DNA from: Rhodovulum sp. MB263
Lineage (GTDB): Bacteria; Pseudomonadota; Alphaproteobacteria; Rhodobacterales; Rhodobacteraceae
Length of the DNA: 64,000 nt
Assembly (NCBI RefSeq): GCF_002073975.1
Contig: NZ_CP020384.1
Coordinates: 992,001-1,056,000 of the forward strand
Direction: 5' to 3'
Position numbers and translations under genes: made by a program. The notes below the pieces were generated by a model. That model had not been told where the DNA came from and did no database searches. It saw only the letters and a list, made by a program, of their open reading frames with translations. Shown piece after piece: positions 1 through 64,000 of this stretch (its first letter is position 1; the number at the start of each line of letters is the position of its first letter).

Positions 1-845
1 GGCTCGGTCACCATCTCCTGATAGCGGTCCAGCCCCTCGGCCAGCACCATGTCGTCGGCATAGGCATCATGCGGCGGCATCGGGTCCTCTTCGGCGGGCG
101 AGACCAGAAGCTTGCCCGCTTCGGGCTTGCAATACCAGCGTTCGCCCGCGCCGATCACCATCGGCCAGGTCCGGATATCGTGGCCTGCGGGGGCCGGAAG
201 CTGTGCCATCGAGCGGCGCATCGGGATCAAGCCCAGCGGTCTCAGCCCGGCCAGTCGCGCGACCTCGTCGGCCCAGGCGCCGGCGGCATTCACCAGGATC
301 CGGGCTTCGGCAAGCTCGTCTCCGGCCTGGACCTGCCAGCCGGTCGCGAGCCGGGCAATGGCGGTGATCCGGCGGCCGGTCTCGATGCTGCCGCCCTGGG
401 CGCGGATCTCGCGGGCGAAATTCTGCAGCAGGCGGTCGGTATCGATGTCCCAGGCGCGCGTGGTGATCCCGGCAAAGGCGAGCGGCGCCGGCGCGAGGAT
501 CGGCACCCGTGCCCGGGCCTCGGCGGGAGAGATCGGCGCCAGCGCCATCCGACGGCAATTCCGCTCGAAGGCGGCGCGGTCTTCGGCCCGGGCGATCACC
601 ATCAGGTCCCGGGGCGTCAGCACGCCGCCATTGGCGGTCTCGTGATAGGCGCGTCCTGCACGGTTCAGCGTCACGATTTCGGGCGCGCCGAGGCATTCGT
701 CGTACAGCGCCGCCGACCGGCCCGAGGCGTGGTAGCCAAGGGCCTTCTCGGCCTCGAAAAGCCTGACACGGCCCAGATGCGACAGCCGTGCGCCGACCGA
801 GACCCCGGCGATACCGCCGCCGATGACAATGAAATCCGTCTTCAT
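1..845 (-). CDS. FAD-dependent oxidoreductase (glycine/D-amino-acid oxidase family), 3' part beyond the window
   Basis: The first 281 codons are visible, reading from the ATG at 845 down to the left edge without a stop. The N-terminus has a Rossmann-type dinucleotide motif (IVIGGGIAGVS, about residues 6-16) followed by an acidic position and HASGRSAALY, the pattern of DAO/DadA/SolA-type flavoenzymes that bind FAD and oxidise amines or amino acids. The middle holds the conserved NAAGAWADEVARLAG stretch. The substrate cannot be told. The carboxy-terminal part is missing only because the window ends. It would be a cytoplasmic enzyme. No operon partner is visible upstream. Confidence 0.85.
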   Translation of the reverse strand, partial: MKTDFIVIGGGIAGVSVGARLSHLGRVRLFEAEKALGYHASGRSAALYDECLGAPEIVTLNRAGRAYHETANGGVLTPRDLMVIARAEDRAAFERNCRRMALAPISPAEARARVPILAPAPLAFAGITTRAWDIDTDRLLQNFAREIRAQGGSIETGRRITAIARLATGWQVQAGDELAEARILVNAAGAWADEVARLAGLRPLGLIPMRRSMAQLPAPAGHDIRTWPMVIGAGERWYCKPEAGKLLVSPAEEDPMPPHDAYADDMVLAEGLDRYQEMVTE

Positions 846-1170
846 GATGCGAGATAAGCACAAGCGCGCGGCAGAGGGAATCCCTGCCACATGTCGCTCT
901 CGCGACGGCGGGCGAGGGGACGCGGTCGGTCTTTGCCCATGTCCTCGGCATATGAGCGACTGTCCCGACCGGCCCGACCGTCATGATCCGGCCCGACATT
1001 CCGAAGACCGGCGCCGCGTGGTGGTGTCAGGGAACGCATGCCCCGCCCCGGGATCTGCCCGGCAAGGGCTGCCGTGGGCCTTGTTCCGCAAAAATATCAT
1101 ATCGGTCCGGGCCATCAGATCCCGGTGTATCGCCCCTGGCTTCCGTCACTGTCCGATTTGCGGGGAGGTG
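846..1170. other. gene-free stretch upstream of the FAD oxidoreductase
   Basis: About 325 bases between the start of the oxidoreductase and the transposase remnant. Short open frames exist on both strands, but none has a ribosome binding site or a recognisable product. The promoter of the oxidoreductase should lie here; I could not place it. Confidence 0.4.
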
Positions 1171-1587
1171 ATCACCCTTCTACCGCGATCTGGATCTGCC
1201 GGTGAAAGCCGTATTGACCGGGCGAGCCATTGCAGACGCCACCGGTTCGAGGCCGATGGCGGGCGACCGCGAATTCTGCGGCACCGAAAAGCACCCCTGA
1301 GAGCTCTATCCCGAGCTCAACGTCATCGGGCACCGCCGCACCAGGGGGAACGCCGAAAGACCAACGGCTTCGTCGAGCGCTTCAACGGCACAGTGCTGGA
1401 GGAGTTCTTCCGCGTGAAGATGCGCAAGACCTTCTACGAGACCCTCAAAGCGCTCCGGACCGATCTCGGCGCCCGCCTCGTCCACTACAACACCGAGCGC
1501 CCGCATCCGGGGTGTCGCAACATGGGACGCAGCCCCATCGAGACTGTCACGTCATTCCTCAGTCAGGAAGGTCAAGCGGATACGTAA
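1171..1587 (+). pseudogene. IS481-type transposase remnant, C-terminal part of the integrase core
   Basis: Two reading frames together give the end of a DDE integrase domain. FYRDLDLPVKAVLT and REFCGTEKHP lie in one frame, broken by an in-frame stop and a frame change near 1300-1345. The second frame then continues with TNGFVERFNGTVLEEFF, LVHYNTERPHPG and a terminal SFLSQEGQ, ending at TAA 1585-1587. This matches the C-terminal third of IS481-family transposases common in Rhodobacterales. The DNG of the second catalytic aspartate is damaged and no N-terminal domain is left, so it cannot act. It is a scar of an old insertion. Confidence 0.75.
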
Positions 1588-2315
1588 GCAGCCGAGAAGA
1601 TTTCGATCGTGGCTGTCTTCACGTCACGAAGCCCGCACAAGCCGAAGGCACGGATCAGGCTTGGCGACGAGCCCACATCGTGATGCGCATGCAAAATCCA
1701 ATCTCTGCAGGAAATCGACATCGGCGAGGTCTTCCGCATCCATGCCGCCGCGGTCTGCATGGGATACACCGGCTTGTTCAGCTCGGTCCTGTCAGGGTGC
1801 CGTAGCAAATCGTCCCGAGGCATGAACATGCACGGCCGACACATAGGGGAGGGCTCCAACATCGCAATGTCATCAAGATCATCATCAGGATCGGCACAAT
1901 TCTTGACTATTTAAATAAGTTACTGTCTGTCTAGAGCCATCACCTTGTCTTGCGGATCGTGGCGGATGGCCCTTACTGTTGCCCCATGCGGCGGCGCCCC
2001 TGCAGAACCCTATGCCCCGGTCCCTGCGATTCCCCGCGCACCGGACCTTTTTCGGCAGCATAAGCTGCGGCGCATTCCGGGCCTTCGGCATCAGGTGCAT
2101 GCACCATTCGGTGACATCGCCGAGGCCGGGAGTGATACGACTGTCGAATTCAGGGCACTGTCTCTCGTTTCGACCGCGACCTCGCTTCCGGGGCGGTGTC
2201 TGAAGGCGGAAAGCCGCGTGATCGTCGGGGAAGAAAGCTCGTTCACTCAATCCGCGTCTGCTAGAGGGCATGCTCGCCTGCGCCACATCCCCTTCAAAAT
2301 CGACGCCTGCCAGAC
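1588..2315. other. gene-free stretch before the AraC regulator
   Basis: About 730 bases in which I find no gene with a start, ribosome binding site and recognisable product. The part near 1880-1935 is locally A/T-rich (TTGACTATTTAAATAAG at about 1902), unlike the surroundings, and may be transferred or promoter DNA. Open frames on both strands between 1900 and 2290 look like chance frames. Confidence 0.4.
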
Positions 2316-3236
2316 ATGACCCTGATCGAGCCGCACCGCTTCACGCCCTTCGAGGCAGGCAGCCCGACCTCGGTCACGATCCCGGGGCTGCACCGCAACA
2401 CCCATGTCGACGTCATGCGGATCACACCCGGCCTCGTGCTGGCGCATAGTCATTTCTCCGCTGCTCTCCGGCATGTGGGCGACATTCGTCGTCCGGAGGA
2501 TCAGTTGATCCTCACCTTCAACCTCTCGGGCCGCATGTTGCTGATCGATCCGCAGGGCGCAGCGCATGAGATCAGCGGTGGCCAGGGCTGGATCATCCGC
2601 TCGGGTGGCAAACGGGTGCAACGCATCGTCGAAAAAGGCGATGGCTGCTCGAATCTTGTCATCGCTCTTTCCGTATCGCGGCTGTCCCTCGCGCTGGCAG
2701 GCATGCTGGAGCCTTTGTTGCCCAAAACAGCGCAATTCCGTTGCCTGCGCCTGCCGGTTCCCGGCAAGTCCACGCTGAAGACGCTGCTGGACGGGCGCAC
2801 CGATCCGGCGGCGCTCCTGCGCAAGGAAGGCCAGTGTCTCGCACTGATCGGGCATGCGCTGGAAGAGATCGCCGCCGCCCCGGACCAGGGCGCCGCGCGG
2901 GGCGATCCCGGGCTGCTGATCGCGCGCGTGACCGCTTTTCTCTCTGACAACCTCGCCAACCCGATCACCATATCCGGGATCGCGCAGGAGCTGGGGATGA
3001 GCCATGTCACGCTCAATCAGATCTATCGCGCGGCCACCGGAATGACGGTGTTCGAGCATCTGCGCCGCCTGCGGCTGGAGGCCGCCGAACGGCTGATCCG
3101 GCACACGGATCGCAGCTTTACCGAGATCGCCGACGACTGTGGCTTTTCCGATGCCAGCCATCTCTCGAACGTCTTTCGCAGGCACCATGACATGACGGCA
3201 AGCGAGTGGCGGCGGCAGGTTCGTAAGAAAACCTGA
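2316..3236 (+). CDS. AraC-family transcriptional regulator next to a TonB-dependent receptor
   Basis: A 306-residue protein with a variable N-terminal sensing part (about 1-200) and a C-terminal AraC/XylS double helix-turn-helix (about 205-303). The second helix-turn-helix carries the family signature (ERLIRHTDRSFTEIADDCGFSDASHLSNVFRR, split here as ERLIRHTDRSFTEIA and DDCGFSDASHLSNVFRR). It stands about 90 bp upstream of the receptor gene and points the same way, the layout of PchR-type regulators, which sense an imported metallophore and switch on its receptor. The ligand is unknown. No clear ribosome binding site precedes the ATG. It most likely controls the five genes that follow. Confidence 0.9.
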   Translation: MTLIEPHRFTPFEAGSPTSVTIPGLHRNTHVDVMRITPGLVLAHSHFSAALRHVGDIRRPEDQLILTFNLSGRMLLIDPQGAAHEISGGQGWIIRSGGKRVQRIVEKGDGCSNLVIALSVSRLSLALAGMLEPLLPKTAQFRCLRLPVPGKSTLKTLLDGRTDPAALLRKEGQCLALIGHALEEIAAAPDQGAARGDPGLLIARVTAFLSDNLANPITISGIAQELGMSHVTLNQIYRAATGMTVFEHLRRLRLEAAERLIRHTDRSFTEIADDCGFSDASHLSNVFRRHHDMTASEWRRQVRKKT

Positions 3237-3325
3237 CCCGCTTTCGGTAAATTCAAGAGTATTTTCGTCAGCTACAAGATTCCGCCTCCGGGCCGTGGCA
3301 CTGAGCCCCGAAAAGGAGGCCGCCC

Positions 3326-5419
3326 ATGTCCCGACATTCTTCATCCCGCCCGGCCCCGAGCCGGATCGCGCTCTTTGCTCTGTCCACCGCATTGACGGGC
3401 AGCCTGATCCCGGGCCTGGCGCGGGCCGCAGAGGACACGATCTATCTGGGCGAGATCACCGTCTTCGCCAATTACTGGGAGGAACTGGCCCGCAAATCCG
3501 CCGCGACGGCAACGGTTCTGGGCGAGGGCGATCTGGCGCAGCCGGTCTCGCCCGATCTCGACGCCATGGTGGGGCGTTCGGCCAATACCGTCTTCCAGCG
3601 CGCCAATTCGCAGGAACGGCTGGTCGTGCGCGGCATGTCGGCCTTCGACAATGCGCTGTCCGATCCGGTCGGCTATCTTGTGAACGGCGTGGCGTTGCCG
3701 ATGGGCACGATCCAGCTGCCGCATTTCTTCGGAGCCGCCAATGTGACGCTGCTCAAGGGGCCGCAGGGCACCACCTTCGGGCGCAATTCCGAGGCCGGGC
3801 TGCTGGCCGTCGACACGATCCGGCCCGGCAGCCGCGAGGGCGGCGAGATCACTCTGGGCGTTTCGGGATCGGATGCCGGTGCCTCGCCGCTTGGCGGCAG
3901 CGGGTCGGTGTCGTGGTCCGGGCGTGCGGAAAACGGTCCTGCGCTGTCCTTCGGGCTGGAACATGCCCGCGATCCGGGCGTGATCTCCAACCCGGTTTCC
4001 GGCGCGGATGACGGCGGCAAGAACCGGCGCCTCACCGGTTATGCGGCGGCCGAGTGGGAGTTGCAGGATGGCGGCTATCTGCGCCTGTCCACGCTGGCTG
4101 AGGATCAGAAGTTCAACAAGGAGCAGTTCCGCTATATTTCCGGCCCTCTGGCCACCGGGCGCTATGAAAGCGTCTATTCAGACCCGTCACGGGAGCGTCG
4201 CCGGATATCGGTCACCGCGCTGGAATACGGCACCAGCTTTGACGGGTTCGATCTGACGGCGATCACCGGCTTCACCACCTTCGACCGCGATTTCGTGCTG
4301 GATTTCGACGGTTCTCCGCTGACCCTTGGTGTGACGGAACTGGATGTCCGCGATCGCACCCTCTCGCAGGAGATCCGCCTGACCTCGACCGGTGCGGGGC
4401 TGTTGAAATGGGTGCTCGGCGTCAATGCCTTCAGGCAAAGCACCGATGCCGATTTCGACCTTGGCGCCATGTCGACCGACCGCCATACCGAGATCGACCA
4501 GACAGGCGCGGCGCTTTACGGTTTCGGCGAATATGCGATCAGCGAGCGGTTCCGTCTGGGGGCCGGGCTCCGACTGGATCACGTCTCGTCGGAGGCCTGG
4601 CAGCGCTTCACCTCGCCCATGGCGAGCATGCGCTACGAGGGCGATGACAGCTCGACCACGGTGCTGCCGAAACTGACGCTGGCCTATGACCTGTCGGACA
4701 GGACCACGATCCATGCCAGCTATGCACGCGGCTATATGCCAGCGGGTTACAATTACGGCTTTGCCAACAGCGCCGACAGCCTGAGCTATGACGCCGAATA
4801 CAGCTGGAACGCCGAGATCGGGGTGAAGCATGAATTCGCGACCGGCACGGCGCTGAACCTCGCGGCCTTCCACACCACGGTCAGGGACAAGCAGATCACC
4901 GAGACCATTCCGGGGGCCTCGCAATATATCTCGAATGCCGGCGAGGCGAAAAGCTACGGCATCGAGGCGGAATTGACCGCGCCGCTGGGATCGGGCTGGG
5001 AACTCTCTGCCAATGCCGGATGGCAGCGCGCACGGGCAAGCGCGTTCAGGACCACCTCGATGGATCTGACCACGGGATCGCTGGTGCCGGTCGACTGGTC
5101 GGGCAATGCCCTGCCGATGGCGCCAGAGGAGAGCTGGGGCCTTGCGCTCTCGCGTCAGACGGAGCTCTGGCGCGGAAGGATCAGCCTGCACGGGTCGGGC
5201 AGCTACTGGTTCGATCCGGGCAACAGCGTGAAGCAAGACGGCTTCATGACCGTCGATGCCGAGATTTCCCGACGCTTCGGGAAGGGCGAGCTGACGCTCT
5301 GGGCGAAGAACCTGCTGGATGAGAAATATTACAGCACCGCCTCCTCGACGATCCGCGGCGTGATGGTCGAGGATGGCAGCCCGCGGACAGTCGGCGTGAA
5401 CTGGAGGATGACATGGTGA
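3326..5419 (+). CDS. TonB-dependent outer-membrane receptor
   Basis: A 697-residue outer-membrane protein. A signal peptide ends near ARA at residues 32-34, and a TonB-box-like segment (DTIYLGEITVFA) follows at once. A plug domain comes next (about 45-160, with ERLVVRGM, then LLKGPQGTTFGRN), then a 22-strand type beta-barrel ending in the aromatic residue W. The start is fixed by a strong AAGGAGG at 3313-3319. It should bind a scarce ligand (metal chelate or other compound too large for porins) and pass it to the periplasm using TonB energy. The plug motifs resemble siderophore receptors, but the ligand cannot be read from sequence. The stop overlaps the next gene by 7 nt, so the two are translationally coupled. 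Confidence 0.93.
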   Translation: MSRHSSSRPAPSRIALFALSTALTGSLIPGLARAAEDTIYLGEITVFANYWEELARKSAATATVLGEGDLAQPVSPDLDAMVGRSANTVFQRANSQERLVVRGMSAFDNALSDPVGYLVNGVALPMGTIQLPHFFGAANVTLLKGPQGTTFGRNSEAGLLAVDTIRPGSREGGEITLGVSGSDAGASPLGGSGSVSWSGRAENGPALSFGLEHARDPGVISNPVSGADDGGKNRRLTGYAAAEWELQDGGYLRLSTLAEDQKFNKEQFRYISGPLATGRYESVYSDPSRERRRISVTALEYGTSFDGFDLTAITGFTTFDRDFVLDFDGSPLTLGVTELDVRDRTLSQEIRLTSTGAGLLKWVLGVNAFRQSTDADFDLGAMSTDRHTEIDQTGAALYGFGEYAISERFRLGAGLRLDHVSSEAWQRFTSPMASMRYEGDDSSTTVLPKLTLAYDLSDRTTIHASYARGYMPAGYNYGFANSADSLSYDAEYSWNAEIGVKHEFATGTALNLAAFHTTVRDKQITETIPGASQYISNAGEAKSYGIEAELTAPLGSGWELSANAGWQRARASAFRTTSMDLTTGSLVPVDWSGNALPMAPEESWGLALSRQTELWRGRISLHGSGSYWFDPGNSVKQDGFMTVDAEISRRFGKGELTLWAKNLLDEKYYSTASSTIRGVMVEDGSPRTVGVNWRMTW

Positions 5420-6417
5420 GCCCGGATCGCTCGTCGGGCGCCGGGCTTCTTCTGCAGACACTGGAAGGCCCGATCCGCTATGCGCTTCTCGACTGGGCGC
5501 TGGATAGCGGGGTGTTCGGCTTTTGCGAAAGCCATGTCGCCGCGGATCTGCTGGCCCAGCGCATGGAGCTGCCGGTCGGCCCGCTGAGCCTTGCGCTCCG
5601 CGCCCTGGTGGCCGCGGGCTTCATGGAAGCGGACGAGTCCGGTTTCCGCACCGCCCCCGACATCCTGCCCTTCGTGAAGACGGGCAGCCCGTGCAACATG
5701 ATCGAGACCCTGCGCATGATGGCCGGGACCCGGCATGCGGGCCTCGGGCAGTTCGGCGCGCTGGTGGCGGGCAAGGCCAGCGGCTCCGGGGCGCGATTGT
5801 TCGACGAGGCGCATTGGGATGCGCATCACCGCTCGCTCGCAGGGTTTCACCGTGCGGTTGCCACCGAGGCAACCATGCCCTGCCTGACCGGCCTGCCCGA
5901 ATGGGCCCAGGCCCGGACCCTCCTGGATATCGGGCCCGGCTCCTCGGCCTTGGCCGCGCGACTGCTGGAAGCGCGCCCCGATCTGCGCATCACGCTTTTC
6001 GACCTGCCGCCGGTGGCCGAACGGATCCGGGCCGAGGCCGGGAGCCTGCCGCTCGACATCCTGCCCGGAAACTACAACCAGACCCTGCCCGGCGGGCAAT
6101 TCGACATCATCTGGTGCTCGATGTCTCTCTATTTCCATGACAAGGGCCTGCCCGCGCTGATCTTCCGGCTGTCCGAGCGGCTGGCGCCTGGCGGGGTGAT
6201 GGTCAGTTTCCACGAGGCGCTGAGCGATCACCGTTCTGCGCCCTCCGAACATGTGCTGGGGCGGCTGCTGCCGGCGCTGCGTCAGGGCGACGTCTCTTTC
6301 GCCGATGGCGAGATCGCCGACGCGATGGCCGGGGCCGGTCTCGTGCGTCCGAGCTCGCAGCTTCTTTCCACGGCCTTTGGCCGCTTTCGTCTGGATGCCG
6401 CCCGCAAGGAGATATGA
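5413..6417 (+). CDS. SAM-dependent small-molecule methyltransferase (O-methyltransferase type)
   Basis: A 334-residue cytoplasmic protein. Residues about 15-90 form a winged-helix dimerisation domain typical of plant-type and antibiotic-pathway O-methyltransferases. A Rossmann fold follows with the SAM-binding glycine motif LLDIGPGSSALAARLL (about 170-185), an acidic residue after the next strand (TLFDLPPV), and a post-motif FDIIWCSMSLYF. The ATG lies inside the end of the receptor gene (ATGGTGA), and the stop is 1 nt before the next start, so it is part of the transport operon. It may methylate the imported compound or help make its partner molecule. The acceptor is unknown. Methyltransferase is sure; O- rather than N- or C- is an inference. 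Confidence 0.85.
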   Translation: MVSPDRSSGAGLLLQTLEGPIRYALLDWALDSGVFGFCESHVAADLLAQRMELPVGPLSLALRALVAAGFMEADESGFRTAPDILPFVKTGSPCNMIETLRMMAGTRHAGLGQFGALVAGKASGSGARLFDEAHWDAHHRSLAGFHRAVATEATMPCLTGLPEWAQARTLLDIGPGSSALAARLLEARPDLRITLFDLPPVAERIRAEAGSLPLDILPGNYNQTLPGGQFDIIWCSMSLYFHDKGLPALIFRLSERLAPGGVMVSFHEALSDHRSAPSEHVLGRLLPALRQGDVSFADGEIADAMAGAGLVRPSSQLLSTAFGRFRLDAARKEI

Positions 6418-6418
6418 T

Positions 6419-7324
6419 ATGCGTCTGCTTTTCCTTTTCGTCGCGGTTCTGCCGCTGCCCGCGCTCGCCGAAGAGATCCTGCTTTCCGGCCCGCCGATCT
6501 GGGAAACTGCGCCTCTGATTGCGCTGGCCGAGGATCAGCCGCTCGAGGGGGTCACCTTCCGCTTTCGTCCCTGGGCCAGTCCCGAGGACTTGCGCAAGCA
6601 GGTCGTCGCAGACAGGCCGCTGATGGCGGTCGCGCCCTCGCCCACGGCAGCGATCTTCGATGCGACCGGCATGGAGTTGCAGGTGATGTCCGCGACGATC
6701 ACCGAGGGCAGTCTTTCGATCGTCGGGCGGGGGGGCGAGCTGACGGACCTGGCCGGTCTGCACGGGGCAAGCCTCGCCCTGCCGTTCAAGGGCTACCTCC
6801 CCGACCTGATGATGCGCCGCATCGCGCCCCCCGGTCCGGAGACATGGCAGCCGCATTACACCGGCAGCCTCATCGCCGGCATGCAGCTTCTGCTCGCTGA
6901 ACGGGGTGTCGACGCCGCCTTGCTGGCCGAGCCGATGGCGACACTCGCTCTGGCACAGGATCGGGACCTGACGCGCCGGGCGGATTTCTGCACGCTCTGG
7001 CGGGACGCAACCGCACTCGCAGACTGCCCCCCTGCCGGAGTGGTCATCGTCAATCCCGCATTCGCGGACCGGCCCGAGATCCGCGCCGCCTATCACGCGG
7101 CCTTCGCAAAGCTTGCCGCAGACCCGGCCAGCGCGGCCGATTTGCTGGCCACACATTTCCCCGGGATGGTGCAGGCAGGGGCCGGCTTTGCCCGTATCGC
7201 GGCCATCGACCTTCCCATGCCGGAAAAGGCAGATGTTCTGATCGATTTCTATGCCACGATCCTCGAGATCGAGCCTGACGCGGTCGGAGGCAGGCTGCCC
7301 GACAGGGATTTCTACGGAAGATGA
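6419..7324 (+). CDS. periplasmic substrate-binding protein of a NitT/TauT-like ABC importer
   Basis: A 301-residue protein with a cleavable signal peptide (MRLLFLFVAVLPLPALA, cut before EE) and no lipobox cysteine, so a soluble periplasmic protein is expected. The fold pattern fits the NMT1/SsuA type II binding proteins: an early strand ILLSGPPIWETAPLIALAE, LMAVAPSPTAAIF, then DLAGLHGASLALPFKGYLPDLMMRR. The start at 6419 is fixed by AAGGAG at 6406-6411, 7 nt ahead, itself inside the end of the methyltransferase gene. Relatives bind nitrate, taurine, sulfonates or pyrimidine precursors; pairing with a TonB receptor is unusual for them. The last codons overlap the permease start (ATGA). Confidence 0.85.
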   Translation: MRLLFLFVAVLPLPALAEEILLSGPPIWETAPLIALAEDQPLEGVTFRFRPWASPEDLRKQVVADRPLMAVAPSPTAAIFDATGMELQVMSATITEGSLSIVGRGGELTDLAGLHGASLALPFKGYLPDLMMRRIAPPGPETWQPHYTGSLIAGMQLLLAERGVDAALLAEPMATLALAQDRDLTRRADFCTLWRDATALADCPPAGVVIVNPAFADRPEIRAAYHAAFAKLAADPASAADLLATHFPGMVQAGAGFARIAAIDLPMPEKADVLIDFYATILEIEPDAVGGRLPDRDFYGR

Positions 7325-8055
7325 CGCGGAAGCTGGCCTTCCTGACCGGCGTGGCGGCGATCGTCCTTTTCTGGTCGCTCGCCGCACGGGCGAACCTGCC
7401 CGCGATCCTGCCCGGTCCGCTGGCGGTCCTGAAGGCGCTTGGCCAGCTGCTCGGCGATCCGGGGTTCTGGTCCGGCACCCTGGGGCCGAGCCTCGGGCGC
7501 GCCACCGGCGGACTGGCGCTGGCTTTCGCCATCGGTGCGCCGCTCGGCCTTGCGGGGTGGCGCTGGCCTGTCGTTTCGGCGCTGCTCGCCCCCTTGCGCC
7601 TGATCCTGATGGGACTGCCCGCACCGGTGCTCGCCATCCTGTGTATCCTGTGGTTCGATGGCAGCACCACGACGACCATCCTGACGGTGGCGGCGCTGCT
7701 CGTCCCGGTATTCCAGATCGCCGTCGCCGAAGGCATGAGCGCGATCGAGCCGCAGCTTGACGAGATGGCACGGCTCTTTGACGTGCCCCCGATCCGCCGC
7801 CTGCACCGCATCATCCTGCCCGCACTCTGGACAGCACTTGGCCCGGCATTGCGGATCGCGGTTGCCAACGCGATCCGCGTGACGCTGCTGACCGAGCTTC
7901 TGTCGGGGGCCGAGGGCCTTGGCGCCGCGGTCCAACGTGCCCAAAGCTGGCTTCAGACCGACCGGCTGTTTGCGCTGGTTCTCGTGATCCTCGCGCTGAT
8001 CGGACTGGCCGAGATCGCGCTTGCGGTCCTGATCCGCGAGAAGAAACGACCATGA
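7321..8055 (+). CDS. ABC transporter permease, NitT/TauT-like
   Basis: A 244-residue inner-membrane protein with about six membrane segments (first at about 5-25, last at about 218-238). The cytoplasmic EAA loop, which docks the ATPase, is visible as EMARLFDVPPIRRLHRIILPA (given as EMARLFDVPP, then RRLHRIILPA; about residues 143-163). Length and topology match SsuC/TauC-type permeases of the BPD_transp_1 family. The ATG overlaps the stop of the binding protein (ATGA), and its own stop overlaps the ATPase start in the same way. A homodimer would form the channel. Confidence 0.88.
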   Translation: MTRKLAFLTGVAAIVLFWSLAARANLPAILPGPLAVLKALGQLLGDPGFWSGTLGPSLGRATGGLALAFAIGAPLGLAGWRWPVVSALLAPLRLILMGLPAPVLAILCILWFDGSTTTTILTVAALLVPVFQIAVAEGMSAIEPQLDEMARLFDVPPIRRLHRIILPALWTALGPALRIAVANAIRVTLLTELLSGAEGLGAAVQRAQSWLQTDRLFALVLVILALIGLAEIALAVLIREKKRP

Positions 8056-8645
8056 CCCTGTTCGCCGCCGAAAACATCGGCCTGCAGTATCCCGACCGCC
8101 CGGCCCCGGTCTTCCGAGACCTGTCATTGACCATCCGCGGGCAGGAGAGCCTCCGCCTGAGCGGGCCAAGCGGTACGGGCAAGACCAGCCTGATGCGGGT
8201 GATCGCCGGGCTGGAGCGGCCGACATCGGGCCGGATCCTCCTCCGGCCCCGCCGGATCGGCATGGCCTTTGCCGAACCGCGCCTGCTTCCGGACCTCTCG
8301 GCCATCGAGAACCTGTTGTTCGTCGCCCCCAGGGCCCGTGCCGAGGCAAGCGCCATGCTGGCCGGACTGGAGATGGCGGCATTGCAGGATGCGTCCGCAG
8401 ACAGCCTCTCGAAAGGTCAGGCGCAGCGCGTGGCACTGATCCGTGCCCTGCTGATCCGCCCCGAGATCCTGCTGCTCGACGAAGCGCTTGGCGGGCTCGA
8501 TATGGCGACATGGCAAACTGCCCGCGACCTGATCCTGACACAGCGTGCCCGGACGGGTTTTGCCCTCGTCGAGATCAGCCATGACACGGCCCGGCTGATC
8601 ATGCCGGAGGCCAGGGTGATGTCGTTCCGCCCTGTGCCGCGATGA
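8052..8645 (+). CDS. ABC transporter ATP-binding protein, short form with altered Q-loop
   Basis: A 197-residue nucleotide-binding domain that drives the importer. Walker A is GPSGTGKTS (about 37-45), the signature is LSKGQAQRV (about 118-126), Walker B is EILLLDEALGG (about 137-147), and the H-loop is ISHD (about 176). The Q-loop position, normally FQEPRLLP in this family, reads FAEPRLLP, so the glutamine that senses the nucleotide and couples to the permease is alanine. At 197 residues it is shorter than SsuB/TauB (about 240-260), lacking a C-terminal extension. It is the last gene of the operon and overlaps the permease by 4 nt. Confidence 0.88.
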   Translation: MTLFAAENIGLQYPDRPAPVFRDLSLTIRGQESLRLSGPSGTGKTSLMRVIAGLERPTSGRILLRPRRIGMAFAEPRLLPDLSAIENLLFVAPRARAEASAMLAGLEMAALQDASADSLSKGQAQRVALIRALLIRPEILLLDEALGGLDMATWQTARDLILTQRARTGFALVEISHDTARLIMPEARVMSFRPVPR

Positions 8646-9407
8646 CTTTTGCGGTTTTCCGGAGATATGGCTTAGGTGCGTCCAGGGCCCATCCCCGGAT
8701 GACCGGGAAGCCAAGGCGATCGGCTTTCAGGTTGCTCCTCGCGGTCCGCTTGCGCTCCAGGAGGCAACTGCCTGCCTGAGCGATACCGGCAATGGCTGTC
8801 TTCATTTGGCGCGCGGGGCTCTCGGTACTCCCTGGGGCAGGCTGGAATTCCTGCTGGACTGAACCGGCCTTGGGCGGGTTTCGCGCCATCCTGCTGGCTC
8901 TAGCGATACGGTTATGGCCACTTGCCACCGGAGGAATGGTGCTTGGTCAGCCGGTTGAGGTGCATCGATTGGGCCATCAGGCCCTCAAGGAAACCGAGCA
9001 CTACACTTGCCCGGCGAGTCGGAGGCGGGCCGTCATGGGGGGGACAGGAGCAAAACATTGTAACGATTGCCGCGCAAGTTGCAACATTTCCGGAAAAGTC
9101 GTGAGTTGTCAGTTGGACATTTTGTGCCGGATATCACGCGAACTCTGACTCGCAGGTGCTATTTTTCTGAATCAAATGGGCAGGCGGCGTCACGCAAAAG
9201 CACCCCAAACGTCAAGCGTTTTCGACCCAAGTCAGTCCCTCGCAACGCCTTCACAAAGGGCTGCCTGCGGTCATCCGTCCCGCCTGGTGCGAAGGCTGCT
9301 ATCGGCAGCGAGCGCCGAAGTGGGTGGCGCTAGGCGCTCAAGCGCCATGCTGCGCTGCCGCAGGTCCGTTCCGAGCCCTTACCGTTTGACGCTGCGCGAG
9401 GAAGCTA
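8646..9407. other. gene-poor stretch between the importer and an IS element
   Basis: About 760 bases holding only short frames without ribosome binding sites or family resemblance. The composition is less biased than in the flanking genes, consistent with decayed DNA. I see no terminator with a T-run after the ATPase gene. Confidence 0.35.
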
Positions 9408-10284
9408 GGCTGCAGCCCCATTGATTTCAGGCATTTGGCATGATTCAGGCTCCGCAAGGAGACCTGATCGATGAGCAATCTTTACTGGCTGAGCGATGCA
9501 CAGATGGAACGCCTGAAGCCGTTCTTTCCCAAGAGCCATGGTAAGCCCCGCGTCGATGATCGTCGCGTCCTCAGCGGCATAATCTTCATCAATCGCAATG
9601 GGTTGCGTTGGTGCGATGCGCCGAAGGAATACGGCCCGGCGAAGACCCTCTATAACCGTTGGAAGCGCTGGAGGTGAGTGGTTGAACGCCACTGGTTCGA
9701 GAGAAGCCCCGAACACGGGGTCTTCGCCCGGATCATGGTCGGCCTGGCCGCCAAGAGCGCCGAACACAAGACGATCATGATCGATGCAACCTACCTCAAG
9801 GCACAGCGCACGGCGTCGAGCCTTGGGGTGAAAAAGGGGGGCGCGAGCGCCAGATAGGTCGGACGAAGGGCGGTATGAACACCAAGCTGCACGCCGTTGC
9901 CGACGCCAAGGGGTGCCTGATCGGGTTCTTCATGTCGGCTGGGCAGGTCAGCGATTATACCGGCGCGGCGGCGCTGCTGGCCAGTCTGCCGAAGGCAGGC
10001 TGGCTTCTGACCGATCGGGGCTATGATGCCGATTGGTTCAGAGAAGCGTTGAAAGACAAGGAGATAAAGGTTTGCATCCCCGGCCGGAAATCCCGCAAGA
10101 AGGCGGTGAAATACGACAAGAGGCGGTACAAACGGCGCAACCGCATCGAGATCATGTTCGGGCGGTTGAAGGATTGGAGGCGTGTCGCCACCCGATACGA
10201 CCGGTGCCCGGAAACCTTCTTCTCTGGGATCATGCTCGCCGCAACCGTCTTGTTCTGGCTGTGAAACTCAATGAGTCTGGACCC
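9408..10284 (+). mobile_element. IS5-family element of the IS427 type, about 877 bp
   Basis: Imperfect terminal inverted repeats bound the element: GGCTGCAGCCCCATTGA at 9408-9424 and, reversed, GGGTCCAGACTCATTGA at 10268-10284 (13 of 17 match). They enclose the two-frame transposase. CTA lies just outside the left end and TAA just outside the right, close to the TNA target used by this group but not identical, so the copy is old or the flanks have mutated. Confidence 0.75.
9471..10264 (+). pseudogene. IS5-family transposase in two frames, with an internal stop
   Basis: The first frame (from ATG 9471, after AAGGAG) gives the N-terminal domain up to NRWKRWR and stops at TGA 9675-9677. The same frame then goes on with GVFARIMVGLAAKSAEHK, IMIDATYLKAQRTASSLGVKKGG, holding the first catalytic aspartate. 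About ten extra codons around the stop (VVERHWFERSPEH) are absent from usual relatives. At 9831-9840 (AAAAAGGGGG) a -1 shift leads into the second frame (GRERQIGRTKGGMNTKLHAV), which carries DRGYDADW and the final RIEIMFGRLKDWRRVATRYD with the glutamate. The -1 shift is the known expression mode of the IS427 group; the internal TGA makes this copy probably inactive. Confidence 0.8.
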
Positions 10285-10981
10285 TAAGGCTGGCGTGAGG
10301 TGGTCGGGTGTCTTGCCGCCTCGAGTCGCGGATCGGGGTATAAGGTAACTGCGGTCTGATAGGCTCTCTCTCCTTGCTTCCCTCGGGGCAGGGCGTGAGG
10401 GGGGCAGCGCGCTGATGGCGGATGCGATCTGCCGGATGCAGGGCACATGCAAAGGTGCGGCGCTGGTCGGAACCCCCGGATCGTATCGCCGGCCTGGCCT
10501 ACGGTCCTTTGCGCGTCTCGCGGATCGTCGGCTGTCTTCGCAGACATGTCGAGGCCTTGCCATTCGATGCGGCGGAACCGGAAGGCGGGCTATGCCATCA
10601 CCCCGCATTCGGGCTGACGCAGAGAGACTTGACGCAAGCCCGGGATGCAGGACGGATCCGGCGCATCTGCCCCCTGGAGGGAATGGAACGCTGGCAATCG
10701 GCGGACATGCCGGTTGTGGCGTCGCATGACCGATAGGGCTGCCATCCGGCCGATGCGTTGCGCTCCGTAATTTGCGTGGGCCCCATCCGGTTTGAAACCG
10801 CTCGGGACATGCATCCGGGCGTCGTGACGAGCTTGCCGCAAAATCAGCGGGAAAGGGATAAAGGCCGGGCGGCCCCGTTCGGGCGCGGGCGGCAATTTCT
10901 CCCTTCGATTTCCCCGTCAAAAAGCCCCGGCCGGAAGGGTCGGGGCTGGTTGTCGTGAAGCTGCCGGGGCGGGCAGGGCGC
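10285..10981. other. gene-free stretch between IS element and DUF1127 gene
   Basis: About 700 bases with overlapping short frames in several phases, none with a convincing start or known family. The last 60 bases hold AAAGCCCCGGCCGGAAGGGTCGGGGCTGG, split as AGCCCCGGCC and GGTCGGGGCT, a hairpin that could end transcription of the minus-strand DUF1127 gene. Confidence 0.35.
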
Positions 10982-11185
10982 TCAGCTCAGAAGGCGGTCG
11001 ATATCGCCGCGGCACAGGCCGATATCGTCAAGCTCGCGATCGGTCAGACGCGACAGCGCATTGCGCGTGCGGCGGGCCTCGTCCCAGGCCTGGAGACGGG
11101 CGAACAGGGCGCTCACAAGGCCGAACCGGGGCGCGTCGGCCAGCAGGCGGGCCGGTTGCGGATGCGAAACTTCGAACATGGCCAT
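10982..11185 (-). CDS. DUF1127 small protein (YjiS-like)
   Basis: A 67-residue basic protein. The C-terminal half carries the DUF1127 core ([19 protein letters not shown], about 42-60) followed by CRGDIDRLL. The start at 11185 (MAMFEV) is chosen because GGAAGGA lies about 8 nt upstream at 11194-11200. Upstream codons in the same frame have no such site. Proteins of this family are small, often stress-induced, and some act with RNA in carbon or phosphate responses in alphaproteobacteria; the role of this copy is not known. It is transcribed away from ruvC. Confidence 0.8.
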
Positions 11186-11507
11186 CTCTTGGGTCCTTCC
11201 GTCGCTGCGAGTCGTTCGTCGACGACATGAAAGCTCAGCTAGGCGTCCGGAATGCGGGAGGCAACCCGACATTTCCGCATGCGATACATGCATCCGACGC
11301 ATGTCGGAAAGGTCCCGGCAATTGCCTGTCGGAAAAGGGAAAAACTGCTTCCGCGTCTGGTCGTTTTTCGACCTCGAACAGCCGCTTTCCGGCTCTGGAC
11401 AGGGGCGCCTCCCGGGGGGACGCCGAAACCGGGCTTCCGCATTGCATCTGGCCGATGTTCGCTTTTCGTGCTACTGCGTCCGAAATGCCACAAGAAATGG
11501 GGCGAGC
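11186..11507. other. divergent intergenic region DUF1127 / ruvC with a dyad
   Basis: About 320 bases between two divergent genes. CCGACAT at 11266-11272 and ATGTCGG at 11301-11307 form an inverted repeat, with CATGCG (11278-11283) and CGCATG (11298-11303) inside it. It may be an operator or a hairpin in a leader. TGTCGGAAA occurs twice (about 11302 and 11327). No gene is seen. Confidence 0.4.
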
Positions 11508-12014
11508 ATGCGTGTCTTGGGCATCGACCCGGGCCTCCGGAACACCGGTTGGGGGATGATCGAGCAACGGGGCAGCCGACTCGGTCACATCGCCAACGGC
11601 GTCTGTCATTCCTCGGGCGAGACCCTGGCCGAGAGGCTTCTGTCGCTGCACGCCCAGCTGACCGAGATCGTCGCCCGCCACGCCCCCGAGGCGGCGGCCG
11701 TCGAACAGACCTTCGTCAACCGCGATGCGGCGGGCACGCTGAAGCTGGGGCAGGCGCGGGGGATCGCGCTGCTGGTGCCGGCGCAGGCCGGGCTCGCGGT
11801 CGGCGAATACGCACCCAACGCGGTCAAGAAGGCCATTGTCGGTGTCGGCCATGCCGACAAGCGCCAGATCGACCATATGGTGCGGCTGCAATTCCCGGGC
11901 ATAGAGATCGCAGGTCCCGATGCCGCCGATGCGCTGGCCATCGCGCTGTGTCACGCGCACCATCTGGCGGGGGGCGCGCGGCTGGCGGCAGCGCTGGCCC
12001 GGGCAGGCGCATGA
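11508..12014 (+). CDS. ruvC: crossover junction endodeoxyribonuclease RuvC
   Basis: A 168-residue Holliday-junction resolvase that cuts four-way junctions as part of the RuvABC complex. The RNase H-like fold shows the first catalytic aspartate in [14 protein letters not shown] (residue 7), the glutamate in AAVEQTFVN (about 67), and the C-terminal acidic pair in [17 protein letters not shown]. The length is normal. The start at 11508 gives the usual N-terminus MRVLGIDPG. The stop overlaps the ruvA start (ATGA). Confidence 0.97.
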
Positions 12015-12706
12015 TCGGGCGGCTGGCCGGGCGGCTGATCCACAAGGGCGCCGATCAGGTGATGATCGATGTCGGCGGCGTCGGCTATGTCGTCCATGTC
12101 TCGGACCGCACCCTGATGGGGCTGCCGGGGCTGGGCGAGGCGGTCGCGCTTTATACAGATCTTCTGGTGCGCGAGGACCTGTTGCAGCTTTACGGCTTTC
12201 CTACGCTGCATGACCGCGAATGGCACCGGCTCCTGATGGGCGTGCAGGGGATCGGCGCCAAGGCCTCGATGGCCATTCTCGGCACGCTCGGCGCCGAGGG
12301 TGTCGGCCGGGCCATTGCTTTGGGCGACTGGGGTGCGGTCAAGGCCGCGCCCGGCGTCGGCCCCAAGATCGCCCAGCGCGTGGTCAACGAGCTGAAGGAC
12401 AAGGCGCCCGCGGTGATGGCGCTGGGCGGCCAGCTGTCCGCCGAACTTGCCGCGGGCGAGGTGATCGCGCCCGCAACTCCCGCGCCGCCTGTCCGGGGCA
12501 AGGCTCCGGCCGCTTCTCCTGCCGCCTCCCCGGTTTCGACCTCGGTCTCGGCCCAGGCCGATGCCCTGTCGGCGCTGGGCAATCTCGGCTATGCTCCGTC
12601 CGAAGCCGCCCAGGCGGTGGCGCGGGCCGCGGGCGAAACATCCGGGGCCGACACCCCGGCGCTGATCCGCGCGGCGCTGAAGCTGCTGGCCCCCAAGGCG
12701 GACTGA
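12011..12706 (+). CDS. ruvA: Holliday junction branch migration protein RuvA
   Basis: A 231-residue DNA-binding subunit that holds the Holliday junction and loads RuvB. It has an N-terminal OB-fold ([20 protein letters not shown]), tandem helix-hairpin-helix motifs ([37 protein letters not shown], about 108-140) and the C-terminal RuvB-binding domain ([17 protein letters not shown]). An alanine/proline-rich linker of about 40 residues before domain III makes it longer than the about 200-residue E. coli protein, as is common in Rhodobacterales. Confidence 0.97.
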
Positions 12707-12717
12707 AGGCTGATTGA

Positions 12718-13761
12718 ATGACCGGACCCGACCCAATGCTGCGCCCCGAGGCGCGTCCCGAGGATTCCGACCGCGCGCTGCGCCCCGAGACGCTCGAGGC
12801 CTTCATCGGCCAGGCCGAGGCGCGGGCCAATCTGCGGGTCTTCCTGCAAAGTGCGCGCCAGCGCGGCGAGGCGATGGACCATGCGCTGTTCCATGGGCCC
12901 CCGGGCCTGGGCAAGACCACGCTGGCGCAGATCGTCGCGCGCGAGCTTGGCGTCAATTTCCGCATGACCTCGGGGCCGGTGCTGGCCAAGGCGGGCGATC
13001 TCGCGGCGATCCTGACCAATCTGGAAAAGCGTGACGTTCTTTTTATCGACGAGATCCACCGGCTGTCGCCCGTCGTCGAGGAGGTGCTCTATCCGGCGAT
13101 GGAGGATTTCGAGCTCGATCTGGTGATCGGCGAGGGCCCGGCCGCGCGGACCGTCCGGATCGAGCTGCAGCCCTTCACGCTGGTCGGCGCGACGACCCGG
13201 CTGGGGCTGCTGACGACGCCTCTGCGCGACCGTTTCGGCATTCCCGTGCGGCTGCAATTCTACACCGTGCCCGAACTGGAAGAGATCGTGGCGCGCGGAT
13301 CGCGCCTGATGGGCATTCCGGCCGATCCCGAGGGCATCCGCGAGATTGCGCGGCGCGCCCGCGGCACGCCCCGGATCGCGGGGCGGCTCTTGCGCCGGGT
13401 GGTCGATTTCGCGCTGGTCGAGGGCGACGGGCGGATCACGCGCAAGGTCGCCGATCATGCGCTGACGCGGATGGAGGTCGATGCGGTCGGGCTCGACGGG
13501 GCCGACCGGCGCTACCTGCGTCTGATCGCCGAGAACTATGCCGGCGGTCCGGTCGGGATCGAAACGCTTTCTGCCGCGTTGTCTGAGTCGCGGGATGCCT
13601 TGGAAGAGGTGATCGAGCCCTATCTTCTGCAACAGGGCCTGATCCAGCGCACGCCGCGGGGGCGGATGCTGGCACAGAAGGCCTGGACCCATCTGGGGCT
13701 TGCGCCGCCACGCGCGCCGGGGCAGACCCCGCAGACCGACCTCTTTGACGGGAGCGCCTGA
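12718..13761 (+). CDS. ruvB: Holliday junction DNA helicase RuvB
   Basis: A 347-residue AAA+ motor that drives branch migration as hexamers on RuvA. Walker A is GPPGLGKTT (about 60-68), Walker B is [10 protein letters not shown] (about 107-116), sensor 1 is [10 protein letters not shown], the arginine finger is in PLRDRFG, and the C-terminal winged helix ends in [18 protein letters not shown]. The start 12 nt after ruvA gives the usual acidic leader before [12 protein letters not shown]. Confidence 0.97.
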
Positions 13762-13822
13762 CCGGAGCCGCGTCGCGGGGTCTGTGCAAGGCGACCACGA
13801 CCGAAACCGAAAGGAGACCGAG

Positions 13823-14479
13823 ATGACGCCCGAAGAGGTGACCGCGCTGTTTACCCGGTCGGAGGGCGAGTATCTGTTCGCGCGCTGGGGCCGCCCCATC
13901 GCGCCGGTCGTGTTCGGGGTCGACGATGCCACGCTGGCGACCTTCAAGGGCGCCTGCGAGGCGGTGGTGGGGCTGGCCGGGCACGAGATGGCCGAGACAG
14001 ACCCCGACCTGGGCTCCAATCTCATCGTCTTCTTCTTCGAGGACTGGACCGAGCTGGTGCAGGTGCCGCATCTCGACCGGCTGGTGCCCGATCTGGCGCG
14101 CCGGGTCGCCCGGCTGCAGGCGGCGGGGGCCAACCAGTACCGCTTCTTCCGCTTCGACGAACAGGGTGCGATCAAGGCGGCCTTCGTCTTCATCCGGATG
14201 GACCCCGATCTGTCGCGGATGCCCGCCGAGTCGATCGCGCTCAACCAGATCGTGCAGACGATCCTCCTGTGGTCCGATACCGCCTTCGCCGAGTGCAGCC
14301 CGCTGGCCCGTGCGCCCGGCGGCATGCTGGTCCTGCGGCCCGAGATTGCGGCGGTGATCCGGGCGGGCTATGACCCGGCGATGCCGGCGGTCGCGCGCGA
14401 GTCCAGCCATGCGCTGCGCCTCGCCGCCCGTGTCGGCCATACCCTGGGAAAGATACAGATACTCGGGCAGGAACAATGA
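13823..14479 (+). CDS. conserved hypothetical protein between ruvB and ybgC
   Basis: A 218-residue soluble protein without signal peptide or membrane segment. I do not recognise a family. It is mixed alpha/beta with a hydrophobic strand and acidic patch LIVFFFEDWTEL (about 66-77) and a later paired strand YRFFRFDEQGAIKAAFVFIRMD. The start is fixed by AAGGAG at 13811-13816, 6 nt before ATG. The stop overlaps ybgC by 4 nt, so it is translated with the tol genes. Codon use matches the neighbours, suggesting a native gene. Confidence 0.75.
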   Translation: MTPEEVTALFTRSEGEYLFARWGRPIAPVVFGVDDATLATFKGACEAVVGLAGHEMAETDPDLGSNLIVFFFEDWTELVQVPHLDRLVPDLARRVARLQAAGANQYRFFRFDEQGAIKAAFVFIRMDPDLSRMPAESIALNQIVQTILLWSDTAFAECSPLARAPGGMLVLRPEIAAVIRAGYDPAMPAVARESSHALRLAARVGHTLGKIQILGQEQ

Positions 14480-14925
14480 CGCATCGGCTGACCCTCCGCG
14501 TCTATTACGAGGATACCGACCTTGCCGGCATCGTCTATTATGCCAATTATCTCAAGTTCATAGAACGCGCGCGCTCGGAATGGGTGCGCGGGATCGGCAT
14601 CGATCAGCTGCGGCTGAAGGCCGAAACAGGCACCGTCTTCGCGGTGCGCCGCGTCGAGGCCGACTATCTCAGCCCGGCCAGGTTCGACGATCTGCTGACG
14701 GTCGAGACCGATCTGCTGCGGCTCACGCCCGCGCGGCTGGTGCTGGATCAGGCGGTTCTGCGGGGCGGGACCCGGCTGTTCGAGGCCCGGGTGACGCTCG
14801 CCGCGCTCGGGCCCGGCGGGCGGCCGGTCCGGCTTCCGGCAGAGTTTCGCCGAAGTCTCGAAACCGGGCCGGCGGGGCCCCGCGCTGACGCGGATGTGTT
14901 GGCAATCCCCCTTAAAACGCGCTAG
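14476..14925 (+). CDS. ybgC: tol-pal-associated acyl-CoA thioesterase YbgC
   Basis: A 149-residue hot-dog-fold thioesterase. The 4HBT active-site region is DTDLAGIVYYANYLKFIERARSEW (shown as DTDLAGIVYYANYL; catalytic aspartate about residue 15-17), then an acidic residue in FAVRRVEADYLSPARFDD. In E. coli YbgC hydrolyses acyl-CoA or acyl-ACP and is tied to phospholipid synthesis near the Tol complex. It starts the Tol-Pal part of the operon and overlaps the unknown gene before it by 4 nt. Confidence 0.93.
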   Translation: MTHRLTLRVYYEDTDLAGIVYYANYLKFIERARSEWVRGIGIDQLRLKAETGTVFAVRRVEADYLSPARFDDLLTVETDLLRLTPARLVLDQAVLRGGTRLFEARVTLAALGPGGRPVRLPAEFRRSLETGPAGPRADADVLAIPLKTR

Positions 14926-14978
14926 CGTCCGGTGTAACGCAGGTCCGAAGAACCGGACCCATCCAACGAGCAGGCAGA

Positions 14979-15674
14979 ATGGAAACCGATACCCTTGCGA
15001 TGGCGCAGGAGATTGACTTCTCCTTGCTCGCCCTTTTCTTGCGCGCGACGATCACGGTCAAGCTGGTGATGCTGTTGCTGATCTTGGCCTCGTTCTGGTC
15101 GTGGTCGATCATCGTCCAGAAGATCATCACCTACCGTAAGGCCCGGGCCGAGGCCGCGCGCTTCGACGAGGAATTCTGGTCGGGCGAGCCTTTGGACGAA
15201 CTGTTCGACAAGATCGGCCCCGAGCCGCAGGCCGCGCCCGAGCGGATCTTCGCCGCGGGCATGATGGAATGGCGCCGCAGCCACCGTCAGGACGGCAAGC
15301 TGATCGCGGGGGCCGCCGCCCGGATCGACCGCTCGATGGATGTGGCCATCGCCAAGGAGACCGACAGCCTGAATGCCGGGCTCTCCTTCCTCGCGACCGT
15401 GGGCTCGACCGCGCCCTTCGTCGGTCTGTTCGGCACGGTCTGGGGCATCAAGCATGCCTTCGAGCAGATCGCGCTGCAGCAGAACACCAACCTCGCCGTG
15501 GTGGCGCCCGGCATCGCCGAGGCGCTGGTGGCGACCGCGCTGGGGCTTCTGGCCGCGATCCCGGCGGTGGTCTTCTACAACAAGCTTTCCGCCGACAGCG
15601 ACCGGCTGGGCGGGGGCTACGAATCCTTCGCCGACGAATTCTCGACCATCCTGTCGCGCCAGCTGGACGCCTGA
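14979..15674 (+). CDS. tolQ: Tol-Pal system proton channel subunit TolQ
   Basis: A 231-residue inner-membrane protein of the MotA/TolQ/ExbB family. It has three membrane segments (about 20-42, 138-160, 172-195); the second and third line the proton pore (FLATVGSTAPFVGLFGTVWG and APGIAEALVATALGLLAAIP). It forms the pentamer around TolR and powers TolA during cell division and outer-membrane constriction. The short spacer after ybgC holds a hairpin (GGTCCG 14942-14947, CGGACC 14954-14959), perhaps adjusting expression. Confidence 0.95.
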   Translation: METDTLAMAQEIDFSLLALFLRATITVKLVMLLLILASFWSWSIIVQKIITYRKARAEAARFDEEFWSGEPLDELFDKIGPEPQAAPERIFAAGMMEWRRSHRQDGKLIAGAAARIDRSMDVAIAKETDSLNAGLSFLATVGSTAPFVGLFGTVWGIKHAFEQIALQQNTNLAVVAPGIAEALVATALGLLAAIPAVVFYNKLSADSDRLGGGYESFADEFSTILSRQLDA

Positions 15675-15677
15675 GCC

Positions 15678-16154
15678 ATGGGTGCCAGCCTGACCCCTCG
15701 CAAAAGCTCGGGCGGACGGCGGGTGCGCGGCCACCGCCGCCATCCCGCGGCGATGTCCGAGATCAACGTCACGCCGATGGTCGACGTGATGCTGGTGCTT
15801 CTGATCATCTTCATGGTCGCGGCGCCCTTGCTGACCGCGGGCGTTCCGGTCGAACTGCCCAAGACCGCCGCCACCGCGCTGCCGGCCGAGCAGGAGGCGC
15901 CCCTGACCCTCACGCTGACCGCTGATGGCCGGATCGTCCTGCAGGAAACCGAAATCGCCGCCGAGGCGTTGATCCCGAAACTGAAGGCGGTGGCCGCCGA
16001 GCGCGAGGATGACAAGGTCTATCTGCGCGCCGATGGTGGCATCCCCTATGAACGTGTGGTGCAGGTGATGGGCGCGCTCAATTCCGCGGGGTTCCGCAAT
16101 ATCGGTCTGGTGACCGATACCGGCGGTCCGAGCCTTGATGGCCGGGACGAGTAG
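15678..16154 (+). CDS. tolR: Tol-Pal system protein TolR
   Basis: A 158-residue ExbD/TolR protein with one membrane segment. The conserved proton-path aspartate is present ([19 protein letters not shown], about residue 35), followed by a periplasmic domain of about 100 residues. It works as a dimer inside the TolQ pentamer. It starts 3 nt after tolQ. It is a useful comparison for the ExbD pair at 51.3-52.1 kb. Confidence 0.95.
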
Positions 16155-16163
16155 GGCGGCCAA

Positions 16164-17327
16164 ATGAACACCGGGACCTATATCTCGGGGGGGGCGCATC
16201 TGGGGCTGATCGCCTGGGTGATGCTGGCAGGGCTGTTCGAGGCCCCGCCGCCGAAGCCGATGGAGGTGAGCGACGTGACGATTCTGTCCGGCGACGAGTT
16301 CGCGGCGCTGACGGCTCCGGCCGCGGCGCCGAAGCCGTCGCAGGAGATCGCTGCGCCCGAGGCCCCCTCGCTGCCCAGCTCTCCCCGTCCGGCGCCCGCC
16401 CCCGAGGCCCGGCCCCAGCGTCCCGCGCCGCCCGTGCCGCAGGAAACGGCCGAACCCGATCCGGCGCCCGAGGCGCTCGAGCCCCCCGCCGAGGCCGATG
16501 TCGCCGAGACCGTGACCGCGCCCGAGGCGCCCGAGATCCCCGATGCCCCCGAGGCGCCGGTGACCGATACCGCGCCGCCGCGCCCCTCGACCCGGATTGC
16601 GCCCGAACCCTCGGCGCCGCCGCCCGAGGATGCCCGCGTGGCCGAGCAGCCGTCGCAGGCGACCCGTCCCGACCCGGCCGCCGAGCGCCCGGTCCCCGAG
16701 GCCGACGACGCTGCGCCCGAAGAGGCCGCCACCCAGACCGTGACCGAGGCCGAGGAACAGCCCGAAACCGGGCTCGCCATGGCCGCTTCGCCGCGGCCCC
16801 GGACCCGGCCGAACCGCCCCGCCGCACCGCCGCGCGAGACCCCGCCGCCCACCGAGACCGCCGCCGCGCCGGAGGCCCCCGAAGAGGCCGCCTCGGAAGA
16901 GGACAGCCAGGCCGATGCGATCGCGGATGCCCTGGCCGATGCGATGTCCGAACCGGCCGCGGCGCCCGAGGGCACTGGCGGGGCCGGGCGCGCCGCCAGC
17001 GGCCCGCCGCTGACCGGTGGCGAGCGCGACGCGCTTCGCGTCTCGGTCTCGCGCTGCTGGAATGTCGGCTCGCTCTCGACCGAGGCATTGAAGACTTCTG
17101 TCGTGCTCGGCGTGGACATGGAAGAGACCGGAAAGCCCAGGATCGGGTCGATCCGGATGATTTCCTGGTCCGGCGGGTCGGAAGCCGCCGCGCGCCAGAC
17201 CTACGAATCGGCGCGCCGCGCCATTGTGATGTGCGGGTCGTCGGGTTTCCCGCTGCCGGTCGAGAAATACGACCAGTGGCGTCAGATCGAGATGACCTTC
17301 GACCCAGGAAAGATGAGGATTCGATGA
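16164..17327 (+). CDS. tolA: TolA-type energy transducer of the Tol-Pal system
   Basis: A 387-residue protein with an N-terminal membrane anchor (about 8-25), a long Ala/Pro/Glu-rich periplasmic stretch (about 50-280) and a small C-terminal domain ([20 protein letters not shown] to the end) like TolA/TonB ends. It transmits energy from TolQR to Pal and the outer membrane. The linker is proline-rich rather than the long helix of E. coli TolA, as is usual in alphaproteobacteria. The stop overlaps tolB (ATGA). Confidence 0.9.
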
Positions 17328-18652
17328 TGCTGCGCCTTCTGACCGCGATCCTTGCGCTGGTCCTTGGACATGCCGCGCTGCCGGCGCAGGCTCAGAACGG
17401 TCCGTTGAGGATCGTGATCGACGAGGGGGTGATCGAGCCCTTGCCCTTCGCCGTGCCCGAATTCGTGGCCGAGAACGCGGCCGCGGCCGAATATGCCCAG
17501 AACATCACCCGGGTGATCGCCGCCGATCTGGAGGGCACGGGGCTGTTTCGCGAGATCCCGCGCGAGGCCTTCCTGTCGACGGTCACGAGCTTTGCAAGCC
17601 CGGTGCAATATTCAGACTGGAAGGCGATCAACGCCCAGGCGCTGATCACCGGCTCGGTAAGTATCGACGGCTCGGGGCGGCTCAGCGTCAAGTTCCGGCT
17701 CTACGACGTCTACGCGCAGGCGCCGCTGGGCGACGGGCTGCAATTCGGCGGCGCTGCGGCAAGCTGGCGCCGGGTGGCGCATAAGGTGGCCGATCAGGTC
17801 TATTCGCGGATCACCGGCGAGGGCGGCTATTTCGACAGCCGCGTCGTCTTCGTGTCCGAGCGCGGCCCCAAGAACGAGCGCGCGAAGCAACTGGCGATCA
17901 TGGATTACGACGGCGCCAACATGCAGGCGCTGACCGATGCCAATTCGATCGTGATCGCGCCGCGCTTCTCGCCCACGGGCGACCGCGTGCTGTACACGAG
18001 CTATGAAAGCGGCTTTCCCCGGATCTACCTGCTGGATGTGGCGACCGGCCAGCGCCGGATGCTCGACGACCAGCCCGGCACCATGACCTTCGCGCCGCGC
18101 TTTGCCCCCGATGGCCAGAGGGTGCTGTTCTCGCTGTCGCAGGGCGGCAATACCGATCTCTACGAGCTTGACCTGCAATCGGGACGGCGTACCCGGTTGT
18201 CGGATGCGCCCTCGATCGAGACCGCGCCCAGCTTCTCGCCCGATGGCAGCCAGATCGTCTTCGAATCCGACCGCTCGGGCAAGCAGCAGCTTTACGTGAT
18301 GCCCGCGAATGGCGGCGAGCCGCGCCGGATCTCCTTCGGGCAGGGGCGCTACGGCACCCCGGTCTGGTCGCCGCGCGGCGATTACATCGCCTTCACCAAG
18401 CAGAACAAGGGCCGGTTCCATATCGGCGTGATGCGGACCGACGGGTCCGAGGAACGCCTGCTGACCGCCTCCTTCCTCGACGAGGGCCCGACCTGGGCGC
18501 CGAATGGCCGGGTGATCATGTTCACCCGCGAAACCGCAGGCGCGGCCGGGGCGCCTGGGCTCTATACCGTCGACATCACCGGGCGGAACCTCCGGAAGGT
18601 TCCCTATCAGGGCCAGGGCTCCGACCCATCGTGGTCGCCGCTTCAGCCCTGA
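17324..18652 (+). CDS. tolB: Tol-Pal system beta-propeller protein TolB
   Basis: A 442-residue periplasmic protein. A signal peptide ([23 protein letters not shown]) is followed by the N-terminal domain (about 25-160) and a six-bladed propeller of PD40/WD40-like repeats such as [48 protein letters not shown] and [15 protein letters not shown]. It binds Pal and releases it from peptidoglycan when pulled by TolA. Two ATGs in a row occur at 17324; either gives the same mature protein. Confidence 0.97.
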
Positions 18653-18662
18653 GCCCCCACAG

Positions 18663-18688
18663 ACGCGCCCGGAGTCCCGGGCGCGTTT
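18663..18688 (+). terminator. hairpin between tolB and pal
   Basis: A perfect 10-bp stem (ACGCGCCCGG, 18663-18672, with CCGGGCGCGT, 18677-18686) with a 4-nt loop, followed by only TTT. It lies 10 nt after the tolB stop. The weak T-run suggests partial termination or a processing point that lets pal be expressed at a different level from tolB. Confidence 0.6.
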
Positions 18689-18753
18689 GCGTCATCCGAT
18701 CCCGCTGGTAGGATCCACCTGCCGGCCATGACCCGACAAAGAGGACTTCTCGA

Positions 18754-19257
18754 ATGACCCGCATCGCCACATCTCTTCTGCTGGTGACGGCGCTTGCCGT
18801 CTCGGCCTGTTCCAATGCCGACCGCTTCGGTTCGGCCAATGGCGGCGCCGCCGGCGCCTATGGCGCCAACGGCTCGCCCAGCGACCCGACCTCGGTGGCC
18901 TATTTCAACCAGACCGTCGGCGACCGCGTGCTGTTCGCCGTCGACCAGAGCTCGCTCTCGCCCGACGCGACCGTCACGCTTGACGGCCAGGCCAACTGGC
19001 TGAACCAGAACACCGCCTATGCCGCCACCATCGAAGGCCATGCCGACGAGCAGGGCACCCGCGAATACAACCTTGCCCTCGGTGCCCGCCGCGCCAATGC
19101 GGTCAAGGAATATCTGGTCTCGCGCGGGGTCTCGCCGAACCGGCTGCAGACCGTGACCTATGGCAAGGAACGTCCGCTCGCGATCTGCTCGGCGGAATCG
19201 TGCTATGCCAAGAACCGGCGGGCGGTGAGCGTGCTCGCGCCGGCCGCGGGGTTCTGA
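18754..19257 (+). CDS. pal: peptidoglycan-associated lipoprotein Pal
   Basis: A 167-residue outer-membrane lipoprotein. The lipobox is LAVSAC (cysteine about 22). After a Gly/Ala-rich linker the OmpA-like domain binds diaminopimelate of peptidoglycan: TIEGHADEQGTREYNLALG and ARRANAVKEYL, ending in CYAKNRRAVSVL. It partners with TolB and TolA. The 100-bp gap and hairpin before it allow separate control. Confidence 0.97.
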   Translation: MTRIATSLLLVTALAVSACSNADRFGSANGGAAGAYGANGSPSDPTSVAYFNQTVGDRVLFAVDQSSLSPDATVTLDGQANWLNQNTAYAATIEGHADEQGTREYNLALGARRANAVKEYLVSRGVSPNRLQTVTYGKERPLAICSAESCYAKNRRAVSVLAPAAGF

Positions 19258-19267
19258 GGAGGACAGG

Positions 19268-20116
19268 ATGATGATGCGGATTGCGGCGTTTGCCCTGACG
19301 GTGGCTCTGGGGCTGGCGGCGGGCGGGCCCGCCTCCGCCCAGTCGCGCGACGAGACCCTGGCGGATATCCGCCAGGAACTGACGGTGCTGAATGTCTCGG
19401 TGCAGGGGCTCAAGCGCGAGTTCTCGACCACCGGCGGCGCCATGGGAACGGCTGCCGGCGGCTCGGCGCTGCAGCGGCTCGACGCGATCGAGGAACAGCT
19501 TCAGCGGCTGACCTCGAAGACCGAGGAACTCGAGCACCGGGTCCGGCAGGTGGTCGATGACGGCACCCGCCGGATCGGCGATCTCGAATTCCGGCTGGTC
19601 GAGCTCGAGGGCGGCGACGTTTCGAAGCTTGGCCAGACCTCGACGCTGGGCGGCGGTTCCGGAGCGCAGACGCCCGCCCGGGCGATCACGCCTGCGCCCG
19701 ACAGCACCGGCAGCACGGACGGCATGGAGCTTGCGGTCGGCGAGCGTGCCGATTTCGACGCGGGCAAGGCCGCGCTCGAAGCCGGACAGAACGTGAAGGC
19801 GGCCGAGATCCTTGCCCGCTTCGGCGAGACCTATCCGGGCAGCCCGCTTTCGGGCGAGGCCCAGTTCCTGCGCGGCGAGGCGCTGTCCGCGGCGGGCGAG
19901 ACCTCGCAGGCCGCGCGGGCCTATCTCGAGAGCTTCTCGGGCAGCCCCTCGGGGCCGCGTGCCCCGGCCGCGCTGCTCAAACTCGGGCTGGCGCTGAAGG
20001 AGCTGGGCCAGAGCCGCGAAGCCTGCGTCACGCTGGGCGAGGTACGCAACCGCTTCGCCGGGTCGGCCGAGGCGCAGCAAGCCGAGGGGGCGATGGGGGC
20101 CGCCGGGTGCAACTGA
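19268..20116 (+). CDS. cpoB: cell division coordinator CpoB (YbgF)
   Basis: A 282-residue periplasmic protein. A signal peptide ends at PASAQS; a coiled coil follows (about 30-110; RLDAIEEQLQRLTSKTEELE) that trimerises, then a linker and a C-terminal TPR block (about 160-280; FDAGKAALEAGQNVKAAEIL, YPGSPLSGEAQFLRGEAL). In E. coli it links Tol energy to septal peptidoglycan synthesis by PBP1B. GAGGACAGG lies right before the first of three ATGs. The stop overlaps tilS. Confidence 0.93.
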   Translation: MMMRIAAFALTVALGLAAGGPASAQSRDETLADIRQELTVLNVSVQGLKREFSTTGGAMGTAAGGSALQRLDAIEEQLQRLTSKTEELEHRVRQVVDDGTRRIGDLEFRLVELEGGDVSKLGQTSTLGGGSGAQTPARAITPAPDSTGSTDGMELAVGERADFDAGKAALEAGQNVKAAEILARFGETYPGSPLSGEAQFLRGEALSAAGETSQAARAYLESFSGSPSGPRAPAALLKLGLALKELGQSREACVTLGEVRNRFAGSAEAQQAEGAMGAAGCN

Positions 20117-21375
20117 GCGCCCGCGCCGAAATGCTGGCCGCCGCGCTCGAGCGGGCCTGTCCGGGCGCGGCACCGCTGGCCGTCGCGGTTTCGGGCGGCG
20201 GAGATTCCCTTGCCCTGCTCCTGGCCGCGGCAGCGCGGGCGGGGGCCTCCGGGCCGGCGGTTTCGGCGGTGACCGTCGATCATGGGCTCCGGCCAGAAGC
20301 CGCTACCGAGGCCCGCCGCGTCGCCGAGATCTGCGCGACCCGCGGCATTCCCCATGACATCCTCGTCTGGCAGGGCTGGGACGGGCAGGGCAACCTGCAG
20401 GCTGCGGCGCGGCAGGCCCGGCTGCGGCTGATTGCGTATTGGGCCAGGGACCGGGACATCGGTCGGGTGGCGCTGGCGCATACCCGCGACGATCAGGCCG
20501 AGACGGTGCTGATGCGGCTCGCGCGCGGGGCCGGTGTCGACGGGCTGGCCGGGATGGCGCCCGAGCGGCGGGCCGGGGGCGTGAGCTGGCTGCGTCCCTT
20601 TCTCGGCATTCCGCGCGCCGATCTGCGCAGCTATCTCGAGGAATGCGGGCAGGACTGGATCGAGGATCCGTCGAATGACGACCGGCGCTTCGAGCGGGTG
20701 CGGGTCCGGCAGGCGCTGGAGCTGTTGCGCCCGGTCGGGATCGGTGCGGCGGGGCTGGCCGCGACCGCGACCCGGCTGGCCTCTGCCCGCGCCGCGCTGG
20801 ACGCCGCGACCGCCGAGGCGGCCGCGCGTCTGGTGCGCGAAGAGGCGGGCGATCTGCTGATCGAGGCCGGGGGGCTTGCCGCGCTGCCCGAAGAGATCGC
20901 GCGCCGGCTGGTCCTGGCGGGGCTCGGCTGGGTTTCGGGTGCGGGCTATCCGCCGCGCGCCCGGGGGCTCGAGGCCGCGCTCTCGGCGCTGATGCGCGGG
21001 CCCCGGGCCACGCTTCACGGCTGTCTTCTGCAACGCGCCCGGGGGCGGATCCGGATCGGCCGCGAGCCCGCCGCCGTGGCCGGGCTAAGCTGCGCGCCCG
21101 GAACTCTCTGGGACGGACGCTGGCGGCTTTCCGGCCCGGCCGACGCAGGCTCTGGTGAGGGGGCTCCGGAGGGGCTCGAGATCCGTGCGCTGGGCGCGGA
21201 GGGGCTTGCCGCCTGTCCGGACTGGCGCGCGGCCGGGCTGCCGCGGACGACCCTGATCGCCTCGCCCTCGGTCTGGCAGGGGGGCGCGCTGATCGCCGCA
21301 CCGCTGGCCGGGTATGGAAAAAACTGGAGCGCGGCGGTAAACCCTTCCTTCACGGCCCATCTTCTCTCGCATTGA
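20107..21375 (+). CDS. tilS: tRNA(Ile)-lysidine synthase TilS
   Basis: A 422-residue enzyme that joins lysine to cytidine 34 of tRNA-Ile(CAU), changing its decoding from AUG to AUA. The PP-loop ATP site is [14 protein letters not shown] (about 19-32) and [17 protein letters not shown] is the family motif (about 126-142), followed by [16 protein letters not shown]. The GTG at 20107 overlaps the cpoB stop; an ATG at 20131 is an alternative start that still leaves the PP-loop. The essential gene sits between cpoB and ftsH, a common order. Confidence 0.93.
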
Positions 21376-21442
21376 ACATGCGCCCTCAATCGCTATCTTA
21401 GACCAATGGCCGGGCGCGCCTTTGCCCGGCACACCGAAATTC

Positions 21443-21457
21443 AAGGAGTACGCCTTG
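21443..21457 (+). promoter_or_regulatory. ribosome binding site and TTG start of ftsH
   Basis: AAGGAG at 21443-21448 stands 6 nt before TTG 21455-21457. No ATG or GTG in the frame is so placed. The upstream in-frame ATG at 21422 has no ribosome binding site and would add residues absent from relatives. Confidence 0.8.
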
Positions 21458-23362
21458 GGCAACGCGCGACAAATCGCCTTCTGGGTCGTCCTGTTTCTGC
21501 TGATCCTGGCGCTGTTCAACCTGTTCAGCGGTGGGCAGGGGGCCATGTCCTCGCAGACCATCAGCTATTCCGAGTTCCTCCGCAACGTCGAGGCCGGCCA
21601 GGTTTCGAGCGTCAAGCTTGACGGCGAACGTGCGGTGATCCGGGAAGCCGATGGCAGCACCGTTACCGCGATCGTGCCGCGCGGCACCGACGTGACCGAG
21701 CAATTGCTCGCCAAGAACGTCGATGTCACCGCCGAGCCGCAGGAACAGAACGGCCTTCTGGCCTATATCGGGACGCTTCTGCCCTTCATCATCCTGATCG
21801 GGATCTGGATCTTCCTGATGAACCGGATGCAGGGTGGCGGACGCGGCGGGGCCATGGGCTTTGGCAAGTCCAAGGCCAAGCTTCTGACCGAAAAGCATGG
21901 CCGCGTCACTTTCGACGACGTGGCTGGCATCGACGAGGCCAAGGACGAGCTGGAAGAGATCGTCGAATTCCTGCGCAATCCGCAGAAATTCTCGCGTCTC
22001 GGCGGCAAGATCCCGAAAGGCGCTCTGCTGGTCGGTCCGCCCGGCACCGGCAAGACGCTGCTCGCGCGCGCCATCGCGGGCGAGGCGGGCGTGCCCTTCT
22101 TCACCATCTCGGGCTCCGACTTCGTCGAGATGTTCGTGGGCGTCGGTGCCTCCCGCGTCCGCGACATGTTCGAGCAGGCCAAGAAGAACGCCCCCTGCAT
22201 CGTCTTCATCGACGAGATCGACGCTGTCGGCCGGTCGCGTGGCGTCGGCTATGGCGGCGGCAATGACGAGCGCGAACAGACGCTGAACCAGCTTCTGGTC
22301 GAGATGGACGGCTTCGAGGCCAATGAGGGCATCATCATCGTCGCGGCCACCAACCGCCCCGACGTGCTGGACCCCGCGCTGTTGCGTCCCGGCCGGTTCG
22401 ACCGCCAGGTGCAGGTGCCGAACCCCGACATCAAGGGCCGCGAGAAGATCCTGGGCGTTCATGCCCGCAAGGTGCCGCTTGGCCCCGATGTCGATCTGCG
22501 CATCATCGCTCGCGGCACGCCCGGCTTCTCGGGCGCGGATCTCGCCAACCTCGTCAACGAAGCGGCGCTGATGGCCGCGCGCGTCGGCCGGCGCTTCGTG
22601 ACGATGGAGGATTTCGAGAATGCCAAGGACAAGGTCATGATGGGGGCCGAACGGCGCTCGATGGTCATGACCGAGGACGAGAAGAAGCTGACCGCCTATC
22701 ACGAGGGCGGGCATGCCATCGTCGGCCTCAATGTCCCGCAGCACGATCCGATCCACAAGGCGACGATCATCCCGCGTGGCCGTGCGCTGGGTCTGGTTCT
22801 GTCGCTGCCCGAACGCGACCAGCTCTCGGTCAGCTACACCAAGTACAAGTCCAAGATCGCCATGGCGATGGGCGGGCGCGTGGCCGAAGAGCTGATCTTC
22901 GGCAGGGAGAACGTGACCTCGGGCGCCTCCTCGGACATCCAGCAGGCGACCCGGATCGCCCGGGCGATGGTGACCCAGTTCGGCTTCGACCCCGAGCTTG
23001 GCTATGTCGATTATGCCAATGAACAGGACAGCTATCTCGGGTCCTATAACAGCGGTCCCAAGCATTCGACCGCGACCCAGAAGATCATCGACGACAAGGT
23101 CAAGGCGCTGGTCGACGAGGGCTATCAGACGGCGACGCGGATCCTGACCGAGAAGCGCGAGGATCTGGAACGGCTGGCCCAGGGGCTTCTGGAATACGAG
23201 ACGCTGACCGGCAGCGAGATCACCAAGGTCATCGCCGGCGAGGCGCTGAGCCGGGGCGATGACGACACGCCCGGCACCGGCGGCGACACGCCCTCGGTCA
23301 CGGCCATTCCGAAGACCAAGCCGCGCCCCAAATCCGGCTTCGAGCCGGAACCCATGGCCTGA
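21455..23362 (+). CDS. ftsH: ATP-dependent zinc metalloprotease FtsH
   Basis: A 635-residue membrane-bound AAA+ protease that degrades misfolded membrane proteins and regulators. Membrane segments are at about 8-24 and 100-120 with a periplasmic domain between. Walker A is GPPGTGKT (about 193-200), Walker B is [12 protein letters not shown], the SRH region is [15 protein letters not shown], and the zinc site is HEGGH (about 416-420) with a downstream acidic ligand. The start is TTG, fixed by the ribosome binding site, giving [12 protein letters not shown]. The tail ends in a Pro/Lys-rich stretch. Confidence 0.97.
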
Positions 23363-23388
23363 GCCAGGGCGCTCTGACCGAACCGAAG

Positions 23389-23424
23389 ACCCCGGACCCC
23401 CACAGGTTCCGGGGTTTTCCTTTT
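23389..23424 (+). terminator. Rho-independent terminator after ftsH
   Basis: ACCCCGGA (23389-23396) pairs with TCCGGGGT (23408-23415) and is followed by TTTTCCTTTT. It closes the long ruvC-to-ftsH gene set. Confidence 0.85.
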
Positions 23425-23672
23425 CAGCCGGGCGCGGCCCCGGCATGGGCCGACATGGCAGCCCCCGGGCTGCTTTCCGTCCACCCTTGCGTCCTTTCCG
23501 GCCGGGGCCGGGATCGCATCCTCTGCCCGAAGGTCGATGCCGCCTTTCCGGTCCCACCGGCAGGTGGCCCCGCTGCTCGCGCCGTGGCGCTTTTCTCCTG
23601 CCTCTGAGGCGCTGGCCCTCGCGCCGGCAAGCGGCTATTGCTCTGCAAAACGGGAACCTATGGAGGATCGGC

Positions 23673-25349
23673 ATGGCGCCGAAGACGGATATCGAAATCG
23701 CCCGCGCAGCCGATAAGCGTCCGATCGAGGAAATCGGCGCTAGGCTCGGCATTCCGGCCGAGGCCCTGCTGCCCTATGGGCGCGACAAGGCCAAGGTCGC
23801 GGCCGGGTACATCGCCGGCCTCGAGGGGCGTCCCGAAGGCCGCCTGATCCTCGTGACCGCGATCAACCCCACGCCCGCGGGCGAGGGCAAGACGACGACG
23901 ACGGTGGGGCTGGGCGACGGGCTGTCGCGGCTCGGCCACAAGACGGCGATCTGCATCCGCGAGGCCTCGCTCGGGCCCTGTTTCGGGATGAAGGGCGGTG
24001 CGGCCGGCGGCGGCCATGCCCAGATCGTGCCGATGGAGGACATGAACCTTCATTTCACCGGCGATTTCCATGCCATCACCTCGGCCCATAACCTGCTGGC
24101 CGCGATGATCGACAACCACATCCACTGGGGCAACGAGCTGGATATCGATCCGCGCCGCGTGACCTGGCGGCGGGTGATGGACATGAACGACCGGGCCCTG
24201 CGCGACATCGTCTGCTCGCTGGGCGGGGCCTCCAACGGCTACCCGCGCGAGACCGGCTTTGACATCACCGTGGCGTCCGAGGTGATGGCCATCCTCTGCC
24301 TCGCCACCGATCTGGCCGATCTGCAGCGCCGGCTGGGCGACATCATCATCGGCTATACCCGCGACGCGGCGCCGGTCCATGCGCGCGATCTGAAGGCCGA
24401 CGGAGCGATGACGGCGCTGTTGCGCGAGGCGATGCAGCCCAATCTGGTGCAGACGCTGGAACACACGCCCGCCTTTGTCCATGGCGGCCCCTTCGCCAAT
24501 ATCGCCCATGGCTGCAATTCGGTCATCGCCACGCGCACTGCGCTGCGGCTGGCCGATTACGTGGTGACCGAGGCCGGTTTCGGGGCCGATCTCGGCGCAG
24601 AGAAATTCATGGACATCAAATGCCGCAAGGCCGGACTTGCGCCTTCGGCGGTGGTGATCGTGGCCACCGTCAAGGCGCTGAAGATGAATGGCGGCGTCGC
24701 CAGGGCCGATCTGAAGGCCGAGGATGTGGCGGCGGTGCAGGCGGGCTGCGCCAATCTCGGGCGCCATATCGAGAACATGCGCGCCTTCGGGGTGCCCGCG
24801 ATCGTCGCCATCAACCATTTCGCGGGCGATACCGAGGCCGAGATCGCCGCAGTGCAGGATTACGTGCGCGGGCAGGGGACCGAGGCGGTGCTGTGCCGGC
24901 ACTGGGCCGAGGGCGGTGCCGGCATCGAACGGCTGGCCGAGATGGTCGTGGCGCTGGCCGGGACCGGGCATAGCGGTTTCGCGCCGCTCTATCCCGACGG
25001 GATGGGCCTTTTCCAGAAGATCGAGACCATTGCGCGCCGGGTCTACCGCGCCGATCATGTCGTGGCCGATCAGAATATCCGCGACCGGCTGAGCGCCTGG
25101 GAAGAGGCGGGCTATGGTCATCTGCCAATCTGCATGGCCAAGACCCAGTATTCCTTCAGCGCCGACCCCGAACGGATCGGGGCGCCCGAGGGCTTCGATG
25201 TGCCGATCCGCGAGGTGCGCCTGGCGGCCGGGGCGGGCTTCGTCGTGGCGATCTGCGGCCGGATCATGACCATGCCGGGCTTGCCGCGCCATCCGGCGGC
25301 CGAGATCATCGGCCTGAATGCCGAGGGGCAGGTCGAGGGGCTGTTCTGA
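23673..25349 (+). CDS. fhs: formate--tetrahydrofolate ligase
   Basis: A 558-residue enzyme that makes 10-formyl-THF from formate, THF and ATP. The P-loop is [18 protein letters not shown] (about 68-85), with [25 protein letters not shown] ([18 protein letters not shown]) typical of the family and [10 protein letters not shown] near the end. The length is standard. GGAGGATC at 23662-23669 fixes the ATG. Together with folD downstream it feeds one-carbon units to purine and amino-acid synthesis or runs in reverse to release formate. Confidence 0.97.
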
Positions 25350-25423
25350 GCTGCAGACGGATTGATCCCCCGGGGCGGGCGGGCTAACACGCCTCCGACG
25401 GATCCCGGAACGCGAGAGGCCCG

Positions 25424-25732
25424 ATGATCGCTCCTGACAAGTGCCACAGCATGGATGACCTGCGCATCCAGATCGACGCGCTCGACGCGCGTCTCGTCTC
25501 CCTTCTGAGCGAGCGCGCCCGCTATATCGAGCGGGCCGCCCAGATCAAGGCCGGGGCCGGTCTTCCGGCCCGGATCGATGACCGTGTCGAGGAGGTGGTG
25601 GCGAATGTCCGCGCCCGGGCGTCGGTCGAGGGGCTCGATCCGGGTCTGGCCGAAAAGCTGTGGCGCGATCTCATCGAATGGTCGATCGGGCGCGAGGAAA
25701 TGGCCCTTGGGGCCGGGGAGGAGCGGCAATGA
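25424..25732 (+). CDS. chorismate mutase, AroQ class
   Basis: A 102-residue all-helical enzyme that turns chorismate into prephenate for Phe and Tyr. The family pattern is clear: [31 protein letters not shown] (as [20 protein letters not shown], with the first catalytic arginine near residue 14-22 and a lysine in the second helix), then [10 protein letters not shown] and [10 protein letters not shown]. No signal peptide is seen, so it is cytoplasmic. It overlaps folD by 4 nt (ATGA), a coupling without an obvious metabolic reason. Confidence 0.9.
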
Positions 25733-26631
25733 CGGCAACCCTGATCGATGGCAAGGCCTTTGCCGCCAGTATCCGCGAGAAGGTCGCGGCCCATGTCGCG
25801 GCGATGAAGGCCGAGCACGGCTTGACCCCGGGGCTGGCCGTGGTCCTGGTCGGCGAAGATCCGGCCAGCCAGGTCTATGTGCGCAACAAGGGCCAGCAGA
25901 CGAAAGAGGTCGGAATGGCCTCTTTCGAACATCGCCTTGCCGCCGAAACCTCCGAGGCCGAGCTTCTGGCACTGATCGCGCAGCTGAATGACGACCCGGC
26001 AGTGCATGGAATTCTCGTACAGCTTCCGGTGCCGGACCATATCGACGAGGCCAAGGTGATCAATGCCATCGACCCGGCCAAGGATGTCGACGGCTTTCAC
26101 ATTTCGAATGTCGGGCTGCTGGCCACGGGGCAGAAGTCGATGGTGCCCTGCACCCCTCTGGGCTGCCTGCTGATGCTGCGCGACAGGCTGGGCAGTCTGT
26201 CGGGGCTGAATGCTGTCGTGGTCGGGCGCTCGAACATCGTCGGCAAGCCGATGGCGCAATTGCTGCTGAAGGAAAGCTGCACCGTGACGGTCGCGCATTC
26301 CCGCACCCGCGATCTGCCCGAGCTCTGCCGTGGCGCGGATATTCTCGTCGCTGCTGTCGGCCGGCCGCAGATGATCCCGGGCGACTGGGTCAAGCCCGGT
26401 GCCACGGTGATCGATGTCGGCATCAACCGCATCCCGGCGCCCGAGAAGGGCGAGGGCAAGACCCGGCTTGTCGGCGATGTCGATTTCGCCAGCGCGGTAG
26501 AGGTTGCCGGGGCAATCACGCCGGTTCCGGGCGGGGTCGGGCCGATGACGATCGCCTGCCTGCTGGCCAATACCGTCACCGCCTGCTGCCGCGCCCATGG
26601 CCTGCCCGAACCCGAGGGGCTGGCCGTCTGA
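25729..26631 (+). CDS. folD: bifunctional methylenetetrahydrofolate dehydrogenase/cyclohydrolase FolD
   Basis: A 300-residue enzyme that interconverts 5,10-methylene-, methenyl- and 10-formyl-THF with NADP. The active-site region is [14 protein letters not shown] (catalytic tyrosine and lysine near 49-54), with [15 protein letters not shown], the cofactor motif [17 protein letters not shown] and the C-terminal [19 protein letters not shown]. It starts inside the chorismate mutase stop. It is 12 nt from the convergent pdeM gene. Confidence 0.97.
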
Positions 26632-26643
26632 GGCGCGCCCTGT

Positions 26644-27306
26644 TCAGGCGCGCATCGGCACCGCCAGCGGCTTCGGCCCGGTCAGCACGGCCACGGCTTC
26701 TGGCCCCATGAGCTGCTCGAGTACCCGGTCGCGGCTGGCAAGCCCGCCGGTATAGGTGCCGAAGGCGGGCAGGATCGCCCGCGCGTGATCGATCAGGAAG
26801 CAGGGTCGCGAGACCCTGCGCCCGCCCAGGCACAGCCGGGCCTTCGGGTGGTAATGCCCTGAAATCTCGTTTCGTTCGCCCGGAATGGCGATATGGCGAA
26901 ACCATAGCGGGCCGATCTCGGCCTCTGCCAGCGCGCTGCCGCCGGGCGCGACCGGGGCGGGGTCGTGATTGCCCGAGATCCAGATCCAGTGCCGGCCGGC
27001 CATCAGTGCCAGCAGCCGCCGGGCCGCAGGCTCGGGCAGGGCGCGCGCCGCCGCGTCATCGTCGAAACTGTCGCCAAGGCAGAGCACCCTTCGGGGGGCC
27101 AGCGCGGCGATCTCGTCGGCCAGCCTGGTCAGCGTCTCGTCGGTATCATAGGGCGGCAGGAGGGCACCGCCCCGCCGCGCCACCCGTTCGGCCTTGCCAA
27201 GATGCAGATCGGCGACCGCCAGAAGCGCTTCGTCCTCCCACCAGAGCGCCCCCGAGCCGCGGGCGCTCAGCCGGGCCCCGGCGAGTGTGAAATCATGTCC
27301 CGTCAT
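26644..27306 (-). CDS. pdeM: ligase-associated DNA damage response endonuclease PdeM
   Basis: A 220-residue calcineurin-type metallophosphoesterase. The metal-binding motifs appear in order: ADLHLGK (about 32), GDSFDD (about 77), GNHDP (about 112) and GHYHPK (about 150). The family usually sits with an Lhr-like helicase, an exonuclease and an ATP-dependent ligase in a DNA-repair set. Here the helicase is next door upstream on the same strand; the exonuclease and ligase are not in the window. Confidence 0.9.
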   Translation of the reverse strand: MTGHDFTLAGARLSARGSGALWWEDEALLAVADLHLGKAERVARRGGALLPPYDTDETLTRLADEIAALAPRRVLCLGDSFDDDAAARALPEPAARRLLALMAGRHWIWISGNHDPAPVAPGGSALAEAEIGPLWFRHIAIPGERNEISGHYHPKARLCLGGRRVSRPCFLIDHARAILPAFGTYTGGLASRDRVLEQLMGPEAVAVLTGPKPLAVPMRA

Positions 27307-27345
27307 GGCGTCTCTCGATCCGATCCGGGGCGGGAAGGCAAGCGC

Positions 27346-29748
27346 TCAGGCAAGGCCCGCCTCGGCCATCAGCCGCGCGGCGGCGGCGTCGATCAGGCGC
27401 TGTTCGGCCGTCCCCCGAACCGGCACCCGCCCGGCTTCAAGGAAAAGCGGCGCGGCCAGAGGCGAGACGCGGTCGAGGCGCATATGGTCGATCCGGCCGC
27501 GCACCCGGTCCAGCATCTCCTCGATCCGGCCGAAATCGACAAGCCCCTTCATCGCCTCCTCGCGGGTAATCTCCAGAAGCACATGGCCGGGGTCGTAGCG
27601 GCGGAGCGTGTCATAGAGAATATCGGAGGAAAACGTGGCCTGACGCCCGGTCTTGCGCTGGCCGGGCAGGTTGCGCTCGATCAGCCCGGCGATGATGGCC
27701 GATGTTCGAAAACTGCGCTTCATGACGGCGTTTCCCGCAATCCAATCGGCGAAGGCCGCCTGCAACCCGTTCGAATCGAGCAAGTCGGCCGGGGTCTCGA
27801 CAGGGTCGAGGCCCCAGATAAGGGTGGCATGATCGGCGGCGACGAAGCCCAGCGGCCCAAGCCCGGCCGCCTCCATCCTCTGGGTCAGCAGAAGCCCCAG
27901 GGTCTGCTGTGCATTCCGCCCGGCAAAGCCGTAGATGCAGAGGTGATGACGGCCCTCGAAGGCGAAGGTCTCGACCAGCAGCCGGTCGGGCTCTGGCAAG
28001 CGCGAGAGCTTGCGCTGCAGCTTCAGCCAGTCGGAGGTATGAGGCGGCAGGCCGGGCCAGTCGGGCGCGTTCAGCAGGGCGAGGATGCGGTCGCAGAGCC
28101 GGGTCGAGGTGGCGAATTTGGTGCCGGCGAAGACCGCGATCCTGGGTCTGCGGCCGGGGCTTGGGCTGACCTCGACCACCATCTCGCGCAGCCCCTCGAA
28201 GCGTACCACCTGGCCGCCGATGAGAAAGCTGTCGCCGGGTGTCAGCGTGGCCGCGAAGGCCTCTTCGATCTCGCCAAGCGGTGCGCCGCGGCGGGCGGGC
28301 TTGAGGCGCACCTTCAGCCGTTCCTCCTCGACGATGGTGCCGAGATTCATCCGGATGCGCCGGGCCGCGCGCGGATCGCGCAGCGCCCAGCGCCCGTCGG
28401 GTGCCTGCTTCAGCCGCTGCCAGCGGTCATAGGCGCGCAGCGCATAGCCCCCGGTTGCGGCGAAATCGAGACAGGACTCGAAGCTGGCACAGGGAAGCTC
28501 GGCATAGGGCCCGGCCGAGCGGATCTCGTCGAACAGCGCATCGGCCTCGAAGGGACCGGCAGCAGCGCAGGTGAGGATATGCTGACACAGCACGTCGCGC
28601 GCACCGGGGCCGCGCGGCGCGCCGTCGAGATCGCGGGCCCGCACCGCCTCGAGCGCGGCGAGGCATTCCACCACCTCGAACCGGTTCGCAGGCACGAGCA
28701 GGGCCTTGGAAGGCGCGCTATAGCGGTGATTGGCGCGGCCGATCCGCTGCACCAGACGCTTGACGTTCTTCGGCGCGCCGACCTGGATCACCAGATCGAC
28801 ATCGCCCCAGTCGATCCCCAGATCGAGCGACCCGGTGCAGACGACCGCGCGCAGCCGTCCCTCGGCCATCGCGGCCTCGACCTTCAGACGGGCCTCGCGC
28901 GACAGGCTGCCGTGATGGATCGCGATCGGCAGGTTCGCCTCATTGGCAAGCCAGAGATCGCGGAAGAACAGCTCGGCTTGGGCGCGGGTGTTGTGAAAGA
29001 CCAGCGTGGTGCGGTGCCGGGCGATCTCGGCCAGAACGGCGGGGATGGCATGGCGCGCGCCGCCGCCGGACCAGGGCGGCGGTGCGCCGGTCTCGAGCAT
29101 GGCGATATCGGGGGGCGGGCCGGGATCGGCGGTCAGGATGTCGCAGGGTGCGCGCGCGGGGGCCAGAAAGCGGCCAAGCGCGGGCGGGTCCTCGACCGTG
29201 GCCGACAGCCCGATGCGCCGGAAGCCGGGGCAGAGCCGGTCCAGCCGGGCCAGTGCGAGGCTCAGCTGATCGCCCCGCTTCGAGTCGGCCAGCGCATGGA
29301 TCTCGTCGACGATGACCCGGCGGAGCCCGGCAAAGATGCGCGGCGCGTCCTCGTAGCTGAGCATCAGCGCGAGGCTTTCGGGCGTTGTCAGCAGGATATG
29401 GGGCGGATCGGCGCGCTGGCGGCGGCGGCGGGATTGCGGGGTGTCGCCGGTCCGGTCCTCGACCCGGATCGGCAGCGCCATCTCCTCGATCGGGCGGCCG
29501 AGATTGCGCCGGATGTCGGCCGTGAGCGCCTTGAGCGGCGAGATGTAGAGACTGTGCAAGCCTGTGGGGGTATTTTCGGCCAGATCGACCAGGGTAGGCA
29601 GGAATCCTGCAAGTGTCTTGCCGCCGCCAGTCGGCGCGACCAGCAAGAGCGCGGGGGTTTCGGCCCGCTCCAGCATCGCTTTTTGATGCGGATGCAGCTG
29701 CCAGCCACGGGTGGCGAACCAGTCTGCGAAGGGGGCGGGCAGGGCCAT
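27346..29748 (-). CDS. ligase-associated DNA damage response DEXH-box helicase (Lhr-type)
   Basis: An 800-residue superfamily 2 helicase. Motif I is VAPTGGGKTLAGF, II is VIVDEIHAL, III is GLSATVEDP, IV-VI include TLVFHNTRAQAE, CTGSLDLGIDWGDVD and QRIGRANHRYS, followed by the Lhr winged-helix and Lhr-specific domains. It probably unwinds nicked or damaged duplex for the linked nuclease and ligase. The start at 29748 (MALPAPFADWFATRGW) fits the family; an in-frame ATG at 29832 lies inside dtd and would add 28 atypical residues. The ribosome binding site is weak for both. Confidence 0.9.
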   Translation of the reverse strand: MALPAPFADWFATRGWQLHPHQKAMLERAETPALLLVAPTGGGKTLAGFLPTLVDLAENTPTGLHSLYISPLKALTADIRRNLGRPIEEMALPIRVEDRTGDTPQSRRRRQRADPPHILLTTPESLALMLSYEDAPRIFAGLRRVIVDEIHALADSKRGDQLSLALARLDRLCPGFRRIGLSATVEDPPALGRFLAPARAPCDILTADPGPPPDIAMLETGAPPPWSGGGARHAIPAVLAEIARHRTTLVFHNTRAQAELFFRDLWLANEANLPIAIHHGSLSREARLKVEAAMAEGRLRAVVCTGSLDLGIDWGDVDLVIQVGAPKNVKRLVQRIGRANHRYSAPSKALLVPANRFEVVECLAALEAVRARDLDGAPRGPGARDVLCQHILTCAAAGPFEADALFDEIRSAGPYAELPCASFESCLDFAATGGYALRAYDRWQRLKQAPDGRWALRDPRAARRIRMNLGTIVEEERLKVRLKPARRGAPLGEIEEAFAATLTPGDSFLIGGQVVRFEGLREMVVEVSPSPGRRPRIAVFAGTKFATSTRLCDRILALLNAPDWPGLPPHTSDWLKLQRKLSRLPEPDRLLVETFAFEGRHHLCIYGFAGRNAQQTLGLLLTQRMEAAGLGPLGFVAADHATLIWGLDPVETPADLLDSNGLQAAFADWIAGNAVMKRSFRTSAIIAGLIERNLPGQRKTGRQATFSSDILYDTLRRYDPGHVLLEITREEAMKGLVDFGRIEEMLDRVRGRIDHMRLDRVSPLAAPLFLEAGRVPVRGTAEQRLIDAAAARLMAEAGLA

Positions 29749-29797
29749 CGGCGTGGCGGCGGTCAGGCCTGGGCCGGGGCGAAAGAGGCGGGCGCGG

Positions 29798-30235
29798 TCA
29801 TGTCTCGATCCAGATCGTGACCGGCCCGTCATTCACGAGCGCAACCTTCATGTCGGCGCCGAACCGGCCGGTGGCCACCTCGATACCCTCGGCGGCCAGC
29901 GCCTCGGCAAAGCGCAGATAGAGCTTCTCGCCCAGATCGGGCGCGGCGGCGCGGGAAAAGCCGGGGCGGTTGCCGCTGGCGGTATCGGCAGCCAGGGTGA
30001 ACTGGCTGACCACCAGCGCCGCGCCGCCGGTATCGAGCAGCGAGCGGTTCATCTTGCCGGCCTCGTCGCGGAAGATCCGCATCCGGGCGATGCGCCGGGC
30101 CAGCTTGTCGGCCTCGGCCCCGGTATCGCCGGTCATGGCGCAGACAAGCACCAGAAGTCCGGGCCCGGTCTCGCCGATGATGGCGCCGTCGACCCGGACG
30201 GCGGCCTCGCTCACACGCTGGACAAGTGCTCTCAT
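29798..30235 (-). CDS. dtd: D-aminoacyl-tRNA deacylase
   Basis: A 145-residue enzyme that frees tRNA charged with D-amino acids or glycine by mistake. The catalytic pocket motif SQFTLAADT (about 77-85) and the cross-subunit Gly-cisPro motif [10 protein letters not shown] near the end are both intact. It forms a dimer in the cytoplasm. It overlaps the sugar kinase by 4 nt and is followed by the helicase gene. Confidence 0.96.
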
Positions 30236-31158
30236 GCCAGTTCCTCCATCCAGGGTGGGTTGGCGCCCGCGCGCGAGACGGTGACGGCGGCGGCGCGGAT
30301 CGCAAGCGAGAGCGCGGCCTCCAGTACGCTGTCCGGCAGCCCCTGGGCGAGCGCCGCGCGCTCGAGGGCGCCCGCTTTTGACAGGCCAGCCAGAAAACCC
30401 GCATTGAAGCTGTCGCCCGCGCCGATGGTGTCGACGACCTGCATGGCGGGGGCGGGCAGGAAGCGCTCGGCTGCCCGGCCGAGGGCATGGGCGCCGCCTG
30501 CGCCCCGGGTCAGCAGCACCAGCCGCGGGCCGCGGCCCAGCAGTCCGCGCGCCAGATCGCAGGGCTCGCCCGGGCCTTCGAGCCAGTGCAGATCCTCGTC
30601 CGAGATCTTGACGATGTCGGCGGCCGCGATCATCCGTGCGATCCGGGCACGATAGGCGGGGGCGTCGGCGATGAAGCCGGGCCGGATATTCGGGTCGAGC
30701 ATCGTCACCCGGGCCCCGGCCTCGCGCAGGAAAAGCGCCTCATAGGCGCTGCCGCAGGGCTCGGTCATCAGCGAGATGCCGCCGCAGAACAGCGCGCGCG
30801 TATGGTCGGGCAGGGCGGGCAGATCGGCGGGGGTCAGCATCCGCCCGGCCGTGGCCTCGTCATAGAAGGCATAGCGCGCCTGGCCCTCGTGAAGGGTGAC
30901 GAAGGCCAGCGTGGTCGGCCGGGCCGGGCGCGGGCAAAGCCCGGTCCCGACGCGCGAGGCGGCCAGCGCCTCGGCAAGCCGGGTGCCGAAGAGATCGGTC
31001 GAGAGGCCCGCGAAAAAGCCGGTGGGCACGCCCAGCCGTCCCAGCGCGATGGCGGTGTTGAAGACCGCGCCGCCGGGATGGGGGACGAAGGCGGGCTCTC
31101 CTCCGGTGCTGGTCCGGGGCAGCATGTCGATCAGGGCCTCGCCCGCGCAGAGGATCAT
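30232..31158 (-). CDS. PfkB-family carbohydrate kinase, probably fructokinase
   Basis: A 308-residue ribokinase-fold kinase. The substrate-side motif is [17 protein letters not shown] (about 27-43) and the ATP-side motif with the catalytic aspartate is [18 protein letters not shown] (about 244-261). [10 protein letters not shown] at the N-terminus is typical of fructokinases and 2-dehydro-3-deoxygluconokinases. The start at 31158 is chosen over a longer frame because it gives the conserved N-terminus. The exact sugar cannot be told. It is first in a coupled set with dtd. Confidence 0.87.
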
Positions 31159-31219
31159 CCGGGTCGCGTCCCGTCGCTTGCCTGACGGCTCGGGCCGGGA
31201 CCTGAGAGGGGGCAAGGGC

Positions 31220-32320
31220 TCACTGCTCGAGCCCCGAGAGATAGCCGATGCCCGCCGCCAGCCCGCCGACCACGGCCAGCGTCAGCCCCACCGCGAAGGC
31301 GATCTTCCAGGCCGACCAGGGTCGTTCGCCCTGTACCCGGCCGCTGCGGCCGTTGACGACAAAGCGGTAGGTCTTGCCGCGATAGCGATAGGCCGCCAGC
31401 CAGACCGGCAGCAGCACATGCTTGAAGGTCAGCGTCGAGATCCGGGTCTCGAGCCAGTCGACGCGCTGGCGGTCGCCGCCGATATCGAAGGCCGCGTCGC
31501 GGCGTATCACCTGCTCCATGATCTTGCGCGCCTCGATCAGGCCGTCCTCGAGATCGACGGTGTAGCCCTCCGAGCGGAAGCCCGCGAGGAATTGCGGCTG
31601 ATAGGGTTGCAGCAGCGACAGATCCCAGGGTTCGAGCGCATAGGTATAGCGCTTGGGCAGGCTGGTCGAGGCCAGCACCAGCACGTCGTCGAAGACGCGC
31701 GCCACCCGCCCCGAGACAGAGTGCCAGCGCGTACGCTGCACCTGCACCGTCTCGGTCTTTCCGTTGCGCGTCACCTTGCGGGTCTCGTAATAGACCGTGC
31801 CGCGCTGGCCACGGTAATTCGTGGTCGTGTCGGCGTCGAAGGTCCAGTAGGGAACGTAGATCCCCTGCATCCGGCGGCCCTTGCGGGCATAATCCTTAAG
31901 TCCGTTCGGCGCGAACCAGAGCCGCCCGAGCCAGTCGGTCATCGCCTTGTGCGCCTCGGCCTCGGACAGTGCGAAGGGCAGCACCCCCCTGGGCTTGATC
32001 CGCCGCCTGAGCCCGGTTCCGGTGACCACGGGCGTGGCGCAGAACGGGCATTCCGCGGCATGGGTGTCCTCGTCCAACTCGAATTCGGCGCCGCAATTCG
32101 TGCACTTGGTCTGGCGGATCTCCTCAAGCTCGGCCTCGGGCAGAATCGCGTCGAGCGTGGCCTGATAGTCGAGTTCGACCAGGGCCTCGGCAGGGGCGGG
32201 GCCGTCCTCGACCGGCTCGCGATGGCCGCAATGGTCGCAGACGAGTTGCCCCGCATCGGGCGAGTAACGCAGGTCGGCCCCGCACTGGTCGCAGGGAAAG
32301 CGGTGATCGGCGGCGGTCAT
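31220..32320 (-). CDS. zinc-ribbon membrane protein, YdjG-like
   Basis: A 366-residue protein. Two zinc ribbons open it: CDQCG...CDHCG (about 10-34) and CTNCG...CPFC (about 73-96). A middle domain follows with YVPYWTFDADTTTNYRGQRG (about 154-173), and a membrane segment of about 20 residues lies near the end (about 338-360). The layout matches the TFIIB-type zinc-ribbon protein YdjG of Bacillus subtilis, made with PspA and YdjI in an envelope-stress operon. Here the YdjI-like gene lies 7 nt upstream. The molecular role is not known. Confidence 0.75.
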   Translation of the reverse strand: MTAADHRFPCDQCGADLRYSPDAGQLVCDHCGHREPVEDGPAPAEALVELDYQATLDAILPEAELEEIRQTKCTNCGAEFELDEDTHAAECPFCATPVVTGTGLRRRIKPRGVLPFALSEAEAHKAMTDWLGRLWFAPNGLKDYARKGRRMQGIYVPYWTFDADTTTNYRGQRGTVYYETRKVTRNGKTETVQVQRTRWHSVSGRVARVFDDVLVLASTSLPKRYTYALEPWDLSLLQPYQPQFLAGFRSEGYTVDLEDGLIEARKIMEQVIRRDAAFDIGGDRQRVDWLETRISTLTFKHVLLPVWLAAYRYRGKTYRFVVNGRSGRVQGERPWSAWKIAFAVGLTLAVVGGLAAGIGYLSGLEQ

Positions 32321-32327
32321 CGGCGGG

Positions 32328-33458
32328 CTATACCCCCGGCGGTGGCGGTGGCGGCGGCGGGGCGACGGTGAACAGCCGGGCAAGCTCGATCACATCCTCG
32401 GCGCGCTTCCAGCCGTCCTGGCCCTGGGTCCAGACATGGCTGTCACGCCGGAAGCTGCCCTCGGTCGCCATCCGGCCCAGCCGGGCCATCGAGAACGGAC
32501 CCGAGATCTGGCCGTTCTCGGCGATATGCCAGACATGTTCGGCCGGAGGCGGGGGGGGCGGCGGAACCGGGGCTGCCGCTGGTTCGGCGCGCGCGCCCCA
32601 GGGCCCCATCGCCCCCGCCATGCCAGTGCCCATCGCCATTCCGATGCCCGCGCCAAGCCCCGTGGCCATGCCGCCGCCTGCCGGGTTGGCGGCGGCGGAG
32701 GCCATGGCTTCGGCCGCGGAATAGCGGGTGTAGCGGCCCAGATCGCCTGCAATCCCCGCCGAGGTGCGCCGGTCGAGCGCCTTCTCGACCTCGGGCGGCA
32801 GGCTGATATTCTCGATGTAGAATTCGGGCATGGTCAGGCCGTAGGCCTCGAGCGTCTTCGACACTTCGGTGGCGATGAGCGCGCCCAGATCGGCGGTATT
32901 GGCGGCCATGTCCAGCACCGGAATGCCGCAGCCCGCGATCACCCGCGAGAATTCCTGAACGATGATGTTGCGGATCTGGAAGCCGATCTCGTCCATGGTG
33001 AATTCGCCATCGGTGCCGACGATCTCGACCATGAACCTGGCCGGGTCGGTGACGCGGATCGCGTAGCTGCCGAAGGCGCGGATCCGGGTCGGGCCGAATT
33101 CGGGGTCGCGCAGCATCACCGGGTTCTTGGTGCCCCATTTGAGGTCGGTGAAGCGCGTGGTGTTGACGAAATAGATGTCGGAGAGGAAGGGCGAGCGGAA
33201 GCCGTGATCCCAGTGCTGGAGCGTCGTCAGCACCGGCATGTTGTTGGTTTCCAGCATGTAGAGCCCGGGCCGGAAGACATCGGCCAGCTGGCCCTCATGC
33301 ACGAAGACGGCCGCCTGACCCTCGCGCACGGTCAGCTTGGCGCCATACTTGATGGCATGGCCCTCGCGCGCGAAGCGCCAGACCATGGTGTCGTGGCGGT
33401 CGTCGACCCAATGGATGACGTCGATGAACTCGCCGGAGAGAAAGTCGAAAATGCCCAT
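32328..33458 (-). CDS. SPFH-domain protein with C-terminal GYF_2 domain, YdjI-like
   Basis: A 376-residue protein. It begins with an SPFH/band-7 region (about 30-240; FRPGLYMLETNNMPVL, FGSYAIRVTDPARFM, EFYIENISLPPEVEKALDRR). A flexible Gly/Ala and Pro-rich stretch (about 265-315) leads to a GYF_2-type domain (about 316-362; WHIAENGQISGPFSMARLG, HVWTQGQDGWKRAED), ending in poly-proline. Databases often call this family virion core protein-like, but nothing viral is nearby. B. subtilis YdjI binds YdjG and recruits PspA to membranes. The C-terminal GYF domain may bind the proline-rich tails. Confidence 0.85.
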   Translation of the reverse strand: MGIFDFLSGEFIDVIHWVDDRHDTMVWRFAREGHAIKYGAKLTVREGQAAVFVHEGQLADVFRPGLYMLETNNMPVLTTLQHWDHGFRSPFLSDIYFVNTTRFTDLKWGTKNPVMLRDPEFGPTRIRAFGSYAIRVTDPARFMVEIVGTDGEFTMDEIGFQIRNIIVQEFSRVIAGCGIPVLDMAANTADLGALIATEVSKTLEAYGLTMPEFYIENISLPPEVEKALDRRTSAGIAGDLGRYTRYSAAEAMASAAANPAGGGMATGLGAGIGMAMGTGMAGAMGPWGARAEPAAAPVPPPPPPPAEHVWHIAENGQISGPFSMARLGRMATEGSFRRDSHVWTQGQDGWKRAEDVIELARLFTVAPPPPPPPPGV

Positions 33459-33551
33459 GTCGTCTTATTTGTCTTGCGGCAACCGAACCGTGGACTCGGC
33501 GTTCTTGGGTAATTGAGAACTTGTCGGGGGTCTGGTGCTGTGGTTCGCACC

Positions 33552-33608
33552 GGCCTGATAGCCACGTTCGTTGCCTGCCGATCGTTCTCTTGGCTTGGCC
33601 TGATAGCC
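33552..33608. repeat. 12-bp direct repeat flanking a short spacer
   Basis: GGCCTGATAGCC occurs at 33552-33563 and again at 33597-33608, 45 bp apart, just after the end of the low-GC DUF6338 gene. GATCGTT (33580-33586) and AACGATC (33612-33618) form an inverted repeat in the same place, which might serve as a hairpin. It may be a scar of the insertion that brought the gene. Confidence 0.5.
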
Positions 33609-33609
33609 G

Positions 33610-34212
33610 TTAACGATCATTTTCGCCTTCTGGTCCATCTTCTGCCTTTTCCTCCATGAGAAACTCTACGGATCGTACGTCTCTGAGATTGAGAAGGATT
33701 GCTCTTCTATGGCTTGGCTCGTGCCATGTACCGTTCTTGTCGATGATGTAAGCTCTTTCAAGATATAGGTCGCTGCGGCTGTCGTCGCTAGCTGCAAGCG
33801 ATTTTTCCCCGAACCAGCCGCCGATCTTGGTGCCGTCATTGAAGGTTATCTCGACCAGACCCGGTGCTCGATTGTCTCCGAACGCGAAATCGTGCGCGCG
33901 CTGCACGGGATGTATGACCGGCAGCGACAGACGGCGGAGCAGGCCGTTGCGCCAATCCGACCTGAGGAAAAGGCGCAGTGTCCAGCCGAGACCCGTCGGG
34001 ACCACAAGGACGATGAAAACAAGATGAAGAATGTCCGGAGGGTCGACTAACCAGTCCGGCAGGTCGTGTTCTGACAGGCTTGCGATGACGACTGAACCAT
34101 AGAATGCCGCCAGGACATAGACGATGAACTGGACGATGAGGCTGAGGATGATCGCCTCGATCAGGATCTCTGCGGGCTTCGGTCTCAGGCCCATGACGAA
34201 GGCGGAGCGCAC
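33610..34212 (-). CDS. DUF6338 membrane protein, possibly with a lost start
   Basis: A 200-residue protein with membrane segments at about 17-45 and 62-85, and a soluble C-terminal half with EITFNDGTKIGGWFGEKS and DLYLERAYIIDKNGTW, typical of DUF6338. The GTG at 34212 has no ribosome binding site. The frame stays open 26 codons further upstream and still looks family-like (PETFEFFARYLLAGYVVIFV), but no ATG, GTG or TTG occurs there. The true N-terminus may be broken, or a CTG is used. Base composition and codons are clearly less G/C-rich than the neighbours, so transfer is likely. Confidence 0.65.
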   Translation of the reverse strand: MRSAFVMGLRPKPAEILIEAIILSLIVQFIVYVLAAFYGSVVIASLSEHDLPDWLVDPPDILHLVFIVLVVPTGLGWTLRLFLRSDWRNGLLRRLSLPVIHPVQRAHDFAFGDNRAPGLVEITFNDGTKIGGWFGEKSLAASDDSRSDLYLERAYIIDKNGTWHEPSHRRAILLNLRDVRSVEFLMEEKAEDGPEGENDR

Positions 34213-34290
34213 GAATATGACGACATAGCCCGCCAGCAGGTAGCGCGCAAAGAACTCGAATGTTTCAGGGGCTGAGGAGCGACCCGAAGG

Positions 34291-35232
34291 TCAACTCTCG
34301 CCCCCCATCAGCTCGGCAACGATCTCCTCGACGATGGGGCGGGCCTCGGCCGGGCGCATGCCGGGACGGAGGCGGCGGTCGTAGAGGATCTTCAGCAGCA
34401 ATTCGTCATGCGGGGTCAGCAGCGCGAATTCCTCGTCATCGTTGAAGATCGAGGGGCGTGCGGCGGGACTGTCATTGGCCAGGCCCAGCCCCTGGGCCAG
34501 TTCCTCATGCACGCAGGATTGGCGCAACCGGTCGGGATGCTCGCCGCGGATGACCGCGACCGCGCTGGAATAGGTGCTGGCATTGCCCTCGGAGAAGGCC
34601 AGCACCATGCAGAAGGTCGAGCGTGGCATCACCGCGATGGTGCTTTCGGCGCCGATGTCGATGCCGGGGATCAGGCGGCGCAGCTCGGGGCCGATGCGGC
34701 GGCGTTCGTCCTCGTTGACGATGAAGATCTGGAAATTGGCCTGTTCGGGGGCGGTCATCGACATCGGAAGCCCGGTCAGCCGGGACAGCCGCTGCACATA
34801 TTCCGAGATTTCGGCCCGGTCGGTGGCGCGCTGTTCGGCTGGTATGGTTTCGCCGAAGACGAGACCGAAGCGCACCGGCTTCTCCCAGCGGCGCAGGCGG
34901 CTTTCGGTCTCGCGCGCGATCAGGTTTCCGCCCCGGGTGACGTATTCGTCGAACAGGGCGACCCGGATGAAATCCTCGACCAGCGTGTGACGGGTGAAGG
35001 GCACATCGGCCTCGCCGCCATCGCTGCGCAAGAGCCCGCGGGACAGCAGGTCGTTCTGAACACGGGCGTAATGCCGGGCCAGGATCTCGCTGTCGGCCGA
35101 GGGCTGCGGCGGGCTCCCGGCATCGGGCCGGACCGCCGGACGGGTAACGGGGGGCTCGGGCGCGAGCTGACACCCGGTCAACACCCCGAGAAGGAGCCCC
35201 GACTGAAAGAGACGGCGCAGCTTGGGCCCCAC
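34291..35232 (-). CDS. DUF2927 lipoprotein
   Basis: A 313-residue predicted lipoprotein; the lipobox is LGVLTGC (cysteine about 21). The DUF2927 domain fills most of it (about 70-280), with VNEDERRRIGPELRRLIPG, SCVHEELAQGLGLANDSP and SIFNDDEEFALLTPHDELLL. The HEELAQGLG segment resembles a zincin-type HExxxxxG pattern, so a protease-like fold is possible, but activity is not shown. It lies 7 nt after telA and is probably in the same transcript. The function is unknown. Confidence 0.8.
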   Translation of the reverse strand: MGPKLRRLFQSGLLLGVLTGCQLAPEPPVTRPAVRPDAGSPPQPSADSEILARHYARVQNDLLSRGLLRSDGGEADVPFTRHTLVEDFIRVALFDEYVTRGGNLIARETESRLRRWEKPVRFGLVFGETIPAEQRATDRAEISEYVQRLSRLTGLPMSMTAPEQANFQIFIVNEDERRRIGPELRRLIPGIDIGAESTIAVMPRSTFCMVLAFSEGNASTYSSAVAVIRGEHPDRLRQSCVHEELAQGLGLANDSPAARPSIFNDDEEFALLTPHDELLLKILYDRRLRPGMRPAEARPIVEEIVAELMGGES

Positions 35233-35239
35233 GATGCGT

Positions 35240-36421
35240 TCAGACCCCCGTTACGGCGCCGGCGCCCTGCGCCCGCGACTTGGCCGAGGCCAGCGCGTCG
35301 CGCAGCTCGGCCTCCATCTTGTAGAGATCCTGTTCGGCCTGGGCGCGCCGGGCCTTGCCCTCGTCGGCGATGGTCAGGCTTTCCTGAATGGTCGCGACCA
35401 GGTCGGCATTGGCCTTCTTCACCGCCTCGATGTCGAACGCACCGCGCTCCATTTCTTCGCGCACGGTCTTGTTGGCCTGACGCAGATTGGCGGCATTGGC
35501 GGTCAGCAGCTCGTTGGTCAGGTCATTGGCCCCGCGTACCGCTTCGGCGGCCTCCTTCGAGCGCTGGATGGTGACGGCCTGCGCCAGCTGGGTTTCCCAG
35601 AGCGGCACGGTGTTGACCAGCGTCGAGTTGATCTTGCTGACCAGCGACTTGTCGTTTTCCTGCACCAGCCGGATCGAGGGCAGCGACTGCATCGTCACCT
35701 GACGCGTCAGCCTGAGGTCGTGCACCCGGCGCTCGAGATCGTCGCGGGCGGCACGCAGATCGCGCAGCTCCTGCGCCCGGATCACCTGATCGGTCTCGGG
35801 CGCGGCGGCAACCTCGGCCTCCCTGGCGGGAATGTCCCTGGTGTCGAGCTCGGTCAGCTTCTGTTCGCCGGCGGCGATGTAAAGCGCGAGCTCGTCATAG
35901 AAATCGAGCGTCTTCTCATAGAGCTTGTCGAGCGACTTGATGTCCTTGAGCAACGTATGCTCATGCGTCAGAAGCCGGTCGGTGATCGAGTCGATCTGGC
36001 CCTGAATCGTCTCGAACCGCGCGACGAATTTGGCGAAGGGCGCGGTGCGGCCCATCAGCTTTTCCCACCAGCTCGCCTCGCGGCGGACATCGAGCTCGGA
36101 CACCGAGAAGCCCCGGATCGTGGTCACGATCTCGCGCAGCGAGTCGCCTGCGGGGCCGACCTCCTTGTTGCGCACATCGGCCAGCATCGCCTGGCTGATG
36201 GTCTGCAGCTCGGATTGCGCCGCCGAGCCGAAGCCGATGATCGAATTGCTGTCGCTCATGTCGATCTCGACCATGCGCGAGCGGATCGCCTCGGCGACGG
36301 GCGGCTCTGCGCGGTCGAGCGCGACCAAGTCCTGCGCCGGCTCGGGCAGGGGCGAGGCTGTCACTTTTTCAACTTCGGCGACATCCTGCGCTGCGATGCG
36401 GCGACTGTTGTCCGAGATCAT
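35240..36421 (-). CDS. TelA-family toxic anion resistance protein
   Basis: A 393-residue soluble, mainly helical protein with long coiled-coil stretches (about 200-390). Family features include FGSAAQSELQTISQAML, WWEKLMGRT and LPSIRLVQENDKSLVSKINS and TVPLWETQLAQAVTIQRS. TelA-like proteins were named for tellurite resistance, but the common theme is membrane or envelope stress together with XpaC. It overlaps xpaC by 4 nt (ATGA). The exact activity is unknown. Confidence 0.9.
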   Translation of the reverse strand: MISDNSRRIAAQDVAEVEKVTASPLPEPAQDLVALDRAEPPVAEAIRSRMVEIDMSDSNSIIGFGSAAQSELQTISQAMLADVRNKEVGPAGDSLREIVTTIRGFSVSELDVRREASWWEKLMGRTAPFAKFVARFETIQGQIDSITDRLLTHEHTLLKDIKSLDKLYEKTLDFYDELALYIAAGEQKLTELDTRDIPAREAEVAAAPETDQVIRAQELRDLRAARDDLERRVHDLRLTRQVTMQSLPSIRLVQENDKSLVSKINSTLVNTVPLWETQLAQAVTIQRSKEAAEAVRGANDLTNELLTANAANLRQANKTVREEMERGAFDIEAVKKANADLVATIQESLTIADEGKARRAQAEQDLYKMEAELRDALASAKSRAQGAGAVTGV

Positions 36422-37314
36422 GCGGTTTCTCCCGTTTTGGGCGCGACGGGCATCGGGGCGATGCCTTCACGGTGCAACCTGTCGCGCAGAACTTCGATTT
36501 CCACGTCGAGATCGGTCCGGTCGTCCTGCATCAACACCCGGGTCCGGGCGGCGAAATGGGTTTCGAGATCGGCCAGAAGCGTCTCGTAATCCTGCCGCGC
36601 CGAGGCATCGCGGCTGCGCGGATAGAGATCGGCGAACTTGACCGTCGCGTCGCGCGCGCCCATCAGGTAGACGACCAGATAGCGGCGGGCGGCGGTCAGA
36701 TCGCGGGGATCTTCCTCGACGCTGCGCAGCATCTCGCGCACGGTGGCCTGAAAATGCTCGACCCGGGCAACGAGGCCGCGCTCGCCCGTACGCCGGATCG
36801 CCTCGGACATCGTCGCGAGATGTTTCTCGGCTTCCTCCACGGCGCGGGCGACGCGGGAATTCTGGAAGCTGTCGATGCCCTCCATCCCCTTGTCCGAAAG
36901 CGGATCGATCCCGAAAGCCAGGCTGTGCAGCACGAAGCCCAGTGCCGCGAAGATCAGCGGAGCGCCCCCCGCATCGCCCATCCCGGCAAGGAAAAGCCCG
37001 GCTCCCGTCAGGACCGAGCCGAGGATCTTGCGCGGCACTGCCGGGCGGCGGGCGATCTTGCGCGCGGCCCAGGCATCCTCGGCGCGCAGCCCCTCGCGGG
37101 TCAGCCAGGCGGCAAGCATCAGAAGGCCGAAGGCCCCCAGCGAAAGCGCCAGCCCGGCCGGATCCGAGAAGAAGCCCCTTAACACAAGTGGCAGCGGCAC
37201 GATGAACATCGCATTGGCGCGCCCCGCCGCCCGGGCCGGACGGCGCCCCTGGAACGGGGAACGCTGAGGGGCGGGCGTGCCGGGGCTGTAGCGGCCGCCG
37301 AACCGATGCGCCAT
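36418..37314 (-). CDS. XpaC-like protein (5-bromo-4-chloroindolyl phosphate hydrolysis family)
   Basis: A 298-residue protein with two or three membrane segments (about 37-65 and 100-135) and a C-terminal helical cytoplasmic domain of about 150 residues. It partners TelA in many bacteria (xpaC-yaaN in Bacillus). The ATG at 37314 shares one base with the stop of the small upstream gene (TGATG); a GTG one codon earlier is also possible. The family name comes from a phenotype and does not prove phosphatase activity. Confidence 0.82.
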   Translation of the reverse strand: MAHRFGGRYSPGTPAPQRSPFQGRRPARAAGRANAMFIVPLPLVLRGFFSDPAGLALSLGAFGLLMLAAWLTREGLRAEDAWAARKIARRPAVPRKILGSVLTGAGLFLAGMGDAGGAPLIFAALGFVLHSLAFGIDPLSDKGMEGIDSFQNSRVARAVEEAEKHLATMSEAIRRTGERGLVARVEHFQATVREMLRSVEEDPRDLTAARRYLVVYLMGARDATVKFADLYPRSRDASARQDYETLLADLETHFAARTRVLMQDDRTDLDVEIEVLRDRLHREGIAPMPVAPKTGETA

Positions 37315-37397
37315 CACGCGCCCCCCGTCAGGGTGACGTAAAGGACCAGCGCGATGAGCAGCAAGAATGACAGTTTCTGCAAGCCAGTGCTCGACAT
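37314..37397 (-). CDS. 27-residue single-span membrane peptide upstream of xpaC
   Basis: A tiny gene: ATG at 37397, stop at 37314-37316. The product starts MSSTGLQKLSF and continues with LLLIALVLYVTLTGGA, which is one membrane helix with a short N-terminal tail holding one lysine. Its stop overlaps the xpaC start (TGATG), which suggests coupled translation. AGAGGGG lies 4 nt before the ATG. It is too short for usual gene calling. I do not recognise a family. It may be a small partner of XpaC or a translational leader. Confidence 0.5.
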   Translation of the reverse strand: MSSTGLQKLSFLLLIALVLYVTLTGGA

Positions 37398-37479
37398 TAT
37401 CCCCTCTGTCTCCACGATCGTCCCTTATACATGGGATGCGACAGCGCCGTTAAAAGCAAGTGCCGGCCGGTTTCGCGAT

Positions 37480-38379
37480 TCAGTCGGGCGGGGTCTTGCC
37501 GCGCGGACGCCCTCCGGGACCCGTCAGGGGGCTCGGTCGGCCCGTGTTGCGGCGCGGCCCGCGTCCCGGTTTCGGCCCGGAGGCCTCGACCGGCGGGCGT
37601 CCCTTGCGACGCAGCGGTTTCGGCTTTGCGGTGGCTTCGCTCTCGGGGGCGGCGAGCCCGAGCTGGTCGCGCAGCACGCGGCCGCGCAATTCCTCGACTT
37701 CGCCCGGTTTCAGATCGCCCAGCTGGAACGGGCCGTAGCTGATCCGGATCAACCGGTTCACGACCAGTCCGACGGCCTCCATGGTCCGGCGGATCTCGCG
37801 GTTCCGGCCCTCGCGCAGACCGACGGTCAGCCAGGCATTGGCGCCCTGCTGGCGGTCGAGCGTGACCTCCATCGGCCGGAAGGTCTCGCCCTCGATGACG
37901 ATCCCCTTGCGCAGCGGCGCCAGTGTCGCGTCGTCAGGCGTGCCCTTGACGCGGACCCGGTATTTCCTGAGCCAGCCGGTCGAGGGCAGTTCGAGCCGCC
38001 GCTTGATGGCGCCGTCATTGGTCAGCAGAAGCAGGCCCTCGGAATTGAGATCGAGGCGGCCGACCGGCATCACCCGGGGCATGTCCTCGGGCAGCTTGTC
38101 GAAGACGGTTTCGCGGCCCTTTTCGTCGCGGGCCGTGGTCACCAGCCCTGCGGGCTTGTGATAGAGCCAGAGCCGCGGCCGGTCAGGAGCCGCGACGGGG
38201 GCGCCGTCGACGGCGATGCGGTCGGCGGGGCCGACATTGAGCGCGGGGCTCGCGATGCGGCGGCCGTTCACCGTCACCCGTCCGGCCTCGATCATCCGTT
38301 CGGCTTCGCGGCGCGAGGCGATGCCTGCCCGTGCCAGTACCTTGGCGATCCGCTCGCCCTCTTGTCCGGTCTTGTCCAT
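37480..38379 (-). CDS. 23S rRNA pseudouridine synthase, RluB/RsuA family
   Basis: A 299-residue enzyme. The S4 RNA-binding domain comes first (about 8-60; RIAKVLARAGIASRREAERMI), then the catalytic domain with the aspartate in PVGRLDLNSEGLLLLTNDG (about 103) and GLREGRNREIRRTMEAVGL, ending in a basic Arg/Pro/Gly-rich tail of about 60 residues. It most likely modifies U2605 of 23S rRNA as RluB does. The start at 38379 is chosen because it begins just before the S4 domain. It is divergent from tadA. Confidence 0.9.
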   Translation of the reverse strand: MDKTGQEGERIAKVLARAGIASRREAERMIEAGRVTVNGRRIASPALNVGPADRIAVDGAPVAAPDRPRLWLYHKPAGLVTTARDEKGRETVFDKLPEDMPRVMPVGRLDLNSEGLLLLTNDGAIKRRLELPSTGWLRKYRVRVKGTPDDATLAPLRKGIVIEGETFRPMEVTLDRQQGANAWLTVGLREGRNREIRRTMEAVGLVVNRLIRISYGPFQLGDLKPGEVEELRGRVLRDQLGLAAPESEATAKPKPLRRKGRPPVEASGPKPGRGPRRNTGRPSPLTGPGGRPRGKTPPD

Positions 38380-38455
38380 GGGGCCGGGTTTACGCCGGAT
38401 CGCAGGGCGGGGGAAGCGGCTTGCGCAGGGCGCGACGGCGCGGCAAGAGAAGGCG

Positions 38456-38908
38456 ATGAGCCCGTTTCGCAGCCATATGGACCAGGCCCTGGCCGAGGCC
38501 CGCGCCGCGGCAGGCCGCGACGAGGTGCCGGTCGGTGCGGTGGTGGTCTCGGCCGATGGGCGGGTCGTTGCGACGGCGGGCAATCGAACCCGCGAGCTGC
38601 GCGATCCGACGGCCCATGCCGAGATCCTCGCGCTGCGTGCGGCCTGTTCCGCCGCCGGGTCCGAGCGTTTGCCGGGCTTCGATCTTTATGTCACGCTCGA
38701 ACCCTGTGCGATGTGTGCCTCTGCGATCGGACAGGCGAGGATCGCGCGGCTCTATTACGGGGCGGCGGACCCGAAATCGGGCGGCGTCGCGCATGGCGCG
38801 CAGGTGTTCCGGCATCCGCAGAGCCATCACGTCCCCGAGATCTACGACGGCATAGGTGCGGCGGAATCCGAGGCGTTGCTACGTGCCTTCTTCGCCGAAC
38901 GACGCTGA
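38456..38908 (+). CDS. tadA: tRNA-specific adenosine deaminase TadA
   Basis: A 150-residue zinc deaminase that converts A34 to inosine in tRNA-Arg(ACG). The active site is THAEILALR (zinc histidine and proton-shuttling glutamate, about 52-54) and LEPCAMCASAI (two zinc cysteines, about 82-85). AAGSERLPGFDLYVTLEP and the C-terminal helix fit TadA rather than free-base deaminases. AGAAGG lies just before the ATG. Confidence 0.92.
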   Translation: MSPFRSHMDQALAEARAAAGRDEVPVGAVVVSADGRVVATAGNRTRELRDPTAHAEILALRAACSAAGSERLPGFDLYVTLEPCAMCASAIGQARIARLYYGAADPKSGGVAHGAQVFRHPQSHHVPEIYDGIGAAESEALLRAFFAERR

Positions 38909-38928
38909 AGCGACAGGCGGGCCGCGCG

Positions 38929-38949
38929 CGATTTTTCGACGAAAAATCG
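38929..38949. terminator. bidirectional terminator between tadA and the UPF0173 gene
   Basis: CGATTTTTCG (38929-38938) and CGAAAAATCG (38940-38949) are perfect complements between two convergent genes. T-rich runs occur on both strands, so it can stop transcription from either side. Confidence 0.75.
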
Positions 38950-38972
38950 GCTCCGGCTCCGGGGCTTGTGGT

Positions 38973-39665
38973 TCAGATCTCGATCGGGGCCAGCACCTCG
39001 GGTTCGATCACCCGGACGCCTGGCAGGTTCTGTTTCAACGCTTCCGCCGATTGTTCGAGCAGCGGGAAGGTCCGGTAATGGCAGGGGATCACCGTCTTGA
39101 AATTGAAGAAGGTCCGCGCCGCATAGGCCGCACGTTTCATGTCCATGGTGAAATGCCCGCCCGCGCAGAGCAGTCCGATATCGGGCGCATGCAGGTCGTT
39201 GAAGATTTCCATGTCGGCCATCACGTCGGTATCGCCGCTGACATAGATCACATGGCCTTCGCCCGCGATCATGTAACCTGATTCGGTTCCGGCATAGACA
39301 GGCCCCTCCGGCCCCTGGACCGAGGAGGAATGGGTGGCATTGACCATCGTGACCGACACATTGCCGAGCCGGACGGTCCCGCCCTTGTTGAATCCGATCA
39401 CCGAGAGCCCCTCCCTGGCTTCCCACCAGCTCATCAGGTCGAAAATGCCGACGGCCGGTATCGACAATTCCCGCGCGATCGCAATCGTGTCGGAAACATG
39501 GTCGAAATGGCCATGGGTGACGAGCACATGAGTGGCGCCGCCGATCGCCTCGGCCCGTCTCTCCTCGGGAAAGAGCGGGTTGCCCATAAGCCACGGGTCG
39601 ATCAGCAGAACCTGATCCTCGATTTCGATCCGGAACCCGGAATGGCCCAGCCAGACGATCTTCAT
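38973..39665 (-). CDS. UPF0173 family metal-dependent hydrolase
   Basis: A 230-residue metallo-beta-lactamase-fold protein. The metal motif is THGHFDHVSD (about 50-59), with further ligands in NATHSSS, VSGDTDVMADM and PCHYRTFPLL. The N-terminus MKIVWLGHSGFRIE is typical. The start is fixed by AAGGAAACCG upstream of the ATG. The natural substrate of this family is not known. It is divergent from the ceramidase-like gene. Confidence 0.9.
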   Translation of the reverse strand: MKIVWLGHSGFRIEIEDQVLLIDPWLMGNPLFPEERRAEAIGGATHVLVTHGHFDHVSDTIAIARELSIPAVGIFDLMSWWEAREGLSVIGFNKGGTVRLGNVSVTMVNATHSSSVQGPEGPVYAGTESGYMIAGEGHVIYVSGDTDVMADMEIFNDLHAPDIGLLCAGGHFTMDMKRAAYAARTFFNFKTVIPCHYRTFPLLEQSAEALKQNLPGVRVIEPEVLAPIEI

Positions 39666-39754
39666 GGTCGGTTTCCTTCTGCTGTGGGCCTTGCCGCACC
39701 GGCCACCTGCCCCAAGATTTGCGGCAAAGGTAGCAGAGCGGGGCGGGCATTCCC

Positions 39755-40408
39755 ATGGACTGGACGCGACAGATCGACGCCTATTGCGAACGTTCCGATC
39801 CGGGCTTCTGGTCCGAGCCGGTGAATGCCGCGACCAACGCCGCCTTCCTGCTGGCGGCGGTGATCCTGTGGCGACGGAGCGGTGGACTGCCATTGGCCCG
39901 GGCGCTTGCCGTCGTTCTGGGCCTGATCGGCATCGGCAGCTTTCTCTTTCACACTCTGGCGACCGAATGGGCGTCAATGGCGGATGTGGCGCCGATTCTC
40001 GGTTTCATCCTGCTTTATATCTTCGCGGCCAATCGCGCCTATTGGGGGCTGGGGCTCTGGCCGTCGCTGGGGCTGACGGTGCTGTTCATTCCCTACGCGG
40101 CCCTGACCGGATCGCTTTTCGCGCGCCTCGACTGGCTCGGCAGTTCGGCCGGCTACGCGCCGGTGGCGTTGCTGATCCTCCTTTATGCCCTGGCGCTTGC
40201 CCGGCGCCTGCCTCGGGTCGCGGCCGGGCTGGGGATCGGCGTCGGCCTGCTGGCGATCTCGCTTGCGTTCCGTACGCTCGACCAGCCGCTCTGCGCGGCC
40301 TTGCCGCTTGGCACGCATTTCCTCTGGCATGTGCTGAATGCCGCGATGCTGGGATGGATGATCGAGGTTTATCGCCGATATGAGATAGGGCGCCGGTCCT
40401 CGGGCTGA
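39755..40408 (+). CDS. ceramidase-family (alkaline ceramidase/CREST) membrane protein
   Basis: A 217-residue protein with seven membrane segments. The family motifs are all present: CERSDPGFWSEPVNAATNAA (about 11-30), GSFLFHTLATEWASMADVAP (about 61-80; serine and histidine of the zinc site, aspartate) and GTHFLWHVLNA (about 187-197; two zinc histidines). The family hydrolyses amide bonds in ceramides or acts as receptors; bacterial substrates are mostly untested. It stands alone. Confidence 0.85.
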   Translation: MDWTRQIDAYCERSDPGFWSEPVNAATNAAFLLAAVILWRRSGGLPLARALAVVLGLIGIGSFLFHTLATEWASMADVAPILGFILLYIFAANRAYWGLGLWPSLGLTVLFIPYAALTGSLFARLDWLGSSAGYAPVALLILLYALALARRLPRVAAGLGIGVGLLAISLAFRTLDQPLCAALPLGTHFLWHVLNAAMLGWMIEVYRRYEIGRRSSG

Positions 40409-40993
40409 CCGGGGATGTCCGGAGGCGCATGGCGTACCCTGCGAATGGTGCTGCCGAGACCAGTGTGGCGCGCAATCGGGACCGGTCGATCCGGCCGCCG
40501 GTCAAGGCCTTCGGCGGGGGCCGGGACAGGGGTAACCGGAGCTGGGGTTCTCCAAGGGCTTCTGTCGGTCGAGGTAGCGCGCGATCCGGCTTTCCTGCAG
40601 AAAGCGCAGGGCCTGCGTCCCTTCGAGGGCGGCAGCGATCTCGTCTTCCGGAACGTCGGCCTCGATGGCAATGATCGCCAGAGAAATCCGGCACCCTCTG
40701 ATCCGCTCGATCACATCCATCCCCGGAAGCCCCCTGTCGCGAGAATGGGAAAACAATGGCACAGTTTCAGGTCGAATTAAAATGCGGCCATTTTGCATTT
40801 TGTGGCGATGGGAGTGTTTGGCAGTATTATTAGAAATAAATAGAGGTCTTCTCACGCAAGTGGGGTATTCCATAGTTATTGAGATTAGCTGCCAAGTTAT
40901 CTGTAATTTTTAATTAAATAGTCAGATTTCTTGGGGGCAGTTTAAAGGGGAATATGAACGGAATGCCTGCAGGATGCGCTCTGGGCATGATCG
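40409..40993. other. intergenic stretch with an AT-rich island before IS903-type element
   Basis: Apart from a doubtful minus-strand gene, 40409-40993 holds nothing I can name. From about 40790 to 40950 the sequence becomes strikingly A/T-rich (CAGTATTATTAGAAATAAAT, GTAATTTTTAATTAAATAG), unlike the rest of the window. It ends close to the transposon, which suggests foreign DNA next to the insertion. Confidence 0.5.
40502..40720 (-). CDS. small hypothetical protein
   Basis: A 72-residue frame starting MDVIERIRGCRISLAIIAIE. It looks helical and acidic in the middle (ADVPEDEIAAALEGTQALRF) and ends in a Pro/Arg-rich tail. Codons are mostly G/C-ending, like real genes here. No family is recognised, and the ribosome binding site is weak (TTCCGGGG). 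It may be real or a remnant. Confidence 0.3.
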   Translation of the reverse strand: MDVIERIRGCRISLAIIAIEADVPEDEIAAALEGTQALRFLQESRIARYLDRQKPLENPSSGYPCPGPRRRP

Positions 40994-42078
40994 GGCTCTG
41001 TTGCACAAAGCCGCTGACGACGGAGCTACCCCTTTCCCGGACACACTTATGCCACGGCCTCGGTCACGGGTATGCCGAGCGCAGTGAAGCCGTTCATGAC
41101 GGCGACACGAACCTGAAGCTCGGCAACCTGCCGGTCAGGCTCCCGCGCCATCAGGCGTTGGCCCAACAGCTTCATGCAGTGCATCTTGGTTTCGGCCAGA
41201 CTTCTGCGATGGTAGCCACTCCACTTCCGCCAGATCTTCCGGCCCAGGCGTTTCGATGCGCGCAGCGCCTCGTTGCGGGCAATCGCGCCTGCGCTGCCAG
41301 GCTTCCAGGGTTTGGCATTTTTTCGCGGAGGAATGACGGCGTGGGCGCCCCGGTCGGCAATGGTGTCGTGACACTTGCGCGTGTCGTAGGCACCATCTGC
41401 GGTGACACTGTCGATCTCCTGATCGAGCGGGATCTGGTCGAGCAGTTCCGGCAGCATGGGGGCATCGCCGATATCGCTGCTGGTGAACTCCACCGCCCGG
41501 ATTTCCAGTGTTTTCTCATCGATCCCGAGGTGAACCTTGCGCCAGATGCGGCGTTTGGCGCCGCCATGCTTGCGCGCATTCCACTCCCCTTCGCCCTCGA
41601 CCTTGATGCCGGTGCTGTCGATCAGCAGGTGCAGCGGTCCCTCCGATCCCCGATACGGAATGTTCACGTTCAGGGTCTTCTGGCGGCGCGACAGCGTGCT
41701 GAAATCCGGCACCGACCAGTCCAGCCCGCTCAACTGCAGAAGGCTCTCGACGAAGCCTGTCGTCTGCCGGGTCGACATTTTCGCTCGGACCAATGGCGCT
41801 CCAATGTCGACCATGCCAAACAGGACTTTCATCGTCAGGCAGGTCTGGATGGCCGCGTCACTGTAGGTGGGCTGCCGGCCGCGCTTGCCGGTCGGCCCGG
41901 CCTCCCACGTCATCTCGGGACCGAACCAGATCGTCAGCGAGCCCCGGCGCTTGAGCGCTTCGTTGTAGGACCGCCAGTTCTTGATCTTGTAGGTCGGGGT
42001 GGATGGGCTGCTCATCCCCTCCAGCTATCACGCTGGATTCACAAGGTGAATCGCCCACGAGCTTTGTGCAACAGAGCC
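40994..42078 (-). mobile_element. IS5-family element of the IS903 type, 1085 bp, intact
   Basis: Perfect 18-bp terminal inverted repeats (GGCTCTGTTGCACAAAGC at 40994-41011 and its complement at 42061-42078) surround one complete transposase gene on the minus strand. This group normally makes a 9-bp target duplication, but the flanks GCATGATCG and TCGCGGCGG do not match. The element is therefore probably at a rearranged site. Confidence 0.92.
41047..42015 (-). CDS. IS903-type transposase (IS5 family)
   Basis: A 322-residue DDE transposase, full length. The DDE parts are LHLLIDSTGIKVEGEGEW (first aspartate), IDSVTADGAYDTRKCH (second) and the C-terminal RRSLAETKMHCMKLLGQRL with the glutamate. 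N-terminal WFGPEMTW and the middle FVESLLQLSGLDWSVPDF are typical. The reading frame is unbroken, so the element may be active. Confidence 0.93.
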   Translation of the reverse strand: MSSPSTPTYKIKNWRSYNEALKRRGSLTIWFGPEMTWEAGPTGKRGRQPTYSDAAIQTCLTMKVLFGMVDIGAPLVRAKMSTRQTTGFVESLLQLSGLDWSVPDFSTLSRRQKTLNVNIPYRGSEGPLHLLIDSTGIKVEGEGEWNARKHGGAKRRIWRKVHLGIDEKTLEIRAVEFTSSDIGDAPMLPELLDQIPLDQEIDSVTADGAYDTRKCHDTIADRGAHAVIPPRKNAKPWKPGSAGAIARNEALRASKRLGRKIWRKWSGYHRRSLAETKMHCMKLLGQRLMAREPDRQVAELQVRVAVMNGFTALGIPVTEAVA

Positions 42079-42205
42079 TCGCGGCGGTCGAGATTTGCCA
42101 GCGCAAAGAGAGCGCCCCGGAAAAGGGAACGCTTCGGGATCGGCTGCTCCGAGGCCCGCGCGGGCAGGACCGGGCCCATCAGGAGGCAGGTCGGGGAAAC
42201 CGGAA

Positions 42206-42226
42206 CGCCCCCGCCGGACGGGGGCG
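42206..42226 (-). terminator. hairpin downstream of purU
   Basis: CGCCCCCG (42206-42213) and CGGGGGCG (42219-42226) form a perfect 8-bp GC stem about 50 nt after the purU stop, on the minus strand followed by TT only. It is a probable but not strong terminator. Confidence 0.5.
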
Positions 42227-42277
42227 CCGGCCCGTGCGGGGGCGTTGGGCCGGGGTCCGCGGCTGCGCCCGTCCGTT

Positions 42278-43138
42278 TCAGCCCGGCATGAAGACGACGG
42301 TCTTGTGTCCGTTGAGAAGCACCCGGCGTTGCAGGTACAGCCGCACGGCGCGGGCCAGGACACGGCTTTCGATGTCGCGGCCGACGGCCACGTAATCCTC
42401 GGCCGAGAGCGCATGGTTCACCCGTTCGGTTTCCTGCTCGATAATCGGCCCCTCGTCGAGATCGGCGGTCACGAAATGTGCCGTCGCGCCGATCAGCTTG
42501 ACGCCGCGCTCATGGGCCTGGTGATAGGGCTTGGCGCCCTTGAAGGAGGGCAGGAAGGAATGGTGGATATTGATGACCCGGCCTTCCAGCGCCCGGCTCA
42601 GCTTGTCCGAGAGCACCTGCATGTAACGCGCCAGAACCACCAGTTCTGCGCCGGTCTCCTCGACCAGGGCGAGCACTTTCGCCTCCTGCTCGGCCTTGGT
42701 CTCCTTCGTCACCGGCCAGCAGTAATAGGGGATGCCCGCGGCCTCGGCCGTCGCGCGGCTGTCCTCGTGGTTCGAGATCACGGCGGCGACCTCGGCCTCC
42801 ATCCAGCCGACCCGGATCTGGTAGAGGATATGCAGCAGCGCATGGTCGAATTTCGACACCATGAGGATGATCCTCGGCCGGCGGGAGGCATCGACCACCT
42901 CGGCCTCCATGCCATAGCCGTTGATCGCGGGGGCAAGCCGGGCGCGGATGGCCTCGGCCTCGGCGGGCGCGGCGATGTGGAAGGCCACGCGCATGAAGAA
43001 GCGGTTGCTTTCAGGGTCGCGGAACTGGGCGCTGTCCTGGATGTTCCCGCCCAGCGCGGTGACGGCATTGGCGACGGTGGCGACGATCCCGGGCTGGTCG
43101 TCGCAGGTGAGCGTCAGGATGAAATCTGTCGAGGCCAT
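42278..43138 (-). CDS. purU: formyltetrahydrofolate deformylase
   Basis: A 286-residue enzyme that splits 10-formyl-THF into formate and THF, balancing the one-carbon pool. An N-terminal ACT domain (about 5-85; LTLTCDDQPGIVATVANAV) is followed by the formyltransferase-fold domain with the catalytic triad in INIHHSFLPSFKGAKPYHQA (Asn, His) and TADLDEGPIIEQ (Asp). In this window fhs makes what purU breaks down, giving a formate-handling loop with folD. It is divergent from gatC. Confidence 0.96.
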   Translation of the reverse strand: MASTDFILTLTCDDQPGIVATVANAVTALGGNIQDSAQFRDPESNRFFMRVAFHIAAPAEAEAIRARLAPAINGYGMEAEVVDASRRPRIILMVSKFDHALLHILYQIRVGWMEAEVAAVISNHEDSRATAEAAGIPYYCWPVTKETKAEQEAKVLALVEETGAELVVLARYMQVLSDKLSRALEGRVINIHHSFLPSFKGAKPYHQAHERGVKLIGATAHFVTADLDEGPIIEQETERVNHALSAEDYVAVGRDIESRVLARAVRLYLQRRVLLNGHKTVVFMPG

Positions 43139-43361
43139 GGGCGGGGTCCTTGCCTTGAATGTCTTGGGCGCGCGTTTCGGCGCCTTGCGTTATGGAGAAA
43201 GGCCCGGCGCGAGTGCAAGCGCCATTCCTGCGCCGCCGCTTTGGGGGCCGGTCGCGACATTGCCAGGGGGCGCCGGCCTGCCGACCGGGCGCGCTCTTGC
43301 AGCATGCGCGGCAGACGGCTAAACGCGGGAACGGATTTCAAGAGCACGGAAAGGCGGCCCC

Positions 43362-43649
43362 ATGTCCATCGACATCGACACCGCGCGGCGGGTGGCGCAC
43401 CTCGCCCGGATCGCCGTTCAGGAAGACGACCTGCCGGCGCTGGCGCAGGAGCTGTCGGGCATCCTGACCTTCATGGAAGAGCTGAACGAGGTCGACGTGA
43501 CCGGCGTCGAACCGATGACCGGGGTCACGCCGATGCGGCTGAAGCGGCGCGAGGATATCGTCACCGACGGCGAGATGCAGGACCGGATCGTGTCGAACGC
43601 GCCCGATGCGCGCGAGGGCTTCTTTGCGGTTCCCAAGGTGGTGGAGTAA
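43362..43649 (+). CDS. gatC: aspartyl/glutamyl-tRNA amidotransferase subunit GatC
   Basis: A 95-residue subunit that wraps GatA and GatB in the transamidosome that turns Glu-tRNA(Gln) and Asp-tRNA(Asn) into the amide forms. It has the usual helical N-terminus ([20 protein letters not shown]) and the end [12 protein letters not shown]. GatA follows 4 nt later; gatB is outside the window. Confidence 0.96.
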
Positions 43650-43653
43650 CGCC

Positions 43654-45135
43654 ATGAGCGATCTGACCAGGCTGACCATTGCCGATGCGCGCGACGCGCT
43701 GCGCAAGGGCGAGACCACTTCGGTGGCGCTGACCGAGGCCTATCTCTCGGCAATCGACGGCGCGGACGCGCTGAACGCCTTCGTGCACAAGACCCCCGAG
43801 ATCGCGCTCGAGCAGGCCAGGGCTGCCGACAAGCGGATCGCGACGGGCGAGGCGCCCGCGCTTTGCGGCATGCCGCTGGGCATCAAGGATCTCTTCTGCA
43901 CCAAGGGCGTGGCCTCGCAGGCCGCCTCTAAGATCCTCGACGGCTTCAGGCCCGAATATGAATCGACCGTGACCCGGAATCTATGGGATGCGGGCGCGGT
44001 CATGCTGGGCAAGCTCAACATGGACGAATTCGCCATGGGCTCGTCGAACGAGACCAGCACCTATGGCAATGCGGTCAACCCCTGGAAGATCGACGACCGG
44101 CAGCTGACCCCGGGCGGCTCTTCGGGGGGCTCGGCTTCGGCCGTTGCCGCCGATCTCTGCATGGCGGCGACCGGTACCGATACCGGCGGCTCGATCCGTC
44201 AGCCCGCGGCCTTCACCGGCATCGTCGGTATCAAGCCGACCTATGGGCGCTGCTCGCGCTGGGGGATCGTGGCCTTCGCCTCGTCGCTCGATCAGGCCGG
44301 GCCGATGACCCGGACGGTGCGCGACGCGGCGATCATGCTGGGCGCGATGTCGGGCCATGACCCGAAGGATTCGACCAGCGCCGACATTCCGGTGCCGGAT
44401 TTCGAGGCGATGCTGACCGGCAATATCCGCGGCAAGACCATCGGTATCCCGAAGGAATACCGCATGGAGGGCATGCCCGCCGAGATCGAGAAGCTCTGGG
44501 CCGACGGCGCCGAGATGCTGAAGGATGCGGGCGCCTCGATCGTCGAGATCAGCCTGCCGCATACCAAATACGCGCTGCCCGCCTATTACGTGATCGCACC
44601 GGCCGAGGCCTCGTCGAACCTCGCGCGCTATGACGGCGTGCGCTACGGCCGCCGGGCAAAGCTCGGGCAGGGCGACGGCATCGTCGAGATGTACGAGAAG
44701 ACCCGCGCCGAAGGCTTCGGCAAGGAGGTCCAGCGCCGGGTGATGATTGGCACCTATGTGCTGTCGGCGGGCTTCTACGACGCCTATTACAACCGCGCCC
44801 GCAAGGTCCGTGCGCTGATCAAGCGCGATTTCGACGAGGTTTTCGCAGGCGGTGTCGATGCGATCCTGACGCCTGCCACGCCCTCGGCGGCCTTCGGTCT
44901 GGGCGAGATGGCCGATGCCGATCCGGTGGCGATGTATCTCAATGACGTCTTCACCGTGACCGTGAACCTTGCCGGCCTGCCGGGGATCTCGGTGCCCGCG
45001 GGGCTTGATGCCCAGGGGCTTCCGCTGGGGCTTCAGCTGATCGGCCAGCCCTGGGGCGAAGGCGAATTGCTGAATGCCGCACATGTTCTTGAGCAGGCCG
45101 CGGGATTTGTTTCCAAGCCCGCGAAATGGTGGTAA
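43654..45135 (+). CDS. gatA: aspartyl/glutamyl-tRNA amidotransferase subunit GatA
   Basis: A 493-residue amidase that frees ammonia from glutamine for transfer to misacylated tRNA. The Ser-cisSer-Lys triad is in [14 protein letters not shown] (lysine about 77) and [20 protein letters not shown] (serines about 152-176) with [16 protein letters not shown]. The length is normal. The start is 4 nt after gatC. Confidence 0.97.
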
Positions 45136-45181
45136 GGCGCGCCGGATCACTTGGATTGACGCCATTAGCAGGATGGACCCG

Positions 45182-45835
45182 ATGCGTGCCGTGACTTCCG
45201 CGATTGCGGTTCTTGCGCTGGCTGCGTGCAATACGCAGTTGCCCGATTCCGCGGCCGGAGAGGGCTTTGACACTTACGCCGATTACAGCGCCCATCGCGA
45301 AGGCGTGTTGCAGGGCGCGGTGTCGGCCCAGCCGATCACTGCGGCGCCCTCGCAGGATGTCGTGACCGAGGTGACCGGCGCGCCGATTCCGGCGGTCGAG
45401 AGCGTCGACGGCACCGCCACGCCCGGCGCGCAGGCGGAAAGCCATGCCCGGATCTCGGACGAGCAGAGCTTTGCCGCCGTCAGTGCCCGCGAGACCATCG
45501 CTAGCGACCGCGAGCGGCTGGAGCAGCAACGCGAGCAATATACCGTCATCCCGCCCGAGCCGCTTCCGCAGCGCGAGGGCGGCAATGGCGCCAGCATCAT
45601 CGAATACGCTCTGCGGACCAGCAATCCGGTCGGCCAGCAGGTCTACAAGCGCGGCCGTGCCGTTGCGCCCGAAACGCTGGCCCGGCGCTGCGCCAAATAC
45701 GGCTCGGACGATCACGCCCAGGAAGCCTTCCTCAAGAATGGCGGGCCCGAGCGCGACCGGCTGGGGATCGATCCCGATGGCGACGGTTTCGCCTGCTACT
45801 GGGATCCCTCGCCGTTCAGGCTTGCCGAACGCTAG
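45182..45835 (+). CDS. lipoprotein with a C-terminal calcium-loop-like motif
   Basis: A 217-residue protein with a lipobox (VLALAAC, cysteine about 14), a long low-complexity Ala/Ser/Glu middle part and a conserved end: LARRCAKYGSDDHAQEAFLK (about 160-180) and GIDPDGDGFACYWDPSPFR. The DPDGDGFAC loop resembles excalibur-type calcium motifs. It is anchored to a membrane facing the periplasm. The function is unknown. AGGA at 45170-45173 favours the ATG at 45182; an ATG at 45173 is possible. The amidase starts 4 nt after it, so envelope work is likely. Confidence 0.75.
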   Translation: MRAVTSAIAVLALAACNTQLPDSAAGEGFDTYADYSAHREGVLQGAVSAQPITAAPSQDVVTEVTGAPIPAVESVDGTATPGAQAESHARISDEQSFAAVSARETIASDRERLEQQREQYTVIPPEPLPQREGGNGASIIEYALRTSNPVGQQVYKRGRAVAPETLARRCAKYGSDDHAQEAFLKNGGPERDRLGIDPDGDGFACYWDPSPFRLAER

Positions 45836-45839
45836 GGGC

Positions 45840-46556
45840 GTGGCGCCGCTCTGGCGGCCCTCGCCCAATTGCGGGGCGCGGCGGGGCGGGGCGCGGCCCG
45901 ACATGGTCGTGCTGCATTTCACCGCAATGGCCGATGCCGCCTCGGCGCTCGACCGGCTCTGCGACCCGGCGGCCGGGGTATCGGCGCATTACCTCATCGC
46001 CAGTGACGGGCAGGTTCTTCAGCTTGTCGACGAGGCCGACCGCGCCTGGCATGCCGGGGCCGGGTGCTGGGGCGCGGTCTCGGATGTCAATTCCCGCTCG
46101 ATCGGCATCGAGCTCGACAATCCGGGCGACCGGCCGTTCCCGGCACCGCTGATGGCTGCGCTCGAGGCGCTTCTGCCCGGCATTCTTGCACGCTGGTCGA
46201 TCCGGCCCGAGCGGGTGATCGGGCATTCCGACATGGCGCCCGACCGCAAATGGGATCCGGGCCGACGCTTCGACTGGCGAAGGCTCGCGCGGCAGGGCCT
46301 GGCGGTCTGGCCCTCGCCCGGCCCGACCGTGGCCGGGGCAGCGCCCGCTGCCGAAACCGCGCCCGACGAGATCGCCTTTCGCAACGCGGCCACGGCCTTC
46401 GGCTATGGTGCCGGATGGGAGACGGCGCATGTACTCGACGCGCTGCGCCAGCGGTTCCGGCCCTGGGCCGCGGGGCCGCTTGCCGCGGCCGATATGGCCG
46501 TGATTGCCGATCTTGCCCGCCGCTTCCCCGTTGACCCCGGCTCCGCGGGCGCCTAG
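45840..46556 (+). CDS. N-acetylmuramoyl-L-alanine amidase, AmpD/amidase_2 type
   Basis: A 238-residue zinc amidase that cuts the bond between muramic acid and the peptide stem. Zinc ligands are in MVVLHFTAM (histidine about 26), VIGHSDMAPDRKWDPG (histidine and aspartate about 126-138), and SIGIELDNPGDRPF is the conserved strand. A C-terminal helical segment (about 170-238; a peptidoglycan-binding-like fold) follows. The start is GTG at 45840 after AGGGG. No signal peptide is seen, as in cytoplasmic AmpD, which recycles cell-wall fragments. Confidence 0.85.
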   Translation: MAPLWRPSPNCGARRGGARPDMVVLHFTAMADAASALDRLCDPAAGVSAHYLIASDGQVLQLVDEADRAWHAGAGCWGAVSDVNSRSIGIELDNPGDRPFPAPLMAALEALLPGILARWSIRPERVIGHSDMAPDRKWDPGRRFDWRRLARQGLAVWPSPGPTVAGAAPAAETAPDEIAFRNAATAFGYGAGWETAHVLDALRQRFRPWAAGPLAAADMAVIADLARRFPVDPGSAGA

Positions 46557-46565
46557 ATCGGGCCC

Positions 46566-46947
46566 GCGCGGATGGCTGGATGGCCGCGGGGGTGCACGCC
46601 CTCGAGGAAAGTCCGGACTCCACGAAGCAACGGTGCCGGGTAACGCCCGGCGGGGGAAACCCCAGGGAAAGCGCCACAGAGAACAGACCGCCTCCGGCTT
46701 CGCCCGGAGGTAAGGGTGAAACGGTGGGGTAAGAGCCCACCGCGGGACTGGCAACAGGACCGGCACGGCAAGCCCCACCGGGAGCAATGCCGAATAGGGA
46801 CCCCGCGCAGGCCAGACCTGCAGGGCGGCTTCGGCCCAGGGGTCCGGGTTGGCAGCTTGAGCGTATCGGTAACGGTACGCCCAGAGGAATGGTCATCCAG
46901 GGGGCCTCGTGTCCCCGGACAGAATCCGGCTTACAGGCCGTCCGCGC
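46566..46947 (+). ncRNA. rnpB: RNase P RNA, class A
   Basis: The catalytic RNA that trims the 5' leaders of tRNA precursors. The universal core is plain: GAGGAAAGTCCGGACTCCAC near 46606, ACAGAGAACAGACCGCC near 46676 with the GGTAAGGGTGAAA stem after it, GAGCAATGCCGAATAGGGA near 46781 and, at the 3' end, ACAGAATCCGGCTTACAGG. The outer helix P1 pairs GCGCGGATGGCT (46566-46577) with GGCCGTCCGCGC (46936-46947). Ends are set from this helix and may be off by a few bases. It begins 10 nt after the amidase stop. Confidence 0.96.
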
Positions 46948-46971
46948 ATATCCTGCCTGTATTTCCTCAAG

Positions 46972-47006
46972 CCGCCCTTCCGCCTGGTGCCGGGAGGGAC
47001 GGTTTT
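46972..47006 (+). terminator. terminator after rnpB
   Basis: CCGCCCTTCC (46972-46981) pairs with GGGAGGGACGG (46992-47002, one mismatch and one G-U) and is followed by TTTT at 47003-47006. It lies 25 nt after the mature RNA end. Confidence 0.7.
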
Positions 47007-47096
47007 GGGCCTTGGCCAATGCCCGAAAACCTCTAGGGTTCGATGCCGGGAAGCGCGCTGCCCCGGACAGGGGATAGCAGAGGGACAAAGGACCGG

Positions 47097-47813
47097 ATGA
47101 GTTTTGTCAGGACGATGGCCACCCTTGCCGTGGGCTTTGCGGCGGCCAGGGGGCTCGAGAGGTTCCAGAGGATGGGCGGCGGCGCGGGAATCGCCGATTC
47201 CGTGAAATCGGCCGCGACCCGGGCCGGGATCGGCAGCCAGATCGGGCCGCTCCTGGAGCGGATGCAGGTGCCGGGGGGCGCGGCGGCGCTGAAGGCCAAT
47301 GCCAAATGGCTGGGCACGAAGGCGCGCGAGACCGGCGATCACGCGCTGGTCGGGCTCGGCGGGCTGATGGCGGCGCTGGGCGGCGCCTCCTGGGCGGGTT
47401 CGGTCAATGCCAGGGATATCCTGAATGCGATGGGCGAGATCGCGCCGCCCGATGTCTCGATGGAGAAGAATGCGCGGCTGTTGATCCGCTCGATGGTGAT
47501 GGCGGCGAAATCCGATGGCGAGATCGACGCGGCCGAGCGCGCGGCGATCCTCGATGTTCTGGGCGATGCCACGGCCGACGAGCTTGCCTTTGTCGAGGCC
47601 GAGATGGCCCGGCCCATCGATATCCGGGCGCTTGCGGCCGAGACCGGTAATCATCAGCGCACGGCGGTCTATGCCGCGGCGGTCGTGACGACCAGGCTCG
47701 ACAGCCCGGCCGAGATCGCGCATCTTGATCGTCTGGCCGAGGCGCTGCATCTCGGGCGTGCCGCGCGCCAGCGGATCCACAAGGCGATGCGGCTGCCGCA
47801 GGTGCTGGCCTGA
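47097..47813 (+). CDS. DUF533 family protein (TerB/tellurite-resistance-like fold)
   Basis: A 238-residue protein with an N-terminal hydrophobic Gly/Ala-rich region (about 1-30 and 83-105) that may touch the membrane, and a C-terminal TerB-like helical domain (about 110-238; LLIRSMVMAAKSDGEIDAAERAAILD), in which the acidic DGEID loop could bind metal. DUF533 proteins such as YebE are linked with envelope stress. AAAGGA precedes the ATG. Confidence 0.8.
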   Translation: MSFVRTMATLAVGFAAARGLERFQRMGGGAGIADSVKSAATRAGIGSQIGPLLERMQVPGGAAALKANAKWLGTKARETGDHALVGLGGLMAALGGASWAGSVNARDILNAMGEIAPPDVSMEKNARLLIRSMVMAAKSDGEIDAAERAAILDVLGDATADELAFVEAEMARPIDIRALAAETGNHQRTAVYAAAVVTTRLDSPAEIAHLDRLAEALHLGRAARQRIHKAMRLPQVLA

Positions 47814-47959
47814 CCCACGCACCTCCGGGGCGCGGGCAGGGGGCTGGCCGGCTTGCGCTTGCAGGGCCAGAACCCGCTTGACTCGGGGGCGCGGATCGCT
47901 AAAACGCGGGCTTCAAGAACTTCACGGGCGCAATGCCGCCCGCGCGACGGAGATGAGAC

Positions 47960-48127
47960 ATGGCGAAGCCGACAACCATCAAGATCCGCCTGAACTCGAC
48001 CGCGGGCACCGGCCATTTCTACGTGACCAAGAAGAACGCCCGCACCATGACCGAGAAAATGGTGGTCAAGAAATACGACCCGGTCGTGCGTCAGCACGTC
48101 GAATACAAGGAAGGCAAGATCAAGTGA
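47960..48127 (+). CDS. rpmG: 50S ribosomal protein bL33
   Basis: A 55-residue ribosomal protein, [20 protein letters not shown] at the start and ending in EYKEGKIK. It has no cysteine pair, so it is the zinc-free form. The start follows GGAGATGAGAC. It forms its own small transcription unit with two hairpins after it. Confidence 0.97.
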
Positions 48128-48138
48128 TCTAGCCGCCT

Positions 48139-48198
48139 CCGGGTTTTACCCGGCAAGGGTCAGACCGGGGCCGCGCCGCAAGGGGCGGCCTTTCGTTT
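48139..48198 (+). terminator. two hairpins after rpmG
   Basis: CCGGG-TTTTA-CCCGG at 48139-48153 is followed by a second stem, GGCCGC (48169-48174) with GCGGCC (48185-48190), and TTTCGTTTT. The second is the likely terminator. Confidence 0.75.
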
Positions 48199-48955
48199 TG
48201 CGTTCTTTCTTTTGCACGGCGCTCGCGCCTGGGCGCGGCCCTGCATCCGGAACCGTCCGAGCGGCAGGCAACGTCTGCGGGTCCGGTGGCGGGCCGGTCG
48301 CTTTCCTCTCTTCACTCCCGATACCGCTTTTCCCGTTTCCGGCGCGAGGTCTTCCTCCTGCCCTCCGGGTCTCAAGCTGCCCGCGCGAAGGCAGAGATCT
48401 CGGCGGCCGCCAGCCGGGCCTGCCACCCTGCGCAGGATGTCGAGCTTCGGGTGCAGGCTGTGCCGCTTATCGGTGCCAGAGAGGCCCAAGGCCAGGACGC
48501 GCGAACGAGATCGGCGCGATGCGACCGTGGCGGCGGCGATCCGGTCGGCAAGCGGGACATTGCCCGCGGGGGAATACCAGGGGCCTCACAGCGCGCCCGG
48601 CCGACGGCGTGGGCTGGCCCGGATGAGGAAGAGTGCGCCGAGAAAGGCGTCGATGCTGTCCCGGGCCGAGATCGAGGACCGTGCCGTGCGTCTGCTCCGG
48701 TCCGGCGATATCGGCGCGAAATCGCGGGATCGTGCCCGACAGCGCGGCGAGAGACAGGCGCCGGCGAGGGGCGGTTCCGACACTGGCTGGCATCCATGCC
48801 CCATGCGGCCAACGACCGCAGGCGGGTCCGAGGCGGAAGTCAGTGGCTTCTCGAGGCTGCCTGACCGTGACCGGTCGTTCCGGGCGGCGCTGGGGGCTTT
48901 CCGAAGGACTGGAATCAGACCCAAGATCCCCGGCGCTAACGTCGGCGCGGCGAAG
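48199..48955. other. gene-poor stretch between rpmG and the VOC gene
   Basis: About 750 bases with long overlapping frames on both strands but no frame with a credible start, ribosome binding site or family. It may hold a fully decayed gene. I see nothing I can name in it. Confidence 0.35.
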
Positions 48956-49384
48956 CTAGAACTCGATCACGACGGATGGCGTGTTGCGTTTCGCCGCGCC
49001 CTGATAAACGGCCTCGATGTTGTTCCCGTCCGGATCCAGCACGAAAGCGGCATAGTAGTCCGGATGATAGGCCCGCAGGCCCGGCGCGCCGTTATCGCGT
49101 CCGCCATTCTTCAGCGCGGTGCTGTGGAAGGCATCCACCATGGCCCGGTCTTTCGCCTGAAAGGCAAGATGGTGCCGTCCTGTCAACTCCCCCAGAGCCG
49201 TCGGGCTGTCGGCCGAAGACACGACAAGCTCATCGGCCAGGAAATACCCGTTCCCGGTGCTGATGACCGGGATCTTGAGGGCCGACAGGACTGCCTTGTA
49301 GAAGCGTTCGCTTGCATTCAGGTCCCGGACCACAAGCTGAATGTGATCGATCAAACGCCCTCGGTGTAGCTGGTGGTCTGCCAT
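48956..49384 (-). CDS. VOC family (glyoxalase/bleomycin resistance-like) protein
   Basis: A 142-residue metal-dependent beta-alpha-beta fold protein. IDHIQLVVRDLNASERFYKA (about 12-31) opens the first module, HHLAFQAKDRAMVDAFH the second, and DYYAAFVLDPDGNNIEAVY closes it with the conserved glutamate ligand. Members include glyoxalases, dioxygenases and resistance proteins; the substrate is not known. AAGGGAAG just ahead fixes the ATG at 49384. Confidence 0.88.
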   Translation of the reverse strand: MADHQLHRGRLIDHIQLVVRDLNASERFYKAVLSALKIPVISTGNGYFLADELVVSSADSPTALGELTGRHHLAFQAKDRAMVDAFHSTALKNGGRDNGAPGLRAYHPDYYAAFVLDPDGNNIEAVYQGAAKRNTPSVVIEF

Positions 49385-50246
49385 GGTCTTCCCTTTTGGT
49401 GGCGAGCAGAGGGGACCGCCCCCTGGCACCGGGATAAGAGCCCGGGGGCGGAACTGCGGCAAGGGGCCTATCCGCCGCGTCTTGGGGCGCAAGCATCAGC
49501 CGCGCGTTCTGCCCCTCCGGAGATTGACATATCTAGGCTCGATATCAGGCCCGGCGCGGGCCTTCGCGGCGATCGGGAGCGGCGACGGCCCGGTGAAGGG
49601 CTGTGCACTGTCCTTGGCAGGGACCCGCACGCGCTGCGATGCCGGCAAGGACGATGGCCATTCCCCGGAGGATGAGGTCTTCCGGACGGGGCTTTCCGAT
49701 GGGCCGTGGCGGGGACCGAACTGGCGGCTGGGACCCGGCTTCGTGCCCGGCGACCTCATGTGCGACGAGGTGTTGGGCCGCAACGGTTATCCGGCCTGCG
49801 CCGAGCTGCCGCGGCGGACTGTCCGGATGTGCCCCCATTCAGATATCGCAGCACCGAAGGTCGCGCCGACCATCCTCGATTAAGATTGTGGAAGCGGTCC
49901 GGCATTGGCTCGAGGCGACGCCATGGTCTTCGCGAAAGCGATTGCGGATCTGCGGAAATCTCGGGCGCCCCATGGCAGGCGGCTCCGGGGACGAACGGGA
50001 CGTCCTGGCCATTGGCCTGGCCTTGCAGGGGCTGCGCCCCGCGATGCCCGTCCGATGAGACCTGTCCGATGATGCCCCTCCCGCTATGACTGTCCTGCTC
50101 TGGTTGTCACGGTCGGAATTGGTCCGAGTGTTTTACTTAGGTATTGTGCCTGCGGGCGTGCTGTGGTTCTTTGCGTCCGATTTCTCAAGCCAGTTTCGGG
50201 TCCTTCCCGCCGCCAGAGAACAGAGTGCATCAATGGATCTCAGGGA
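49385..50246. other. mostly gene-free stretch before the exb-tonB operon
   Basis: Apart from the doubtful cysteine-rich frame at 49593-49883, no gene is supported. 50090-50240 should hold the promoter of the exb-tonB operon; TTGTGCC and nearby A/T-rich bases (TTTTACTTAGGTATTG at about 50130) are possible promoter parts but I cannot assign them. Confidence 0.35.
49593..49883 (+). CDS. cysteine-rich hypothetical protein, N-terminus uncertain
   Basis: The frame ending at TAA 49883 shows a strong G/C third-base preference from about 49545 on, as real genes here do. Taken from GTG 49593 it is 96 residues with five cysteines (VKGCAL, TRCDAGKDDGHSPEDEVF, DLMCDEVLG, PACAELP, RMCPHSD). No ribosome binding site precedes the GTG, and coding signal extends further upstream without an ATG. 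It could be the surviving C-terminal part of a secreted protein. No family is recognised. Confidence 0.35.
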   Translation: MKGCALSLAGTRTRCDAGKDDGHSPEDEVFRTGLSDGPWRGPNWRLGPGFVPGDLMCDEVLGRNGYPACAELPRRTVRMCPHSDIAAPKVAPTILD

Positions 50247-50687
50247 ATGGAACGCTCGATGGGCATCTCTCACCTTGGCGCCGCGGCTGCGGTCGGCCTT
50301 CTCGCCTCGTCCCTCGGCGCCTCTGCGCAGGAGGTCGGGTCGCATCTCTCGATCGAGCTGAATGCGGTTGCACCGGCCGAGACCGGTTGCCTGATCAGCT
50401 TTCTGGCCCGGAACGGGCATGAAGCCGGCATCGACCGGGCGGTTTTCGAAACCGTGCTGATCGACCGTCAGGGCCAGGTCGATCGTCTGAGCCTGTTCGA
50501 TTTCGGGACGTTGCCCGCCGGGCGGCCGCGGATGCGGCAATTCTCCGTTCCCGGGCTCGATTGCGGCGATCTGGGGCAGATCCTGATCAATGGCGCGACG
50601 ACCTGCGAGGCCGGAGCGCTGGGCGAGGCAGCCTGCACCGAGGGGCTCGGGCTGAGCAGCCGCACCGATGTGGAGCTGATCGGATGA
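50247..50687 (+). CDS. small secreted protein leading the exb-tonB operon
   Basis: A 146-residue protein with a signal peptide (cut near GASAQE, about 30) and a mature part with four cysteines (ETGCLISF, GLDCGDLG, TTCEAG, AACTEG), probably two disulfides. The core looks like a beta-sandwich (FETVLIDRQGQVDRLSLFDF). An ATG at 50259 is an alternative start. The stop overlaps exbB (ATGA), so it is made together with the energising complex. I do not recognise the family; a periplasmic helper of TonB-dependent uptake is a guess from context. Confidence 0.7.
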   Translation: MERSMGISHLGAAAAVGLLASSLGASAQEVGSHLSIELNAVAPAETGCLISFLARNGHEAGIDRAVFETVLIDRQGQVDRLSLFDFGTLPAGRPRMRQFSVPGLDCGDLGQILINGATTCEAGALGEAACTEGLGLSSRTDVELIG

Positions 50688-51340
50688 TCGGCGCGGTGAT
50701 CGAGCTTTTGCGCCGTGTGGCCGATCTCGGCGGGCCGGTGGTTCTGATCCTGATCGGGGTCTCGGTCCTGACGGTGGCAGTCGTGCTTTACAAGCTCTGG
50801 CAATTCGCGGCCTCGGGCGTCGGCCGGCACCGGGCGCTGTCGGAGGCGGTCGCGCATTGGGACAGGGGCGAGAGGGACCGGGCGCGGGCCGCGCTCGAGG
50901 GTTCGCGCAGCTATCTGCGCCCGGTGGTCGATCTTGCGATGTCGGGGCAGACCGATCCCGAGCGGCTGGAGGCCGAGGCCGAGGTCCGCTTTGCCCGGCT
51001 GGAAAGCGGCTTCCGGCTCCTCGACTCGGTCGCGCAGCTCTCGCCGCTGCTGGGGCTGTTCGGCACCGTCCTGGGCATGATCGCGGCGTTTCAGGCGCTG
51101 CAGGCGGCGGGCACGCAGGTCGACCCGTCGATCCTTGCGGGCGGTATCTGGGTGGCGCTTCTGACCACGGCGGTCGGTCTGGCCGTGGCGATGCCGACGG
51201 CGCTGATCCTGAGCTGGTTCGAAGGCCGGATGGAGGCCGAGCGGGTGCTGGCCGAGACCGCCATTCACACCGTTCTGGCCCCCGGCAATGCGCCCGGCGC
51301 GCCCGGACCGGTCGCGTCGGACGGTCGGGATCATGGCTAG
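50684..51340 (+). CDS. exbB: ExbB-type proton channel protein
   Basis: A 218-residue inner-membrane protein of the MotA/TolQ/ExbB family. Membrane segments are at about 18-38, 112-135 (VAQLSPLLGLFGTVLGMIAA) and 150-172 (ILAGGIWVALLTTAVGLAVAM, given as GGIWVALLTTAVGLAVA). It is shorter and distinct from tolQ in this window. It forms the pentamer that, with ExbD, converts proton flow into TonB movement. It overlaps exbD by 8 nt. Confidence 0.92.
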   Translation: MIGAVIELLRRVADLGGPVVLILIGVSVLTVAVVLYKLWQFAASGVGRHRALSEAVAHWDRGERDRARAALEGSRSYLRPVVDLAMSGQTDPERLEAEAEVRFARLESGFRLLDSVAQLSPLLGLFGTVLGMIAAFQALQAAGTQVDPSILAGGIWVALLTTAVGLAVAMPTALILSWFEGRMEAERVLAETAIHTVLAPGNAPGAPGPVASDGRDHG

Positions 51341-51707
51341 GCCGCGGCGGCGGCGGCTGTCGCTCACGTCGCTGGTCGACGTGATCTTCCTGCTGCTGCT
51401 CTTCTTCATGCTGAGCTCGACCTTCACCCGGTTTGCCGAGGTCGATCTCGTGGCGGCCGGGCAGGGCGGGGCGGCGGCGGACAGCGAGACGCGGCCGCTT
51501 TTCCTGCAGCTCGAGCCCGACCGGCTGCGGCTGAACGGTCGCGCGCTTGACCTTGACGGACTGGCCGAAGGGCTGGGTCCGGTCGAGCCGGGGCAGGTCG
51601 TGCTGGTGGCGCTGCGCGGCGGGGTCAGTGCGCAGCGGCTGACCGATCTTCTGGTCGCGCTTCGCGCGATCCCGGGGCTGGGCGTGACTGTACTGGGGGC
51701 GACATGA
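51333..51707 (+). CDS. exbD: ExbD-type protein, first copy, with the normal membrane aspartate
   Basis: A 124-residue protein with a basic N-terminus (MARPRRRRLSL), a single membrane segment with the conserved aspartate (SLVDVIFLLLLFFMLSS, about residue 16) and a periplasmic domain. The aspartate carries the proton in the ExbB pore. It is followed by a second, different ExbD gene that overlaps by 4 nt. Confidence 0.9.
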   Translation: MARPRRRRLSLTSLVDVIFLLLLFFMLSSTFTRFAEVDLVAAGQGGAAADSETRPLFLQLEPDRLRLNGRALDLDGLAEGLGPVEPGQVVLVALRGGVSAQRLTDLLVALRAIPGLGVTVLGAT

Positions 51708-52117
51708 TGGCCAGACAAGCTGCGATCAGGGCTGCGAAGGCACGCCGTGCCGGGCGCGAGCCGACCATCGCACTGATCAATATCGTCTTCCTGCTGCTGA
51801 TCTTCTTCCTCGTCGCAGGCACGCTGGCGGCGCCGCTCGATGCGACCCTGAAACTGGTCGATACCGAGGGGCTGGAAGGGGCTGCGCCCGCCGAGGCGCT
51901 GGTTCTGCATGCCGATGGGCGGATCACGCTGCAAGAGCAGGCGACGACGCCCGAGGCCTTCGTCGCCGGGCTTGAGAAGCCCGAGACGGGCGTCACCATC
52001 GCCCGGGTCGTTCCCGATCGCGACGTGCCTGCAGCCGATCTTGTGGCGCTTGGGCAGGCCTTGCGCGCAGCCGGGGCCGAACGGGTGGTGATCGTCACCG
52101 AACGGGGGCTGCAATGA
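51704..52117 (+). CDS. ExbD-type protein, second copy, membrane aspartate replaced by asparagine
   Basis: A 137-residue ExbD/TolR-like protein. The N-terminus is basic (RQAAIRAAKARRAGRE) and the single membrane helix aligns with TolR and the first ExbD, but where they read MVDVM or LVDVI it reads LINIV (TIALINIVFLLLIFFLVAG, about 22-40). The proton-carrying aspartate is thus asparagine. The periplasmic part is normal (GRITLQEQATTPEAFVAGLE). It probably pairs with the first ExbD in a mixed dimer. It overlaps tonB by 4 nt. Confidence 0.88.
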   Translation: MMARQAAIRAAKARRAGREPTIALINIVFLLLIFFLVAGTLAAPLDATLKLVDTEGLEGAAPAEALVLHADGRITLQEQATTPEAFVAGLEKPETGVTIARVVPDRDVPAADLVALGQALRAAGAERVVIVTERGLQ

Positions 52118-52872
52118 CGATACCAAGTTCCCGCTTCGGCAAGCTGCTGGCCTGTGGCCTCGCGCTCGGGGCGCATGGAGCGCTTGCCCTGGTTCTCGTC
52201 CCCGAGGTCGAGATCAGGATGGAGGGCCGTAACGGCGCGGCCGAGGCGGCGATCGGTTCGAGCTTCGCCGATATGGCGGCCGGACGGCTCGATGCCGAGA
52301 GCGTCGAGGATGTGGTCGAGCCCGAACAACCCCTCGAACCGCTCCGTCCTGACAGGCCCGAGCCGGTCGAGACCGTCATGCCGGATCCTGCCCAGGCATT
52401 GGCGCCGGTCCCTGACATGGTCGTGGCGGAGAGCCCCGAGCCCGAAACCTTGACTGCGGAACCCGAGCCCAAGCCCGAACCGAAGCCCGAAGCGAAACCG
52501 GTGGCGCGAGGCAATGCCGACCGCAACGCCCGTGCCGGTCAGGCGGCGGGCAATGAGCGCGCAGAGGCCGCGACCAGTGGCCGGGGCGGCGCCGTGGCCG
52601 AGTCGGGCAATGCCGCAAGCTCGAACTATCCCGGGCTGGTGATGCGGGCGCTGTCGCGGGTGCCGAAGCCCAGGATCCGTGCCCGCGGCGCCGCGGTGGT
52701 GGCGTTCCGGGTCGCGGCGGATGGCGGTCTGGCCTCGGCTTCGGTGGCGCGCAGTTCGGGCTCGACCGCGCTCGATCAGGCGGCTTTGCGCCTTGTCGAA
52801 CGCGCCGCACCCTTTCCGGCCCCCCCGCGCGGTGCCCAGCGCAGCTTCTCGATCCGGATCGAGGGCCGGTAA
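52114..52872 (+). CDS. tonB: TonB energy transducer
   Basis: A 252-residue protein with an N-terminal anchor (about 10-30; LLACGLALGAHGALALVLV), a Pro/Glu/Lys-rich spacer (about 65-130; PEPKPEPKPEAKP) and a C-terminal TonB domain (about 170-252; VVAFRVAADGGLASASVARS, ALDQAALRLVERAAPFPAPP). It spans the periplasm and pulls on TonB boxes of outer-membrane receptors such as the one at 3.3 kb. It is last in the operon. Confidence 0.92.
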   Translation: MTIPSSRFGKLLACGLALGAHGALALVLVPEVEIRMEGRNGAAEAAIGSSFADMAAGRLDAESVEDVVEPEQPLEPLRPDRPEPVETVMPDPAQALAPVPDMVVAESPEPETLTAEPEPKPEPKPEAKPVARGNADRNARAGQAAGNERAEAATSGRGGAVAESGNAASSNYPGLVMRALSRVPKPRIRARGAAVVAFRVAADGGLASASVARSSGSTALDQAALRLVERAAPFPAPPRGAQRSFSIRIEGR

Positions 52873-53044
52873 GGCGCGCGCGCCTGCCGCGTGTTTCCGA
52901 GGCGATCTGCCACGGATTTCGGCAAACTGCGCTGCCCTTCAGGGCGAATGGTCGCGTCCCGCCCTGGAGGGCAGGCGCGGCCATTGCCTGCGCGCGAGGC
53001 GTTATCTAGCCTTGGTTCCGGTCGCAAGGCGGCAGGAGGCCCGA

Positions 53045-53569
53045 ATGAGCGAGACCGGCGACGATGCGAGCTTTCGTGTGGCGGCGATCCCGCTTTCCCG
53101 AGAGCCGTCTGTCGACCCGTTGCTGGCGACGGTGGTGGCGGTGCTTCGCGCCGAGGGCGTTCGTGTCGCGGGCTTCCGACAGGAGCGCGGCGCGGATGGC
53201 GGCCTGGCGGTCGAGGATCTGACCGGCGGCGGCGTCTTCCCGATCTCGCAGCAGCTGGGCTCGGGTTCGGAGGGCTGCAGTCTCGATCCGCAGGGCCTGG
53301 CCGAGGCCGCCTGCGCGGCGCTGGCCGCGCTGGAGACCGGCCCCGATCTGCTGATCCTGCCGCGTTTCGGCAAGGCCGAGGCCGAGGGGCAGGGGTTCCG
53401 CGCGGTGATCGAGCGCGCCTGCGAATGGCAGGTGCCGGTGCTGGTCGCGGTCAAGCCCGATTGCAGCGAGGCCTGGGAGGCGTTCACCGGCGGGGCCGCC
53501 GCCCGGCTTGCCCCCGACCGGGACGCGCTTCTCGAGTGGTGCCGGGCGGGGCTGGGCGTCCGCACCTGA
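53045..53569 (+). CDS. DUF2478 protein, molybdenum-gene neighbour
   Basis: A 174-residue protein resembling nucleotide-binding proteins that often sit near molybdate transport or molybdenum cofactor genes. The DUF2478 signature is DLLILPRFGKAEAEGQGFRA (about 101-120) and VPVLVAVKPDCSEAWEAFTG. The role is not known. It is 1.2 kb from modE, from which an IS remnant now separates it. The two converge, so they were never co-transcribed. Confidence 0.75.
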   Translation: MSETGDDASFRVAAIPLSREPSVDPLLATVVAVLRAEGVRVAGFRQERGADGGLAVEDLTGGGVFPISQQLGSGSEGCSLDPQGLAEAACAALAALETGPDLLILPRFGKAEAEGQGFRAVIERACEWQVPVLVAVKPDCSEAWEAFTGGAAARLAPDRDALLEWCRAGLGVRT

Positions 53570-53597
53570 CGCGGCGCGCGGGCTCTGCCGGGTCTAG

Positions 53598-54780
53598 CAG
53601 GGTGCTGAAATAGTCGTACCTCGACGCCGGTTGCAGAACATGATTCATCCGCCGGGGATCAACGGCGGATACAGGCATGCGCGGTGCAGACGAGACGAGC
53701 GGATCGCTGTTCAGCTATGTCGATCTCGAGGTGCGCATCCCCGCCCGGCATCCGCTGCGGAAGATCCGTCAGGTGGTGAATGACGCGCTCGCCAGCCTCG
53801 ATGCAGAATTCGAGGTGTTCTACACTGACTTCGGCCGTCCCTCGATCGCGCCGGAGCGCCTGATCCGCGCGAGCCTGCTGCAGATCCTCTACTCCGTCCG
53901 CTCCGAGCGGCAGCTGATGGAGCAGCTGGACTACAACCTGTTGTTCCGCTGGTTCGTGGGGCTTGGCATCGACGACCAGGTCTGGGTCCCGACCGTGTTC
54001 AGCAAGAACCGCGACCGCCTTTTGACCACCGACATGTCACGCAAGGTGATGGCTGCCATCCTGGCCCACCGAGAGGTCGCGCCGCCGCTTTCGGACGACC
54101 ACTTCTCGGTCGACGGCACGCTGGTGAAAGCCTGGGCCTCGATGAAGAGCGTCCGGCCGAAAGAGGATGGCGATCCCGGCGATCCTCCGGCAGGGGACGC
54201 CGCCCCGCAAAGCCCCTCCCCGCGGCCCGATCCGGAAACCCGCCAGATGCCCCTTCCCGCCAGCCGCAATGCCGAAGTCGATTTCCGGGGTCAGAAGCGC
54301 ACGAACGCGACGCATGCCTCGACGACAGATGCGGTTGTACGGCTCTACCGGAAATCTCCGGGCACCGGCGCGATGCTATGCTTCATCGGGCGCACTTATG
54401 GAGAACCGCAGCGGGCTGGCCGTCCAGGGCGACCTGACCCGCGCAGAAGGCGCGGTCCTCCGTCATCGACGGACGGACCACCCGGCACAATGGCTATGCG
54501 CTGTCGCAGAAGCACCGGAAGCGGATCGAGGAACTCTTCGGCTGGTCCAAGACGGTGGGAGGCGCGGCGCAGACGGCCTGTCGCGGCGTGGAGCGGGTGC
54601 GGTCCCGCTTCATCCTCGCCCTGGCGGCGGCAAATCTTGCCCGGCTGCCGCGAATACTGGCGATTTGAGGGCGGAGACTCCCGACCAGCATGCCGCGTGG
54701 CGGGAAGACGGCGGATAGGAGCAGCGCAATGGCAGGAACGGAGGAAGCCGTTCCGACCAATCGACTATTTCAGCACCCTG
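53598..54780 (+). mobile_element. decayed IS5-family element with perfect 19-bp ends, 1183 bp
   Basis: CAGGGTGCTGAAATAGTCG at 53598-53616 and its exact complement at 54762-54780 bound a broken transposase. CTAG lies left of the element and TTAG right of it, close to the four-base YTAR duplication of IS5-type elements. The perfect ends with a damaged inside suggest that it could still be moved by an intact copy elsewhere. Confidence 0.88.
53677..54668 (+). pseudogene. IS5-family transposase, internally deleted and frameshifted
   Basis: The N-terminal half is complete (RPSIAPERLIRASLLQILYS, SERQLMEQLDYNLLFRWFVG, DDHFSVDGTLVKAWASMKS with the first aspartate) down to RLYRKSPGTGAMLCFIGRT. A frame change near 54400 then leads to LMENRSGLAVQGDLTRA, after which about 60 codons including the second catalytic aspartate are missing. 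A third frame gives the C-terminus (GRTTRHNGYALSQKHRKRIE, ELFGWSKTVGGAAQTACRG) to TGA 54666-54668. No active enzyme can be made. Confidence 0.88.
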
Positions 54781-55566
54781 TTAGGGCAGCGCCAGGATCA
54801 CATGGCTCGACTTGATCAGCGCGGTTGCGCTGTCACCCGGGGCAAGCGCCAGCGCCTCGGCGCTTTCGCGGGTGATGGTCGCGGCCAGCGTCTTGTCGCC
54901 GCCGAGATCGAGCACGATCTCGCTGTTCACCGGCCCGTCGGTGCGGCCGGTGACGGTGCCGCTCAGCCGGTTGCGCACCGAGAGCGGGCCGAAATCCCGA
55001 CCCTTGGCGAGGATGACGAAGCTGGACTTGACCAGCGCGAAGACCTCGATGCCGGGGGCAAGCCCCATCCCGGCGGCGCTCTGGCCGGTGATGACCGAGG
55101 TCAGGGCCTGGCCGCCGCCGATATCCATCTGCACCTCGGCGCTGACGGGGCTTTCGGTGACCGCGGTCACGGTGGCGCGATAGGTGTTGCGGGCCGAGGT
55201 CTTCATCATCAGGCTCCAGAGAATATCGCCGGGATCGAGATCGATCTGGTTGTCCAGCGAGGCGACCACCCGTTCCAGACCCTCCTGGATCGCGGTGAAG
55301 GCGGCGATCACCTTCTCGCCGGCGGGCGTCAGCACGGCGCCGCCGCCCGCGCGTCCGCCGGGGGCGGCGCTGACAAGGGGGCTGGCGAAGATGTTGTTCA
55401 TCGCCTGCACCCCGTCCCAGGCGGCCTTGTAGGACAGGCCAACCTCGCGCGCGGCCGCCGAGATCGAACCGGTGCGGCCGATCGCCGCGAGAAGCGCAAC
55501 CCGGTCGGCGCCCATCCGCGCCCCGGGCCGTTCCAGCGTCAACGCACTGCGCAATCCTACCGGCAT
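54781..55566 (-). CDS. modE: molybdenum-dependent regulator ModE (MopA/MopB type)
   Basis: A 261-residue regulator. The winged helix-turn-helix (about 15-110; GRTGSISAAAREVGLSYKAA) is followed by two molbindin (TOBE) domains (about 127-190 and 196-259; SARNTYRATVTAVTESPVSA, RNRLSGTVTGRTDGPVNSE, both ending in KSSxVIL). Molybdate binding makes it grip Mo-boxes. In R. capsulatus, MopA and MopB repress molybdate uptake and iron nitrogenase and MopA activates mop. The start at 55566 is chosen before the wing. The TAA stop touches the end of the IS remnant. Confidence 0.93.
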   Translation of the reverse strand: MPVGLRSALTLERPGARMGADRVALLAAIGRTGSISAAAREVGLSYKAAWDGVQAMNNIFASPLVSAAPGGRAGGGAVLTPAGEKVIAAFTAIQEGLERVVASLDNQIDLDPGDILWSLMMKTSARNTYRATVTAVTESPVSAEVQMDIGGGQALTSVITGQSAAGMGLAPGIEVFALVKSSFVILAKGRDFGPLSVRNRLSGTVTGRTDGPVNSEIVLDLGGDKTLAATITRESAEALALAPGDSATALIKSSHVILALP

Positions 55567-55814
55567 GGCCGTCCTGCTCCTTCCGCCGAGATTGCCATGT
55601 CTTAGCGCGAAGCCGGCCGGTCTGCCACTGTCGAGTGCCGCGCGGCCTCCCTCCGCTGCGGGCGGGCGGCCTGCCATGGGGGAGATGCCGGGGACGAACC
55701 GACGGGCCGCGGGATCTGCCGCTGCCGCTTTCCCGGGCGCTGCCAGTCGGCATGGCGGGGAAAGGCGTCACTTCCCGCGCAAAACCGCGCGGTCGGTTGG
55801 GCGATCTTGTCTCG

Positions 55815-55839
55815 CGTTATGTCGTTGTACACTATAACG
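55815..55839. promoter_or_regulatory. candidate ModE operator (Mo-box) upstream of trmO-like gene
   Basis: CGTTAT (55815-55820) and ATAACG (55834-55839) form an inverted repeat with a 13-bp spacer, close in form to the known ModE consensus CGnTAT...ATAnCG with about 12 bp between. It lies 50 bp before the trmO-like ATG and about 250 bp before modE, which points the other way. Confidence 0.7.
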
Positions 55840-55888
55840 AAGGAGCTGCGGCCGCCGATCCGTGCGGCCCGGAATGAAAGGACCCGGC

Positions 55889-56359
55889 ATGGAAAAGGTG
55901 ATGGCCGAGATCAGGCGCGGCGAGGTCTGCACGGCGCTTCCGGAGCGAGACGACGCCGCGCTCTGGTTCATCGGACGGCTGCGGACGCCCTGGCAGAGCC
56001 CGCGCGACTGTCCGCGGCAGGGCGATGCCCTGGCCGGGCCGGTCTGCCGGATCGAGATCGATCCGCGCTGGGTCGAGGCGCTGGCGGGGATCGAGCGCAA
56101 GGAGCGGCTGTTGCTGCTGTACTGGATGGACGGTGCGCGGCGCGACCTTGTCCGCCAGAGCCCGCGCAATGACGGCGAGACCACGGGCACATTCGCGCTG
56201 CGTTCGCCCAACCGGCCCAATCCGGTGGCCTCTTCGGTGGTGACGCTTCTGGGGTGCGAGGGCGACGTGCTGCTGGTGCGGGGGCTCGATTGCGTCGACG
56301 GAACGCCGCTGATCGATCTCAAGCCCGATTACGCCGGGCGGCCCTGTCCCGAGCACTGA
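55889..56359 (+). CDS. TrmO/TsaA-like tRNA (t6A37) methyltransferase family protein
   Basis: A 156-residue protein of the UPF0066/TsaA family. The SAM-binding beta-barrel shows FIGRLRTPWQSPRDCPRQG (about 29-47), LLYWMDGARRDLVRQSPR (about 73-90) and the family signature RSPNRPNPVASSVV (about 104-117). E. coli TrmO methylates N6 of t6A37 in some tRNAs. This protein lacks the C-terminal domain of E. coli TrmO (235 residues), so it is a short form. The start at 55889 follows AAAGGA. It stands 50 bp after a ModE-type site. Confidence 0.82.
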   Translation: MEKVMAEIRRGEVCTALPERDDAALWFIGRLRTPWQSPRDCPRQGDALAGPVCRIEIDPRWVEALAGIERKERLLLLYWMDGARRDLVRQSPRNDGETTGTFALRSPNRPNPVASSVVTLLGCEGDVLLVRGLDCVDGTPLIDLKPDYAGRPCPEH

Positions 56360-56427
56360 TTTCGCGCGGCTTCCGCATCGGTCGCCGCCGGAGGCGCCGG
56401 TGCAGGGCGGCTGTGCGAGAGGGCAAT

Positions 56428-56462
56428 GCGGGGCAGCGGCGGTCGTAACCGGTCCGCCCCGC
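56428..56462. terminator. hairpin between convergent trmO-like and mop genes
   Basis: GCGGGGC (56428-56434) pairs with GCCCCGC (56456-56462) between two convergent stops. There is no T-run, so termination is only likely by position. Confidence 0.35.
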
Positions 56463-56471
56463 CCTGCAGGC

Positions 56472-56678
56472 TCAGTCCTTGCCGACCAGAACGTCGGAGG
56501 ACTTGATGATGGCGCTGGCCTTGTCGCCGACCTTCAGGTCCAGATCCGTGGCGGCCTCGTTGGTGATCGAGGCGGTGACGGTGGCGCCGCCGATATCGAT
56601 CTTGACATGGGTGGTGACGGTCCCGGTTTCGACCGCGCTCACGGTCCCTTCGAGGATGTTTCTTGCACTGAGTTTCAT
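56472..56678 (-). CDS. mop: molbindin Mop, molybdate-binding protein
   Basis: A 68-residue single TOBE-domain protein: MKLSARNILEGTVSAVETG at the start, VKIDIGGATVTASITNEAA in the middle and IIKSSDVLVGKD at the end. Molbindins form hexamers that store about eight molybdate ions in the cytoplasm. AAAGGACG fixes the ATG at 56678. A ModE-type operator lies about 92-116 bp upstream, as expected for ModE activation of mop. Confidence 0.95.
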   Translation of the reverse strand: MKLSARNILEGTVSAVETGTVTTHVKIDIGGATVTASITNEAATDLDLKVGDKASAIIKSSDVLVGKD

Positions 56679-56769
56679 CTTTACGTCCTTTCCGATACAT
56701 CGCGCCATTCGCGGCGGCCCGGCCAGCAGGAAGCCGGGGTCTCAGGATCATCCTCTCCAAGTCGCTTTG

Positions 56770-56794
56770 CAATATGAGAAAAAACTACATAACG
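56770..56794 (-). promoter_or_regulatory. candidate ModE operator (Mo-box) upstream of mop
   Basis: CAATAT (56770-56775) and ATAACG (56789-56794) stand with the same 13-bp spacer as the other site; on the minus strand it reads CGTTAT first, ATATTG last. One half is perfect, the other has two changes. The distance to the mop start fits an activating site upstream of a promoter. Confidence 0.65.
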
Positions 56795-57118
56795 GGGGAT
56801 GCCGGCATAGTGCATCTGACGGCGGCACGGCGCTGGGCGTGACCTCGGCCCGGTGTCTTCAGGGTATAAGGTTCCATTTTTCGGGACAGGATCTCGGGGC
56901 CATTCTCGGTGGCGATCCGGGGGTGATGCTCCTGGGTCCGCCTCGCCGGTCTCGCCCGACCTGCTTCGCGGCATGTCGGCCTGTACCGTGAAGCTGGGCG
57001 CGCGCCCGAGCCTAGCGGCGGCAGGGCCGAGCGTCGTCCGCCCTGCCGCCGTGGCAATCGCGCACCCCAACGTTGCCCCTGCCCAACGGCCCTGGCAGAG
57101 GTCCAGAGAGGCGCCGGT
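56795..57118. other. gene-free stretch between mop and the amidohydrolase end
   Basis: About 320 bases. It holds the upstream side of the mop promoter region and the 3' end region of the catabolic operon. No gene or clear terminator is seen. Confidence 0.4.
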
Positions 57119-58480
57119 TCAGAGGGGGCGCGCGGCTTCGTTCCGGGCGCGGTCCCAGAGCGCGGCGGCGGCGGTCTCGGCGGCGTCGAGCACTGCCATG
57201 CGGTCGACGCGCAGGGGCTCGCCCTCTGCGATCACCACCTCGCCGCCGACGACCACCGTTTCCACATCGCGGCCCTGCCCGGTATGGACCAGGGTCCCCA
57301 GAACGTTGGTCATCGGCCGCAGATGCGGACGCCGGAAATCGAACAGCACCAGATCGGCGCGCTTGCCGGTCTCGATCGAGCCGATCTCGGCCTCGAGCCC
57401 CAGCGCCCGGGCCCCGCCCATGGTGGCGGCCTCGAACATCGCGGCGGGTTGCCAGGTCTCGCCGACGCCGCCCTCCTGCAGGCGGCCCGTGGCCAGCGCC
57501 CAGCGCATCACCTCGACCATGTCGGCATGCATGTTGTCGGTGGCCAGGGCCAGGTTCATGCCAGCCTGGCGCAGCTTTGCCGTTGGCGCGAGGCAGCCAT
57601 GGGTCTGATTGCCCTTGGCGATATGCGCCAGATGCGCCCCCGCCCGGCCCAACCTGGCGATGTCGTCTTCGGTCAGATGGATGCAATGGGCGCCGATCAG
57701 GCTGTCGTCGAGAAGGCCGACCTCGTCCAGCAGCTCTGGCGGGGTCATGCCGTCGCGCTCGCGGATGAAATCGACCTCGACCCGGCTTTGCGAAACATGG
57801 GTGTTGATCTTCAGACCATGCGCGTCGCGCAACTCGCGCACCCGGCCCAGCAGCGCGCGCGAGCAGGTATCGGGGGCATGGGGGGCCAGCACGACGCCGG
57901 TCCTGAGGCCCTCGGGGTCATGGAAGGCCGCGATCAGGTCAGCCGCCAGCCCCAGCGTCCAGTCGCCGATGGCATCGTCATAGCGCCAGTCGCCCAGATG
58001 GACGCGGGTGAAGTCGACATCGTGGATGCGCCCGCAGCCGAAGGCCCGGATGCCGGTCCCGGCCATGGCGGGCAGCGCGATCTCCTGATGGGTGAAGCTG
58101 TCATTGATCAGGGTCGAGCCGAAGGAAAGCGCCTCGAGCGCGCCGAGCCGGGCCAGCGCATGGGCCTCGTCAGGGCGCAGGTCATGGCCATGGGGCACGC
58201 CCATCGTATAGGCGGGGGCAAAGCCCATATCCTCGGCCACGCCCCGCACCATGCTGAGGATCGCATGGGTATGGACATTGACGAAACCGGGGGTCAGCAC
58301 CCGGCCGTCGCCGGGGATGATGCGGGTCGAGGGGGCGATCCGCTCGGGGCGGGTGTCGCGGATGGCGCTGATGCGTCCGGCCGTGACCTCGACCCAGCCG
58401 GTTTTCAGGAAGGGCCGGGCCGGGTCCGAGGTGAGGATCGTGGCGCCGTCGACGAGAAGATCGGGGAAGGGTGGTGTCAT
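57119..58480 (-). CDS. amidohydrolase family protein (TrzA/AtzA/cytosine deaminase-like)
   Basis: A 453-residue metal-dependent hydrolase. The metal motif is GFVNVHTHAILSM (histidines 70 and 72), with further ligands in INTHVSQSRVEVDF, IGAHCIHLTEDD and ALATDNMHADMVEV (aspartate). The composite end domain carries KRADLVLFDFRRPHL. Members deaminate or dechlorinate ring compounds or open cyclic amides. Being 2 nt after a TRAP transporter gene, it most likely acts on the imported substrate. That substrate is unknown. Confidence 0.87.
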   Translation of the reverse strand: MTPPFPDLLVDGATILTSDPARPFLKTGWVEVTAGRISAIRDTRPERIAPSTRIIPGDGRVLTPGFVNVHTHAILSMVRGVAEDMGFAPAYTMGVPHGHDLRPDEAHALARLGALEALSFGSTLINDSFTHQEIALPAMAGTGIRAFGCGRIHDVDFTRVHLGDWRYDDAIGDWTLGLAADLIAAFHDPEGLRTGVVLAPHAPDTCSRALLGRVRELRDAHGLKINTHVSQSRVEVDFIRERDGMTPPELLDEVGLLDDSLIGAHCIHLTEDDIARLGRAGAHLAHIAKGNQTHGCLAPTAKLRQAGMNLALATDNMHADMVEVMRWALATGRLQEGGVGETWQPAAMFEAATMGGARALGLEAEIGSIETGKRADLVLFDFRRPHLRPMTNVLGTLVHTGQGRDVETVVVGGEVVIAEGEPLRVDRMAVLDAAETAAAALWDRARNEAARPL

Positions 58481-58482
58481 TT

Positions 58483-59763
58483 TCAGAATCCGAACAGCGA
58501 GGGTAGCCAGAGCACGAGCGGCGGAAAGACGACGCAGAGCGCCAGCACACCGAATTGCAGCGCCACGAAAGGCGCCACCTCGCGGGTGAGCTGGCCCATG
58601 GGCACGCGGGTGATCCCGCTCATGACGAAGAGCAGCACGCCCACGGGCGGCGTCATCATGCCCACGACGAGGTTGTACATGAACAGGAAGCCGAAGAAGA
58701 GCGGGTCGATGCCGTAGCTGATCGCCATCGGTGCAAAGAGCGGCACCAGCATGATATAGGCCGCATTCGACTCGATCAGCATGCCGACGACAAGCAGCAT
58801 CGCCATTACCAGCAGGATGAAGGTCATCGGGTCCGAGGTCAGGTCGCGGATCCAGGACGAGAGCCGCATCGGCACCAGATCGAGCGTGAAGACGAAGGTC
58901 ACGACCGAGGCGAAGGCGATCAGCGCGCCGACCATGGCGGCCATCACCGCGGCCCGGAACAGGCAGCCGGGCAGATCGGCGACCCGCAGCCTGCGGGTGA
59001 CGAAGAGGCCGACCACCAGCGCATAGACCACGGCGATGGCCGCGCCCTCGGTCGCGGTGAAGATGCCGCCGACGATGCCGCCCACGACGATCACCGGCAT
59101 CAGGAGGATCAGGCCCGCGCGGCGGGTCTCGATCAGGGCGTTCCGCAGCGAGAAGGGAGTGCCGCTGAGGGCATAGCCCCGGCGCTTGGCGATCAGCGTG
59201 GCCAGCGCCATGAACCCGAGCGCCAGGATGATGCCGGGCACGATCCCGGCCATGAACATGCCGCCGACCGAGACCGAGGAGCCCGCCATCAGCGCATAGA
59301 CGATCATCGCGTTCGAGGGCGGGATGACCGGGCCCAGATTGGCGGCCGAGGCGATCACCGCGCTGGAATAGCCGTCAGGGTAGGTCTTGCGGAGCGCGGG
59401 CACCAGCGTCGAACCCAGCGCGCTGGCCGAGGCGACGGCTGCACCGCTGACCGAGGCGAAGACCATGCCTGCGACGATCGTCACATGGGCGATGCCGCCC
59501 GGCACCCGGCCGACCAACGAATTGGCAAAGCTGACCAGCCGGTCGACGATGCCCGCCCTCACCATCAGCTCGCCCGCCAGCATGAAAAGCGGGATCGCCA
59601 TCAGCGGAAAGGAATTGACCGCGAACATCATCCGCTGCGGCAGCACCACCAGATCGAACCCGCCCATGTAAAGCGCCGCTACCGCGCCCAGCCCGATGGC
59701 GAAGGCCAGGGGCGCCCCGATCAGGGCAAGAATGGCAAAGACAGAGACGGCAAGGGCGCTCAT
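58483..59763 (-). CDS. TRAP transporter large permease DctM
   Basis: A 426-residue inner-membrane protein with about 12 membrane segments. Family stretches include FPLMAIPLFMLAGELMVRAG (about 50-70), SVSGAAVASASALGSTLVPA, ASAANLGPVIPPSNAMIVYA and the C-terminal MTPPVGVLLFVMSGI. It uses sodium flow to import the substrate handed over by the binding protein. It overlaps the small permease by 4 nt (ATGA). Confidence 0.95.
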   Translation of the reverse strand: MSALAVSVFAILALIGAPLAFAIGLGAVAALYMGGFDLVVLPQRMMFAVNSFPLMAIPLFMLAGELMVRAGIVDRLVSFANSLVGRVPGGIAHVTIVAGMVFASVSGAAVASASALGSTLVPALRKTYPDGYSSAVIASAANLGPVIPPSNAMIVYALMAGSSVSVGGMFMAGIVPGIILALGFMALATLIAKRRGYALSGTPFSLRNALIETRRAGLILLMPVIVVGGIVGGIFTATEGAAIAVVYALVVGLFVTRRLRVADLPGCLFRAAVMAAMVGALIAFASVVTFVFTLDLVPMRLSSWIRDLTSDPMTFILLVMAMLLVVGMLIESNAAYIMLVPLFAPMAISYGIDPLFFGFLFMYNLVVGMMTPPVGVLLFVMSGITRVPMGQLTREVAPFVALQFGVLALCVVFPPLVLWLPSLFGF

Positions 59764-60311
59764 GACGTGGTTTCCTTCCAGGCATCGTCGCCCCAGATCG
59801 CGGGCCCGCCGAGGACGAACAACAACAGATGCAGAGCCGAATGCAGGGCGCAGATGCAGACCGGGATGTAGTAAAGCGCGGCGGTCACCGGCAGGGTCGG
59901 CATCAGCTCGCCCCATTTGTCCTCGGCCGCGCCGAGCGCGGTGACGAAGACCACCGCCATCAGCGCAAGCCCCGCCAGTGCCGAGCCACGCTGCAACATA
60001 TCCTGGGCCCGGCCCGGCATGAGACGCAGAACGATGTCGATGCCGACATGCACGCCGCGGCGGATGCCATGCGGAATGGCCAGAAAGATCGACCAGACGA
60101 AGAACAGGCGCGACAGCTCGTCGGCGGCGTCGATGGACGAACTCAGGACATAGCGCTGGAACACTTGCGCCGAGATCAGAAGCGCCATGGCGGCCATCGC
60201 GGCCACGATGATCCAGCGCGACAGCGCGTCGGTCAGATCGACCGCCTTGCGCAAAAGCGCCAGCGGGCCGGCGGATGCCGGCCCGGGCGCGGGGTGTCCC
60301 GGACAGTTCAC
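59760..60311 (-). CDS. TRAP transporter small permease DctQ
   Basis: A 183-residue protein with four membrane segments (about 33-55, 68-86, 106-128, 140-165) and the typical VFQRYVLSSSIDAADELSRL with FVWSIFLAIPHGIRRGVHVG. The start is GTG at 60311, overlapping the stop of the binding protein (GTGA), so the translation of dctP, dctQ and dctM is coupled. Confidence 0.92.
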   Translation of the reverse strand: MNCPGHPAPGPASAGPLALLRKAVDLTDALSRWIIVAAMAAMALLISAQVFQRYVLSSSIDAADELSRLFFVWSIFLAIPHGIRRGVHVGIDIVLRLMPGRAQDMLQRGSALAGLALMAVVFVTALGAAEDKWGELMPTLPVTAALYYIPVCICALHSALHLLLFVLGGPAIWGDDAWKETTS

Positions 60312-61297
60312 TGCGCGGCCTGTTCAAGCACGAGATCGATCACCTCGGGATCGACCCGCTCCTTCAGGCTTTCGGCGATGGCGGCGGTCGCCGCGCGCAG
60401 CCGGGCGCGTTCCTCTGACGGGATCTCGTCGAATTGCATTCCCTCGGCCACCAGCTTGTCGCGGAATTCCAGATCGACCCGCGCCGCCTCTGCCCGCTGC
60501 CATTCGATGGCGCTGCGCATCGCGGTCCGCACGGCCTGCTGGTTCTCGGGGCTCAGCGCCTCGAAGGCGTTCCTGTTGGCCACGACATTGATGAAGTCGA
60601 AGAAGTGGCCGGTATCCGACAGGTATTTCTGCACTTCGAAGAAGCGCCGGGTATAGATGATGTTATAGGGGTTTTCCTCGCCATCCAGAACCTTCTGCTG
60701 CAGCGCCGAGTAAAGCTCGGAAATATCGAGCGACTGCGGATTGGCGCCGAGCGCGCGGAAGGTCTCCAGATGCACCTCGTTGGGTTGCAGGCGGATCTTG
60801 AGGCCCTGGAAATCCTCCAGTGTCTTCAGCGGCCGGGCGCTGTTGGTGACATGGCGGAAGCCGAGCTCGCCATAGCCGAGATTGACGAAGCCCTGTTCCA
60901 GCAATGCCTCGTCCATCAACTGGCCGACAGGGCCGTCCATAACCTCGAAGGCCTTCTCGCGGCTGTCGAACAGGAAGGGCAGGCTGACGGCTTCGAGTTC
61001 GGGGACCGAGCGGGTGAAATAGGCGATCGAGGTGAACACCGCGAAGATCGCGCCCGACCGCACCTGGTCGACGTTTTCCTGCGCGCCGCCCAGCTGCATG
61101 GCGGGGAAGTTCTGCACCACGAGATCGCCGCCCGACAGGCGCTCGACCTCTTCCTTGAACACGTTCATGGCGCCGGTGGCGCTGTGTTCTTCGGGGAAGT
61201 TGCCGGCAACGCGCAGCACGGTCTGGGCCGAGGCCGCACCGGCCAGAAGCGACAGGCCGAGGCAGAGCCCGAAGGCCCGCGGAAGGAGGGGTTTCAT
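60308..61297 (-). CDS. TRAP transporter substrate-binding protein DctP
   Basis: A 329-residue periplasmic protein. The signal peptide ends at GAASAQ (about 24). DctP features are VLRVAGNFPEEHSATGAMN, FPAMQLGGAQENVDQVRSGA, LGYGELGFRHVTNSARPLKT with the conserved arginine for carboxylates (LKIRLQPNEVHLETFRALGA), and SELYSALQQKVLDGEENPYN. The arginine suggests an organic acid or carboxyl-bearing ligand. AAGGAGGGG before the ATG gives strong translation. Confidence 0.94.
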   Translation of the reverse strand: MKPLLPRAFGLCLGLSLLAGAASAQTVLRVAGNFPEEHSATGAMNVFKEEVERLSGGDLVVQNFPAMQLGGAQENVDQVRSGAIFAVFTSIAYFTRSVPELEAVSLPFLFDSREKAFEVMDGPVGQLMDEALLEQGFVNLGYGELGFRHVTNSARPLKTLEDFQGLKIRLQPNEVHLETFRALGANPQSLDISELYSALQQKVLDGEENPYNIIYTRRFFEVQKYLSDTGHFFDFINVVANRNAFEALSPENQQAVRTAMRSAIEWQRAEAARVDLEFRDKLVAEGMQFDEIPSEERARLRAATAAIAESLKERVDPEVIDLVLEQAAQ

Positions 61298-61370
61298 ATG
61301 GCAGATCCTTTTCCTGTTGATCCGATTGTGATTATGGGGCTGTCCCGGGTCGCAATGCCTGTCGTGCCGC

Positions 61371-62123
61371 TCAGCCTGAGGCTTCGTGGGCGAACTGGCG
61401 TGCCAGCGCGGGCGACAGGCCGGTTGCGGTCTTGGCCAGCGGTTTCGACGCGCGCCCGGCAAAGCCCGTCTGAGGCGCCAGCACCGCCAGGGCCAGCGCC
61501 TGCAATGTGGCCGCGCTGATCGGGTCGACGACCGGGGCTTCGACCTCGCCGCGGATCTCGGGCGCAAGCCCGGCCAGCGGGGCGCCGCCCAGCACGACGA
61601 CATCGGCCCCGTCCTCGCGGACGGCGCGGTTGCACAGGCGGATCAACTCTGCGCGCAGGTTCTGCTGCACATTGCCCAGATCGGATGCGTGGCCGTCGGG
61701 GGTGCGTACGCCCGCGAACCGGGCGGTCAGGCCCGCGTCGCGGACCGAATCCAGATACCAGCGCCGCATCACCGGCGAGAAGGTGACGATCGAGATCCGC
61801 TCGCCCAGCATCGCAGCCGAGACCAGCGCCGCCTCGGCCATGCCGACCACGGGAAGATCGAAAAGCTCGCGGGCGCCTGCCAGGCCGGGATCGCCGAAAG
61901 CCGCGATGATCGCGGCATCGGCCCCGGCGGCGTGGTCGGCGATCATCTCGCAGGCCAGCGCGCCGCCGATCTGGGCCTCGGCGCGCGAGGCGATATAGGG
62001 GAATCCGCTTTGCGCGGTCAGCGCCAGGATCTCTGTCTTCGCCGGGGCAATACGCCGGGCAATGTCGGCCATGCGGTCGGTCATCGCCTCGGTCATGTTC
62101 GGGTTCACCAGTAATAGTCGCAT
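61371..62123 (-). CDS. Asp/Glu/hydantoin racemase-family protein lacking both catalytic cysteines
   Basis: A 250-residue protein starting MRLLLVNPNMTEAMTDRMAD, typical of hydantoin and allantoin racemases. The family normally has a cysteine in each of two acid-base motifs (ACF.D.GL and LGCAGM); here they read IIAAFGDPGLAGA (alanine) and VVLGGAPLAGL (glycine). The fold is intact, but the usual two-cysteine racemisation cannot work. It may use another chemistry or only bind ligand. It is first in the operon with the TRAP and amidohydrolase genes. Confidence 0.82.
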   Translation of the reverse strand: MRLLLVNPNMTEAMTDRMADIARRIAPAKTEILALTAQSGFPYIASRAEAQIGGALACEMIADHAAGADAAIIAAFGDPGLAGARELFDLPVVGMAEAALVSAAMLGERISIVTFSPVMRRWYLDSVRDAGLTARFAGVRTPDGHASDLGNVQQNLRAELIRLCNRAVREDGADVVVLGGAPLAGLAPEIRGEVEAPVVDPISAATLQALALAVLAPQTGFAGRASKPLAKTATGLSPALARQFAHEASG

Positions 62124-62184
62124 CGTCCTGCCAAGCTGTCCGTCATCCTCTCAAACGATAGGAGATGGCGGGGCGAGCGGCGCA

Positions 62185-62221
62185 AAATGGCATTCCATTT
62201 CCCCGAAATGGCATGCCATTT
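62185..62221. promoter_or_regulatory. two tandem palindromic operators for the GntR regulator
   Basis: AAATGGCATTCCATTT (62185-62200) and AAATGGCATGCCATTT (62206-62221) are near-identical palindromes, the second perfect. They are 21 bp apart centre to centre (two helix turns) and lie 62-98 bp upstream of the racemase-family gene, right where a promoter should be. A GntR/FCD dimer is the likely binder. Confidence 0.75.
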
Positions 62222-62300
62222 GTATGCCCGCCCGAAATATGGGCGATATGCGTCAGCTTTTGCCTGGGATTCGAGCGCGCTCGAGGCTGCGGCCCGGGGC

Positions 62301-62966
62301 CTAGCCGCCCTGACGTCGCAATGTCTCGGCGACCGATTCGCCGCTATGGCGCAGATGTAGTCGCCAAATCCGCGCTGCAGCGGCCGTGTCGCGGGCGCGG
62401 AAGGCGGCCATGACGCCCTCGTGCTCTTCGACCGACTGGCGCCAGCGTTCGGCATCGAAGATCGCCATGAAACGACCGCGCCGAGCCCGCACCGCGATCC
62501 GCCGGTGGCTGTCGATCAGGACCGGGTTGCCCGCCTCGCGCACGATGCTGTCATGGATCTCGGTATTGGTGTCGAAATAGGCCGAGGCCTCGCGCGCGGC
62601 ATATTGCTTCAGCATGCGCTCGTGCAATGTCTCGAGCCGGGCCAGAACCTCGGGCCTGATGCGCCCGGCCAGCCGCTCGGCGGCAAGGCTTTCGATGGCT
62701 GCGATCAGGTCGAACAGGTTCTCGGCCTCTTCGGCGGTATAGGCCACCACCTGCGCTCCGCGGTGCAGCGAGATTTCGACCAGCCCGTCGGCGCGCAGCA
62801 GCTTCAGCGCCTCGCGGATCGGGGTGCGCGAAACATTCAGTTCGGCCGAGAGTCTGCGTTCGACCAGCCGGGATCCGGGAGGACATTCTCCCTTGACGAT
62901 CCGGTCGCGCAGGCAGTCGGCTACCCGTTCGGCAGAGGCTTGGATGTCGAGCGAGGTGTCGGACAT
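62301..62966 (-). CDS. GntR-family regulator with FCD ligand-binding domain
   Basis: A 221-residue regulator. The winged helix (about 10-75) has RIVKGECPPGSRLVERRLSA and NVSRTPIREALKLLRADGLV; the FCD domain (about 85-210) has the metal-binding histidines in NTEIHDSIVREAGNPVL (about 136), EHEGVMAAFRARD and LRLHLRHSGESV. It probably represses the catabolic operon downstream on the same strand and is released by the substrate. The start at 62966 is chosen for the normal domain length. Confidence 0.92.
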   Translation of the reverse strand: MSDTSLDIQASAERVADCLRDRIVKGECPPGSRLVERRLSAELNVSRTPIREALKLLRADGLVEISLHRGAQVVAYTAEEAENLFDLIAAIESLAAERLAGRIRPEVLARLETLHERMLKQYAAREASAYFDTNTEIHDSIVREAGNPVLIDSHRRIAVRARRGRFMAIFDAERWRQSVEEHEGVMAAFRARDTAAAARIWRLHLRHSGESVAETLRRQGG

Positions 62967-64000
62967 GTCAGGGTGGGCCTTGCAAAGGAATACTGCGCCT
63001 GGGCCATTATTGCCGCCCCAAGAGGCGGAGACAATTCGCCTTCGGCACCCGCGACCTTGTTGCAGGCGCCGTATCGGTGCCGCACTGTCCCAGTTGCGCC
63101 GGTCCGCCTGCGTCGACTTGACGATGGGGCCGGTCTCCTTGCGAGGTCGCTTGCCATCCGGACGCAACCGGCAGGTCCGGATGGCGGGGCGTCAATGATC
63201 GTGGCGAGGAGAGCCTTGTGCGCCAGTGCTTTCAGGACATTGGCGCGTGGAAGTCCCCGCTGCATCGGAGAGAACGTGATGTCGGCGAACCACTGTTGGT
63301 TCGGGCAGTCGAGCACCATGTTCCGCTGAAAACACGGGCTGTTACCGAAATCCGGTTGGGGCCCGTTGATTCTGGCGGGGCGGTGGATAGCCCACAGCCC
63401 CATCACGCTGGAGACCCGCTTGGCTCCCCGGCAATGGCCCCGGCCTAGGTAGATGCCGGGTGATCTGGAGACTTACGGCTCCAGGTATCGAGCATCCGTC
63501 TGATGCCTGCCCGGTTTCCTTTCCGCTTGACGATGATCGCATCGTCCCCGAGCGCCTCAAGGGCCAGCTTCGCCTGGAAGGCGACGCTGGCGCGTTATGC
63601 CGCTTGGCCGCGACACTATCAGTCCTCGTACGCGTTAGTCGCAGGCCTAGCGGGCGGACGGCTTTCGGCGACCCACTACACTCTGCTTTGGCGTGTCGGA
63701 TACCGGTTGGCGATGCACTGGTCCTGACCTGTGCAATCGGTTGCCCGTCAAGCGACGCAGGATGACGCGTCGGACGCCGGGTGATTGTTCGATCTTCGCC
63801 GGCTTTCCGAAACAACAAACAGTGTAGCCCTTCTCAGGATGATGGGGCGGCGGCATGACAATACTCATCGTTGTCTGCCGCCGCGGCAACGCGCTTATGG
63901 CGCGCAGTACGCGAGCTGTTTCAGAACTCGGTCCAGCCTGCAGACATCGGTCTCTGCGGCGCAGGCTTCTCGTTCAAGGCCCATTCCAGGGCGTCGGGAG
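62967..64000. other. no supported gene; faint transposase-like traces
   Basis: The last kilobase has many short frames with frequent stops. On the minus strand near 63290-63330 the words CPNQQWFADITFSP resemble the start of IS3-type integrase cores (PNQ-W-ADIT), but the following residues do not, so at most a fragment remains. Between 63460 and 63900 I see nothing I can name. Confidence 0.35.

Follow-up and report, generated by a model that had tools for sequence, protein, structure and literature searches.

The DNA analysed in this study (the window) is a stretch of 64,000 nucleotides from Rhodovulum sp. MB263, in which an operon for a secreted protein, ExbB, two ExbDs and TonB lies on the plus strand in that order and almost without gaps. 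The two ExbD genes, which overlap by ATGA, differ at the site of the proton-carrying membrane residue: the first product, ExbD1, carries aspartate (Asp16) and the second, ExbD2, carries asparagine (Asn26). This tandem pair had been singled out in an initial annotation, and its coordinates and both residues were found to be exactly as given there, as was the membrane aspartate of the TolR encoded in the window. The positions of the genes and of the residues discussed below are listed in Table 1.

Table 1. Genes and key residues of the ExbB-ExbD1-ExbD2-TonB operon in the window
Feature	Position	Strand	Basis
Secreted/hypothetical protein, 146 aa	50247..50687	+	ORF, 5' of ExbB
ExbB, MotA/TolQ/ExbB family, 218 aa	50684..51340	+	PF01618, 97 bits
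ExbB Val codon, position equivalent to E. coli TolQ Glu173	51152..51154	+	alignment to TolQ/ExbB chains
ExbD1, 124 aa, membrane Asp and Thr at -4 present	51333..51707	+	PF02472, 41.6 bits
ExbD1 Asp16, codon GAC, proton-carrying site by homology	51378..51380	+	SLTSLVDVIFLLLLFFM
ExbD1 Gln101, typical of ExbD1 in D/N pairs	51633..51635	+	alignment column 240
ExbD2, 137 aa, membrane Asp replaced by Asn	51704..52117	+	PF02472, 47.9 bits
ExbD2 Asn26, codon AAT, aligned with E. coli ExbD Asp25	51779..51781	+	TIALINIVFLLLIFFLV
ExbD2 Asp105, at the site of E. coli ExbD Asp107 (periplasmic, near-universal)	52016..52018	+	profile alignment; column 232
TonB-like protein, 252 aa	52114..52872	+	PF13103/PF03544

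Both ExbD products score above the PF02472 cut-off of 25.4 bits. Against the NCBIfam model TIGR02803 (ExbD_1; cut-off 152.95) ExbD1 and ExbD2 reach 15.8 and 18.4 bits, respectively, and against TIGR02801 (tolR; cut-off 127.3) ExbD1 reaches 15.6 bits, all below the cut-offs. The TonB-like protein matches TIGR01352 with 57.4 bits (cut-off 27.1), and alignment to TolQ/ExbB chains showed that the window ExbB has the pore threonine in both its GTV and its TTA motif. The secreted protein encoded at the 5' end gave no Pfam or NCBIfam match at an E value of 0.1; it shares 55% identity over 113 aa with the hypothetical protein that occupies the same slot in a plasmid cluster of Phaeobacter inhibens, and could be an additional component of the Ton system. 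The region that follows the operon (53045-55677) encodes a DUF2478 protein directly 3' of it, a ModE-like regulator (HTH_1 plus TOBE) on the opposite strand and, as judged by eye, a transposase-like frame.

In a profile alignment to solved chains, ExbD2 Asn26 falls on Asp25 of E. coli ExbD (6tyi), and counting along the same alignment places Asp105 of ExbD2 on Asp107 of the E. coli protein. The predicted structure of ExbD2 (mean pLDDT 85) consists of a single long membrane helix, residues 19-41, and an ExbD-like periplasmic domain. When this model was compared with the PDB by Foldseek, the seven best matches were all ExbD/TolR domains; the best had an E value of 2.1e-4 and was the only one below 0.001. 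The proton-carrying aspartate expected in every axle ExbD is present in ExbD1 and replaced by asparagine in ExbD2.

In the genome to which the window belongs, the family search gave eight matches to PF02472, and the search with ExbD2 added a ninth place, the second copy on another contig. These places comprise one TolR and four tandem pairs, and in all four pairs the Asp-bearing copy comes first and the Asn-bearing copy second (hereafter D/N). Neither the PF02472 search nor the ExbD2 search found a single-gene, Asp-only ExbD in this genome besides TolR. For TonB-dependent receptors, the same genome has eight barrel matches above the cut-off and a ninth, weak one, together with ten plug matches. 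The four D/N operons appear to be its only Ton motors; with eight receptors and no other Ton motor found, the D/N motors presumably work, unless TolQR alone drives the receptors. One of the other three pairs has a receptor and a HemS-type protein in the same stretch, and another directly follows a FecCD permease and an ABC ATPase. The remaining pair (L074, positions 8788-10863 on the other contig) is very divergent; after it come a 402-aa protein without a Pfam match, in the TonB slot, and a 2110-aa frame on the opposite strand. For the window operon itself, the nearest receptor within the window lies about 45 kb upstream (barrel at 4019-5314).

To see how widely the pair occurs, related genomes were searched at several levels. 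A family search with ExbD2 covered 248 genomes, of which 152 matched at E <=0.001, a count that includes weak matches to other ExbD/TolR proteins; the 30 loci taken from it, which include the best ones and the window, were all D/N. A class search with a profile of N-type rows (289 genomes, 235 with a match) gave D/N at 29 of 29 loci, two of which are places already counted (L155 is the window and L158 repeats L070). Forty further stretches were picked by hand from the search listings, partly for a tandem look, and the 39 informative ones comprised 28 D/N, one D/S, one N at a contig edge and nine single D. A phylum search with ExbD1, which is blind to ExbD2, found a match in 292 of 299 genomes, and its 30 loci were 20 D/N (eight of them repeats of known places), two D/D and eight single D. 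A Pfam survey of 60 genomes of the phylum showed at least four tandem pairs outside the genome of the window, one of them D/N and three of another kind, D/D. When these loci were pooled, with repeated places dropped and loci from an Asn-demanding pattern left out, there were 106 tandem loci: 100 D/N, five D/D and one D/S. A plasmid search with a distant ExbD2 gave no match.

That pattern belongs to a scan of contigs of named species. Since the pattern itself required Asn, the Asn of the scan loci is uninformative and only the upstream partner counts: an Asp-type ExbD lies directly upstream in all 80 loci kept from 566 confirmed. The carriers are Alphaproteobacteria, for example Roseospira, Pelagibius, Thalassobaculum and Maritimibacter, and Gammaproteobacteria (Thioalkalivibrio, Thiocapsa, Ectothiorhodospira, Halopseudomonas, Marinomonas and Neptunomonas). 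Altogether, an Asp-type neighbour accompanies the N-type copy at every one of 181 loci except L217, where the contig edge cuts the neighbour off. Of these 181 loci, pattern loci included, 115 encode the asparagine by AAC and 66 by AAT. The initial annotation had allowed that related genomes might show aspartate here, which would have marked a sequencing error or a private mutation; the second-copy ExbDs of relatives instead have asparagine as the rule, in nearly all cases, and both explanations are thereby excluded. The phenomenon is larger than had been supposed.

Some of the percentages of Asn and Asp rest on rows that were chosen as Asn or Asp; a clade count in a tree built without the Asp/Asn column does not. 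In a FastTree phylogeny of 420 ExbD-family rows built in this way, the ExbD2s form one clade of 184 rows (SH-like 96) from Alpha- and Gammaproteobacteria, in which the site of the membrane aspartate is Asn in 180 rows, Asp in three and Ser in one. The row set omits 19 loci (repeated places, plus L252, a 100-base filler) and domain matches shorter than 85 aa, so that L127 is counted as a single D and L217, whose ExbD1 is cut at a contig end, as a lone N. Identity between N-type rows is as low as 19%. In a more careful tree of 79 rows, in which many forks stay open, the ExbD1s make up a starred group (96/95). The N-type rows do not all fall into a single clade there, the ExbD2s of L215 and L224 standing beside D rows without a settled position.

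The exceptions in the ExbD2 clade are the Asp-bearing copies of L205, L207 and L078 (its first ExbD) and the Ser-bearing copy of L229, and they indicate that the asparagine is not absolutely required. The 79-row tree places the L205 copy (99/99) and the L229 copy (100/98) each as sister to an Asn-bearing ExbD2, so their Asp and Ser look like late changes from Asn. At L078 the exception is a third ExbD (positions 2082-2597), which lies upstream of a full ExbB-ExbD1-ExbD2 set and groups with the ExbD2s. The four copies provide natural controls for the role of the asparagine.

The two paralogs also differ at other conserved positions. The threonine four residues before the membrane aspartate occurs in 44 of 47 single ExbD/TolR rows and in 168 of 178 ExbD1s, and in 5 of 180 ExbD2s. 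The periplasmic aspartate (column 232) shows the reverse pattern, being found in 45/47 single rows, 13/178 ExbD1s and 173/180 ExbD2s. Eight alignment columns further on (column 240), glutamine marks the ExbD1s (167/178, against 5/47 single rows and 7/180 ExbD2s). In these alignments the losses are complementary: ExbD2 is without the membrane aspartate and its threonine and keeps the periplasmic aspartate, and ExbD1 is the other way round. The simplest reading is that neither paralog would be complete alone and that together they would make one axle. The genes are also closely coupled: of 176 pairs, 170 have a possible ExbD2 start no more than 25 nt from the end of ExbD1, and in 70 the two frames overlap by 4 bases, figures that are flattered by taking the nearest possible start.

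Structural work on the E. coli and TolQR motors gives these positions a context. The E. coli ExbD protomers touch through their strand-3/helix-2 loops, and the single TonB D-box strand held by the dimer pairs unequally with its chains, in parallel with one and antiparallel with the other (PMC10907165); by our own placement from the sequence, Asp107 would sit in this contact loop. In TolQR, the protonated TolR aspartate bonds the threonine pair of one ring subunit, and the other, unprotonated aspartate draws in a chain of water (PMC12583513). The first of these ring threonines (GT motif) is Thr in 165 and Ser in one of 166 ExbBs from D/N loci; the TTA threonine was required by the search pattern for these ExbBs. 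In the same TolQ study, replacing Glu173 by Ala was lethal; the corresponding ExbB site is Val in the window, and across the 166 D/N loci with a recognised motif it is Glu 69 times, Val 62 times and Gln 21 times. With Glu at only 69 of 166, proton entry may have changed as well.

We consider it probable that the operon encodes a Ton motor with an obligate ExbD1-ExbD2 heterodimer as its axle, an explanation in which we infer the heterodimer, the role of the asparagine, the proton count and the substrate. Each ExbB pentamer would hold one ExbD1 with Asp and one ExbD2 with Asn. Proton uptake and release would fall to ExbD1 alone, and the asparagine of ExbD2 would act as a permanent stand-in for a neutral, protonated aspartate, hydrogen-bonded to the threonine ring, so that the asymmetry which the chains of a homodimer exchange would here be fixed in the genes. 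With one proton site per axle, the motor would use at most five protons per turn, against ten in the standard model, or might work by a two-state rocking stroke. ExbD2, with its periplasmic aspartate, would be specialised for the interface with its partner and TonB, and the motor would power TonB-dependent uptake, of heme or iron in some relatives. The wider proposal, that ExbB5-ExbD1-ExbD2 is a natural, widespread one-site Ton motor moving by 72-degree steps or rocking, and that the alternating-aspartate rule is not general, is more tentative; we give it somewhat less than an even chance.

Mixed pairing of the two ExbDs had already been put forward in the initial annotation. It now has indirect support, from the Asp-type neighbours of N-type copies, the tight coupling of the genes and the complementary losses, and is still something that we infer. 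The picture of a half-dead motor that came with it is probably wrong: a dead site would drift, yet asparagine is kept in 180 of 184 clade rows, it mimics protonated aspartate, and the genome has eight receptors and no other Ton motor was found in it. The data fit an axle with a single proton site, and do not fit a broken motor. Covariation between the partners was analysed by mean-field DCA on 178 concatenated ExbD1+ExbD2 pairs (Meff about 148), in which the top couplings reached a z of 5.8; none of 24 re-pairings exceeded 4.9. The near-diagonal share of the top ten couplings was 0.4, compared with 0.3-0.6 in neighbour-swapped controls and 0.0-0.3 in random re-pairings. Contacts between homologous loops seemed apparent at first look, but neighbour-swapped pairs show near-diagonal enrichment too, and the couplings do not decide for or against pairing. 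A locus with ExbD1 and ExbD2 in one frame (L171, positions 1003-1884) was set aside as proof of pairing by fusion, being by eye a probable frameshift at the ExbD1 end.

Four other explanations were weighed against the heterodimer. The best of them, which we nevertheless regard as unlikely, is that the two ExbDs form separate homodimers, the ExbD1 motor working and an ExbB5-ExbD2(2) complex, dead to protons, being a parked store or a regulator of TonB. In solved structures the ExbD axle is a homodimer. Asparagine is an isostere of protonated aspartate, and it is treated as a mimic of the protonated residue in structural work on MotB (PMC9022066); an all-Asn complex could thus be a locked resting motor. 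Against this, a residue present in nearly all single ExbD/TolR proteins is missing from most copies of each paralog, which fits complementation better, and the pair is tightly coupled, with no N-type copy lacking an Asp-type neighbour where the DNA is whole. Rather less probable still is a brake, in which ExbD2 would join some of the rings and slow or gate the proton flow of a motor driven by ExbD1. Such a dominant-negative effect would agree with the inactivity of E. coli ExbD(D25N) (PMC11658791), and co-expression would permit control by dosage. The E. coli result concerns an all-Asn axle, however, and says nothing on a mixed one. Throughout the lineages seen, the gene order hardly varies and the coupling is tight, which speaks against a brake, as does the absence of the periplasmic aspartate from 165 of 178 ExbD1s, which suggests that ExbD1 alone is incomplete.

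A further reading, that the asparagine is there for a different ion, Na+ for instance, or for a different mode of coupling, has very little probability in our view. Marine, halophilic or alkaliphilic organisms are among the carriers (Thioalkalivibrio, Halorhodospira, Ectothiorhodospira and Marinomonas), which would suit it, but known Na+ stators keep the aspartate, ExbD1 keeps its own, and ExbB keeps the threonine ring. That ExbD2 is a relic, a duplicate without a proton site retained only by hitchhiking in the operon, can practically be dismissed: the neighbourhood is conserved and an essential residue is gone, but drift would give many residues, and the asparagine is near-constant despite identities down to 19% and is written with two codons.

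As to the role of the motor, TonB-dependent uptake is likely, with heme or iron as the substrate in part of the cases. Around eight orthologs of the window type, 56 of the 82 called neighbours were scanned and included three receptors, three HemS and five FecCD proteins; around eight other D/N loci (51 of 66 neighbours scanned), one receptor and one FecCD protein were among the matches listed, which covered 25 of 89 families. Receptors being few near the other D/N loci, the link to heme and iron by neighbourhood is not general. The plasmid cluster of Phaeobacter inhibens M628 consists of genes for a TonB-dependent receptor, a hypothetical protein, ExbB, ExbD (Asp), ExbD (Asn) and TonB. A heme cluster of the Roseobacter group is described as containing exbB, exbD1, tonB and 'a duplicate of the exbD1 gene (exbD1a)', and for its receptor gene hmuR heme uptake, which was TonB-dependent, was shown by assay in Ruegeria TM1040 (PMC5225302).

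This Roseobacter cluster is probably the same kind of operon as that of the window, as the P. inhibens M628 cluster is D/N. The available text of that report gives the exbD duplicate and does not mention the asparagine, and we found no mention of an ExbD Asp/Asn pair in the open-licence literature. The duplication of exbD in the Roseobacter heme cluster is already in print. Models of ExbBD, TolQR and MotAB have the two axle aspartates protonated in turn, once per 36-degree step (PMC12905483, PMC9022066), and a natural family with one asparagine makes this alternating-aspartate model directly testable. Since the axle is asymmetric by sequence, a defined complex would reveal its orientation, the size of its steps and the number of protons used, and the two ExbD chains, unlike those of a homodimer, could be told apart in cryo-EM. 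Phaeobacter inhibens carries a D/N pair, and the related TM1040 has the cluster with the duplicated exbD (PMC5225302).

Other motors share single traits with this one. Tandem exbD pairs with aspartate in both copies (L068, L069 and L071, from other proteobacteria) also have two exbD genes in a row, but differ in having Asp twice; in the 79-row tree the six sequences from these pairs cluster with four TolR/single rows (100/99), apart from the D/N pair. They resemble the exbD1-exbD2 sets of Xanthomonas and sphingomonads. In the MotB Asp22Asn stator (PMC9022066) asparagine likewise replaces an essential aspartate and mimics its protonation, but as a laboratory change in an axle made by a single gene, whereas the change described here is natural and confined to one of two paralogs. 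Heterologous pairs of tolR-like or TPH-vWA genes (PMC12204202) and the AglRQ/S system (PMC9389320) place two different axle proteins beside one ring gene. The accessible text on the vWA pairs describes the aspartate as conserved and no Asp/Asn split, and that on AglQ/S describes no such split and states that homo- or heterodimerization is unknown. Compared with the E. coli motor ExbB5-ExbD2-TonB, the operon of the window has the same ExbB, ExbD and TonB families, the threonine ring and the periplasmic ExbD fold, and differs in having two exbD genes, the second with Asn, where E. coli has one exbD and Asp25 in both chains. The occurrence of the Asp/Asn pair in many bacteria suggests a motor with one proton site where the textbook models need two.
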